Of a stretch of DNA of 42,061 bases, positions 1-42,061 are shown piece after piece. The DNA is from Pseudomonadota bacterium. Lineage in GTDB: Bacteria; Desulfobacterota; Desulfobacteria; Desulfobacterales; Desulfobacteraceae. A program made the translations under genes and the position numbers. The first letter of the stretch is position 1. Each line of letters begins with the position of its first letter. The notes below the pieces were generated by a model that worked only from the letters and a program-made list of their open reading frames with translations, was not told the DNA's origin and did not search any database. Location: assembly GCA_018821715.1 (NCBI GenBank), contig JAHJLN010000174.1, positions 1 through 42,061 on the forward strand, written 5' to 3'.

Positions 1-172
1 GGTAAAAAATTATTTCCTGTCCTCCGGGTTTTTTCCTTGTCTGCCTTCCTCTCCTGCAAATTTTCTTCAAGCGGGATCAGGAGGTTAAATCACAGTTAAC
101 AATGCACAAAAGACAACCAAGCTTTGAAAGCTTGACAACAGGAATCAACTACAAAAAAAGGAGCGTGGAAAC

Positions 173-433
173 ATGGCGAAAAACTTACCGATGACCTGGC
201 TGTATCTTGGGAAACGTCAATACCGTTATAGATGGTTATCTGATTCTATCCGGGAATTAATGACGGATCATGAAACCTGGAATTATTATAAGCTGGCCTG
301 CAATGAAATCACATGGGTTCTGAAAAGACACCTGGTGAAATATCCGGAAAAGCAGATGTCTGACTCCTGGAAAGCATACGGCCAGATTCTTATGGCACGC
401 CTTCAGGAACTTCATAATCACAGACGTCTTTAA
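173..433 (+). CDS. hypothetical protein, 86 aa
   Basis: I do not recognise this protein. It is small, basic and rich in Trp and Tyr, with no membrane segment or Cys motif, so it is probably cytosolic. A good Shine-Dalgarno (GGAG, 8 nt upstream) supports the ATG start. It lies 31 bp ahead of a DUF4942-type gene on the same strand, which has its own Shine-Dalgarno, so the two probably form one transcript that ends at the terminator near 1273. Its role is unknown. The pairing with DUF4942 suggests a plasmid, phage or island gene set, which is inference only. Confidence 0.6.
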   Translation: MAKNLPMTWLYLGKRQYRYRWLSDSIRELMTDHETWNYYKLACNEITWVLKRHLVKYPEKQMSDSWKAYGQILMARLQELHNHRRL

Positions 434-464
434 ACTTATCACCCGGGAAAAGGAGAATAGAATA

Positions 465-1256
465 ATGAAAGAACTTATGAAACCGCAGACAACGTTACGA
501 ATGATTGATGTTTATAATCTGGCAATCGGGAACATGGAAAAAAGTGTTCATTTGTTGGCAGAAGCAAAAAAACAAATGCTTTTGGCTTTTGGTGACTACA
601 GAGATCAAATTTTTGAAAGTTCCCACTGCCGGTTTGATTATTATTTTGATGATCCGGAAAGGCTTATCAAAAATTCAAGAGCTGTGATCCTGAAAGGAGC
701 CTGGAAAGCGGTCACTGATAAAATTGAATTAAGAAAGCTCATGACATCCAGAAAATATAAAGAAATGATGGAAGAAATCGAAGCCGGGAAGCTGCCGGAG
801 TTCACCCTTGAAAACATTTATACCATTATCCGGCAGTTTGCCGGCGACATGCCCAGGCTTTTAAACGAATCCCTGATAGAAACTTTTGACTATCTGCGGC
901 CCAGAAGAAGCATGCACAAAACGAATTCAGAATATCAGATCGGGAAAAAAGTCATAAAAACCTATGTCATGACAAGTTATATCGGGGTTTCTCATTATCA
1001 TGATCAGGATATTATATCCTTGCACAATACGTTTTCATTGCTCGACGGCAAAGGCCCGGCCAAGGAGAATGATACACTGACGTCGATTAATCACGCTTAC
1101 AGAGAGAAAAAAACAAGCTGTGAAACTGAATATTTTAAATTTAAATGGTACGGGAACGGCAATTTGCATATTGAATTTAAAAGAATGGATCTTGTCAAAG
1201 AATTAAACAGGATCGGCGGGGCTTCAATGCTGAAAAAGGAGACTGTTCAAGCATAA
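465..1256 (+). CDS. DUF4942-like protein, 263 aa
   Basis: The protein resembles the DUF4942 family. It has a mostly helical N-terminal half and a C-terminal block with a Lys-Trp-Tyr/Gly-Asn-Gly-Asn-Leu-His pattern followed by Glu-Phe-Lys-Arg and Asp-Leu-Val, near residues 225-250, as I recall for that family. DUF4942 proteins occur on plasmids and integrative elements, sometimes fused to methyltransferases; no methyltransferase motif is visible here. There is no signal peptide. The start is supported by AAAGGAG about 9 nt upstream. It is co-oriented with the 86-aa gene and followed 16 bp later by a clear intrinsic terminator. The family call rests on remembered pattern, not a search. Confidence 0.55.
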   Translation: MKELMKPQTTLRMIDVYNLAIGNMEKSVHLLAEAKKQMLLAFGDYRDQIFESSHCRFDYYFDDPERLIKNSRAVILKGAWKAVTDKIELRKLMTSRKYKEMMEEIEAGKLPEFTLENIYTIIRQFAGDMPRLLNESLIETFDYLRPRRSMHKTNSEYQIGKKVIKTYVMTSYIGVSHYHDQDIISLHNTFSLLDGKGPAKENDTLTSINHAYREKKTSCETEYFKFKWYGNGNLHIEFKRMDLVKELNRIGGASMLKKETVQA

Positions 1257-1272
1257 CTTTAAATACTTTAAA

Positions 1273-1307
1273 ATGCCCTGTGTGAGTATAGCACGGGGCA
1301 TTTTTTT
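1273..1307 (+). terminator. Rho-independent terminator after the DUF4942-like gene
   Basis: The left arm ATGCCCTGTG (1273-1282) pairs with CACGGGGCAT (1292-1301) with one G-T wobble, and a run of seven T follows from 1301. It lies 16 bp after the stop codon and closes the transcript of the first two genes. Confidence 0.85.
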
Positions 1308-1595
1308 ATACCCAAAAAACTATCAGGACCGATTGGGCAGTTTCGCTAATTTTATAGTTTTTTCCACCCACGTGACTCGCCCCCGTGGGTGTCAATTTTT
1401 TGATGTAAAATTTTAATGGGAGACCATTTGCCTTGCACCACAATTTATATTACTGTAATTTTTCTAAAAACAAGTTTCAATCAACTTGTTTTTGAATCAG
1501 AAAAAAACTGGTGAACATAATTGTTTTAAAAAAAGGATAAAAGAAACCGTAAAAAACTGATCCTATCTATATAAAATACCGAATGAGGTAGCCAT
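1308..1595. other. intergenic region with an 8-bp hairpin
   Basis: I see no gene in this stretch. A perfect 8-bp hairpin has arms CACCCACG (1365-1372) and CGTGGGTG (1384-1391) with an 11-nt loop and is followed by TCAATTTTTT, so it could be a second terminator or protect the RNA from antisense transcription. The rest is AT-rich. A promoter for the gene at 1596 is presumably here, but I cannot place it confidently. Confidence 0.4.
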
Positions 1596-2042
1596 ATGAG
1601 TTCTGCATCAGTAAGATTTTTTATTATTACAGAGGGCGATGAGATACTTCGAGTGTCAATCAATAAATTTGAACGTTTACTAAAAGGCACAGATGTGGAT
1701 AAAATCGAAAGATTTGCGGGAAAACGCGTTCGTGCTGCCGAGATAGGTGTGCGGCTTGAGAATCGAAAACCAATTGAAGTTATACGTGCTATTTATCATT
1801 ATTTTTATTTTAATGAAAACGGCATTCTCGATAAAGACAGATTAAGAAATGATGCAAATATTGTGTCTACTGCTGGAATCTCTCCTATGTTTACACAAAA
1901 ACCGCAAGACAATATAATAAATGCACAGCAAGAATTCGCTAAAAGGCAAAGAGATCATACTGTTTGGTGGAAACCCAATATGCAGCTTGAACGTAATATC
2001 TTAGACGCATCCATTGATGAGTTTAAGTGCAAAAGATTGTAG
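1596..2042 (+). CDS. hypothetical protein, 148 aa
   Basis: I do not recognise a named family. The protein has an N-terminal beta-rich stretch (RFFIITEGDEILRVS), a basic middle containing KRVRAAEIGVRLENRKP, then a Tyr/Phe-rich segment and a charged tail, suggesting a small soluble mixed alpha/beta protein. A GAGG motif about 8 nt upstream supports the ATG. It sits just before three cassette-like genes and may be an older cassette itself. The stretch between its stop and the FRG cassette (2043-2291) contains nested inverted repeats (ATCAGA with TCTGAT, TTGAT with ATCAA), but I could not match a complete attC pair for it. Confidence 0.55.
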   Translation: MSSASVRFFIITEGDEILRVSINKFERLLKGTDVDKIERFAGKRVRAAEIGVRLENRKPIEVIRAIYHYFYFNENGILDKDRLRNDANIVSTAGISPMFTQKPQDNIINAQQEFAKRQRDHTVWWKPNMQLERNILDASIDEFKCKRL

Positions 2043-2313
2043 TGTGGTTAAAAAAATAAATACGACGTCATAAGCGATTAAACAACTCCGATATAAAAAG
2101 TTTTTCGAAATATATTTCTTAAGCGAATCTCTATCTCCAATAAAAAACATTCTGGTATATTCTTTCGGATTAATTTATATTTTCATCAAAGTAGAATTTT
2201 TGAAATAACTTTACAGGCTTCAAAGATGTTGATAAGGAATTTTTGATCAGATTTTTAATTTGTCTGATTAGTACATTAATACATCAATTGGTTAGTGTTC
2301 ATGAGGAATATTT

Positions 2314-3126
2314 ATGGTTGATTCAACCTTTAGAGAGATGACTATTGAAAACATACAAAGTTATGTTGAATTAATCGATAAAGAAAAAGATCGTACTGAA
2401 AAAAAGGGAAATGATGCTGATCTCCTTTTTCGAGGACAAAGGAGAGATCATCCTCTATTGCCAAAACTGGCCAGAATTAATTTGCGTGGGGAAATCAATA
2501 ATATTGAAAAATTAATAATCGATGAGTTTCGCCGCACAAGCTTACCATTATCTGAATTTCAGCCAATTGATGATTGGGATCTTTTAGCTTTAGCCCAGCA
2601 TCACGGACTTCCGACACGACTGCTTGATTGGACTTATAGCGCATTAGCAGCATTGTATTTTACCATTAGGGAGCCAGCTCATAAAGATGAAAAAAATAAA
2701 CATCATCACGGTGTGGTATGGGTGTTGTCACCGGATGTCGATGATTTCAGAACAAATACAGATGAATTTGGCCCATTATCTAATAAAATCACTAAAATAT
2801 TTCTACCCAAAATTATTAGTAGGCGAATATCTGCTCAAGCCGGAGCTTTTACGGCACATAAAATTAATGCAAACGGCAGAGCGATTAGTTTTGAAAAACA
2901 TTCAAAATTTAAAAAAAAGTTATTAAAGATTATCATTCCACCAGAACACTTCCCACGTATTCGGCATCGTCTGAATATGCTTGGAGTAAACAGTGCTGCT
3001 TTGTTTCCTGATATTGATGGATTATGCTCACATTTACAATGGCGTTATTCATTCTATGAAGATGAAAAACAAATAAAGAAGGCACTAATAAGACGCTCCA
3101 GCGGCCGCAAAAAACCGCTCCGTTGA
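2314..3126 (+). CDS. FRG domain-containing protein, 270 aa
   Basis: The FRG domain is visible from its name-giving motif: LLFRGQRRDHPLLPKL near residues 37-52, followed by the conserved block ALAQHHGLPTRLLDWTYSAL near 92-111. FRG proteins are widespread in mobile and defence-associated contexts; their biochemical activity is not established to my knowledge. No signal peptide or membrane segment is seen, so it is probably cytosolic. A GAGG about 6 nt upstream supports the start. The last codons and stop lie inside the attC-like site ending at 3134. It is likely expressed only if a promoter lies upstream in the array, because no cassette promoter is evident. Confidence 0.85.
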   Translation: MVDSTFREMTIENIQSYVELIDKEKDRTEKKGNDADLLFRGQRRDHPLLPKLARINLRGEINNIEKLIIDEFRRTSLPLSEFQPIDDWDLLALAQHHGLPTRLLDWTYSALAALYFTIREPAHKDEKNKHHHGVVWVLSPDVDDFRTNTDEFGPLSNKITKIFLPKIISRRISAQAGAFTAHKINANGRAISFEKHSKFKKKLLKIIIPPEHFPRIRHRLNMLGVNSAALFPDIDGLCSHLQWRYSFYEDEKQIKKALIRRSSGRKKPLR

Positions 3127-3134
3127 GCCTATCG
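3083..3134 (+). repeat. attC-like recombination site of cassette 1
   Basis: R'' is CACTAAT (3083-3089), the left stem is GCTCCAGCGG (3094-3103), the loop is CCGCAAAAAA, the right stem starts at CCGCT (3114), and the R' crossover is G3134/TTAGCA. Spacers AAGAC and CTATC are both 5 nt. The fold, not the primary sequence, carries the evidence. Confidence 0.6.
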
Positions 3135-3166
3135 TTAGCAATACTACTCAAAAAGAGGGAAATATT

Positions 3167-3514
3167 ATGAAAGAGATGATTGCATATTGTGGTCTTGTCT
3201 GCACAAGCTGCCCCCAATTCATAGCCACTCAAAATGACGACGATGTTGCAAGGAAAGAGGCGGCAAAGCGAATAGCTGAAAAATTTGGATTATATTTCAA
3301 ACCTGAAGAAATCAATTGTGATGGATGCATTTCTTCGGGGGGTAGGCTCATAGGTTTTTGTAATACTTGTGAAGTTAGAAAGTGTGGTATCACAAAATCA
3401 GTTGAAAATTGTTCAACTTGTAATGATCAACCTTGTGATAAGCTAAACAAATTTCATGAATTTTCTCCGGATGCAAAAGCGTCCTTTGAAGCTTTGATAA
3501 GAAAAAACGTCTAA
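3167..3514 (+). CDS. DUF3795 domain-containing protein, 115 aa
   Basis: The protein opens with the typical MIAYCGLVCTSCPQFIAT block and is rich in paired cysteines (C9, C13, C16, and later CDGC, CNTCEVRKCG and CSTCNDQPC), as in DUF3795. The cysteines probably bind zinc or another metal. The function is unknown. Genes of this family are common hitch-hikers in integron cassettes, which fits the flanking attC-like sites. The start has a GAGGG Shine-Dalgarno 7 nt upstream. It is soluble and probably cytosolic. Confidence 0.85.
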   Translation: MKEMIAYCGLVCTSCPQFIATQNDDDVARKEAAKRIAEKFGLYFKPEEINCDGCISSGGRLIGFCNTCEVRKCGITKSVENCSTCNDQPCDKLNKFHEFSPDAKASFEALIRKNV

Positions 3515-3525
3515 TTTTTAATTTG

Positions 3526-3582
3526 TTGCTAATCAGGGCATTCAGTGGATCATGAGGAGCATGCACCCACTGATGCCCGCCG
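3526..3582 (+). repeat. attC-like recombination site of cassette 2
   Basis: R'' is TTGCTAAT (3526-3533). The stem arms are 3536-3548 and 3567-3578, a 12-bp pairing with one extrahelical T in the left arm. The loop is 3549-3566, and the crossover is G3582/TTATAAC. This is the best preserved of the three candidate sites. Confidence 0.65.
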
Positions 3583-4080
3583 TTATAACTCAAGACCCAA
3601 ATATGAAAATTGGAAGAACGAACAATACGAACAGAGATTTTGTTGAACTAACTGCCCAACTTGATGCTGAGCTGAATGAACGTTATGGCACTCAGCAATC
3701 TGAATATGACAAATATAATAAAATCGTTTTGAATGATACAGTAATTGTAGGGTTCTTAAACGATTTTCCAGTTGCTTGTGGTTGCTTCAAAAATGTTGAT
3801 TCTCAAACAGTTGAAATCAAACGAATGTATGTTCAAACAGGCCACAGAAGAAAAGGTCTTTCCACAAAAATTCTACAGGCTTTAGAAAATTGGGCGTCTG
3901 AACTTGGTTATTCAAAAGCTGTGCTTGAAACTGGAAAAGGCCAACCTGAAGCGATAGCACTTTATAAAAAATGTGGATATCAAACAATAGAAAACTATGG
4001 CCCATATAAAAATCTTGAAAATAGCGTTTGTATGGAAAAATTAATCAAAGAGGGTTTGGTTTAGGAACGGCCGTTATAAC
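3583..4080 (+). mobile_element. integron-type gene cassette 3 (GNAT gene), 3' end not resolved
   Basis: The unit starts TTATAAC (3583-3589), and GTTATAAC recurs right after the gene (4073-4080), positioned as an R'' box because it is followed by a 5-nt spacer and an imperfect palindrome (TTGA 4086-4089 with TCAA 4129-4132; TTAAGCTT 4102-4109 with AAGTTTAA 4121-4128). I could not find a convincing closing R' crossover downstream, so the attC of this last cassette is probably decayed and the end given here is only the R'' box. Confidence 0.5.
3603..4064 (+). CDS. GNAT family N-acetyltransferase, 153 aa
   Basis: The protein is a GCN5-related acetyltransferase. The acetyl-CoA-binding motif A is visible as IKRMYVQTGHRRKGLSTKIL, with the R/Q-x-x-G-x-G/A loop as TGHRRKG, and the C-terminal GQPEAIALYKKCGYQTIENY block is typical. 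The substrate is unknown. An ATG at 3552 is in frame, but it lies inside the attC of the preceding cassette, so the start at 3603 (MKIGRTNNTNRDFVEL) is preferred and matches the usual N-terminus of close relatives. No strong Shine-Dalgarno precedes it. Acetyltransferases are frequent integron cargo. Confidence 0.85.
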   Translation: MKIGRTNNTNRDFVELTAQLDAELNERYGTQQSEYDKYNKIVLNDTVIVGFLNDFPVACGCFKNVDSQTVEIKRMYVQTGHRRKGLSTKILQALENWASELGYSKAVLETGKGQPEAIALYKKCGYQTIENYGPYKNLENSVCMEKLIKEGLV

Positions 4081-4709
4081 CCTGGTTGATATAGCGGACC
4101 ATTAAGCTTTATTTTTTGATAAGTTTAATCAAATCCATTCTTCCATGTTCAACTTACTAATATATATGCTTGTCCCTGGGCAATAAAGCCAAATCCTTGA
4201 CCCGGTATCATGCAAATCTCCAATATACTTTATAGCAATTTTTTAAAATCCAGATTAAGGCTATCCCATATATTGTAATTTCAAATTTTAAATTGAAAAT
4301 CTTGTTTATACCAGATATGGTATTTGTGTAATATTTAAAAAGACCGGACTGGTAAAAGAAATACTTGGTAAATTGGGGGATTTGACTCCTGAGCGATTAT
4401 ACCATCAATAGTCGCGAGTAAATCAATCTTAATCTTACTATTTTTTCAAAAAGAAAAACATTGCTATGGCGATGCTTAATATGGTAATTTTTATTCAACC
4501 CGATCTGAATATTCCATTGATTCACAATTTGTAAAGAATACGGATATTTTATGAATCCAGAACAAGCAGTATGGCAATTGATTTTTATCAACATAAAATT
4601 ACAAATTTATATAGAATGTTGGTTTGATTGTTTGAGAGCAGTTTAAGGTAGATTTAAATCCAACTCGGGTGCATTAATTTTTTAGAACCTTTAATGAAGG
4701 AGAAATCCA
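4081..4709. other. 629-bp AT-rich intergenic region
   Basis: I find no supportable gene here. The left end holds the imperfect palindrome of the third cassette (4086-4132). The rest is AT-rich with scattered stop codons in all frames and may contain cassette debris and the promoter of the CBM48 gene at 4710. Confidence 0.4.
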
Positions 4710-4985
4710 ATGCAAAAAATCAAAAGAAAAAAAATATCTTTTTCACTGGAAGCTGTCGATGCCAAGGAAGTCCATTTGGTAGGTGAATTCAACAATTGGA
4801 AACAGGGTGCACATCCCATGAAAAATAATGGAAAAGGCAGATGGGTTAAACAATTGCAGCTTTCTGAAGGGACGTTTGAGTATAAATTTTTGGTTGATAA
4901 TCAGTGGGTGGTAGATCCTAAAAATGAACGGGCATGTTCCAATAGTTTCGGAACCCGGAACAGTATTATAAGTGTCAGTCAATAA
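4710..4985 (+). CDS. glycogen-binding (CBM48 / AMPK-beta type) domain protein, 91 aa
   Basis: Nearly the whole protein is one early-set carbohydrate-binding domain. The motif VHLVGEFNNWKQGAHPM (about residues 22-38) contains the conserved Trp and Asn of CBM48, followed by GRWVKQLQLSEGTFEYKFLV with the usual Tyr-x-Phe and then WVVDPKNE. Such stand-alone domains bind alpha-glucans such as glycogen and are often near regulators of storage metabolism. No catalytic domain is fused or adjacent. GAAGGAG 7 nt upstream supports the start. It is a small cytosolic protein. Confidence 0.9.
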   Translation: MQKIKRKKISFSLEAVDAKEVHLVGEFNNWKQGAHPMKNNGKGRWVKQLQLSEGTFEYKFLVDNQWVVDPKNERACSNSFGTRNSIISVSQ

Positions 4986-5418
4986 ATAAAGGGTTTCTTT
5001 AACAGGCGCAAGCGTTTAGCTTATTTCTTTAAGTTTGGGAGAATTTATACTATTCAGCTGACTTGTTGTAAAAAACGATTATAGCTGTTTGAACTCAGAA
5101 TTATAAAAATATTGGGGGGTGTATTAAAAGAATCAGTCTTCTCTGAGTCTTTATCCCTTCTTCTCATCGATAACATCACAAGCCTTCGATAGGGAATTAG
5201 GCTTAATTTATTCTTTCCCCCCTCATCCGTTGTGAAGACACCCATTGAATTGCTGAATATCAGTGATCTCATAACTATTAAAGAATTTTTGAGTCACGAT
5301 CAATCAGGAAACTAATTGAATCATAAAAATGTTATTTTTTTAAGAAATAATTGGGAGCCGATTTTTTTATAATCCTATGATATTTGTTTATTCCCGATTT
5401 GGACATTAACAGCGAGGT
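4986..5418. other. intergenic region before the hybrid kinase
   Basis: I see no gene, tRNA or clear promoter in this 433-bp stretch. It probably carries the kinase promoter; a weak GAGG lies just before the start at 5419. Confidence 0.35.
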
Positions 5419-7812
5419 ATGAATATGGCTAAAAACCCGATTTATATGAAAACAAAAAAAGAGGCCCGAGCATCAGATAAATTTGATTGCTTTGGCAAAC
5501 AATCGTTGGGATTGGGAAGGGGAAAAAAACGTTTTCGTGGAATCCTTGAGAATATGGACCATTGGATATGGGAAGTTGACTCTAAGGGACGATATACAGA
5601 TTGCTCAAAGAGCGTTGAAAAGATTCTTGGTTACTTTCCCAAGGACCTGATAGGGAAGACACCATTTGACTTGATGGAGCCACAGGAAGCTGAAAGAGTT
5701 GCAGCGGTGTTTAACAAAATCATTTCCGGAAAAACCCCAATAAAAGATCTGGAAAACTGGAATCTCCACAAAAATGGAATGCGGGTGTGCCTTCTGACTA
5801 ATGGCGTGCCGGTCATGGATGCAAAAGGAGAGTTGTATGGATATCGCGGTGTTGACCGTGATATTACAGAATGTAAGCTGGCAGAGGAGGCGTTACGGGA
5901 GAGTGAGAGGAGATATAAAAATATTTTTAACAACGCCTATGTAGGATTGTTTCATTCAAGGCTATCCGATGGCAAAATTGTGACGGCCAATAAACGAATG
6001 TCCGAAATTTTTGGATATCAAACTATCGAAGACTGCATAAACAATTACGTTGCCATTGAACATTATGTATATCCAGAAATGAGAGACGAACTCATTACAA
6101 CCTTAAAAAAATGCGGCAGAATCGATAGATTTGAAACTGCAATTAGAAAAGACGATGGTTCTATAGTGTGGATTCAATTTTCAGGTTCGCTATCTTCGGA
6201 AAATGGTTTTTTCGAAGGAGTTGTAATAGATATCACAGAGCGCAAGAAGGCAGAGAATGCGCTGAGGAAAAGTGAAGAACGGTTCAAAACAATGTTTGAA
6301 CAGGCGCCTTTGGGTATTGCCTTAATCAACTCAAAAACAGGTCATATTAATGAAGTCAATTCGAGGTTTGCAGAAATTGCTGGTAGATCCAGAGAGGAAA
6401 TGACATCCATTGATTGGATGAGCATCACTCACCCTGACGATGTGCAGGGAGATCTGGATACTATGGTTCTATTGAATGCCGGCAAAATAACTGGGTTCAA
6501 TATGGAAAAGCGATATTTACGTCCGGATGGTTCCTATGTTTGGATTAATATGACGATTGCTCCCATAAAGGTTGCGGATAAAACTCATCCACTTCATTTA
6601 TGTATGATAGAGGATATCACGGAAATCAAAAGCAAAGAAAAGGAAAAAGAAAAGCTTCAGGCCCAATTACTGCAGGCCCAGAAAATGGAGGCAGTGGGCC
6701 GACTGGCCGGCGGGGTGGCTCATGATTTCAACAATATGCTTACCGTCATTAAAGGATATGCAGAGCTTCTCTTAACTGAGGCAGGCAAGGATACCCCCCT
6801 AAATAACGACCTCACAGAAATCCTGACGGCTGCGAACCGCTCTATGGATATTACCCGCCAGTTGCTTGCCTTTGCCCGTAAACAAACCATTGCCCCCATG
6901 GTGGTAAAACTCAACGTTGTTGTGAAAAGTATGCTCAAACTGCTCAAGCGGCTTTTGGGAGAAAATATTGAGATCGTCTGGCATCCCGGAGAAAAATTGT
7001 GGCCTGTAAAAATCGATCCCTCACAGGTTGACCAGGTATTGGCGAACCTGTGTGTGAATTCCAGGGATGCCATTCCCGACGTGGGTAACGTCACTATTGA
7101 AACAAAAAATATGGTATTTGATGACGCCTATTGTGCTGATCATAGGGGGTTTATCCCGGGGGAATATGTACAATTGGCGGTCAGCGATAATGGTTCCGGC
7201 ATGGATAAACAAACGGTTGACCAGATTTTTGAGCCGTTTTTTACCACAAAAAAAACAGGTCAGGGTACCGGCCTGGGGCTTGCCACCGTGTATGGGATTA
7301 TGAAACAGAATAACGGGTTTATTAATGTCTATAGTGAACCAGGACACGGCACAACCTTTCATCTTTATTTTCCCAGACATGCTGGAAACATAGATGTGAT
7401 TCGGAAAAAAAAGACAACAAAAGCCTTGCAGGGTCAAGGAGAGACCATTCTTGTCGTTGAGGACGAGATCTCCATACTGAATCTTACCCAAAAAATCCTT
7501 GAAGGTCTGGGCTATATTGTGTTAACCGCCGGCACACCAGGCGAAGCGATACGCATAGCCAAAGAAAAAACCAATGAGATTCATATGCTGATAACCGACG
7601 TGGTGATGCCTGAAATGAATGGCAGGGACCTGGCCGAAAGACTTCAGTTTCTTTGCACGAATCTTAAATGCCTGTTCATGTCAGGCTATACCGCCAATGT
7701 AATTGCCCATCATGGTATCTTGGACGAGGGTGTGCATTTTATCCAGAAGCCGGTTTCCAGAGATGAACTGGCCGCCAAAGTAAGAGAGCTGCTGGAAATA
7801 TCTCCTGAATGA
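5419..7812 (+). CDS. PAS-PAS-PAS hybrid sensor histidine kinase with receiver domain, 797 aa
   Basis: Domain order read from the sequence: PAS1 about 38-155 (ILENMDHWIWEVDSKGRYTD), PAS2 about 165-285, PAS3 about 290-410, HisKA with phospho-accepting His435 in GGVAHDFNN, HATPase from about 530 with the N box LCVNSRDAI and G box GQGTGLGLATVYG, and a C-terminal receiver from about 675 with phospho-acceptor Asp727 in LITDVVMPEMNG. There is no transmembrane segment, so it is a soluble sensor of an internal signal. No cognate regulator is adjacent; the attached receiver implies a phosphorelay or self-regulation. It is followed by an intergenic ISAs1 insertion. Confidence 0.93.
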   Translation: MNMAKNPIYMKTKKEARASDKFDCFGKQSLGLGRGKKRFRGILENMDHWIWEVDSKGRYTDCSKSVEKILGYFPKDLIGKTPFDLMEPQEAERVAAVFNKIISGKTPIKDLENWNLHKNGMRVCLLTNGVPVMDAKGELYGYRGVDRDITECKLAEEALRESERRYKNIFNNAYVGLFHSRLSDGKIVTANKRMSEIFGYQTIEDCINNYVAIEHYVYPEMRDELITTLKKCGRIDRFETAIRKDDGSIVWIQFSGSLSSENGFFEGVVIDITERKKAENALRKSEERFKTMFEQAPLGIALINSKTGHINEVNSRFAEIAGRSREEMTSIDWMSITHPDDVQGDLDTMVLLNAGKITGFNMEKRYLRPDGSYVWINMTIAPIKVADKTHPLHLCMIEDITEIKSKEKEKEKLQAQLLQAQKMEAVGRLAGGVAHDFNNMLTVIKGYAELLLTEAGKDTPLNNDLTEILTAANRSMDITRQLLAFARKQTIAPMVVKLNVVVKSMLKLLKRLLGENIEIVWHPGEKLWPVKIDPSQVDQVLANLCVNSRDAIPDVGNVTIETKNMVFDDAYCADHRGFIPGEYVQLAVSDNGSGMDKQTVDQIFEPFFTTKKTGQGTGLGLATVYGIMKQNNGFINVYSEPGHGTTFHLYFPRHAGNIDVIRKKKTTKALQGQGETILVVEDEISILNLTQKILEGLGYIVLTAGTPGEAIRIAKEKTNEIHMLITDVVMPEMNGRDLAERLQFLCTNLKCLFMSGYTANVIAHHGILDEGVHFIQKPVSRDELAAKVRELLEISPE

Positions 7813-7931
7813 ATATAAGCGGTTGATAACCTATTGGCGAGGGCTTTGTCTATTTTTAAAGGGTTTTGAAACAGGGCCAACGCATGTAAACATTAAGAAG
7901 TCCCTATGCTCTGCTTGGTTGTATGTGTCTG

Positions 7932-9046
7932 TCATCGGAACACAACATCCTCCAGATATTCCGTATCCATGGCAGCATTCAACCTTTTACTTTTCACACT
8001 GCCTTTGAATATCTTATTGTTCCGTAATAAATTCAAAGCAATGTGCCTTATTGCAGCAAAATTCTCCGGGGCTGATCCTTTTCTTATCCTGCTTTCATCT
8101 TCCCGGAAGGCTATATCCAATACCCAATGTACTGAATTCTCTATTCCCCAGTGGCTTCTGACTGCATCTCCAAACTTTTTGGCATCGCAGTCAAGGCTCG
8201 ATATATAATACCGTTTCTCATGACTGCATTCACCTTTTATCTCACGGCTGCTCTCCACCATGCCAAGGCTTTTTAACCCGGCCCAGTTCTCTTTGTCATG
8301 CAGCCAGTCAATATCAGAGGTCATTACATATTTTCGGGTCTCAATCCGGCCATGATCCCCGTCTACCGTTTCGTACTCATCAAAGGCAAACCCTTCTTTT
8401 TTCATGTTTTCTATTTCCCTGAAAAACAATGCCGTATCTTTATAAAGAGCCTTGTGATTTTCTTTCAGGGCAAGAATATAATCGCCATCCTGATCCATGA
8501 TTGTGTCCGCTATCTTTTTCTGTGTTCCCATGGCGTCTATGGTTATGATGCATCCTGATACATCCAGCAACTTTAGAAGGTTGGGGATTGCTGTTATCTC
8601 ATTTGATTTTTCTTCTGTCTTCAGTTGACCCAGAACCACTTGATTGGAGGATGCCCATGCACTGATCATATGAATGGCTTTCTTATCATTTGACTGATCA
8701 TGTGAGCGTCTCAGGGTTTTACCGTCTATTGCTATTACCTGGCCGTTTGTCCGTTCTGTTACAGATCCGATCCAGTGTTTAAAACTATTTTGAAACTCAT
8801 TGGGATTCATCCTCTCAAAAATCCTGCCAAATGTATCATGTGACGGTATCCCATGCGGCAATTCCAAAAACCTTGAAAGCCATTTCTTGCGCTTTTTACC
8901 GAAATTTTCGATTTGTTCATAAGTATCAGCCCCGGCAATGACTCCACAAATTGCGATGATGATCACATCTATCAGTTTGTGGAGTTTATTATGATGCCGG
9001 TGATCCTCTATCCTTTTAAAAAAATCTTCTATCGTTTTTTAGGCAT
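7932..9046 (-). CDS. ISAs1-family transposase (start in a different frame; A-tract frameshift)
   Basis: The long open part (7932-8966) shows the family's AICGVIAGADTYEQIENFGK block, the DGKTLRRS motif, TIDAMGTQKKIA, and the C-terminal SHWGIENSVHWVLDIAFRED motif of the DDE nuclease. The conserved N-terminus (EDFFKRIEDHRHHNKLHKLID) lies upstream of 8966 in the same frame, but without a start codon. The only good start, an ATG at 9046 with AAGGAG 7 nt upstream, is in another frame and joins if one base is added to the A6 tract at 9035-9040. The gene is therefore frameshifted, uses slippage, or has a homopolymer sequencing error. Confidence 0.85.
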
Positions 9047-9072
9047 TGGCAACTCCTTGTTTTTGTTGCCAA
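9046..9072 (-). promoter_or_regulatory. hairpin enclosing the transposase ribosome binding site
   Basis: On the minus strand TTGGCAAC (9072-9065) and GTTGCCAA (9053-9046) form a perfect 8-bp stem; the Shine-Dalgarno lies in the loop and the A of the start ATG is the last base of the right arm. Such a structure would limit translation from read-through transcripts, a common safeguard in insertion sequences. Confidence 0.55.
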
Positions 9073-9255
9073 TACTTACCGCAAAAATACTAGAAAGTCT
9101 AGATAAAAATTATTTCCTTTAATATCAGATACTTATGCGAATTTTTACATGCGATTACCCTGGGTTTTGAAAGATTTTTCAGGGAGACTATTTGAAGAGG
9201 ATATAGTCAGTGCCCATGTGGAGGGCATTCTCCGGCTTTATACCATAAGTGCTTA

Positions 9256-11298
9256 CTATAAAAGACGCTCAAAAGGTATTTCAAAACTTATCCGGGTTCC
9301 CTGGCCTTTATCGGATTGAATCTTTAATCTGCCCCCTAATATTGAGATTCTTTCCTTCATACTTAACATGCCCATATGTTTTCTATCACTTGTCTTGAAC
9401 ATTTTGTTTATATCAAATCCCTTACCGTCATCTTGGACAGAACCGGTGACTCGAGTTCCTTCACGTCTGAGGGATATCTCAACATGTCTTGCCTTTGCAT
9501 GTTTTTGAACATTATTTAATGACTCCTGCACAACCCTGAAAATGGTTATTTCAAAATTTTCGTTTTTGTATTTATCAAGCTCGACCGCTTTCAGGGTGGT
9601 TTTTATTTTTGTTCTTTTTGTGAATTTATTTAAATACCAGCGCAATGTAGGGATAAGACCAAGGTCATCAAGCATGTTCGGTCTCAAATCAAGGGAAAGT
9701 TCTCGAACCTGATCCGCTAAATTATTCACAATTAAAACAGTGTCTGCTAAGAGTTCCTGGCAAGCATCCGGTATATCATTTCCAAGAAGGGAAAGGTTGA
9801 ACCCTGCAGCTGTCAGAGATTGTCCCATTGAATCGTGCAGTTCAAGGGAAATCCGCTTGCATTCATCTTCCCTGGTTTTTATTAACTGGCGTGTAAGCAA
9901 ACGAAGCCGGTCCTCATTTCTTAGGATTTTTGCTTCATTCTTTCTTTCCCCGGTGACATCCCTTACTATGCTAAATTCCATCTCATGATTATCTATTTTA
10001 AAAATTCCGGAAGATATTTCCACAGGGAAAACAGTCCCGTCCTTTTTTTTATGATATTGAATCAGCATATTATTTTTTTTGCTGTCAAGGACTGTTGGGT
10101 TGGGGGTCTCCGAAAGTTCATATTCTTCTGTAATATCGTTGAGGTGTAATTGTAAAAATTTTTCTTTTGCATAACCATATAAATTCAAAGCAGATTTATT
10201 GCAGTTGATGAATCGTCTTGTCCGGGCATCAAAAATCAAAACAGAATCACTTATCGAGTTAAAAAGCGTTTCATACCTTTTTTCACAATCTTTGAAAAAT
10301 GTTTCATACCTGTTGCTTTGATCCGTCTTGCTTCTCAACTCATTTTTTAAGGCGGATAATTCTAAAGCGCGTTTCCGGGATAACGTTTCTATTTCCTCCA
10401 TGTTTCGATGCAGTTCTTGTGACATTAAATTAAACGTTTTTACCAGCTGGTTTAATTCTTTGCCAGGAGGTAATGGATCTATTTGTTGCAGCTTTTCAGG
10501 ATCATTGGAAATTTTTTGTATTGTACTTTGCAGTACTGAAATCGGTTTAAACAATATGTAATTGACCAGCAGATATTGACCATAAAAAAAACAAAAAACA
10601 ATGATTGAGAATAATACGGACAGTTTTAAAGCAAAGCTGTTTGCTTTGGAATATTGCTTGGGCAAAGGGGTTTTTATGGTGATGACATGGGAACAATCTC
10701 CTATGGTACGATTAAAACCGGCGATGTTGCCATAAATGAGGAGCAACTCCTTTGGCGCCTGCCCGGGAGAACCATGACAGTTAAGACAGGATTTTTCAAA
10801 AGATTCACCCCTTGTCAATAATACTAAAAAAGGTTCATTATTTATCATTTGAATAAAGCTTTCTTCCATCAGGTCCGGGTCTTTATTCAATTGTAAAATA
10901 AATTGCCGTTCATTAGGATCTGCTTCATTATCAGGATTTCGGGCATTGATGGCCGCATTTTTGATCGAATAGTCATTTTTTCCTTTGGAAAGGATGGTTT
11001 TTTGAATCTGTTTTACAGCATATGTGGATGGCATCCATATGGGGTCGAAATAGTCATTTGACCGATAGGCCTGGGTTGTTTTCAGTGCCGAGGGGTTAAG
11101 TTCCTGTGAAAAATATGTGTGGATGGCAAAATACTGGTCCGCTATCATTTCAGCTTTTGTTTGCGCTTCATCTAACGCATGTTGTTTTATATTGAAGGCT
11201 ATGACAAAACCAAATATTGTCACCAATAAACTAAAGAACGTCGCATTTAACAAGCAAAACAGATTTTTGGTGTTTATGGAATTTAAAAAAAAATTCAT
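9256..11298 (-). CDS. membrane sensor histidine kinase with heme-binding (DUF3365/Tll0287-like) domain, 680 aa
   Basis: An N-terminal membrane segment (about 13-35) is followed by a periplasmic domain ending in CLNCH (C171, C174, H175), a c-type heme attachment motif placed as in Tll0287-like domains. A second membrane segment (about 225-248), a HAMP-like linker, a coiled coil, a PAS domain (about 335-450) and a HisKA_3 dimerisation domain with His488 in SLELHDSMGQ follow, then a HATPase domain with DDGKGF and GMLSMKERI. This is a NarX-type kinase that probably senses redox, oxygen, NO or CO in the periplasm through heme. It is divergent from its likely partner regulator at 11498. Confidence 0.9.
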   Translation of the reverse strand: MNFFLNSINTKNLFCLLNATFFSLLVTIFGFVIAFNIKQHALDEAQTKAEMIADQYFAIHTYFSQELNPSALKTTQAYRSNDYFDPIWMPSTYAVKQIQKTILSKGKNDYSIKNAAINARNPDNEADPNERQFILQLNKDPDLMEESFIQMINNEPFLVLLTRGESFEKSCLNCHGSPGQAPKELLLIYGNIAGFNRTIGDCSHVITIKTPLPKQYSKANSFALKLSVLFSIIVFCFFYGQYLLVNYILFKPISVLQSTIQKISNDPEKLQQIDPLPPGKELNQLVKTFNLMSQELHRNMEEIETLSRKRALELSALKNELRSKTDQSNRYETFFKDCEKRYETLFNSISDSVLIFDARTRRFINCNKSALNLYGYAKEKFLQLHLNDITEEYELSETPNPTVLDSKKNNMLIQYHKKKDGTVFPVEISSGIFKIDNHEMEFSIVRDVTGERKNEAKILRNEDRLRLLTRQLIKTREDECKRISLELHDSMGQSLTAAGFNLSLLGNDIPDACQELLADTVLIVNNLADQVRELSLDLRPNMLDDLGLIPTLRWYLNKFTKRTKIKTTLKAVELDKYKNENFEITIFRVVQESLNNVQKHAKARHVEISLRREGTRVTGSVQDDGKGFDINKMFKTSDRKHMGMLSMKERISILGGRLKIQSDKGQGTRISFEIPFERLL

Positions 11299-11330
11299 GG
11301 CTGATTTCCTCGGGCCTGGTTGGATAAAAC

Positions 11331-11363
11331 AAAGGAAGTCTTCCTTTTTGAGTACAAAGGAAG
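11331..11363. promoter_or_regulatory. candidate operator between the kinase and regulator genes
   Basis: AAAGGAAG (11331-11338), a central T and CTTCCTTT (11340-11347) form a perfect palindrome, and a third copy AAAGGAAG follows at 11356-11363. The cluster lies in the 199-bp divergent spacer, close to the kinase start. It could bind the LuxR-type regulator, but it does not match the classical NarL heptamer. Confidence 0.35.
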
Positions 11364-11497
11364 AGGGCTAAAGTCAAGAAATGTTTACCAACTCTATTGA
11401 ATTATTATGGATAATGCTTTAGGATATTTTATCTTTATTTTGTTTTTAAACCATATGTTTTTATCAAAATGTCCGGGAAAATAAAATTGTCATTGAT

Positions 11498-12157
11498 ATG
11501 ATAAGAGTATTAATAGCCGATGACCATACCATTGTTCGCAAGGGGCTTTGTTCTCTGCTGGAGAAGGAGTCTGATATTGATGTTGTGGCTGAGGCGGAAA
11601 ACGGCAGGGATGCCATCATAAAAGCTGAAGAAATTCAGCCGGATGTTGTTGTCATGGATATTGGGATGCCCCTTCTAAACGGGATAGAGACGTCCCGCCA
11701 GCTTAAAAAAAGATGTCCTGAAATAGAAATCATTATTTTGACCATGCATGCAAATGAAGAGTATGTCCTGCAGGCACTGAGGGCCGGAGCTTCAGGGTAT
11801 CTGGTTAAAAAGGCAGCTCCATTGGATCTGGTCACTGCTATTCACGAAGTCCATAAAGGAAAGTCCTATCTAAGCGCATCTGTTTCAAAAACCCTTATTA
11901 ATGAATATCTGCGTCAGACCACCACAAGACCTGAGAATGATGAAACCAGCAGGGAAACAGAACTTACAAGCCGGCAGACAGAAGTTTTGCAGCTGCTGGC
12001 AGAAGGCTATACAAACCGGGAAGCCGCCAAAATTTTATCGGTGAGTATAAAAACCGTAGAAACCCATCGGACCCAGATAAAAAAAAGACTCAATATTCAG
12101 AAAACGGCAGGACTGGTACAATATGCGCTCCAAAAAGGATTGATCATAAAAGAATAA
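11498..12157 (+). CDS. LuxR/NarL-family response regulator, 219 aa
   Basis: The receiver domain (about 1-120) has the acidic pair in ADDH, phospho-acceptor Asp54 in VVMDIGMPLLNG, the Thr in ILTMHAN and the Lys in YLVKKAAP. The C-terminal HTH (about 150-215) reads LTSRQTEVLQLLAEGYTNRE followed by VSIKTVETHRTQIKKRLNI, typical of the NarL/FixJ class. It is encoded divergently from the heme-motif HisKA_3 kinase, the usual arrangement and domain match for a cognate pair. No clear Shine-Dalgarno is seen; the first ATG of the receiver was used. Confidence 0.93.
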   Translation: MIRVLIADDHTIVRKGLCSLLEKESDIDVVAEAENGRDAIIKAEEIQPDVVVMDIGMPLLNGIETSRQLKKRCPEIEIIILTMHANEEYVLQALRAGASGYLVKKAAPLDLVTAIHEVHKGKSYLSASVSKTLINEYLRQTTTRPENDETSRETELTSRQTEVLQLLAEGYTNREAAKILSVSIKTVETHRTQIKKRLNIQKTAGLVQYALQKGLIIKE

Positions 12158-12308
12158 AAAAATCTGTCCATATCCAATCAATGGCCTGAATTCATAAAAA
12201 AACAGATCCCCAAATCTTATTTCCCATCCACGTTTTTCATATTCAGCTCCCTTGTTGAACGAAGCCGCTGCCGCGGCAGAAAAACAATTCAAATTAGTGT
12301 ATAACTCC

Positions 12309-12336
12309 TATAAGTGTTCAATTCTGGACACTTATA
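12309..12336 (+). repeat. hairpin just upstream of the IS91-type recombinase gene
   Basis: TATAAGTGT (12309-12317) and ACACTTATA (12328-12336) form a perfect 9-bp stem with a 10-nt loop, ending a few bases before the recombinase Shine-Dalgarno AAAGGAG. It may be part of the element's left end or a leader structure. I could not define the exact terminus. Confidence 0.4.
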
Positions 12337-13074
12337 AACCAAAGGAGTTTACCATGAACAAAACCCAAACAAAACGATTTAATGACTTCTATCAGCGTCA
12401 CTTAAGATTACTCAAACTTCAGGGCCTAAGTCACAGTACCATTGATAATTACGCCAGGGCCATCCGCAGGATTACCAAGTATTTTGACTGCTGCCCGGAT
12501 AAATTGACCCCGGACCAACTGGAAGAGTATTTTAGCCAGTTTCTTGAAACCCATTCCTGGAGTACGGTTAAAGTGGAACGAAACGGTCTGCAATTTTTCT
12601 GGAGACATGTGCTCAAGATTGACTGGCAGTGGATTAATATGATCAAGCCGCCAAAGGTCAAGACCATACCGGATATTCTCTCATCTGCTGAGATAGAAAC
12701 GCTCATTGGTACCACTCGACAATTACGTTACCGTGTATTCTTTTTGACCGCTTATTCCATGGGGTTGCGTTTATCAGAAGCGCTGTCACTCCAGGTCCGG
12801 GATATCGATGCCAAACTTAAACGGGTTCATATCCGGCATGGAAAAGGGCTTAAGGATCGGTTTGTGCCATTGCCGGATTTGACGTTACAGGCATTACGGG
12901 CTCTTTGGAGCAGACACCGTCATCCAAAATTGCTATTCCCGAATGCCAAGGGTTCTATGGAAACCATTCAAAAGGCAAAAACCCATCTGAATAAGGGCGG
13001 TACGCAACACGCCATGAAAGTTGCGGTCGCCGAATGTGGTATTAAAAAAAAGTCAGTATTCATTCGCTGCGCCA

Positions 13075-13415
13075 TTATGTGGAGTCAGATATAATGGGGA
13101 GTGTGGTTTGACAATCATACTGTTTCCTGTTGATTCATATCAAAACACTCCCCATAATAATTTTTACAAACTACACAACGAGTTCAGCCATTTCATTAAA
13201 TCACCATCTTCTTCCCACCTCGGAACAGTCTCTGGTACCAGATTTACATAGGCTTTTTCAATCGCTTTTCGTTTCATTTCACTATTAGCTCTGGCATAAA
13301 CTTCTGTCGTAGAACAATCAGCATGCCCCAGAAAATCACGGATGTAGATCAGATTAATATCGGATTGAAGCAAATGCATGGCCTTGGAATGGCGCTTATG
13401 GGGAGCTCCCCATAA
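13075..13415. mobile_element. small nested element with TTATG(T/G)GGAG ends inside the recombinase gene
   Basis: The inserted segment begins TTATGTGGAG (13075-13084) and ends CTCCCCATAA (13406-13415), a 10-bp inverted repeat with one mismatch. The same end motif recurs inside at about 13091, 13148 and 13397, giving several facing copies. CGCCA borders both sides (13070-13074 and 13417-13421, with one extra C on the right), compatible with a short target duplication. The segment carries a minus-strand fragment of a different tyrosine recombinase. It looks like a decayed, perhaps recombinase-mobilised element; a relation to the three-recombinase (RIT) elements is only a guess. Confidence 0.55.
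13164..13396 (-). pseudogene. C-terminal fragment of a second tyrosine recombinase
   Basis: On the minus strand the fragment reads [20 protein letters not shown], then LGHADCSTTEVYARANSEMK with the catalytic Tyr. It contains only the last third of a phage-integrase-type protein, ending with a normal stop at 13164. The N-terminal two thirds are missing; it joins the element's terminal repeat at about 13397. It differs clearly from the recombinase it interrupts. Confidence 0.7.
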
Positions 13416-13607
13416 CCGCCACAGCTTTGCCACACATTTACTTGAGCGCGGCTTAAGTCTTCGGCATATTCAATCCCTTTTGGGCCATTCCAGGCCGGAA
13501 ACCACCGCTCGTTACACCCACTTAACCGGTATCACTGAAAAAGAAAGCAGAATCACCATCAATGATCTGGTGAGCACCCTTCATGTTGATTTAAGGAAGG
13601 TGTGATC

Positions 13608-14657
13608 ATGGACATGGCTAAAATTATTAATCAATATTATACCACCTTTAAAACCAAATATGCCGCGACCTTGCTGCCCAGCCATTTGAAGGCATTAAAT
13701 GCCATTTGCCGCTGCCGCACACCTGATTCGGGTGAACTTTTTGTTCAATGCCCGGATTGCAGCCATGGGGAATGGAAGCCTTTATCCTGCGGTCACCGGA
13801 GCTGCCCGAAATGCCAGAACCATGAGGCAAGCCAATGGATTGACCGTCAGCAGGGAAAACTACTGCCGGTTCTTTATTTCATGACAACCTTTACATTGCC
13901 GTACCAGTTACGGTCTCTGGCCTGGCACCATCAAAAACAGGTCTATTCGATCTTTTTCTTTTGTGTTGCAAGCACCTTGAAGGACTTTGGGTTAAATTCC
14001 AAAAATCTGGGAGCCCAAATCGGCATGACCATGGTTTTGCATACCCATAACAGGAAACTGGATTATCATCCCCACATCCATGTCGTGATTCCCGGCGGCG
14101 GTGTTGATAAATCCAGACGTCAATGGAAAAAGAATAAAGGCAAGTACCTGTTTAACAAAAAAAACCTGGCTAAGGTTTTTCGTGCCCGTTTTCTGGCTGC
14201 ATTAAATGAAAACGGCCTGCCTATTCCCGAAAAAGTTCCTGGAGAATGGGTGGTTGACTGTTCCCATGTGGGCAAAGGACTCACCGCCCTGAAATATCTG
14301 TCCCGATATTTATACCGTGGGGTCATCAGTGAAAAAAATATTATTTCTAATCATGATGGCAAAATCACTTTCCGTTATGTTGAAAGCCGTACCGACAAAA
14401 TACGATATCGTACTCTCAATGGGGAAGACTTTTTATACCTGGTCATGCAACATGTCCTTCCCAAAGGTTTCAGAAGGGTGCGGGATTATGGGGTTCTTCA
14501 TGGTAATGCCAAAAAGCTGATGACTCTGGTTCAATTGATTTTGCATGTTATTATTTCCGGGATTCAACAAAGGCCCAGGCCTGTTTTTAAGTGTCCCTGC
14601 TGTCGGTCGGTAATGATTGTTTTAGGTTTTCGGCAGTTCGCATTGGAATCCGGATGA
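13608..14657 (+). CDS. IS91-family transposase, 349 aa
   Basis: The protein has the N-terminal zinc-binding region (CPDCSHGEWKPLSCGHRSCPKC), the HUH motif as DYHPHIHVVIPGGG, and the downstream YLSRYLYRGVIS segment carrying the candidate nucleophilic tyrosines, as in IS91/IS801 rolling-circle transposases. A second Cys pair (CPCC) lies near the C-terminus. The start at 13608 has AAGGAAGG 7 nt upstream; an in-frame GTG at 13602 overlaps the recombinase stop, so the two genes are translationally coupled. The gene appears intact, unlike its neighbour. Confidence 0.9.
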   Translation: MDMAKIINQYYTTFKTKYAATLLPSHLKALNAICRCRTPDSGELFVQCPDCSHGEWKPLSCGHRSCPKCQNHEASQWIDRQQGKLLPVLYFMTTFTLPYQLRSLAWHHQKQVYSIFFFCVASTLKDFGLNSKNLGAQIGMTMVLHTHNRKLDYHPHIHVVIPGGGVDKSRRQWKKNKGKYLFNKKNLAKVFRARFLAALNENGLPIPEKVPGEWVVDCSHVGKGLTALKYLSRYLYRGVISEKNIISNHDGKITFRYVESRTDKIRYRTLNGEDFLYLVMQHVLPKGFRRVRDYGVLHGNAKKLMTLVQLILHVIISGIQQRPRPVFKCPCCRSVMIVLGFRQFALESG

Positions 14658-14930
14658 TGGTCCTTTATGGCAGAAATCAGGAGTTCATGTAAAATCAGGA
14701 GGCGCAACCATTATTATGATATAAAACCATTTTCCTGCGGCCAGTTTTTTGGTTATGGCACCGGTACGCCTTGAAAATGCATGTGCTTTTTGAGGGGCAT
14801 CGTTCCCTCCCTATCTCCTGAAATATATTTTCTTATATATAGTGATCCAGGGCTCGTTCAACAACCGGATAAGATCGTGGTTCGTTCCTCACACGATCTA
14901 TCCTTATTCGTTATTCGTTGTGCTTAAAAT
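14658..14930. other. non-coding tail of the IS91-type element with a strong hairpin
   Basis: I see no gene. A stem formed by GGAT-A-AGATCGTG (14867-14879) and CACGATCT-ATCC (14892-14903) has 12 pairs and one bulged A, with a 12-nt loop. Such a palindrome close to the transposase 3' side is what an IS91 terminal structure would look like, but it could equally belong to the gvpA upstream region. Confidence 0.4.
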
Positions 14931-15012
14931 CAAAACCAGGGGTTTTTTTAACCAAAACCAGGGGTTTTAAAAATGAATACCGGGTGTTTAAAAAAAATCT
15001 TTCAGGTGTTCA
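14931..15012 (+). promoter_or_regulatory. four 22-bp-phased repeats upstream of gvpA, candidate activator sites
   Basis: CAAAACCAGGGGTTTT occurs exactly at 14931-14946 and 14953-14968. Degenerate copies follow in the same phase: the core CCAGGGGTT becomes CCGGGTGTT in the 14975 unit and TCAGGTGTT in the 14997 unit. A constant 22-bp period is about two helical turns and would put all sites on one DNA face. A possible -10 hexamer TATTAT lies at 15041 without a good -35, as expected for an activated promoter. I did not find a sigma-54 signature. Confidence 0.45.
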
Positions 15013-15280
15013 CCCTATATCAATGCAGGATTAAACGATTTATTATAAAACCACGGTAAGTGTTTTCTCTCATACTTTTAATTACGACACCTTACTTGAT
15101 ATTATCATTCAGTTCATGAAGGGCACACTTAGAAATTTAACCGGGAAAAATTCGGGTTAAAAGAAAAATCCGAATGATTTACTGCATGCCAGGAAAAGGA
15201 GGTGGAATATTGGTTATGCCGAAACGCAACGGATGGATAAAACCCATCACTAATAATTTTTTTAAAAAAGGAGATTTACC

Positions 15281-15490
15281 ATGGCTGTTGAAAAAACAAA
15301 TGCATCTTCAAGTTTAGTTGAAGTTATTGACCGTATCCTTGATAAAGGCGTTGTCATAGATGCCTGGGCAAGGGTATCTCTTGTCGGTATCGAGCTTCTG
15401 GCCATTGAAGCCAGAGTGGTACTGGCCGGTGTTGAAACCTATCTGAAATATGCTGAAGCAGTCGGCCTCACAGCCCAAGCCGAAGCCTAA
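15281..15490 (+). CDS. gvpA: gas vesicle structural protein GvpA, 69 aa
   Basis: This is the main rib protein of the gas vesicle wall, a small amphiphilic subunit that assembles into a gas-permeable, water-excluding shell. The sequence has the family core: [20 protein letters not shown], then the beta hairpin [32 protein letters not shown]. Its length (69 residues) is normal. A perfect AAGGAG lies 8 nt upstream. It is the first gene of the operon and is separated from the rest by a terminator-like structure, which would make GvpA the most abundant product. Two further GvpA/J paralogues lie at 25371 and 27096. Confidence 0.97.
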
Positions 15491-15525
15491 CCCATAAAGG
15501 GAGATTGGCAGGTATCCTTGGGATC

Positions 15526-15550
15526 ATTAAAGGTGTCGCACCCCTTTAAT
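15526..15550 (+). repeat. hairpin downstream of gvpA
   Basis: ATTAAAGG (15526-15533) and CCTTTAAT (15543-15550) form a perfect 8-bp stem with a 9-nt loop and no T run. It could stabilise the 3' end of the gvpA transcript. Confidence 0.45.
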
Positions 15551-15600
15551 AAATCGGTGTCATCTTAAGCATATCTGAAATCTCCGGGGTATCAATAAAA

Positions 15601-15672
15601 CCCCAAACATATCTGACAAAACTCCCTTAATTTTAAAACCGGTTATTGCCCGATATGTTTGAGGTTTTTTTT
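15601..15672 (+). terminator. terminator or attenuator between gvpA and the rest of the operon
   Basis: CCCCAAACATATC (15601-15613) pairs with GATATGTTTGAGG (15652-15664) with one mismatch and is followed by eight T (15665-15672). The loop is long (38 nt). The next gene begins 18 bp later, so partial read-through would give much gvpA mRNA and less of the assembly genes, as known for other gvp operons. Confidence 0.7.
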
Positions 15673-15689
15673 AAGCAAAAGGTGAATTG

Positions 15690-16346
15690 ATGGACACCCT
15701 GGAAAAATTAGATGGTACCAGACAATTGAGAGTATTGGCCGCAAGTATTGTTGATTCCTATGAGATCAGGGTAGACACTGTTTGTTCCTTAATGAGCCAG
15801 GCCAATAATTTTCTTCATTCTTTCCAATTGGAACTTGACGAGATGATAAATCGTCTGCGGATCAACCTGACGAATTCTCAGAGCCTCAGGCGAAAAGATT
15901 TCGATTCCATGATCCACGATATCCTTGACCGCCACCGGAAAATTGAAAATGAAGCTATCCTGAGCCTGTCTAACTTTCAGGAAGAAGAACAGGAGATGAT
16001 ACGGTCTTTAAGAGATCTCATTGCCTTCAGAAGCCAAAACCCGAACAAGGATATAGAAGCCCTGCTGGAAGATATGCTGATACAACAGAAAAACAGGGAG
16101 CATGATATCGTCAGGATATTAAAACAGATTCAGGTTGAGCAGGAAGAATTAAAAACAGGGCTGAAAAAGTTGCTGGAAAAGGGTGAAGATATCAGGATTA
16201 AAGATTACAAGGCAATGCTCAATGCCATCCGGACACAACACAGTGAATATAACCGGGAGCTGTTTGACCTGTTGGATGACTTTGATCTTGTCAGAAACAG
16301 GGTGAATGACCAATGGCAGAAAATCGTCAGCACAAACAGTATATAA
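15690..16346 (+). CDS. coiled-coil protein of four 51-residue repeats, candidate GvpC analogue, 218 aa
   Basis: After 17 leading residues the protein consists of four ungapped units at residues 18-68, 69-119, 120-170 and 171-218 (last unit 48 long). Units 2-4 begin KDF, KDI and KDY. Position 25 is Leu in all four, 28-29 is FQ, FQ, IQ, FD, 35 is M, M, L, V, and 39 is L, L, L, W. It is helical and highly charged, with no signal peptide. Its place between gvpA and gvpN is where GvpC, the repeat protein that clamps the outside of the vesicle, is encoded in cyanobacteria and haloarchaea; known GvpC repeats are shorter. The ATG at 15690 (AAAGGTG upstream) is preferred over the adjacent TTG at 15687. 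The function is inferred. Confidence 0.75.
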   Translation: MDTLEKLDGTRQLRVLAASIVDSYEIRVDTVCSLMSQANNFLHSFQLELDEMINRLRINLTNSQSLRRKDFDSMIHDILDRHRKIENEAILSLSNFQEEEQEMIRSLRDLIAFRSQNPNKDIEALLEDMLIQQKNREHDIVRILKQIQVEQEELKTGLKKLLEKGEDIRIKDYKAMLNAIRTQHSEYNRELFDLLDDFDLVRNRVNDQWQKIVSTNSI

Positions 16347-16497
16347 CACTTACCGCCAATCTGAGCAAAGTATCAGATTCGCATTTTAAAAAACGCTATA
16401 AAGATATCCTTTGACGCTATGGAGGCGTTATTTCCCTCCAATGGCTCACCCGGCCTTGCTTTAAGCATGTCTTTTCAAGGTTAAAAGGAGAAGAAGA

Positions 16498-17457
16498 ATG
16501 TCAGTATCTAAAGATTTGGAAAGATTGGTTGAAGAGATTGGAAATGCGAGAAATGACCGTAGAGGACTGATGAATAACCTGAAGGAAAATCTTGGCCGGA
16601 TCAAACAGGAGACGGCTGGGTTACGGCAGGAGTCAGTGAATTTTTTGAAATCAATTGGAAAAGACAGAGAAGAGATGACCCTGTCTTTGCACCGGCGACT
16701 GGATAAGGATAGAGCCGGTCTTGGTGTAATGGAAAAAGAACGCAGGAAAGAAACGGGAATGGATCGTAGTAATCGTATCAGCTCGATCAGGGAATTGAAA
16801 AATGAACTCAAATCAAATCTGGAAGGGTTTATGTCAGATATGAAGGGCTATGTTACTGTTCGGAAAGCAGATGCAAAGGAAGACAAAATACACCGTCTTG
16901 GAGACATCAAGTTCATGAAGACTGAGGTTGGCAGGATGAAACAAGAGATCCAAACCAGTCTGAAACAAATCCGTAACAGTCAGACGAAAGTGGGAGAGGA
17001 GCTTTCCACATTTTTGAAAACCTTTGTTTCGGATATCAAGGCAATAGAAAAGGGTCGAAAATCCAGTGTGAATGAGTTTCTTGGGTCTGTAAAGGCAGAA
17101 CTTTCGGCCATGGCATCTGCATGGGGAAATGTTCTTTCCAGTGTCAGTCCGGATGAACCGGAAACCGTTCAGAAGCGGGTTGCACCTGAACCTGACAAAG
17201 AAGAGGAGACCGGCGAAGAGCCGGAAGAGCAAAGGATGTCAGATGTGAATGGTAAGCCGGAAGACAGCTATTATGATACAGGGCCGATAAAAGAAAAGGT
17301 TGTAACCACCCTGTCTGACTATTCAGAGGGTCTTAAAATGACTCAGTTGGCCGAGCTGCTTGATATTGAACAATGGCGGATGCTTATTCCTGTTATGCGG
17401 GATCTTCTGGAAAGCAAACTGATAAAAAAAGAAGGTGGCTTTTATTTTGCTTCATAA
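16498..17457 (+). CDS. gas vesicle operon coiled-coil protein with winged-helix-like C-terminus, 319 aa
   Basis: I do not recognise a named family. Residues 1-205 are almost continuous charged helix with recurring F[L/M] positions (49, 111, 172, 194). An acidic, Pro/Glu-rich linker (about 217-255) follows. The C-terminal 60 residues (VVTTLSDYSEGLKMTQLAEL, then DIEQWRMLIPVMRDLLESKL and a final beta strand) look like a small winged-helix fold. It may be a second GvpC-like wall protein or an assembly adaptor; the winged-helix part could bind protein rather than DNA. AAAAGGAG precedes the start. A strong hairpin follows its stop. Confidence 0.7.
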   Translation: MSVSKDLERLVEEIGNARNDRRGLMNNLKENLGRIKQETAGLRQESVNFLKSIGKDREEMTLSLHRRLDKDRAGLGVMEKERRKETGMDRSNRISSIRELKNELKSNLEGFMSDMKGYVTVRKADAKEDKIHRLGDIKFMKTEVGRMKQEIQTSLKQIRNSQTKVGEELSTFLKTFVSDIKAIEKGRKSSVNEFLGSVKAELSAMASAWGNVLSSVSPDEPETVQKRVAPEPDKEEETGEEPEEQRMSDVNGKPEDSYYDTGPIKEKVVTTLSDYSEGLKMTQLAELLDIEQWRMLIPVMRDLLESKLIKKEGGFYFAS

Positions 17458-17463
17458 ATAGTT

Positions 17464-17491
17464 CATGGCCGGAATTTTTATTCCGGCCATG
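17464..17491 (+). repeat. perfect 12-bp hairpin between the coiled-coil gene and gvpN
   Basis: CATGGCCGGAAT (17464-17475) and ATTCCGGCCATG (17480-17491) pair perfectly around a TTTT loop. There is no T run after it, so it is more likely an mRNA processing or stability element than a terminator. Confidence 0.6.
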
Positions 17492-17581
17492 GAACACTTC
17501 CAAGGGAGCCCTATGATAACATGGGCTTGCAAAAAGGATGGGGGCAGTCTTTTAAAATCAAATAAAAAATAAGGAGCTACA

Positions 17582-18529
17582 ATGTCAACTGCAATTGCAA
17601 GTACTGTTTTAGAACCTGTCTCTCAACCGGATTTTGTAGAAACGGAATATATAAAAGATGTTACCAACAGGGCACTGGGGTATATCAAGGCAGGTTTCCC
17701 CGTGCACTTAAGAGGCATTTCAGGCACAGGAAAGACAACTATTGCCATTCATATCGCGGCAAAGATAGGACGTCCCCTTATCCTTATCCATGGGGATGAA
17801 GAATTTTCAACCTCTGATCTGATAGGGAGCGAACAGGGGTACAACATCCGGAAAATCAGGGATAATTTTATTCATACTGTTCTTAAGACAGAAGAGAACT
17901 TGAGTAAACAATGGATTGATAACCGGTTGACCATGGCATGCAAATTCGGGTTTACCCTCCTTTATGATGAATATACCCGCTCAAGACCAGAAGCAAACAA
18001 TGTCCTTTTGTCGGTCCTCCAGGAGAAAATGCTGGATATTCCAACCACAAGTCATGGAAATTCCAATTACATGAAGGTTCATTCTGATTTCACAGCGCTT
18101 TTTACCAGCAATCCTGAAGAATATGCCGGAGTTCACCGCAGCCAGGATGCCTTAAGAGATCGTATGGTGACCATTGATCTTGAATATTTTGACGATGAGA
18201 CAGAAATTCAAATTGTCCAGGGCAAATCAGGGCTGTCCTATAAAGATGCAAAAAAGATAGTAAATATTGTCCGGGGGTTGAGGGATTCCGATGTTTTTGA
18301 GTTTTCCCCCACTGTCCGGGGGTGCCTGATGGTGGCCAAATCCGTCCAGGTGTTCAAGGCAAAGGTCCATAAGGATGACAAGGTCTTTCGCCAGATCTGC
18401 TTTGACATTCTCTCTTCGGAAACCAGCCGTATCGGCAGCAAATCGAACAAGGAAAGAGTGATGCAGGTCCTTTTAAAACTGATGGATCAGTATTGCAATG
18501 ACATTTATCAAGGAGAATCCGATGGATAG
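17582..18529 (+). CDS. gvpN: gas vesicle protein GvpN, AAA+ ATPase of the MoxR/CbbQ type, 315 aa
   Basis: The Walker A motif is GISGTGKTT (residues 45-53), Walker B is FTLLYDEY, and the sensor region contains ALFTSNPEEYAG, typical of GvpN and of CbbQ/NorQ relatives. GvpN is needed for vesicles to widen from small bicones to full cylinders, presumably by ATP-driven remodelling. AAGGAG precedes the ATG. Its 3' end overlaps the following small gene by 8 bp, so the two are translationally coupled. The downstream CDC48-type ATPase is a separate AAA+ protein. Confidence 0.95.
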   Translation: MSTAIASTVLEPVSQPDFVETEYIKDVTNRALGYIKAGFPVHLRGISGTGKTTIAIHIAAKIGRPLILIHGDEEFSTSDLIGSEQGYNIRKIRDNFIHTVLKTEENLSKQWIDNRLTMACKFGFTLLYDEYTRSRPEANNVLLSVLQEKMLDIPTTSHGNSNYMKVHSDFTALFTSNPEEYAGVHRSQDALRDRMVTIDLEYFDDETEIQIVQGKSGLSYKDAKKIVNIVRGLRDSDVFEFSPTVRGCLMVAKSVQVFKAKVHKDDKVFRQICFDILSSETSRIGSKSNKERVMQVLLKLMDQYCNDIYQGESDG

Positions 18530-18875
18530 TTCACCCCATGTTAAAAAGAGCATGAAAAGAGGCTGTTCCAAAAGAAATACCGCAATAAAACACAGCCTTA
18601 CCACAAAATCCAGGCCGGTTAAATCCAGTTATCTGGAAATATTTATCATGGATAAGCACCGCTCCCGGTTAAAACAGGAAAAAGCAAATCTGACCCGGAG
18701 GATCAATCAGATCCATAAAGAGCTTGCATCCCTTGATAAGGCAATCGCTGCAATGGGCAGAGATGTCAAAGAGAATATCGGCTCAATGTCTCCCTTGACA
18801 ACGATAAAATCCATCAAGGAAATCGATACCATAAATGAAATCGATACCATGCATAAAATGCAGTTAAAATATTGA
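18522..18875 (+). CDS. small basic GvpV-like protein, 117 aa
   Basis: The first 37 residues are basic and Ser/Lys-rich; a helical coiled-coil block (YLEIFIMDKHRSRLKQEKAN, then LTRRINQIHKELASLDKAIA) follows, and the tail contains a near-duplication (IKEIDTINEIDTMHKM). The start at 18522 has AAGGAG 6 nt upstream, better than the in-frame ATG at 18498. The position directly after gvpN and before the first gvpF/L is that of gvpV in the Serratia gas vesicle cluster, and the SYLEIF...DKHR pattern resembles GvpV as I remember it. The assignment is tentative. Confidence 0.6.
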   Translation: MDSSPHVKKSMKRGCSKRNTAIKHSLTTKSRPVKSSYLEIFIMDKHRSRLKQEKANLTRRINQIHKELASLDKAIAAMGRDVKENIGSMSPLTTIKSIKEIDTINEIDTMHKMQLKY

Positions 18876-18935
18876 TAAAACCCATTTCGATACGTGATGC
18901 GGATTGTCATTTTTAAGACTTAAAAAAGGTGGCCC

Positions 18936-19673
18936 ATGTCTCAGACAGGTAAATATATATACTGTATTATTGAAGAAAAATATGACCGTAACTTTGGCAC
19001 CAACGGGATCGGCAACAGAAAGGATCTGGTTTCAACCCTCAATTATAATGGCATTTCTGCTGTCATCAGTGATACCCCCATGTCAAAGTATGTCATCAAC
19101 AGGGAAAATCTTACTGCCCATGAAATGGTTATTGAGCAGGTAATGAAAGACTATACCGTATTGCCGGTTCGATTCTGTACCATTGCTTCAAATTTAGAAG
19201 AGATAAGAAGCCTTCTTAGAAGGCGCTATCATGAATTCAAGCGTCTTTTCAGGGAGATGGACAATAAGATTGAGATGGGATTAAAGGTGAGCTGGAAGCA
19301 GATGGAGGCCATATATGGTGAAATATCTTCTGTAAGTCCGCTGATCAAGAAACTCAAATCAAATATTGCAGGCCTTGATGCAAAAAATAAAATCGAGGTG
19401 GGAAAACAGGTTCAAAAGGCCCTGGCTGAAAAAAAAGAGGATGACGGGCAGATGATTACAAGAAGATTTAAATGCATTTCAGTGGATATAAAACAAAACA
19501 AAATCATCGGTGATGCCATGCTGTTGAACCTTGCCTGTCTGATTGACAGAACCCATGAAAAGGAATTTGATAATACGGTTAATGATCTGGCAGCAAAATA
19601 TGAAAACAGATTTCTTTTCAAATATGTAGGCCCGATCCCTCCCTTTAATTTCGTTAACATAGTCGTCACATAA
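18936..19673 (+). CDS. gvpF: gas vesicle accessory protein GvpF/GvpL family (copy 1), 245 aa
   Basis: The family pattern is clear: KYIYCIIEE at the N-terminus, then INRENLTAHEMVIEQVMKDY and TVLPVRFCTI, a long helical middle (GLKVSWKQMEAIYGE), and the C-terminal YVGPIPPFNFVNI signature. GvpF/L proteins are minor components thought to bind nascent GvpA and prevent its premature aggregation. This is the simplest of four paralogues in the operon. A weak AAAGGTGG precedes the start. Confidence 0.93.
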   Translation: MSQTGKYIYCIIEEKYDRNFGTNGIGNRKDLVSTLNYNGISAVISDTPMSKYVINRENLTAHEMVIEQVMKDYTVLPVRFCTIASNLEEIRSLLRRRYHEFKRLFREMDNKIEMGLKVSWKQMEAIYGEISSVSPLIKKLKSNIAGLDAKNKIEVGKQVQKALAEKKEDDGQMITRRFKCISVDIKQNKIIGDAMLLNLACLIDRTHEKEFDNTVNDLAAKYENRFLFKYVGPIPPFNFVNIVVT

Positions 19674-19684
19674 AGGAGATTTCC

Positions 19685-20227
19685 ATGACAAAAAAGAAAA
19701 CCAAAGAAGAGGCAACCGGCGAGTTCGGCTTTTCAGGACTTTTAAAAGGCCTGGGCAATCTGATTGAAACGGCTGCCGCGTTTGCGGAAAAGAGCCAGGA
19801 GTTTAAAAAATCAGGTGAAATAAATTTTGGCCATCTTGACAGTATCAAAGGGTTAAAGGACATAAAAGGCGTTTATGGGATAAATGTCCGCACTTTAAAA
19901 GACGGCAGGCCCTTTGTCCAGTCTTTCGGCAATATCAAGAAAACGCAGGATGGCCCGGTCGTTGAAGAAGTCAGGGAACCCATCATAGACCTTTTTGAAG
20001 AAAAAGGGACCACCCAGATTATTGCAGAAATGCCGGGCATTGACCAGAAGGATATTGTGGTGGAAGCAAAGGGTGATATCATCACCATCAGTGCCGGTAC
20101 TGACCAGCGAAAATATGAAAAAGAGGTGCTTTTGTCCGGGAAAGTGAATCAAAAAGATATGGAATGGACATATAAGAACGGGGTTCTGGTCATAACGATC
20201 AAGACAGACGTAAGTCCGGGGTCTTAA
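19685..20227 (+). CDS. gvpH: small heat-shock protein GvpH (Hsp20/alpha-crystallin family), 180 aa
   Basis: The C-terminal half is an alpha-crystallin domain: [28 protein letters not shown], then the closing strand [10 protein letters not shown]. The N-terminal half ([20 protein letters not shown]) is hydrophobic and Gly-rich, as in GvpH of other gas vesicle clusters. Hsp20 proteins hold aggregation-prone clients without ATP; here the client is probably GvpA or its paralogues. It begins 12 bp after gvpF with AAAGGAG upstream. Confidence 0.92.
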
Positions 20228-20262
20228 AATATAAAAATTTCATAGGAACAGGTAACCTTAGA

Positions 20263-22371
20263 ATGGAAATAAAATCTATTACGCTAAAGGTAATTGAGGC
20301 CAATTCAAAGGATATGGGCAGGGGAATCATCCGCCTTGACCCCGGTGATTTTAAAAAAATTGATGCGGATGTGGGCGATGTTGTGCAGGTCAAGGGCAAA
20401 AGAGTGACTGCGGCCAAAGTCATGCCCGCGTATATTGAGGACCGGGAAAAGGATCTGGTCCGCCTGGACGGCATGACACGGGACAATGCCCAAGTCGGTC
20501 TGGATGAAAAGGTGATCATTCAAAAAGCGGTCTGCAACCCGGCCAGAAAAATATCTGTCACCCCTCTTACCCAGGTTCGATCCCTTGACAGTAAGTATAT
20601 CGGTACCCTCCTGGAAGGTATTCCCCTGGTGAACGGTGATATTGTCAGGGCAAAATTATTTGGCGCAAAAACCCGGGATTTTAAGGTCACAGCGACAAAA
20701 CCGGATGGGATTGTGATCATCAAACCGGACACGATCATTGAAATAAAGGAAGAAAAATCCGAGTTCAAGTCATCCAGGGTGTCTTATGAAGATATCGGTG
20801 GGCTTGCCAAAGAAATCCATCGTATCCGGGAGATGATCGAACTGCCCTTAAAATATCCCCAGGTGTTTGAAAAATTGGGAATTGACCCGCCCAAGGGGGT
20901 TCTTCTCCACGGACCGCCAGGCTGTGGCAAGACATTGATTGCAAGGGCGGTGGCAAACGAGACCGATGCAAATTTCCAGCATTTGACCGGGCCTGACATC
21001 ATGGCCAAGTTCTATGGGGAGAGCGAGGCCAATTTAAGGAAAATATTTGAAAAAGCCTCAGCAGCTGCGCCTGCCATTATATTTTTTGACGAGATTGATG
21101 CCATCGCGCCCAAGCGTGAAGACATGGGGGGTGAAAAACAGGTTGAAAAACGGGTGGTTGCCCAGCTTCTGGCCCTAATGGACGGCCTTTCTTCAAGAGG
21201 ACAGGTGATCGTCATCGGTGCCACCAATATCCCCAATGTGATTGATCCGGCCCTGCGGCGGCCCGGCCGGTTTGACAGGGAGATAGAAATCAGTATCCCG
21301 GATAAAAACGGGCGGTTCAAGATATTAAACATCCATACCCATGGCATGCCGCTTTCCGAGGAAGTTGATCTGGTTAAACTTTCTGAAATCACCCATGGGT
21401 ATGTGGGGGCTGATATCGAAGCACTCTGCAGGGAGGCTGCCATGGTCAGCCTTAGACGGTTTTTCCCAACCTTTGATTTCGGGCAGGAAGAGATCCCCAT
21501 TGACAGCCTGCTGGATCTTCAGGTGACCATGGATGATTTTTTAGAAGCCATGAAGGAGATTGAACCCTCGGCCATCAGAGAGGTCTTCTCTGAAGTGCCC
21601 AATGTGAAATGGATTGATGTGGGAGGGCTTGAGGATGTTAAAAACCTTTTAAGAGAAACGGTTGAGTGGCCCTTGAAATATGCCTCTCTTTTTGATTTTG
21701 CCCACACCCGTCCGGCCCGGGGGATTTTGTTTCATGGAGAGCCCGGAACAGGCAAAACCCTTCTTGCAAAGGCTGTGGCAACAGAATCCGGTGTGAATTT
21801 CATCTCCATCAAAGGACCGGAACTGTTATCCAGATGGGTGGGAGACAGTGAAAAAGGGATCCGGCAGATTTTTAAAAAAGCAAGGCAGGCAGCGCCCTGT
21901 GTTGTTTTTTTTGACGAAATCGACAGCCTGGCTCCCAAAAGGGGTGCCTTCGGCTCTTCAGCAGTAACCGACCGTGTCATCAGCCAGTTTTTAAGTGAAA
22001 TGGACGGAATAGAAGAATTAAAGGGCATTCTTATCCTGGCTGCCACCAACCGGATTGATATGATTGATGCGGCCATGTTGAGATCAGGAAGGTTTGATTT
22101 CCAGCTTGAGCTGAAAACTCCGGATAAAGATGCCAGGATAGAGATATTTAAAGTGCACACAAGGGGTAAGCCCCTGGGAAAAAATATTGATTTTCATCGT
22201 CTTGCCGACGAGACAGACACATTAAAAGGAGCAGATATAGAATTGATCTGCAACACCGCAGCCATAACAGCCATAAAGGAATTTATTAAAAAAGGCAAAA
22301 AAGATCATACAAAATTCAGCATTTTAATGAAGCACTTTGACCACGCCATTCAAAAAGGACAGATAAGATGA
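20263..22371 (+). CDS. CDC48/p97/VAT-type double AAA+ ATPase, 702 aa
   Basis: An N-terminal double-psi-barrel-type substrate domain (about 1-175) is followed by two AAA+ modules. D1 has Walker A GPPGCGKT (217-224) and Walker B FFDEIDA (D276, E277), with the arginine-finger region [13 protein letters not shown]2 has Walker A GEPGTGKT (492-499) and Walker B FFDEIDS (D551, E552), with [11 protein letters not shown]. Length and order match archaeal VAT/CDC48, an unfoldase that extracts or remodels proteins. Its place in the middle of the operon, overlapping the next gene by 4 bp, suggests remodelling of gas vesicle assembly intermediates. The archaeal-like family suggests ancient transfer, an inference. 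Confidence 0.93.
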
Positions 22372-23402
22372 ATAAGCGGCAATATTTATACGGATTCGTG
22401 TTTCAAGAATCCTGGCAAAACTTCACCTGCAAGGGACTTGATGACCAGGAGGTTTATTTTAACAATCGCGGGAGCCTTTCCCTGGCCATGAGCGATTTTA
22501 AGATGACTGATTTTTCTGCATTGCCCCAGAAAGAGCTGTTACTCTATTTAAGGCAGCATCATCTTGCAATTGAAACAATAATGGAAAATTTCTGCATTAT
22601 CCCTTTTAAGTTCGGGACAATGATTGAAAGCCCGGATCAAATCATAAAGATATTTACAAGCAGTTATAACCAGATCAGAAAGAAATTTGCACTCCTAAGA
22701 GATATGGTTGAGCTGGATGTTATCGTGAGTTTTAATCATTTTGACCAGGTCTTCAATGAAATCAGGGAAATTCCTTCCATTAAACACTTCAAACAGGAAA
22801 TGCCTTCCGGATCAACACAAGATCTTTATAACGCACAGATAAAACTTGGGAAAATGGTGAATTCCCTCCTTGATGAAAAGCGTAATGGGATAAGAAAGAT
22901 TATTTTTGACCGAATGTCGGATGTATCAGCAGACATCCTTACAAATGATATTACCCAGGATTCAATGATCACAAGCCTGGCTTTTTTAATCAAAAAAAAG
23001 GAGCATCCGGTTCTTGAAAGGCGTATTGAAGATCTTGATCACTATTTTAACGGCACTATTGATTTCAAGATCGTGGGCCCTTTGCCCTTTTACAGTTTTT
23101 ATACCCTGATCCTTCATAAAGGGAATTTCAAGGAGCTTGATTTTGCAAGGCAGACATTAAATCTGCCGGAAAAAGCAGATCTGTCCGAAATAAATGAATC
23201 CTATAAAAAATTAAGTAAAATCTGCCATCCGGATAATGACAGCCATAATAAAGATCTTGCCCGCAGGTTTGAAGACCTTAATAAATCCTATAAAATCATT
23301 ATGGAATACATCAGCGATAACAGGTGTTCCTTTTTAAAGGAGGATGTTGAACAATGGATCAGGGTCAAGGCTTTTGAGAGGGAAAATGCGGTTATGTTAT
23401 GA
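22368..23402 (+). CDS. GvpF/L family protein fused to a DnaJ J-domain (copy 2), 344 aa
   Basis: Residues 1-250 are a divergent GvpF/L domain, from [15 protein letters not shown] through [18 protein letters not shown] to the closing [14 protein letters not shown]. Residues about 256-325 are a J-domain: [31 protein letters not shown] with the diagnostic HPD at 287-289, then [18 protein letters not shown]-domains stimulate Hsp70 ATPase, so this fusion would bring Hsp70 to GvpA or to a GvpF/L assembly. An Hsp70 gene, now truncated, lies at the operon's end. It overlaps both neighbours by 4 bp (ATGA), showing tight coupling. Confidence 0.9.
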
Positions 23403-24091
23403 GAAAACTATTTTTAGTCCCTATGATTCATATGGGCATCGATCTTGGAAAAGCAAAGGGCGAAATAACCAAGGTTAAAAATAAATTGGTCACTCCAGAA
23501 AGGCTTGAGCAGCATGAGAAGACAATTTCACTCTTCTGGGACAGGGTCCGGGTCTATTTTCAAGGACAGGATGTTAAAAATATGAAAATTTTTCAAGACG
23601 GCCTGGCAGCAGGAGGTGAAATCGGGAAAAAAATTGTAAAAGAGCTGGCTTTAAAAGGAAGTAAAAATTTCATGGTCGTATCAGATCTGGTTGATAAGGG
23701 AGCCACGGCAATGAAAACCGAAGATGTTGCGTTGATTCAGCAGGAGCAGGCGTTGTTCATAACTCTTTTACAGTCAAAATGGTTTTTCCAGACCCTGATG
23801 AATTATTTAAAATATAAATTTTTTAAGACACGGCTGCTTAAGAAACGCGACAGGTACATGGCCGGTCAGATAAATAACAATTTGAAAAAAGGAGAAACAG
23901 CTGTGCTTTTTATCGGTGCGGTTCATGATGTGGCGTGTTTCCTTGACAAGGATATCCTGGTTTTTCCTTTAAAAGATCCTGACATGGTAAATTCATACCT
24001 TAAATCGCTCCGTCAAAAAAAGAATGACCGAAAATTTCAAACCCTGGCCCACAAACTTGTATCTGAAATCAAAGGGGAATCAACATCATGA
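23399..24091 (+). CDS. conserved hypothetical gas vesicle operon protein, 230 aa
   Basis: I do not recognise a named family. The N-terminus (LFLVPMIHMGIDLGKAKGEI) and the segment AVLFIGAVHDVACFL near residue 170 recall, weakly, the TraB/PrgY fold, but the usual TraB residues are not all present. The middle (WFFQTLMNYLKYKFFKTRLL) is aromatic and basic. There is no signal peptide or clear membrane span. It overlaps the genes before and after it by 4 bp each (ATGA), so it is an obligate part of the assembly module. Its role is unknown. Confidence 0.75.
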   Translation: MRKLFLVPMIHMGIDLGKAKGEITKVKNKLVTPERLEQHEKTISLFWDRVRVYFQGQDVKNMKIFQDGLAAGGEIGKKIVKELALKGSKNFMVVSDLVDKGATAMKTEDVALIQQEQALFITLLQSKWFFQTLMNYLKYKFFKTRLLKKRDRYMAGQINNNLKKGETAVLFIGAVHDVACFLDKDILVFPLKDPDMVNSYLKSLRQKKNDRKFQTLAHKLVSEIKGESTS

Positions 24092-24831
24092 AACAGTATA
24101 TTTATGCCATCGTGGATGCTGAAAATGAAGGAAACCTTGGCATGCAAGGGATAGGCGGCGTTGATGACGAGGTATCAATTGTCTGTTTTAAGGACATGGG
24201 TGCGGTGGTCAGCCCAACCCTGACAGAAGAATATCCGGTTAACCGGAAAAATACCCTGGCCCATCAGAAAATCATGGAAGAACTTTTCAAGGCGCATACG
24301 GTATTGCCGGTAAAGTTCGGTACAGTCGGGGATGATGTCCAGACCATACGGGAGAAGGTATTAAAAGCGGAACAGGTAAGGATAAAAGAACACCTGGATT
24401 TTTTAAAGGACAAATCCGAGCTGGGGCTTAAAGTCTTCTGGACTCATCCTGAAACAATTTTCACCCGGATACTGGAAGAAAATCCAAGGATACAAAGACT
24501 TCGGGATCGTTTAAATTCCCATCATGGCGGATTACAAAGAGAGCAGATTCAATTGGGAGACATGGTGGAAAAAGCCCTTGAAAATAAAAAAAAGGAATTG
24601 GAGAAACAAATATTCAAGTTTTTAGCCGGCCTGTTTGTTGATCACAGGAAAAGCAAGATCCTGGCGGATCATATGGTTGTCAATAGTGTTTTCCTGTGTT
24701 TAAAAGAGGCTGAAAAGAAATTTGACAAGGCAGTTGAAAAAATTGATGACTATTTTGCAGGGCAATTGAAAATGAAATACATCGGGCCTGTTCCACCCAG
24801 TAATTTTGTTGAATTAACCGTGAGGTGGTAA
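24088..24831 (+). CDS. gvpF: gas vesicle accessory protein GvpF/GvpL family (copy 3), 247 aa
   Basis: The protein starts KQYIYAIVDAENEGNLGMQG, contains PVNRKNTLAHQKIMEELFKA then HTVLPVKFGTV, and ends YIGPVPPSNFVELTVRW, all family signatures. It is the most canonical copy together with copy 1. A 1-bp gap separates its stop from the start of gvpG. GvpF binds GvpA and nucleates the vesicle in studied systems. Confidence 0.93.
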   Translation: MKQYIYAIVDAENEGNLGMQGIGGVDDEVSIVCFKDMGAVVSPTLTEEYPVNRKNTLAHQKIMEELFKAHTVLPVKFGTVGDDVQTIREKVLKAEQVRIKEHLDFLKDKSELGLKVFWTHPETIFTRILEENPRIQRLRDRLNSHHGGLQREQIQLGDMVEKALENKKKELEKQIFKFLAGLFVDHRKSKILADHMVVNSVFLCLKEAEKKFDKAVEKIDDYFAGQLKMKYIGPVPPSNFVELTVRW

Positions 24832-24832
24832 C

Positions 24833-25084
24833 ATGGCCTTTATCATAGACGATATTGCATTGTCTCCTATCAAACTAACCATCTGGCTTGCAAAAAAATT
24901 AAAGGAATCTGCCTATAATGAAATGACGGATGATTCAAAAGTTTTAGAAGAACTTCTCATGCTCCAGATGAAGCTTGAGATGGAAGAAATCAGTGAGGAG
25001 GACTATGCCAAAAAAGAAACCCGGCTCATGGAACGTCTGGAAGAAATAAGAAATTTAAAAAAAGGAGAAAATCATGGCGCTTAA
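24833..25084 (+). CDS. gvpG: gas vesicle protein GvpG, 83 aa
   Basis: A short GvpG protein: FIIDDIALSPIKLTIWLAKK at the N-terminus, followed by an acidic helix (LLMLQMKLEMEEISEEDYAK) and a heptad-like tail. GvpG is a small accessory protein conserved next to GvpF in most gvp clusters. It starts 1 bp after the preceding stop and its last codons overlap the gvpO start by 11 bp. Confidence 0.92.
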   Translation: MAFIIDDIALSPIKLTIWLAKKLKESAYNEMTDDSKVLEELLMLQMKLEMEEISEEDYAKKETRLMERLEEIRNLKKGENHGA

Positions 25085-25337
25085 ATTTGCCGATGCCATA
25101 AAAAAAGCGCGATCGGAATTGGGAACCATTCTTGGACTTGAGCTGGAATCCACCATCAGTGCACAGCCTGATGGAGATGGGTGGCGGATAACCCTGGAAG
25201 CACTTGAAAAAAAATCCATCCCGGACAGCATGGATATCCTGGGGATTTTTGAAGTCAACCTGGATGCCGATGGAAATATTTCCGAATTCAACCGGGTCAG
25301 GATGCGAAAGCGAATTGATATGGATGAGAATGTATAA
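25074..25337 (+). CDS. gvpO: gas vesicle protein GvpO, 87 aa
   Basis: The pattern FADAIKKARSELGTILGLEL, DGDGWRITLEALEKKSIPDS, then DILGIFEVNLDADGNISEFN, matches the GvpO family (IPDS, and a DxLG-x-(Y/F)-EV-x-LDADG core). GvpO is a small cytosolic accessory protein required for vesicle formation in haloarchaea and actinomycetes; its molecular task is unclear. AAAAGGAG inside the end of gvpG provides the ribosome binding site. It falls at the place where the Serratia cluster has gvpW. Confidence 0.88.
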   Translation: MALKFADAIKKARSELGTILGLELESTISAQPDGDGWRITLEALEKKSIPDSMDILGIFEVNLDADGNISEFNRVRMRKRIDMDENV

Positions 25338-25370
25338 AAAACTTTAAACCAATTAAATAAAAAGCGAGAT

Positions 25371-25739
25371 ATGCAAATGGGACTGGAACCCTCCAAGGAA
25401 AATTTTGGAAGCCTGGCGGATGTCATTGACAGACTTCTTGATAAAGGCCTGGTCATTAACGCGGATATTGCCGTATCCGTAGCCGGTGTTGAACTGCTGG
25501 GAATTAAAATCAGAGCGGCTTTATCATCTTTTGAGACGGCTGCAAAATATGGATTGGAGTTTCCTTCCGGCACAAAGCTTTCAACCCCTGCATGGCAAGA
25601 GGCACTCACAGCCAAGGAGTATTGTCCTCAATGTGAAAAGAAAGTGGCAATCGCCGATCTGATGAGTGATGGATGTCCCTGGTGCGGCTGGATAAGTGCC
25701 AGGACAAACCCATTGAACCCTGCCATTAAAACGTCATGA
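25371..25739 (+). CDS. gvpJ: GvpA/GvpJ family protein with C-terminal zinc ribbon, 122 aa
   Basis: Residues 13-62 are a GvpA/J fold (SLADVIDRLLDKGLVINADI, then AVSVAGVELLGIKIRAALSS). Residues 84-107 add a CxxC-x13-CxxC module (C85, C88, C102, C105: EYCPQCEKKV and GCPWCGW), read as a zinc ribbon or rubredoxin-like knuckle. GvpJ proteins are minor wall or tip components; a metal-binding tail is not part of standard GvpA/J. It may anchor the protein to a partner or sense metal or redox state. An ATG at 25377 is an alternative start. Confidence 0.88.
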   Translation: MQMGLEPSKENFGSLADVIDRLLDKGLVINADIAVSVAGVELLGIKIRAALSSFETAAKYGLEFPSGTKLSTPAWQEALTAKEYCPQCEKKVAIADLMSDGCPWCGWISARTNPLNPAIKTS

Positions 25740-25752
25740 AAAAGGAAAATCC

Positions 25753-26055
25753 ATGGCCCTTGATATTGATGAAAAAAATTTAAAACACGGGGTTTTAGGC
25801 CTGGTTATCGCCCTGGTGGAAGTGATTCAGGAAGCCATGAATCTCCAGGCCATGAAAAGAATGGAAAAAGGCTCCTTAACTCAAACTGAAATCCACCGCC
25901 TGGGGAATGCATTAATGGAGCTGGATCAGGCCATCGCCGAGATTAAAATCCAGCAGGGGATATCGGAAACCGTCAAATCCGTAAGGGATGGTCTGGATGA
26001 TATTGTAGATGATGTCATCAACCAGATGATCAATCCTTGCAAGTGGCGTGCATAA
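25753..26055 (+). CDS. gvpK: gas vesicle protein GvpK, 100 aa
   Basis: A typical GvpK: IDEKNLKHGVLGLVIALVEV, then IQEAMNLQAMKRMEKGSLTQ and a helical tail with MELDQAIAEIKIQQGI. GvpK is a small conserved accessory protein encoded beside gvpJ in most clusters. The start has AAAGGAA upstream and lies 13 bp after the preceding stop. The length is within the family range. Confidence 0.93.
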   Translation: MALDIDEKNLKHGVLGLVIALVEVIQEAMNLQAMKRMEKGSLTQTEIHRLGNALMELDQAIAEIKIQQGISETVKSVRDGLDDIVDDVINQMINPCKWRA

Positions 26056-26067
26056 AAGGAATATGAC

Positions 26068-27090
26068 ATGGAAGAGATCATCCGACAGATGGTTCAAAAC
26101 CAGATCCGGGACATCCTTGATCATAACCGGGAAACGATTTCAAGGATCGTTAAAAAAAGCATCATGCCGGAACTTTATAAGATAGTGCAGGATGAAATCC
26201 ACAGAGAATTTCTGGCCATTGCTAACATACAATCTCCTTTGTCTGATCAGGATCTGACAGCCAAAGGGAGTTCGGATTTGGACCTGCAAAAAGAGAATCG
26301 TCATGTTATTCAACAAAGCTCGCCTAATGGACAGGGGAAATACCTCTATTGTATCGTTAAAGGCAATGAGGATCAAAAATTTGACCAGATTGGCATTGAT
26401 GGCAATAGAGTTTATCCCCTTTATCATAAGGATTTGGCTGCCATTATTCATGACTGCACTGCCAAACCCTATACGTCCAATGAAGAAAAGACAGTGGCCC
26501 AGTGGGTCATGACCCATCAAAAAGTGATTGAAAAGGCCTGGGAAACCTATGGCGTTGTGGTTCCGGCATCCTTTGACACCATTATCATCGGAGATAAAAA
26601 AGCGACAGACCAGGAAAATTTAAAAAAGTGGCTTGAAGATCACCATGACGATCTCCTGGCAAAAATGGAAAAATTTTCCGGCAAGGCTGAATATGGGATA
26701 AAGGTCTTCTGGAATGCAAATCAAATGGGGGAAAGGATTTCCAGGGAAAATGAGCAGATTAGAATGATTAATGAAGAATGCAGGTCAAAATCCAAGGGGA
26801 GTGCATACATGTACCGGAAAAAATTGGAAAACCTGTTGAAAAAAGAACTGGAAAATAAAGCGGAATATTATTTTAAGGAATTCTACAATAAAATTAAGGC
26901 CCATGTGGATGATATTAAAATAGATAAGATAAAAAACAAGTCTTCTGATCAACAGATGATCATGAATCTTGCCTGCCTCATGCCCATGGCAAACAATCCC
27001 CTCCTGGGGGATGCACTTGAAAAAATTGATCAGATGGAGTCTTTTTCCGTGCAGTACACCGGTCCCTGGCCCCCCTATAGTTTTGTGTAA
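26068..27090 (+). CDS. gvpL: GvpF/GvpL family protein with N-terminal helical extension (copy 4), 340 aa
   Basis: Residues 1-52 form a helical extension (IIRQMVQNQIRDILDHNRET, IMPELYKIVQDEIHREFLAI), followed by a low-complexity linker to about 88. The GvpF/L domain then starts GKYLYCIVKGNEDQKFDQIG and ends YTGPWPPYSFV. The extension may mediate partner binding or oligomerisation. This location between gvpK and a third gvpA-like gene is that of gvpX in the Serratia cluster. A weak AAAGGAA precedes the start. Confidence 0.9.
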   Translation: MEEIIRQMVQNQIRDILDHNRETISRIVKKSIMPELYKIVQDEIHREFLAIANIQSPLSDQDLTAKGSSDLDLQKENRHVIQQSSPNGQGKYLYCIVKGNEDQKFDQIGIDGNRVYPLYHKDLAAIIHDCTAKPYTSNEEKTVAQWVMTHQKVIEKAWETYGVVVPASFDTIIIGDKKATDQENLKKWLEDHHDDLLAKMEKFSGKAEYGIKVFWNANQMGERISRENEQIRMINEECRSKSKGSAYMYRKKLENLLKKELENKAEYYFKEFYNKIKAHVDDIKIDKIKNKSSDQQMIMNLACLMPMANNPLLGDALEKIDQMESFSVQYTGPWPPYSFV

Positions 27091-27095
27091 CCATT

Positions 27096-27374
27096 ATGGA
27101 ACCCACATCATATACAAAAGCCACCCTGGTCGACCTGTTGGACAGGGTGCTGGACAAGGGGATTGTGATCCATGCTGAAATCATTGTCTCTGTTGCCGGC
27201 ATCCCTTTGATTGGTGTGAACCTTAAGGCTGCCCTGGCGGGAATGGAAACAATGCTCGAATATGGGATGATGGAAGAATTGGATAAGCGTATCAGGTCCC
27301 AGGCCATGGAAAATGAGAAGGAAAAGTTAAGAAAAGACAATAAGGAGTATTTATGGGAAGAGCAGTCGGTATAG
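27096..27374 (+). CDS. GvpA/GvpJ/GvpS-like minor gas vesicle protein, 92 aa
   Basis: The family core is present: TLVDLLDRVLDKGIVIHAEI, then IVSVAGIPLIGVNLKAALAG. A charged C-terminal tail (DKRIRSQAMENEKEKLRKDN) is longer than in GvpA and typical of GvpJ/M/S. It is probably a minor wall or nucleation component. It starts 5 bp after the previous stop and overlaps the Hsp70 start by 22 bp. It is the last intact gvp gene before the transposon junction. Confidence 0.9.
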   Translation: MEPTSYTKATLVDLLDRVLDKGIVIHAEIIVSVAGIPLIGVNLKAALAGMETMLEYGMMEELDKRIRSQAMENEKEKLRKDNKEYLWEEQSV

Positions 27375-27484
27375 ATCTTGGTACATCCTTTTGTGTTGCC
27401 GCAGTCATTGAGAATAAACTGCCTGTGGTTGTTCCCAATCGGGACGTGGCAACGATTCCTTCCATATTGTGCATTATAGATTAA
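27353..27484 (+). pseudogene. dnaK: 5' remnant of an Hsp70/DnaK gene, cut by the Tn3-family transposon
   Basis: The frame reads GRAVGIDLGTSFCVAAVIEN followed by KLPVVVPN, the phosphate-1 loop and start of the Hsp70 nucleotide-binding domain. Twenty-nine native codons remain (to about 27440). The following codons belong to the transposon's terminal inverted repeat, and a stop arrives at 27482. A normal Hsp70 has about 600 residues, so the product is inactive. TAAGGAG 6 nt upstream and overlap with the previous gene show that it was the next gene of the gvp operon. It was the natural partner of the J-domain protein at 22368. Confidence 0.85.
27441..27478 (+). repeat. left 38-bp terminal inverted repeat of the Tn3-family transposon
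   Basis: It begins GGGACGTGGCAACGATTCCT at 27441 and differs from the right repeat (32864-32901, read on the minus strand) at only 3 of 38 positions (4, 5 and 23). Length and GGG start fit the Tn3 family. Confidence 0.88.
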
Positions 27485-27546
27485 TATTTCTTTTATTATT
27501 AATAGGTTATAGTCGAAAAAACTAACGTATTATTCTGTGTTTTGCG

Positions 27547-27840
27547 TCAAACAGCAAATTCAATCATATCATAATTGTTTAAATCAATTTCTTGCCGAGC
27601 TTTCCAAAGATCATAGTTATCTTGCATGAGCAACCAACTTTCAGGTGACCTGCCCAGTACAACAGATAATTTTAGTGCCATCGCCGGTGAAACATCGGTT
27701 TTGCTGTTTATTAACCGGCTTATTAATCCTGGACTTACCTGTAATTTCCGAGCTAATTCGTTAGATCCGATATTAAAAGGATCTAAATATACTCTCTTAA
27801 TAAATGCCCCTGGGTGCATGGGGTTATGTTGAATAGTCAT
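27547..27840 (-). CDS. higA: HigA-type antitoxin, 97 aa
   Basis: A Xre-type helix-turn-helix protein of the HigA/VapI kind: NPMHPGAFIKRVYLDPFNIG, then ELARKLQVSPGLISRLINSK and the WLLMQDNYDLWKARQE tail that is typical of HigA. It neutralises the upstream-encoded HigB-type nuclease and represses the operon. It starts 11 bp after the toxin stop. It is carried inside the Tn3 element, where it may stabilise it. Confidence 0.92.
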   Translation of the reverse strand: MTIQHNPMHPGAFIKRVYLDPFNIGSNELARKLQVSPGLISRLINSKTDVSPAMALKLSVVLGRSPESWLLMQDNYDLWKARQEIDLNNYDMIEFAV

Positions 27841-27851
27841 TTTAATTTCTC

Positions 27852-28130
27852 CTAATGATAATCTTCATAATTGACCACATAGGCATGACCATCTTTAAAC
27901 TCAAAGACAACCCGCCAGTTACCGCTTACATTAACTGCCCACAATCCTACGCGATCACCTTTAAGCGAGTGCAATCTCCATCCTGGGATATCCATATCTT
28001 CAATATTAAGGGCAGTGTGTAATGCTTGTAATCGTTCCTCTAACCTTGGGGCATGTTGAGGATTTATACCAGCGGTACTTCCAGTGGTGAAAAAACGTTT
28101 TAATCCTTTGTGCTTAAAGGTTTTTATCAT
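27852..28130 (-). CDS. higB: HigB/RelE-type toxin, 92 aa
   Basis: A RelE-superfamily ribosome-dependent mRNA nuclease of the HigB (plasmid killer) type: IKTFKHKGLKRFFTTGSTAG, the block IPGWRLHSLKGDRVGLWAVN, and the C-terminal NWRVVFEFKDGHAYVVNYED with the usual Arg and Tyr. The toxin gene precedes the antitoxin, the order characteristic of higBA. A sigma-70-type promoter with an overlapping palindrome lies immediately upstream. Confidence 0.92.
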   Translation of the reverse strand: MIKTFKHKGLKRFFTTGSTAGINPQHAPRLEERLQALHTALNIEDMDIPGWRLHSLKGDRVGLWAVNVSGNWRVVFEFKDGHAYVVNYEDYH

Positions 28131-28137
28131 ATAAATT

Positions 28138-28168
28138 AGGATACCAAATTATTTACTGTTGTGCAACA
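28138..28168 (-). promoter_or_regulatory. higBA promoter and probable HigA operator
   Basis: On the minus strand TTGCAC (28166-28161) and TATCCT (28143-28138) are separated by exactly 17 bp. The palindrome TGTTG-N2-CAACA (28157-28168) covers the -35 element, a position suited to autorepression. Confidence 0.65.
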
Positions 28169-28236
28169 CTAAATTGAACTGGCTTCAGGTTTCGATTATG
28201 AAAATCTGCGGATTTCATGTTTTTTCAGGTCCTTTT

Positions 28237-28833
28237 TTAGCTGTCAGGGCAATGTGATTCCTGAAGCTTGAAAAGTTCGGGGTTGAATTCATTCGGGCTC
28301 AGACAGCGAACCGATTCACGTTCGGGCCATACTTTTAAAATGTAGGCAGTAGCATCTGGGGTATCTTCTGCAAGATCGCCGATAACCCAAGTCGGCAAAT
28401 TCATCTTTGAATACTTCTGGTACATCAACCGCGCATAGTCTTCCAGGCTAGCAAGGGTTTGTGTATTTCCCGCGAATATCAACATAGCAACAGGGGCACC
28501 ACACGTCTCACACGGCATGATTTTGCTTTCAACTATATTTTTGTCTGTGGTTGGCATGGGTGTGTGGGGAATCTTTTCAGTACCTTCACCAACAATGGAT
28601 TCCATCTGGTTGGCTATACGCATTCCTATCGGCTCGAAGATCTCTCGACGCTTGGCTGTCATAGGATCGTCCGGATCACCGGTAACATCAAGATTGATCA
28701 TGGTGTTGTTTCCAGTGCCTTTCAGCCGTATGCGTCCGATATCCCCTAAATCCTTATGACGAAAGGTGTACACCCACTGATCTTCAATTCTTTCCTTGGT
28801 TGTCGTTATTTCCGAGGGTAATCGAAATGTCAT
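28237..28833 (-). CDS. hypothetical transposon passenger protein, 198 aa
   Basis: I do not recognise this protein. It has an N-terminal beta-rich part (WVYTFRHKDLGDIGRIRLKG), a central Cys pair in MPCETCGAPVAMLIFAGNTQ that could bind zinc, and a C-terminal part with LPTWVIGDLAED and VWPERESVRCLSPNEFNPEL. It has no signal peptide. GGGAG 9 nt upstream supports the ATG. It lies between higBA and the resolvase, inside the transposon, so it is cargo. Its function is unknown. Confidence 0.6.
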   Translation of the reverse strand: MTFRLPSEITTTKERIEDQWVYTFRHKDLGDIGRIRLKGTGNNTMINLDVTGDPDDPMTAKRREIFEPIGMRIANQMESIVGEGTEKIPHTPMPTTDKNIVESKIMPCETCGAPVAMLIFAGNTQTLASLEDYARLMYQKYSKMNLPTWVIGDLAEDTPDATAYILKVWPERESVRCLSPNEFNPELFKLQESHCPDS

Positions 28834-29050
28834 ATTGTTAATCTCCCTTATACTGTTACAGCTTCCTGAGGTACGGAACCAATTCCTGCAAAATCACGCA
28901 GTATGGAGTATTTTGAGTAATTATCTTATTGTGGTCATAAAAAAACAGGATCATTTCAAACGGTACAGAGGATCACAATTTGCCCCACTGCAAGAATTCT
29001 ATTACAATGGGGGTAACGATAAGCATTGTTACGAAGTGTGCCTCTCGATT

Positions 29051-29650
29051 TCATTCTTCTGGAATTGCCCATTTAAGTTTACCCTGCTCTTTAAGTTTCC
29101 GCTGATAGCGGTAAACGGTCGCTTCACTCACTCCTAAGCCCTTTGCTATTCCTTTTACACTTTTATTTCGGTTTTGTAACGCGTCAAAGGCTAATGTTTC
29201 TTTTTCATCTGTCAATGCTTTAGGGCGGCCTCCGTTTCTCCCTCTTGCTCTTGCAGCAGCAAGACCAGCCATTGTTCTTTCTCTTATCCTGTCTCGTTCA
29301 TGCTCTGCTAATAGCGCAAATATCCCAAACACAAGCCTTCCGTTTGAAGACGTTGTATCAAACAAATCTTCTGTCAAGCTTTTGAATCCAATATTTCTAT
29401 TGCGCAGATCATCAACAATATTCAACAGATCAACTGTTGAGCGTCCCAGCCTGTCAGATTTCCATACAATGAGTGTATCGCCGTCTCTTATATAGTTAAG
29501 GCATTCCTGTAATCCTGGACGATCTGCTTTTGCACCGCTGGCCACATCATAAAAAATCTTGTAGCAATTTATCTTTTTTAAACTGTCTTCCTGTAGTTGA
29601 AGATTTTGCTTGTTGGTACTAACTCGTATATAACCTATGTCTTTGCCCAT
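29051..29650 (-). CDS. tnpR: Tn3-type serine resolvase TnpR, 199 aa
   Basis: A serine recombinase with the nucleophile Ser11 in GYIRVSTNKQNLQLQ, the active-site block VWKSDRLGRSTVDLL, the long E helix (FGIFALLAEHERDRIRERTM) and a C-terminal helix-turn-helix (SVKGIAKGLGVSEATVYRYQ). It resolves cointegrates at the adjacent res region. It is divergent from tnpA across a 196-bp spacer. The length is normal for TnpR-type resolvases. Confidence 0.93.
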   Translation of the reverse strand: MGKDIGYIRVSTNKQNLQLQEDSLKKINCYKIFYDVASGAKADRPGLQECLNYIRDGDTLIVWKSDRLGRSTVDLLNIVDDLRNRNIGFKSLTEDLFDTTSSNGRLVFGIFALLAEHERDRIRERTMAGLAAARARGRNGGRPKALTDEKETLAFDALQNRNKSVKGIAKGLGVSEATVYRYQRKLKEQGKLKWAIPEE

Positions 29651-29846
29651 GAGAATCTCTTTTAATTAATTCTTGATTCAAAATTGTGATAATGCTATCA
29701 AAACCCGTTCTATTTTAGAATTTTGATTGATTGTTTTTGCAATAAGTTTTGAAAGTGAATTTATACGGATTTGAACAAATATTCAATAAAAAATAAAACC
29801 CTGTCAAAAACCAACGTTTTTGATAGACTTGATGAAAAGGTAAAAG
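29651..29846. other. res recombination region between tnpR and tnpA
   Basis: The spacer holds several dyads of one motif: TGTCAAAAAC (29802-29811) facing GTTTTTGATA (29816-29825), and TATCAAAA (29696-29703) facing TTTTGATT (29721-29728), with more TTGAT/ATCAA half-sites between. Multiple resolvase-binding dyads in a divergent tnpR/tnpA spacer are what a res site looks like. The two promoters must also lie here. Exact subsites I, II and III were not assigned. Confidence 0.65.
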
Positions 29847-32819
29847 ATGCCGGCACTCAAAGAAACCGCATATCCCTATTTCCCTAAAAATATAAAGCCA
29901 GAAGAACTGGACAGACTTTACACCCCCACAGTCAAGGAAATTGAATACACAAAAACTTTTACACGAACAAAAGAAGCCAGATATTGTTTTTTGGTGCTTT
30001 TAAAAAGCTTTCAGCGGTTGGGGTACTTCATCCAAGCCTCATCAGTCCCTCTAATAGTTGCAAATCATATCGCAACTGCCATTCATTTTTCCAATTCTAA
30101 AAAAATGTTAAAAAATTATGACCAGTCACGTCTAAAAAGGCAGCATATAAATAAAATCAGATCATTTTTAAAGGTTAAAATCTTTAATAAAGATGCAAGA
30201 AAGTGTTTAAGAAATGCCATGGAAGATGCATCAAAATCAAGACAAGAGCTTGTAGATATTATAAATAGCGGGATTGACGAATTAATACACGATTATTATG
30301 AACTACCTTCATTTAGCACGATCGAAAAAGAAGCAAAGAGATCAAGGGCAGTAACCAACAGGCAAATTTATCAAGAAATTTATGATCGGATTAGCAAAAA
30401 AGATCGTATAAAGATGAATGCTGTTTTAAAAGTAGATCCGGAATCAAAGAGATCGCTCTGGAATGAAGTCCGGCGGGATGCAGGAAAAGCCACGTTGGAA
30501 GAGATAAACAACATTATTAATAAATTGTCCTGGCTTCGAGAAACCACAGGTTTTTCTGACCCATTCGAAGATATACCTTATGTAAAAATAAATCACCTGG
30601 CAGTAGAAGCGAAAACCCTTGATGTTGCCCGCGTTCGTACTGTCACATCATCAAAACGATATTCTTTGATCGCTGCATTAACAAAAGTAACAATTGCCCA
30701 CACAATAGATGATATTTGCGATATTATGATAAAAAAACTGGGCAGTATTCATAACAAAGGCAGAGAGGCCTTAAAAGATTACAATGAAAAAAATCAAGAA
30801 ACGACCGACGCAATTGTTACCAGCTATAAAAATATACATGACTGTGTATCCGGACACGAGTCACCAGAAGAAAAGATTACAAAAATAGAGCGTCATTTTT
30901 TCAGCAACCCAAATCTTGTTGAATATTCAAAAAGCCATTCGATATATGGGGGTAAAAACTATTTTCGTTTTCTTTTGCCGTATTTTAAAAATTATCGAAC
31001 AAAATTTTTCAAGATTCTTGATTCATTGGATCTTAATTCCACAAGTTCCGATCAATCCTTGGAAAAGGCCATAGCATTTGCCCTTTCTCACAAAAAGTCC
31101 AGGACTCCGTGGCTCCCTATCGAAAACGAGCCAATTAATGTCTCATGGATTCCAGACAACTGGTGGTATTTGGTAACTGGCCTGAAGCGTCGAAAACTTC
31201 GCCCCAAGCAAATAAACAGAAGGCAATTTGAACTCTGCCTGTTTTCGCAAATTACTCAAGAACTAAAGAGCGCAGATCTTTGTGTTGAGGGAAGCGAAAA
31301 ATATTCAGACTTCAGAAAACAGCTGATTTCCTGGGAAGAATTCTATAAAAAACTTTCTCGCTATAGCAAGTTGCTTGAACTTCCTGTTGACGTAGATGAT
31401 TTTATTCTTCACCTCCAAAGCCTGTTGGTCTCGGAGGGTGAAAAACTGGATCACTCATATCCGCAAGATCAGGAATTTTCAATTGATGAAAATGGAGAAC
31501 TAAAGCTAAAAAGGCTAAAAGCCAAATCAAAACCCGAATATCTGGATGCGATCTCTCAATTGATAACAAAGCGAATGCCCAAGAGAAATATACTGGATAT
31601 TCTCATTGATACACAAAAAATATTGAACTGGTGTCGGGTTTTTGGACCTGTATCCGGTTTTGAGTCAAAACTGAAAGATCCTATAACCAGCTATATTGTT
31701 ACTAATTTTTGTTATGGCTTTAATCTCGGCCCTGTTCAAACATCCCGATCTCTGCCGATATTAGATCGGAAACAGATCGAGTGGGTAAATCGTCGCCATA
31801 TCACAGAAAAGATGCTTCAAGATGCCATAGACATTTTTATCAACGCGTATAATAAGTTTAGTCTTCCAAAATATTGGGGTGATACATCTTCTGTCTCTGC
31901 GGATGGCACCAGATGGGATGTATACGAAAATAATTTGCTGGCAGAATATCATGTCCGATATGGGAATTATGGTGGTATTGGATATTATCATGTTACAGAC
32001 ACTTATATTGCTTTTTTCTCTCGGTTTATTTCTTGTGGTGTGTTCGAGGGGCATCATATTTTAGATCCATTCTTCCAAAATAAAACAGATATTAAGCCTG
32101 ACACTGTACATTCCGACACCCATGGCCAAAGCCTGGCTATTTTTGGCTTGTCATTTCTGTTAGGAATTAAGTTAATGCCACGTATTGCGAAATGGAAAAA
32201 CCTTAAAATTTTTAAATCTGATGTTGAATCATATATAAATATTGATCCTGTTTTCTCAAAAGAAAAAATAGACTGGGAACTAATCCGTAAACATTTATTT
32301 GACATGATTCGGATTGCCATTTCAATTCAAGAAGGCAAAATTATGCCATCAACAATTTTACGGCGATTAGGAAGTTATAGCCGGAAAAACAAACTTTATT
32401 TTGCTTTTCAAGAATTAGGCAAAGTCATTAGGAGTGCATATCTTCTGAAATACTTGAGAAAACCAGATCTTCGACGTAAAGTAAATCATGCCACCACAGT
32501 TAGTGAAGCCTTTAATGATTTTATTCAATTTGTTACATTTGGGAATCAGGGTATAATTGCCGAAAACACAAGAGATCAACAAAGAAAAATAATAAAATAT
32601 GGCCATTTGGTTGCCAATGCTTTAATCTTTATGAATGTTTACGATCAAAGTACCGTTATGAACGATCTATTAAATGAAGGTGTAAAAATAACTCCGGAAA
32701 TCGCTATAGATTTGAATCCTTATCGGAAAAAACATATAAATCGATTTGGTACCTATTTTTTAGATGAAGAAAGGGAATGTCCGGAAATAGACTATATGTT
32801 AACGGTCGCAGAAACTTGA
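29847..32819 (+). CDS. tnpA: Tn3-family transposase TnpA, 990 aa
   Basis: A full-length Tn3-type DDE transposase (members are usually about 950-1020 residues). The catalytic core shows SADGTRWDVYENNLLAEYHV with the first Asp, GGIGYYHVTDTYIAFFSRFI, and the second Asp in TVHSDTHGQSLAIFGLSFLL, followed by the IKLMPRIAKWKNLKIF block; the Glu lies in the C-terminal helical part. It cuts at the 38-bp ends and drives replicative transposition. AAAAGG precedes the ATG. The reading frame is intact, so the element may still be active. Confidence 0.95.
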   Translation: MPALKETAYPYFPKNIKPEELDRLYTPTVKEIEYTKTFTRTKEARYCFLVLLKSFQRLGYFIQASSVPLIVANHIATAIHFSNSKKMLKNYDQSRLKRQHINKIRSFLKVKIFNKDARKCLRNAMEDASKSRQELVDIINSGIDELIHDYYELPSFSTIEKEAKRSRAVTNRQIYQEIYDRISKKDRIKMNAVLKVDPESKRSLWNEVRRDAGKATLEEINNIINKLSWLRETTGFSDPFEDIPYVKINHLAVEAKTLDVARVRTVTSSKRYSLIAALTKVTIAHTIDDICDIMIKKLGSIHNKGREALKDYNEKNQETTDAIVTSYKNIHDCVSGHESPEEKITKIERHFFSNPNLVEYSKSHSIYGGKNYFRFLLPYFKNYRTKFFKILDSLDLNSTSSDQSLEKAIAFALSHKKSRTPWLPIENEPINVSWIPDNWWYLVTGLKRRKLRPKQINRRQFELCLFSQITQELKSADLCVEGSEKYSDFRKQLISWEEFYKKLSRYSKLLELPVDVDDFILHLQSLLVSEGEKLDHSYPQDQEFSIDENGELKLKRLKAKSKPEYLDAISQLITKRMPKRNILDILIDTQKILNWCRVFGPVSGFESKLKDPITSYIVTNFCYGFNLGPVQTSRSLPILDRKQIEWVNRRHITEKMLQDAIDIFINAYNKFSLPKYWGDTSSVSADGTRWDVYENNLLAEYHVRYGNYGGIGYYHVTDTYIAFFSRFISCGVFEGHHILDPFFQNKTDIKPDTVHSDTHGQSLAIFGLSFLLGIKLMPRIAKWKNLKIFKSDVESYINIDPVFSKEKIDWELIRKHLFDMIRIAISIQEGKIMPSTILRRLGSYSRKNKLYFAFQELGKVIRSAYLLKYLRKPDLRRKVNHATTVSEAFNDFIQFVTFGNQGIIAENTRDQQRKIIKYGHLVANALIFMNVYDQSTVMNDLLNEGVKITPEIAIDLNPYRKKHINRFGTYFLDEERECPEIDYMLTVAET

Positions 32820-32863
32820 TTTTTTTTGGTTATAACCCTTTAGTAATCATACAGATATTGGTT

Positions 32864-32901
32864 TATAATGCACAATATAGAAGGAATCGTTGCCACACCC
32901 C
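32864..32901 (-). repeat. right 38-bp terminal inverted repeat of the Tn3-family transposon
   Basis: Read on the minus strand from 32901 it begins GGGGTGTGGCAACGATTCCT and mirrors the left repeat. It supplies the false C-terminal codons and stop of the TonB-receptor remnant. Confidence 0.88.
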
Positions 32902-33221
32902 ATCCCGGCATCATAGGTGATGGAGGATTCAGGATCAAGGTTGGGATTACCCACAGTCGTTTTACCACCCGTACCCTGACTGTTCTCAGCCAGCTGAGCG
33001 GCTGTGGGCGGAACAAAGGCTTTGCCGATTGTGGAATGAAGCCTTAAGCCAGTGTCAAACAGATAGTTCAATCCTGCCCGGGGGCTGAAGCAGGAAAAGG
33101 ATTCTGTTTCAGGGATAAAATTAGTTTTATAGGCCCAATTGGAACATAGCTGTGTTTTTGTCCTGTAGGACTTCTCTTTTTGTTTTGAATCGGAACTAAT
33201 TTTAAAAGCATCGTAAAACAA
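32902..33221 (-). pseudogene. internal remnant of a TonB-dependent outer-membrane receptor
   Basis: On the minus strand the frame shows beta-barrel receptor segments: FSPRAGLNYLFDTGLRLHST, GKAFVPPTAAQL and NPNLDPESSITYDAGM, the typical extracellular-loop and strand pattern of TonB-dependent receptors. The native sequence stops at the transposon end (32901), where the frame runs on into the terminal repeat and ends at 32847. The N-terminal plug domain is absent, so both ends are lost. The closeness to a metal-uptake operon suggests a former metallophore or metal receptor, an inference. Confidence 0.7.
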
Positions 33222-33511
33222 GGCATTGCAATAATTAGAGAAAAAAAGTCAACATTATTCGTGTTTCATAGGTGAAATATAGTAGATAATATCCTCACTA
33301 AAAACTTCCGAGCCGAGGGTAAACAGGAAGTTTTTGTATAATTTTTGATAAGAGCCCTCATTCGCCTGAAAAATAATCAAAAAAATGATAAATATTCCAG
33401 TTCTTTTTCAAAAACCGGTATTTCTATTGGACTTCATCGCAGCTATGTTCCAATTGGGCCGATCAGAAAAAAAATCGAATGGAATCTGAATAACAGTATA
33501 ATTTTCGGTAA
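33222..33511. terminator. spacer with a bidirectional terminator-like hairpin
   Basis: AAAACTTCC (33301-33309) pairs with GGAAGTTTT (33326-33334), with T runs on both sides, so it can end the minus-strand metal operon and stop transcription from the other side. I see no gene in the rest of this 290-bp AT-rich stretch. Confidence 0.65.
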
Positions 33512-34393
33512 TTAAAACAACGTTAACAAAAAAAACAACCCAAGACCTGTTATCATCAGACCTGCCATTGTTTCAATGGCAGCTTCAATCGTGGCAAACC
33601 GTTTTTTGTGGTTTGACGTGACCGACAGTACAGCCGATTTTCCCGATATTCCCAGAACGACAATACTGCTGATGGTGGTTGCCATGCCAATTGAAATAAA
33701 GATGCCCAGAAGAATCCCAAGCCATGTCAGATTCAAGGATATGGCAAACAGCATCACCATCACCACGCCAGGGCACGGGATAATCCCCACTGCCAGTGCG
33801 GTGATATATGGATTGGCAAAACGCTGCGTTTGAGATGGTGCAGGTTTTTTTATCCATTTATACATGCTTTTTGCGAAAATAATCAGTCCAAGAAAACAGA
33901 TTAAAGAAAAACTGATGATCTGGGTGATATGGGACACGGTTTCCAATGATCCTGAAATCTGAGTCTGGAATAAAAATTTGACAGTCAGGACAAACAGGAT
34001 ACCGGAAAATCCATGGGTGAGTGCCACCATGTTACCGAAAATCAGCCCCTTGGAAATGCCTGGTTTGCAGGACAGAATATAAGACAGGGCAACGGCTTTT
34101 CCATGACCGGGTCCTGCCGAATGGATCACACCATAGGCAAAGGAACAGGCCATAAGAAAAAAGACTGGTGCCATGCGCTTTGTTGTCTGGACACTGCGGA
34201 TCAGATCTGCCATCTTTTGCCTTAATTTTTGCTGCCACATCACTATGGTGACATAAAAAACAGACTGACCCTGTGGGCTTATGGCCGAGTGCTGCTGTTT
34301 CTGCTTTGACGTAAACGGATTGCCGGCCATTGCTGTTGAAACAGGCAGAAAAAGGATGCACAGCAAAAAGGCGATAATGGATATTTTATTCAT
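33512..34393 (-). CDS. NicO/RcnA-type nickel/cobalt transporter family membrane protein, 293 aa
   Basis: An N-terminal signal or membrane segment is followed by about six transmembrane helices. The two family motifs are present: HSAGPGHGKAVALSYIL (about residues 92-108) and GIIPCPGVVMVMLF, as in NicO/RcnA-family metal transporters. Direction and metal cannot be read from the sequence; NicO members may import or export Ni/Co. It overlaps the DUF1007 gene by 4 bp, a conserved pair in which DUF1007 is the periplasmic partner. It is the last gene of the metal operon. Confidence 0.85.
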   Translation of the reverse strand: MNKISIIAFLLCILFLPVSTAMAGNPFTSKQKQQHSAISPQGQSVFYVTIVMWQQKLRQKMADLIRSVQTTKRMAPVFFLMACSFAYGVIHSAGPGHGKAVALSYILSCKPGISKGLIFGNMVALTHGFSGILFVLTVKFLFQTQISGSLETVSHITQIISFSLICFLGLIIFAKSMYKWIKKPAPSQTQRFANPYITALAVGIIPCPGVVMVMLFAISLNLTWLGILLGIFISIGMATTISSIVVLGISGKSAVLSVTSNHKKRFATIEAAIETMAGLMITGLGLFFLLTLF

Positions 34394-35022
34394 TGCTTTA
34401 TCCTGAACTCCAGAAACAGGGCCCAGGGATGAACCATGTCATAATAAATTGATGTGGACTTGTCTTCTTTTATTTGAGCTGTGATTTCAAATGGGCCATT
34501 GTTGTTAATTTCATACGGATGCTGCTCAATGAAATAAATGGCAGAATAGTATGTCGGGTCATAGGAAGCTATATTTATGCGTTTAAGATTTTTTACGGCA
34601 CTGACATGGCAGGGGATGAAAAATTCGTAAATCAGTTTTCCTTTTTCAAGCCTGGCTGAAAAATCGGTCACATATTTTACCTGAAAAGGTTTTCCGTCAA
34701 TTTTGACATAAATAAAATAATTAAATTCAGCAATATAGGAAAATGCTGTTTCCCTGATAGATGCCACCTCGGCATCTTCAAGAATCTTGTTTTTATTTTT
34801 GTCATGATCATCGCAGATCATGGTGGAAAACATGTCATCAAATTCCCAGCAAACATTAAACCCGGTCATTCCTTTTTCATCAAATACGATCTTCAGGTTC
34901 TGGGCAATAAAAACATGGGGATGTGACCAGGCAATATCAACCATGACAAATAAAAAGCCAAAAATGATCAAGACAGTTTTAAGTATCCCACGGTTTATTT
35001 CTGTCTTGCTGATTTTGAGCAT
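34390..35022 (-). CDS. DUF1007 family periplasmic protein, 210 aa
   Basis: A signal peptide (about 1-33) precedes the conserved SHPHVFIAQNLKIVFDEKGM start of the mature protein. Later, WEFDDMFSTMICDDHDKNKN and ILEDAEVASIRE match DUF1007. The histidines and acidic clusters suggest metal binding in the periplasm. DUF1007 genes are typically paired with NicO-type transporters, as here with a 4-bp overlap. The function is inferred from that association. Confidence 0.87.
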   Translation of the reverse strand: MLKISKTEINRGILKTVLIIFGFLFVMVDIAWSHPHVFIAQNLKIVFDEKGMTGFNVCWEFDDMFSTMICDDHDKNKNKILEDAEVASIRETAFSYIAEFNYFIYVKIDGKPFQVKYVTDFSARLEKGKLIYEFFIPCHVSAVKNLKRINIASYDPTYYSAIYFIEQHPYEINNNGPFEITAQIKEDKSTSIYYDMVHPWALFLEFRIKQ

Positions 35023-35055
35023 ATCAGGATTCCTGTTTTATGATAAAGGGTAAAA

Positions 35056-35775
35056 TTAATTATAAAAATAAGCTGCATTTTTTGACGGCATGATCGTTTT
35101 TTCAATATGCTCCAGCTCCATGAAAATCACCAGACTTCCGTCTATTGTTTCCTCGTGTACCACACCGGTTATCCGGACCCAGTCATTGTTCTTTATTTGC
35201 TGAATATTGTTTTTTTTGATGACAAGTCCAATGGGTTGGGCATCGGCCGCGCAGCAGGTTATAAGGTACCTGAACACAATCGCCATGTCTTTATTCTTCC
35301 CTACGGGTTCATAGAACAGACCTTCGACGCTCACTTTGCTGCCCTTGTAGGTATCCCATTGCTGTGTCAGTCTGGAGATGGTCATGTCAAGGGGATCAGA
35401 TGTTTTTTCCTTTATTGCTTCAGGTGCAGACATCTGGATGGCTTTTTGAGGTGCCGCCATTGTCCGTTTGGACAATGCATAGCTGCCAAGGGTGTTGTCT
35501 CCTGCAGCCAAAATAAACATGATGGGAAGCAGGGTAATCATTCCCTTTATCATTGAGTCTTGTACATGATGGTTTGTTCCGGAAAACAGGAAACTTAAGG
35601 CAAAAAGGCTGCAGATAAAAAGGCTGATATAAATCAGAATGCCGAATTGTGGTTTTAAAAACAGATAATATCGATTGTTATATATCAAAAATCCAAACGC
35701 GAAGACCCACGCAGCCATGACAGCAAGTGGCACGCTGACACCAATAATTTTATTTTTGGATTGATTTACAGCCAT
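35056..35775 (-). CDS. TIGR03943/YcgQ-like membrane protein, 239 aa
   Basis: Three N-terminal membrane helices (about 10-30, 44-62, 74-92) are followed by an extracytoplasmic domain. That domain has the conserved segment VEGLFYEPVGKNKDMAIVFR, then YLITCCAADAQPIGLVI, seen in the YcgQ/TIGR03943 family. These proteins are encoded with DUF318/YcgR permeases, as here with a 10-bp overlap, and form a putative two-part metal transport system often under zinc control. The function is inferred. Confidence 0.82.
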   Translation of the reverse strand: MAVNQSKNKIIGVSVPLAVMAAWVFAFGFLIYNNRYYLFLKPQFGILIYISLFICSLFALSFLFSGTNHHVQDSMIKGMITLLPIMFILAAGDNTLGSYALSKRTMAAPQKAIQMSAPEAIKEKTSDPLDMTISRLTQQWDTYKGSKVSVEGLFYEPVGKNKDMAIVFRYLITCCAADAQPIGLVIKKNNIQQIKNNDWVRITGVVHEETIDGSLVIFMELEHIEKTIMPSKNAAYFYN

Positions 35776-36845
35776 CCTGAAACCTCCAGGAAAAGCATTG
35801 CAAAAAATACAAAAAAGATGACCAGACTTGAAAGCGTGATGATCATTTTTTTGGTAAACACACTCAGATACATCATGATCAGTTTGATATCCAGCATGGG
35901 CCCCAGCACCAGAAAGGCAAGCTGGGCTGAAAACGGCACGCCGGCAGACTGAAAAGAGGAGGCAATAAAGGCATCGGCTTCACTGCACAGGTTGAGGACC
36001 ACTGCAAGTACCATCATGGACACAATGGCAGTGACTGGCCCTGTCAGGACAGAAGTGAAGACCTGCCGGGAGACAAATGTCTGCAGGGCAGCAGCGATAA
36101 AGGCGCCTATGATGAGAAACCGGCCGATATCATAAAAATCTGCTGCCCCATGCTGAAAAGCGGCAAACACTTTTTTTCTTAATGATTGGTTTTTCAAATT
36201 GGCATTATCGTGGCATAGACTGCATGTATGGGCAGGTGTTGTCTCTATCAGAGTCTGGGTCTTTGACAGACATGAATCAATAATGAGTCCGATAGTCACT
36301 GCAATAAAAAACCCTGCAAAGGATCTTAAAACAGCAATTTTAAAATTAAAAGAATAGGCAACACAGGTAGACGCAAACACCAGAGGGTTGACAATGGGAC
36401 CGGCCAAAAGAAAGGCAACAGCTGATCCAAGCGGCATGCCTTTATTTAAGAATTTTCTGACAACCGGCACAATGGCGCATTCACACACTGGAAAAATGAT
36501 TCCCAGTAATGCCGCTAAAACAATGGCATCATGTTTTTTCTTTGGCAGGAGATTGATCAGACGCTCCCTGGACAGAAAAACTTCTATGAATCCGCCCAGA
36601 AGCGTTCCCAGCAGCATGAACGGGAAGGCTTCAAGGATAATGGAACTGAATATGATGGAAAAAGTGATAAATTGTTCCGATCTTGGATGGAATGTCACCA
36701 AGATCAGGGCAGATACGATAAACAGTACCTGTATGTTCCTGCCAACGCTGGATACGGCCTTGACCTGCACTTCATGGGGTTGACACCCGCAACCGGGGGC
36801 AATGGGAAAGGGGGTGTTTTTTAAATCATTATCAATATATTTCAT
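35766..36845 (-). CDS. DUF318/YcgR-like permease, 359 aa
   Basis: A polytopic membrane protein of about eight helices with the family signature FPVCECAIVPVVRKFLNKGM (about residues 116-135) followed by FLLAGPIVNPLVFASTCVAY. The N-terminal GCGCQPHE and the central THTCSLCHD-like Cys/His residues are extra potential metal ligands. The family includes ArsP-like and YcgR permeases. It sits directly downstream of znuB with an 8-bp gap and is paired with the YcgQ-like gene, so zinc transport is the likely role. Confidence 0.85.
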   Translation of the reverse strand: MKYIDNDLKNTPFPIAPGCGCQPHEVQVKAVSSVGRNIQVLFIVSALILVTFHPRSEQFITFSIIFSSIILEAFPFMLLGTLLGGFIEVFLSRERLINLLPKKKHDAIVLAALLGIIFPVCECAIVPVVRKFLNKGMPLGSAVAFLLAGPIVNPLVFASTCVAYSFNFKIAVLRSFAGFFIAVTIGLIIDSCLSKTQTLIETTPAHTCSLCHDNANLKNQSLRKKVFAAFQHGAADFYDIGRFLIIGAFIAAALQTFVSRQVFTSVLTGPVTAIVSMMVLAVVLNLCSEADAFIASSFQSAGVPFSAQLAFLVLGPMLDIKLIMMYLSVFTKKMIITLSSLVIFFVFFAMLFLEVSGWL

Positions 36846-36853
36846 TTTATCAA

Positions 36854-37696
36854 TTATGTCCTTAATACTTTATGGATAATCAGCAGAATAATGTAGGCAC
36901 CGCCGCTTAACACAATGATGGTGGGTCCGCTGGAAAGGCTCCATGAATAGCTGATGCCAAGTCCCGCCCATGTAAAGAAACCGCATAACAGGATTGAATA
37001 GAGCATCATCTGCCACAGCCGTTTTGCATAAAAGGATGCAATGGCCGGAGGAATGGTCAACAGGGCAATCACCAGCACAATTCCCACGATTCTGACCAGA
37101 AACACCACGGTCAGGGCAGTCAGAATGAGCAGCAAAAGGTAAAAAAAGGTGGTATTGATTCCTCTCAGGGATGTAAATTCACTGTCAAAGCAGATACCGA
37201 AAAACCGGTTGAAAAACAGGAGGCAAATGCCAAGAACCAGCGTATCCAGGCAGGCGACATAGAGAAGATCTTTTCCTGATATCAGCAGGATATCACCAAA
37301 CAGATAGGATGCCAGATTAAAATAGCCAGGTGTTTTATCAATGAGCAGAATCCCGGATGCCATGCCAACGGCCCAGATCGTACCAATAATGGTGTCCTCC
37401 CGTTCCTTTGCATAAAGGCTGACAAGCCCGATGGTCACGGCGGAAATGATTGCCGCAAGGACAGCGCCTAAAATCGGATCAAACCATGTAATCCCTGCGT
37501 TGACCTGGAGAAAAAGAGCCAGCCCGATACCGCCGAATATGGAATGGGAAATGGCCCCGGCAAGATATCCGATCCTTTTGGTGGTGACAAATGTTCCGAT
37601 AATACCAAAGGCAACAGAGGCAAGCGCGCCCATGATAAATGCATATTTTAAAAAAAGATTGTCCGGATCAAAAACAGCATGAAAAATATCAATCAT
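36854..37696 (-). CDS. znuB: zinc/manganese ABC transporter permease (ZnuB-like), 280 aa
   Basis: A metal-type ABC permease of about eight helices; family segments include IGTFVTTKRIGYLAGAISHS, FGGIGLALFLQVNAG and ALLTIPPAIASFYAKRLWQM. It imports Zn (or Mn/Fe) across the inner membrane with the ATPase and binding protein encoded upstream. The ATG at 37696 lies in ATGATTGA, overlapping the znuC stop by 8 bp with GAGGGG upstream; an in-frame start at 37729 would overlap much more and is less likely. Confidence 0.92.
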   Translation of the reverse strand: MIDIFHAVFDPDNLFLKYAFIMGALASVAFGIIGTFVTTKRIGYLAGAISHSIFGGIGLALFLQVNAGITWFDPILGAVLAAIISAVTIGLVSLYAKEREDTIIGTIWAVGMASGILLIDKTPGYFNLASYLFGDILLISGKDLLYVACLDTLVLGICLLFFNRFFGICFDSEFTSLRGINTTFFYLLLLILTALTVVFLVRIVGIVLVIALLTIPPAIASFYAKRLWQMMLYSILLCGFFTWAGLGISYSWSLSSGPTIIVLSGGAYIILLIIHKVLRT

Positions 37697-38444
37697 GGGT
37701 GTGCCCCTCTTCACTGCATCGGTGATCATGCCGCACCATCTTCAGATCCCCATGGTAAATATCCTTTATCATGGTTCCGTTTATCATGGTGGTGGGGTGA
37801 ATGACCACTTCGCGGTTCACGCAGATAACGCTTTTGACATATTTTGAAACAAACCCCAGATCATGGGATACCACAAGAATGGTCATTTTTGTGCTCAGGT
37901 CCTGTAAAATAGAAAACAGGTTCTCTTCTGTCTCATGATCCACATTGGCGGTTGGTTCGTCCAGGAGAAGGACATCCGGGCCGATGCACAGGGCTCTGGC
38001 AATCAGAATCCGCTGCTTTTGACCGCCGGAAAGTTCATTGAACCCTGTGTTAAGAAAATCCGACATTCCGACTGCGTTCATGGCGCTCAATGCCTTTGCC
38101 CGGTCCTGCTTTGAAAACCAGAATCTGTTTTTTTCAAGCCGTCCCATCAAAACCACATCCATGGCTGTTGCAGGAAAGGCCATATCCAGGTGGGCATACT
38201 GGGGCATATACCCGATCTTCTGCCTTGCCTTTTCCACAGGTTTTCCCAAAACACGGATTTGGCCTGTATCCGGTTTGATCAACCCTAGGATCAGCTTGAG
38301 AAGCGTAGTTTTGCCGCCGCCATTAGGTCCGACAATGCTTGCAAACTCGCCTTTTTTAATTGAAAGATTGACATCCTTCAGGACGTTGCGCTCTTTGTAA
38401 GCAAATGAGACATGACTCAATGCAATTTCATTGTCGCTTAGCAT
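37689..38444 (-). CDS. znuC: zinc/manganese ABC transporter ATP-binding protein (ZnuC-like), 251 aa
   Basis: A complete ABC ATPase: Walker A GPNGGGKTT, Q-loop GYMPQYAHLD, signature LSGGQKQRILIARAL, Walker B VLLLDEPTANVD and the switch His in VVSHDLGF. Its sequence type matches metal-uptake ABC systems. The C-terminal tail is His-rich (HDHRCSEEGHTHD), which might tune activity to bound metal. It stands 58 bp downstream of znuA in the same operon. Confidence 0.94.
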   Translation of the reverse strand: MLSDNEIALSHVSFAYKERNVLKDVNLSIKKGEFASIVGPNGGGKTTLLKLILGLIKPDTGQIRVLGKPVEKARQKIGYMPQYAHLDMAFPATAMDVVLMGRLEKNRFWFSKQDRAKALSAMNAVGMSDFLNTGFNELSGGQKQRILIARALCIGPDVLLLDEPTANVDHETEENLFSILQDLSTKMTILVVSHDLGFVSKYVKSVICVNREVVIHPTTMINGTMIKDIYHGDLKMVRHDHRCSEEGHTHD

Positions 38445-38502
38445 GTTTACCTTATTGAATAGTCCGCCTTTTCCGGTATTGCACCGGAAAAGGCAGAATT
38501 GT

Positions 38503-39414
38503 TTATTGTTTCAATGCCCCGGCAATGGATTGTGCAATATTTTCCATGTTGGCCAGGTAATCATAAGCAAGGGGATCTATAGAGACCACAGCACCGTTTA
38601 TGGCAGATGCAATTTTCCGGGCGGCATTCCGGTCAAACTGGGGCTGGACAAAAATAACCCGTGTTTTTTCTTTTTTTGCAAGCTTGATAATCGCAGAAAG
38701 CGCTTTGCCTTTGGGTGCTTTTCCCATGGTTTCAACCGCAATCTGCTTTAAACCGTAAGCATCGGTAAAATATCCGAAAGCCGGGTGGAAGACAAACAGA
38801 TTGCCATCCTTTAAATCCTTGAGTACGGTTTTCAGGTGGTTGTCAAGATCATCCAGATTTTTTACAAAGTCATCATAATTGTTTTTATACGCATCCCGGC
38901 TGTCCGGATCAATTTCTGCAAGCGCCTGGAAAATTGTATGCGCCTGTATTTTTACCATCACAGGGCTCATCCAGATATGGGGATCATTTCCCGCGTGATG
39001 GTGGTGCTCTTCCGTATCATCATGATGGTCGGCATCATGGTCATGATCTTGTGCATCATCATCTTCCATCTGTCTCAATACAATGCCTTCACGGGTATCT
39101 ACAATTTTAAGTCCGGCAATAGATTCAATCTTATCCAGAATTCCGTTTTCAAACGGCACACCAATCCTGAAGTAAACATCAGATGACATCAGTTTTTTTA
39201 TCTGATCAGGTGATGGGGAATAGGTGGCCGGACTTTTGCCCGGTTTTACCAGAACATCAACATTAACACGATCTTTGCCGATTCTTTCGACAAAATATTT
39301 CTGGGGTAAAATACTGACCTGGACATTAACAGGTGAATTTGCATATGTGGTTAAAGGCAAAAGCCATACCATGGTAATTGCCAAATACATCAGGTATTTA
39401 ATAAAATTTTTCAT
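38503..39414 (-). CDS. znuA: zinc ABC transporter substrate-binding protein (ZnuA-like), 303 aa
   Basis: A signal peptide (about 1-25) leads into a cluster A-I binding protein: VSILPQKYFVERIGKDRVNV, the His/Asp-rich loop (DHDHDADHHDDTEEHHHHAG) at about 122-145 that is typical of zinc rather than manganese binders, NDPHIWMSP with a ligand His, and FVFHPAFGYFTDAYGL with another. It captures Zn2+ in the periplasm and delivers it to ZnuBC. It lies 71 bp downstream of the His-rich small gene. Confidence 0.94.
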   Translation of the reverse strand: MKNFIKYLMYLAITMVWLLPLTTYANSPVNVQVSILPQKYFVERIGKDRVNVDVLVKPGKSPATYSPSPDQIKKLMSSDVYFRIGVPFENGILDKIESIAGLKIVDTREGIVLRQMEDDDAQDHDHDADHHDDTEEHHHHAGNDPHIWMSPVMVKIQAHTIFQALAEIDPDSRDAYKNNYDDFVKNLDDLDNHLKTVLKDLKDGNLFVFHPAFGYFTDAYGLKQIAVETMGKAPKGKALSAIIKLAKKEKTRVIFVQPQFDRNAARKIASAINGAVVSIDPLAYDYLANMENIAQSIAGALKQ

Positions 39415-39485
39415 TTACACCTCTGAAGTGATTTTATGGATCAACAAGTTTATCAGCCAGTGATTGAAAGGCTGGCAACACTATT

Positions 39486-39932
39486 TCAAACCGTGTGATA
39501 ATAAATCAGAGGAGGTGCCCTTGGATTGTATATTTGTCGGCATTCGTTGTTAAAATTATCAAATTCACAATTGCTTTCTTCAAAATGGAATGGGGTAAAG
39601 GAGACAAGTTTTAGATTGTTAAATGCAAACGGATGATGAAGGGTGTTTAGAATTTTGCATATCAGGCACTCTTCGTGGGTTCCTGTTTTAAAAGGAGATC
39701 TTTTTTCCATGGAAAAATCATCTTTATGATGAGTATGATCATGGCATGTGTGTGGAATATGAATATTGCACGAAAGGGGGGTATCGAAAAAATGGTGTTC
39801 ATGATGATGGGAATGAAGATGTACAGAGAAAGCCAAGCCCTGGAAAACAAGGTTGAAAGCGATTAAAAGGGTTAATATGATTTCTGCTGTTTTACAGACT
39901 TGGTTATGTTTACCAGGCATGTTTTTTTTCAA
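39486..39932 (-). CDS. His-rich small exported protein (metal operon leader gene), about 148 aa
   Basis: After a basic start comes one hydrophobic segment (IILTLLIAFNLVFQGLAFSV), then a His/Asp-rich mature part (HLHSHHHEHHFFD, then CHDHTHHKDD), a CLIC motif and a C-terminal RAPPL motif, as in small DUF2946-like metal-operon proteins. It may bind zinc in the periplasm. A TTG start at 39932 has GGGAG 6 nt upstream; the in-frame ATG at 39998 has no ribosome binding site and adds 22 residues that do not suit a signal peptide. Either start is possible. It heads the Zn operon. Confidence 0.65.
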   Translation of the reverse strand: MKKNMPGKHNQVCKTAEIILTLLIAFNLVFQGLAFSVHLHSHHHEHHFFDTPLSCNIHIPHTCHDHTHHKDDFSMEKRSPFKTGTHEECLICKILNTLHHPFAFNNLKLVSFTPFHFEESNCEFDNFNNECRQIYNPRAPPLIYYHTV

Positions 39933-40112
39933 TGTGCTCCCTGCCGACTTTGTGATCGCAGATTTTTTTGCCGGATTAAAGTGTAATGCTTCCACCATGA
40001 TTTTGCAAACTGCAATTTTATTATTTCTGACTGTTTTTTTAACAAATTTTCTTTAAATTTTGTCTTTGTATAACTGATTTCTTTTAGAATCAGATCAGTA
40101 TCGGCCTTGGTT

Positions 40113-41480
40113 TTATAAGCATTTTATTCCTAACAGTTCATGAATTTTTTCAGCAAGATAGAGTGGAACTGACATCAGTGTATAGGATACCGGATCACCT
40201 TGAGTCGTTTTGACAACTATTTTTTCGATTGTCGGCAGGTTTGAATTGAACCTGACAGCTAGGTCAAGGTGCTTATCGGCCATGAACAAGTGCAGTGATT
40301 TCATGCTTCCTGCAGTACCTGATTTTATTTCTATGGGTATGATCCGGCTTCCCTCTTGCACGATGTAGTCTATTTCTCCTTGCCTGCCGCTGGTGCGCTG
40401 CCAGTAAAACAAGAAAGGTTCGGACAATGGTGTGCAGGAAGACCGGATTTGCTGCCCGACAAATTGTTCGGCCAATCCGCCTTTGTTTTTAAGCGTCATG
40501 TCCCGGGCCTGGTCATGAGACATTCGGGAAAGCCCGAGTTGTGCGGATACAAGACCGATATCAATGAACAGCATTTTGAAAAATTTATCGTTTGTCTCTG
40601 CACCCAGTGGTAATCCGTTTCCACTGGTATGACATACCTTTGAGAATACTCGTGCGTCCGACATCAAGGATATGCATTTTTTAATCATCATTGCTTTTGC
40701 AAGAGAATCCACTCTGCTGTATACAAATTTATTTCCCAATTGTCTGGCTACGGAAACAGACAATTTATATAAAAGTTTGGGGTCAAACCGGCCGCCATAT
40801 TTATGGAAATCATCGCGAAAGGTTGCCAGAAGATCCTGCTGTGTTTTTATGCATTCCTCCAGTTTGCCTGTATCAATCCAGGTTTGTAAGGGTTCAGGCA
40901 TCCCGCCCACCAGACAATAATCATGATAAAGGTTCAGGCATTTTTCATGGATGGAATCCGGTATGGAGTCATCAAAAGAGAAGGACTTTAATTTTTTTAA
41001 AAGCAGTTTATTGCCGGTTGCATGCAGGAATTCAAAAAAGGAAAACGGCTCAAGAAAAAAATAGGATATTCTTCCCACCGGCATACTGAACTGAAATTCA
41101 TTCAGGGTAAATTCCAGCAAAGAACCAGCCGCGATAACAGGCAGGTTACCCAGCTCTTCTTTAAACCACCTGAGTTTTGCAAATAACTCAGGTGCAGCCT
41201 GAATTTCATCAAGAAAAAGCAGTGAAGTTTCCGGATTGATAGAAGTTTCAAGTTCTGACTCAATATTCAATAAAATATTTTTGGGATTGTTGTCTGAAAA
41301 AAGACCGGCAAAAGAAGGATTTTTTTCCAGGTTCAGCTCAATGAGTTTTAGATTATGGCTCGCAGCCAGGTTCCTTATAATCCAGGTTTTCCCAACCTGT
41401 CTGGCTCCACGTATCACTAGTGGTTTTCTGTTATTGCTCTTTAGCCATTTATCCAGATGTTCCGATGCGAATCGAATCAT
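40113..41480 (-). CDS. AAA ATPase with DUF4143 domain, 455 aa
   Basis: The N-terminal AAA_14 domain has Walker A RGARQVGKTW (about 24-33) and Walker B SLLFLDEIQAAPELFAKLRW, followed by VIAAGSLLEF and the GRISYFFLEPFSFFEFL strand typical of this group. The C-terminal DUF4143 domain ends with a nuclease-like core (EIDYIVQEGSRIIPIEIKSG), reminiscent of the PD-(D/E)xK fold. The function of these widespread proteins is unclear; they occur as stand-alone, frequently transferred genes. No partner gene is adjacent, and a 40-bp inverted repeat lies just upstream. Confidence 0.92.
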   Translation of the reverse strand: MIRFASEHLDKWLKSNNRKPLVIRGARQVGKTWIIRNLAASHNLKLIELNLEKNPSFAGLFSDNNPKNILLNIESELETSINPETSLLFLDEIQAAPELFAKLRWFKEELGNLPVIAAGSLLEFTLNEFQFSMPVGRISYFFLEPFSFFEFLHATGNKLLLKKLKSFSFDDSIPDSIHEKCLNLYHDYCLVGGMPEPLQTWIDTGKLEECIKTQQDLLATFRDDFHKYGGRFDPKLLYKLSVSVARQLGNKFVYSRVDSLAKAMMIKKCISLMSDARVFSKVCHTSGNGLPLGAETNDKFFKMLFIDIGLVSAQLGLSRMSHDQARDMTLKNKGGLAEQFVGQQIRSSCTPLSEPFLFYWQRTSGRQGEIDYIVQEGSRIIPIEIKSGTAGSMKSLHLFMADKHLDLAVRFNSNLPTIEKIVVKTTQGDPVSYTLMSVPLYLAEKIHELLGIKCL

Positions 41481-41518
41481 TTCCTAACCCCCCTGTTATT
41501 TTTTTGTAAGAATATAAC

Positions 41519-41558
41519 AACGCGTTGTTTTTGTCAATATTCACAAAAACAACGCGTT
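41519..41558. promoter_or_regulatory. perfect 15-bp inverted repeat upstream of the DUF4143 ATPase
   Basis: AACGCGTTGTTTTTG (41519-41533) and CAAAAACAACGCGTT (41544-41558) are exact reverse complements around a 10-nt spacer. The distal AACGCGTT is itself palindromic. It lies 38 bp before the start codon and could be an operator, a leader hairpin or the trace of a mobile gene end. Confidence 0.55.
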
Positions 41559-41636
41559 TAAAAAATCAACCCAGTAATAAAGCGGTCATAATTGTTTTGT
41601 ATACGTTCACGGGGGTTAATGAGTAATTGATTGATC

Positions 41637-41880
41637 AGATCCATGACAGATCTGGTTCTTGTTCTTTGAAATATGAATCCAGCAGATCAACTAATAGCAC
41701 AATGTCCGTTCTGCAAAATTGTTGGTCGGCTCAACTTCGACACTATCAAGAAATAGCCAAAGAGATTCAATTTGCCTGATCAACGAACGGGCCAGCGTGC
41801 CGACTTCTCCTTTATGCTTCTGATGCCCTGTCAATATTTTTTTGAATTGCGCCTGAAGATATTGAAAACCCCAGAACTGA
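41637..41880 (-). pseudogene. remnant of an IS66-family transposase C-terminus
   Basis: On the minus strand one frame reads TLARSLIRQIESLWLFLDSV and then EVEPTNNFAERTL, the catalytic-Glu motif of IS66-type transposases. The frame then breaks and another frame gives VDLLDSYFKEQEPDLSW, the usual C-terminus. The segment between (normally about 50 residues) is deleted. No full element is present, and the flanking 41880-42061 has no convincing gene. Confidence 0.65.
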
Positions 41881-42061
41881 CTGACAGAATGTGCGTGTCG
41901 TCTCTCGGCTGTTTCCCTGTATGGGGTTCTAAGCCCAAAACCGCTGAATTTCCTTTATTCTATATAAACAGATGGTTACAGCTTCGTTACTGATTATTGT
42001 CAGCCTGCTACCTTTTAATTTAATACCACATCAATCCCCCCAAAGTCGAACTTATGTTGAA
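41881..42061. other. right edge, no gene recognised
   Basis: The short stretch to the end of the window has no supportable coding frame. It may be further debris of the IS66 remnant. Confidence 0.3.

Follow-up and report, generated by a model that had tools for sequence, protein, structure and literature searches.

We analyzed a window of 42,061 nucleotides (contig JAHJLN010000174.1 of assembly GCA_018821715.1, a member of Desulfobacteraceae), which carries a gas vesicle operon. The features at the start of this operon are as follows.

15281..15490, + strand: gvpA, main shell protein, 69 aa (Pfam PF00741, 6.3e-16; NCBIfam GvpA, 1e-38)
15597..15668, + strand: AU-rich long hairpin with a T run after it, immediately before the P51 gene; putative terminator- or attenuator-like function
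15690..16346, + strand: P51, 218-aa helical repeat protein, probable diverged GvpC paralogue
16498..17457, + strand: ORF319, probably the better GvpC counterpart (family HMM finds Nostoc GvpC, E 4.7e-10)
17582..18529, + strand: gvpN, AAA ATPase (TIGR02640, 1e-99)

Downstream of gvpN are gvpF-type, Hsp20-type and further genes, those further down named by resemblance only. Among seven proteins scanned, GvpA, GvpN, the GvpF-type protein (18936-19673) and the Hsp20-type protein passed a curated Pfam or NCBIfam cut-off, and P51, ORF319 and a 125-aa ORF fell below these cut-offs. The original prediction, which was made from the DNA sequence, correctly placed P51 between gvpA and gvpN, but did not mention that a second helical ORF (16498-17457) is located there too. 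The region 22368-23402 codes for a GvpF-type protein that may be a chaperone fusion, as its C-terminus is J-domain-like (HPD motif recognized by eye). ORFs resembling transposases, integrases and resolvases, identified by reading translations by eye, flank the operon (7932-8966, 12252-14657 and 29051-32819), suggesting that the gas vesicle operon may travel with mobile elements.

The leader between gvpA and P51 (15491-15690, approximately 200 bases) could be aligned between the window and five related loci, with a mean column identity of 88%. Its hairpin (15597-15668) had a minimum free energy of -19.3 kcal/mol (z -4.7), and none of 200 shuffled sequences folded equally well; one related locus had a shorter T run and had lost one pair. 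Covariation was negligible, with a double change in two of 66 predicted pairs, too few to call. A consensus terminator scan did not flag the hairpin, and a search of positions 15000-18600 against Rfam gave no match. The hairpin could hold P51 and ORF319 at a lower dose than gvpA.

The ORF at 15690-16346 indeed codes for 218 residues, and the ungapped period of 51 residues that had been proposed for it was confirmed. When P51 was compared with itself at offsets 20-109, the highest ungapped BLOSUM62 score (83; 31 identities over 167 positions) was found at offset 51, and the runner-up was its multiple, 102, which scored 13. This score was not reached at any offset in the same range by any of 1500 plain shuffles, nor by any of 1500 shuffles that preserved the hydrophobic/polar pattern. 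Offset 51 also won in all 12 core orthologs, and in each case none of 400 plain shuffles equaled it. Weaker secondary offsets of P51 were 18 and 33 locally and 69 overall. Conserved positions within the unit were likewise as predicted: in 48 units (four from each of 12 orthologs), position 25 was Leu in 46 and Phe in the other two, and positions 28, 35 and 39 were hydrophobic in 100%.

The 51-residue period of P51 is real, but its earlier description, four exact repeats, was overstated. The register is exact and the sequences are not: with the earlier phasing, mean identity was 23% between units 2 and 3, 18% between units 1 and 2, and 17% between units 1 and 3, and pairs involving unit 4 had 15% (2-4), 13% (3-4) and 7% (1-4). 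Exact sequence repeats are ruled out by these values. In profile comparisons of the same units (reversed controls ≤3.2%), units 2 and 3 matched over nearly their full length (93.3%), unit 1 matched unit 2 in the second half only (79.8%), and unit 4 matched in its first half only (70.9% with unit 3, at positions 1-30, and 42.2% with unit 2); pair 1-3 was weak (13.1%) and pair 1-4 not significant (1.7%). Because the earlier units 1 and 4 match by halves only, the presence of four full units was rejected. With units re-phased to residues 36-86, 87-137 and 138-188, all three pairs gave in-register matches of 92.9-94.7% (HHalign, 44-50 columns), and P51 is therefore better described as three full tandem units and a partial fourth, as follows.

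15690..15794, + strand: residues 1-35, N-terminal segment common to ORF319, outside the repeat
15795..15947, + strand: unit 1, residues 36-86 (HHalign 94.7% with unit 2, 92.9% with unit 3)
15948..16100, + strand: unit 2, residues 87-137 (HHalign 94.7% with unit 1, 93.1% with unit 3)
16101..16253, + strand: unit 3, residues 138-188 (HHalign 92.9% with unit 1, 93.1% with unit 2)
16254..16346, + strand: residues 189-218 plus stop codon, a degenerate and incomplete fourth unit that retains hydrophobic positions 25, 28, 35 and 39

Residues 1-42 had no HHalign match to units 2 and 3, and their match to unit 1 consisted of only the seven residues common to both stretches.

We then checked the occurrence of P51 in related genomes. 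Of 86 genomes in the family of the source genome, seven had gvpA; five of these seven also had P51, which was absent from all 79 genomes without gvpA. In a sample of the class, 24 of 389 genomes had a gvpA-family match (one below cut-off). P51 adjoined gvpA in 13 of these (two cut by contig ends), eight had a gvpA-gvpN interval without P51, and three were not decidable. The eight P51-free clusters imply that P51 is not needed for gas vesicles generally. In a sample of the phylum, matches were found in 12 of 395 genomes, including the source genome and one already known. P51 directly followed gvpA in all 13 class loci that held it and in nine of ten further phylum loci; in the remaining one (L063), another helical ORF intervened. 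In the window, and in all ten of the fetched class loci that carry P51 together with gvpA and gvpN, P51 was located between the other two genes and was followed by an ORF319-type protein, which was split into two ORFs in one locus (L019). No P51 match was detected in a plasmid collection. On another contig (C440, locus L012), the source genome had a second such cluster, with an 83% identical P51; all 14 window genes that were compared were present there at 74-100% identity. Contamination of the assembly is given as 5.85%, so the second cluster possibly reflects a strain mixture.

Gaps in the alignment of the 12 core orthologs (211-218 aa) were confined to the first seven columns and the tail; from residue 8 onwards, the alignment was gap-free up to the C-terminal end. 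The alignment was extended with six of ten remoter relatives to give 18 P51-type sequences. Internal indels in these six were mainly in the linker near residues 113-118; single-residue gaps also occurred close to residue 63 and to the N-terminus, and the C-terminal tails differed. Twelve ORFs, relatives or neighbours, were compared from ten phylum genomes: the best local offset was 51 in three (G655, G496 and G568) and 58 in two (G599 and G586), and the other seven, which include two neighbours rather than clear orthologs (G599b and G599c), peaked at 100 (then 49), 99 (then 48), 48, 55, 98, 18 and 44. Since the best offset of remoter relatives was often not 51, this spacing holds firmly within the core group and varies beyond it. 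One of these loci (L062, genome G599) had three GvpC-like ORFs in tandem, with offsets of 58, 18 and 44, the last two beside a run of N; these tandem ORFs are a further expansion of the GvpC-like family.

In eight of the ten phylum loci, a further ORF matched the profile of the ORF319 type or of the type found in P51-free clusters; of the two exceptions, L066 ends at a contig edge, and in L063 the helical ORF preceding P51 matched the P51 profile only. In each of the eight P51-free class clusters, just one ORF of this kind separated gvpA from gvpN. We searched 1838 stop-to-stop stretches from 13 P51-free loci with an ORF319 HMM, which detected the gvpA-gvpN ORF of six P51-free clusters above the inclusion threshold (0.043 and 0.048 in the other two of the eight). 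It also detected the annotated Nostoc GvpC (E 4.7e-10, with a bias of 13.5 bits) and a single stretch from a Methylosinus locus; Halobacterium GvpC was not found in this set. In HHalign comparisons, ORF319 matched the P51-free-cluster type at 98.0% and the single Nostoc sequence at 78.9% (reversed controls ≤0.3%). Because its profile finds both Nostoc GvpC and the gvpA-gvpN ORFs of P51-free clusters, ORF319 is, as judged from sequence profiles, the better counterpart of GvpC, with P51 as an extra gene beside it.

ORF319-type proteins varied in length (311-450 aa in the class set, called from the first start codon). Several members had strong repeat offsets of 18, 58 or 65, and most members of the P51-free type had strong offsets of 33, 40 and 73 (or 113). 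In the window, ORF319 itself was hardly above shuffled sequences (scores of 45 at offset 130 and 43 at 65, versus 41). The ORF319-type proteins of L024 (G146) and L032 (G087) had many near-identical 18-residue units of five helical turns each, in L024 of the EVADLISEFKAEGPERAR type. The AF2 model of ORF319, which is of low confidence (mean pLDDT 58.4, pTM 0.23), contained helices 3-118 and 126-213, a predicted helical rod over approximately residues 1-213 followed by a small C-terminal helical part. For the protein at 16498-17457 and its counterparts in L025-L031, judging by motif, we take the C-terminus of ORF319-type proteins to be a small winged-helix-like domain and that of the P51-free cluster type to be presumably a helix-hairpin-helix-like domain.

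The relationship of P51 to GvpC was detected through ORF319. HHalign matched P51 to the ORF319 family at 95.9% (E 6e-9; reversed control 0.8%), or 96.3% with 18 sequences; neither 40 column shuffles (maximum 1.6%) nor 40 shuffles of 18-column blocks (maximum 58.3%) came up to this value. Most of this signal came from P51 residues 1-50 (89.2%), residues 46-218 alone giving 20.7%, and P51 residues 1-42 matched the N-terminus of ORF319 at 91.8% over 28 columns. When the P51-free loci were searched with an HMM of the 18 P51-type sequences, four matches had E ≤0.1 (3e-4, 0.0017, 0.0054 and 0.018), each of which was the gvpA-gvpN ORF of a P51-free cluster. An HMM of the 51-position repeat unit found one GvpC-type ORF above the inclusion threshold (3.7e-4) and one below it (0.27) among the 1838 stretches; Nostoc GvpC was not found. 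Direct HHalign comparisons of P51 gave at most 1.0% with Nostoc or Halobacterium GvpC and only 2.3% and 9.4% with the GvpC-type ORFs of P51-free clusters. Similarly, P51 matched no Pfam or NCBIfam GvpC repeat model at E ≤1, including PF01304/TIGR02641 and the haloarchaeal 32-residue repeat model PF05465, and none of the 12 orthologs matched Pfam GvpC models at E ≤0.05. In the same searches, control Nostoc GvpC matched PF01304/TIGR02641 at 7.5e-48 and 3.2e-39, and control Halobacterium GvpC matched PF05465 at 3.4e-74; in NCBIfam only the Nostoc control matches. A sequence search of PDB with the 12 orthologs gave nothing below E 0.48.

P51 thus appears homologous to GvpC-type proteins in a broad sense, by the indirect route of ORF319, and we conclude that it is probably a diverged paralogue of the GvpC counterpart, outside the named GvpC repeat families. 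The original prediction, a candidate new GvpC type, was supported in this indirect way as far as the relationship is concerned. However, the failure of P51 to match GvpC models that both controls matched suggests an extra paralogue rather than "the" GvpC of the operon, and P51 as the sole GvpC candidate was rejected because ORF319 matches Nostoc GvpC better. The N-terminal segment common to P51 and ORF319 makes a gene duplication likely.

The original prediction had also proposed that a 51-residue repeat would imply a different spacing along GvpA ribs. According to passages of PMC9994262 and PMC10185304, GvpC is a helix that runs along GvpA ribs with one 33-residue repeat per four GvpA, and GvpA subunits are spaced at ∼12.7 A at the radius of GvpC. 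A straight helix of 51 residues would be 76.5 A long, or 6.02 GvpA at this spacing; the value ranges from 5.88 to 6.32 for spacings of 13.0 to 12.1 A, so the fit depends on diameter. As a general rule, the proposal was unsupported: repeat offsets did not favour whole numbers of GvpA, either in eight selected lengths (P 0.17) or in 16 distinct best offsets (those of the ORF319 type, the P51-free type and the remoter relatives, plus 33; P 0.68), and a GvpA-lattice rule that fits no better than random was rejected. Whole helical turns of 3.636 residues fitted the same 16 offsets better (P 0.0016), although the fit was poor for 27, 48, 99, 100 and 130, and several offsets fitted neither rule. The eight selected lengths, which left out 27, 48, 55, 98, 99, 100, 113 and 130, all fitted helical turns, and no random set out of 20,000 equaled their fit; for the five non-composite lengths, P was 0.0015. 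As the value of 3.636 came from P51 itself, the helical-turn rule is a hint rather than proof; the common constraint may be the helix face and not the rib lattice. Hydrophobic periodicity peaked at 99 degrees per residue in P51, 98.5 in Nostoc GvpC and 103.5 in Halobacterium GvpC (heptad, 102.9). A 51-residue repeat always gives a coherent angle near 100, and Halobacterium GvpC peaks at 103.5, which makes this periodicity weak evidence.

Our preferred interpretation, to which we assign a probability of roughly one half, is that P51 of these sulfate-reducing bacteria is a diverged GvpC paralogue and most likely a second shell-associated protein, with a putative GvpA-binding and mechanical role. 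The observations that support it are the repeat, the ORF319 homology, the position in the operon, co-occurrence with gvpA, and the conserved length of core-group proteins. In this model, core-group P51 would be held at about three and a half amphipathic helical units of 51 residues. Its helices would lie against the outside of GvpA ribs, hydrophobic face towards the ribs, either alongside ORF319 molecules or in between them, and P51 would thereby stiffen or size the vesicle. A more specific version has two GvpC-type belts on one vesicle, a variable-length ORF319 and a near-fixed-length P51 whose unit spans six GvpA (76.5 A versus 6 x 12.7 A), the two registers setting width or stiffness; we regard this version as rather unlikely.

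The AF2 model of P51 and the low-confidence bundle matches raise a serious alternative, the main rival to a shell-associated P51: P51, though of GvpC ancestry, would fold into a compact bundle of antiparallel helices and serve GvpA or ORF319 as a chaperone or assembly factor, without being a stable shell component. The model was all-helical (helices 9-61, 68-112, 118-164, 170-182 and 189-216), with linkers at 62-67, 113-117 and 165-169 that are spaced ∼51 residues apart, and in a PDB fold search its best matches were designed four-helix maquettes (TM about 0.5). P51 also has more large hydrophobic residues (ILMFVWY; 35%) than the GvpC-type sequences compared (25-29%). Helices broken by linkers, in place of one rod, and this high hydrophobic content would speak against the shell interpretation and would also suit a bundle, as would the indel-free stretch of core orthologs from residue 8 to the C-terminus and the concentration of remoter indels in one linker. 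On the other hand, the model, built with three sequences, is of low confidence (mean pLDDT 64.8, pTM 0.45), so that even the helical state of P51 is a tentative prediction, and the best fold match had E 0.052, with nothing below E 0.05. Moreover, tandem homologous units in a bundle need no fixed spacing, and the P51 gene is placed among shell genes. On balance, we consider a bundle possible, but would not expect it.

Two other explanations were considered. P51 could be an adaptor or clustering protein, whose GvpC-like N-terminus docks on the vesicle while the repeat helices tie vesicles together or to another cell structure. This would agree with the N-terminal segment being the part most clearly common to ORF319, the remainder having diverged, but P51 contains no known domain (Pfam, NCBIfam) and clustering was unsupported by our tests, and we consider this role unlikely. 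Finally, the 51-residue period might be a generic feature of amphipathic coiled coils with nothing specific to it, as self-alignment is common in helical proteins, the secondary offsets of P51 also score, and remoter relatives often prefer other offsets. However, offset 51 topped all others in every core ortholog, shuffles fell short (hydrophobic-pattern shuffles for the window protein, plain shuffles for the orthologs), and units 1-3 matched pairwise at 93-95% by profile. Barring an error in the ortholog, shuffle and unit-profile tests, they refute a generic period, which we regard as very improbable.

The interpretation of P51 as a second shell-associated protein bears on the use of gas vesicles. 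An excerpt of PMC9501494 describes gas vesicles as strengthened and shaped by GvpC, and passages of PMC10344784 present GvpC as a handle for engineering gas vesicles as ultrasound reporters and report that vesicles have been produced in E. coli from a Desulfobacterium vacuolatum cluster. A second GvpC-like gene that is conserved and of near-fixed length would be a further engineering handle. In searches of one open-access library, no paper paired gas vesicles with a 51-residue repeat, nothing was found on a gvp gene cluster with GvpC in Deltaproteobacteria, and a second GvpC or GvpC paralog together with gas vesicles matched only as 'two GvpC'.

Compared to known systems, P51 resembles cyanobacterial GvpC (PF01304/TIGR02641; Anabaena flos-aquae and Nostoc) in that the gene is located between gvpA and gvpN (Nostoc), the size is similar (218 aa versus 193 aa in Anabaena, as given in an excerpt of PMC9501494), and both consist of amphipathic helical tandem units of almost the same periodicity (99 versus 98.5 degrees in Nostoc). 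In contrast, the unit is 51 rather than 33 residues long and poorly conserved, neither PF01304/TIGR02641 nor a direct profile comparison gives a match, and a second GvpC-type gene adjoins P51. Haloarchaeal GvpC (PF05465) likewise has degenerate helical repeats and a gene between gvpA and gvpN, but its repeats are 32-39 residues long and followed by a C-terminal globular domain, according to the same excerpt of PMC9501494; it is also strongly acidic (net -53 in residues 1-255) and has no match to P51. The ORF319-type proteins are encoded in the same operon, are helical and share the homologous N-terminal segment (91.8%), whereas they differ from P51 in their variable length, other repeat offsets, an extra C-terminal part and an HMM-detectable similarity to Nostoc GvpC.
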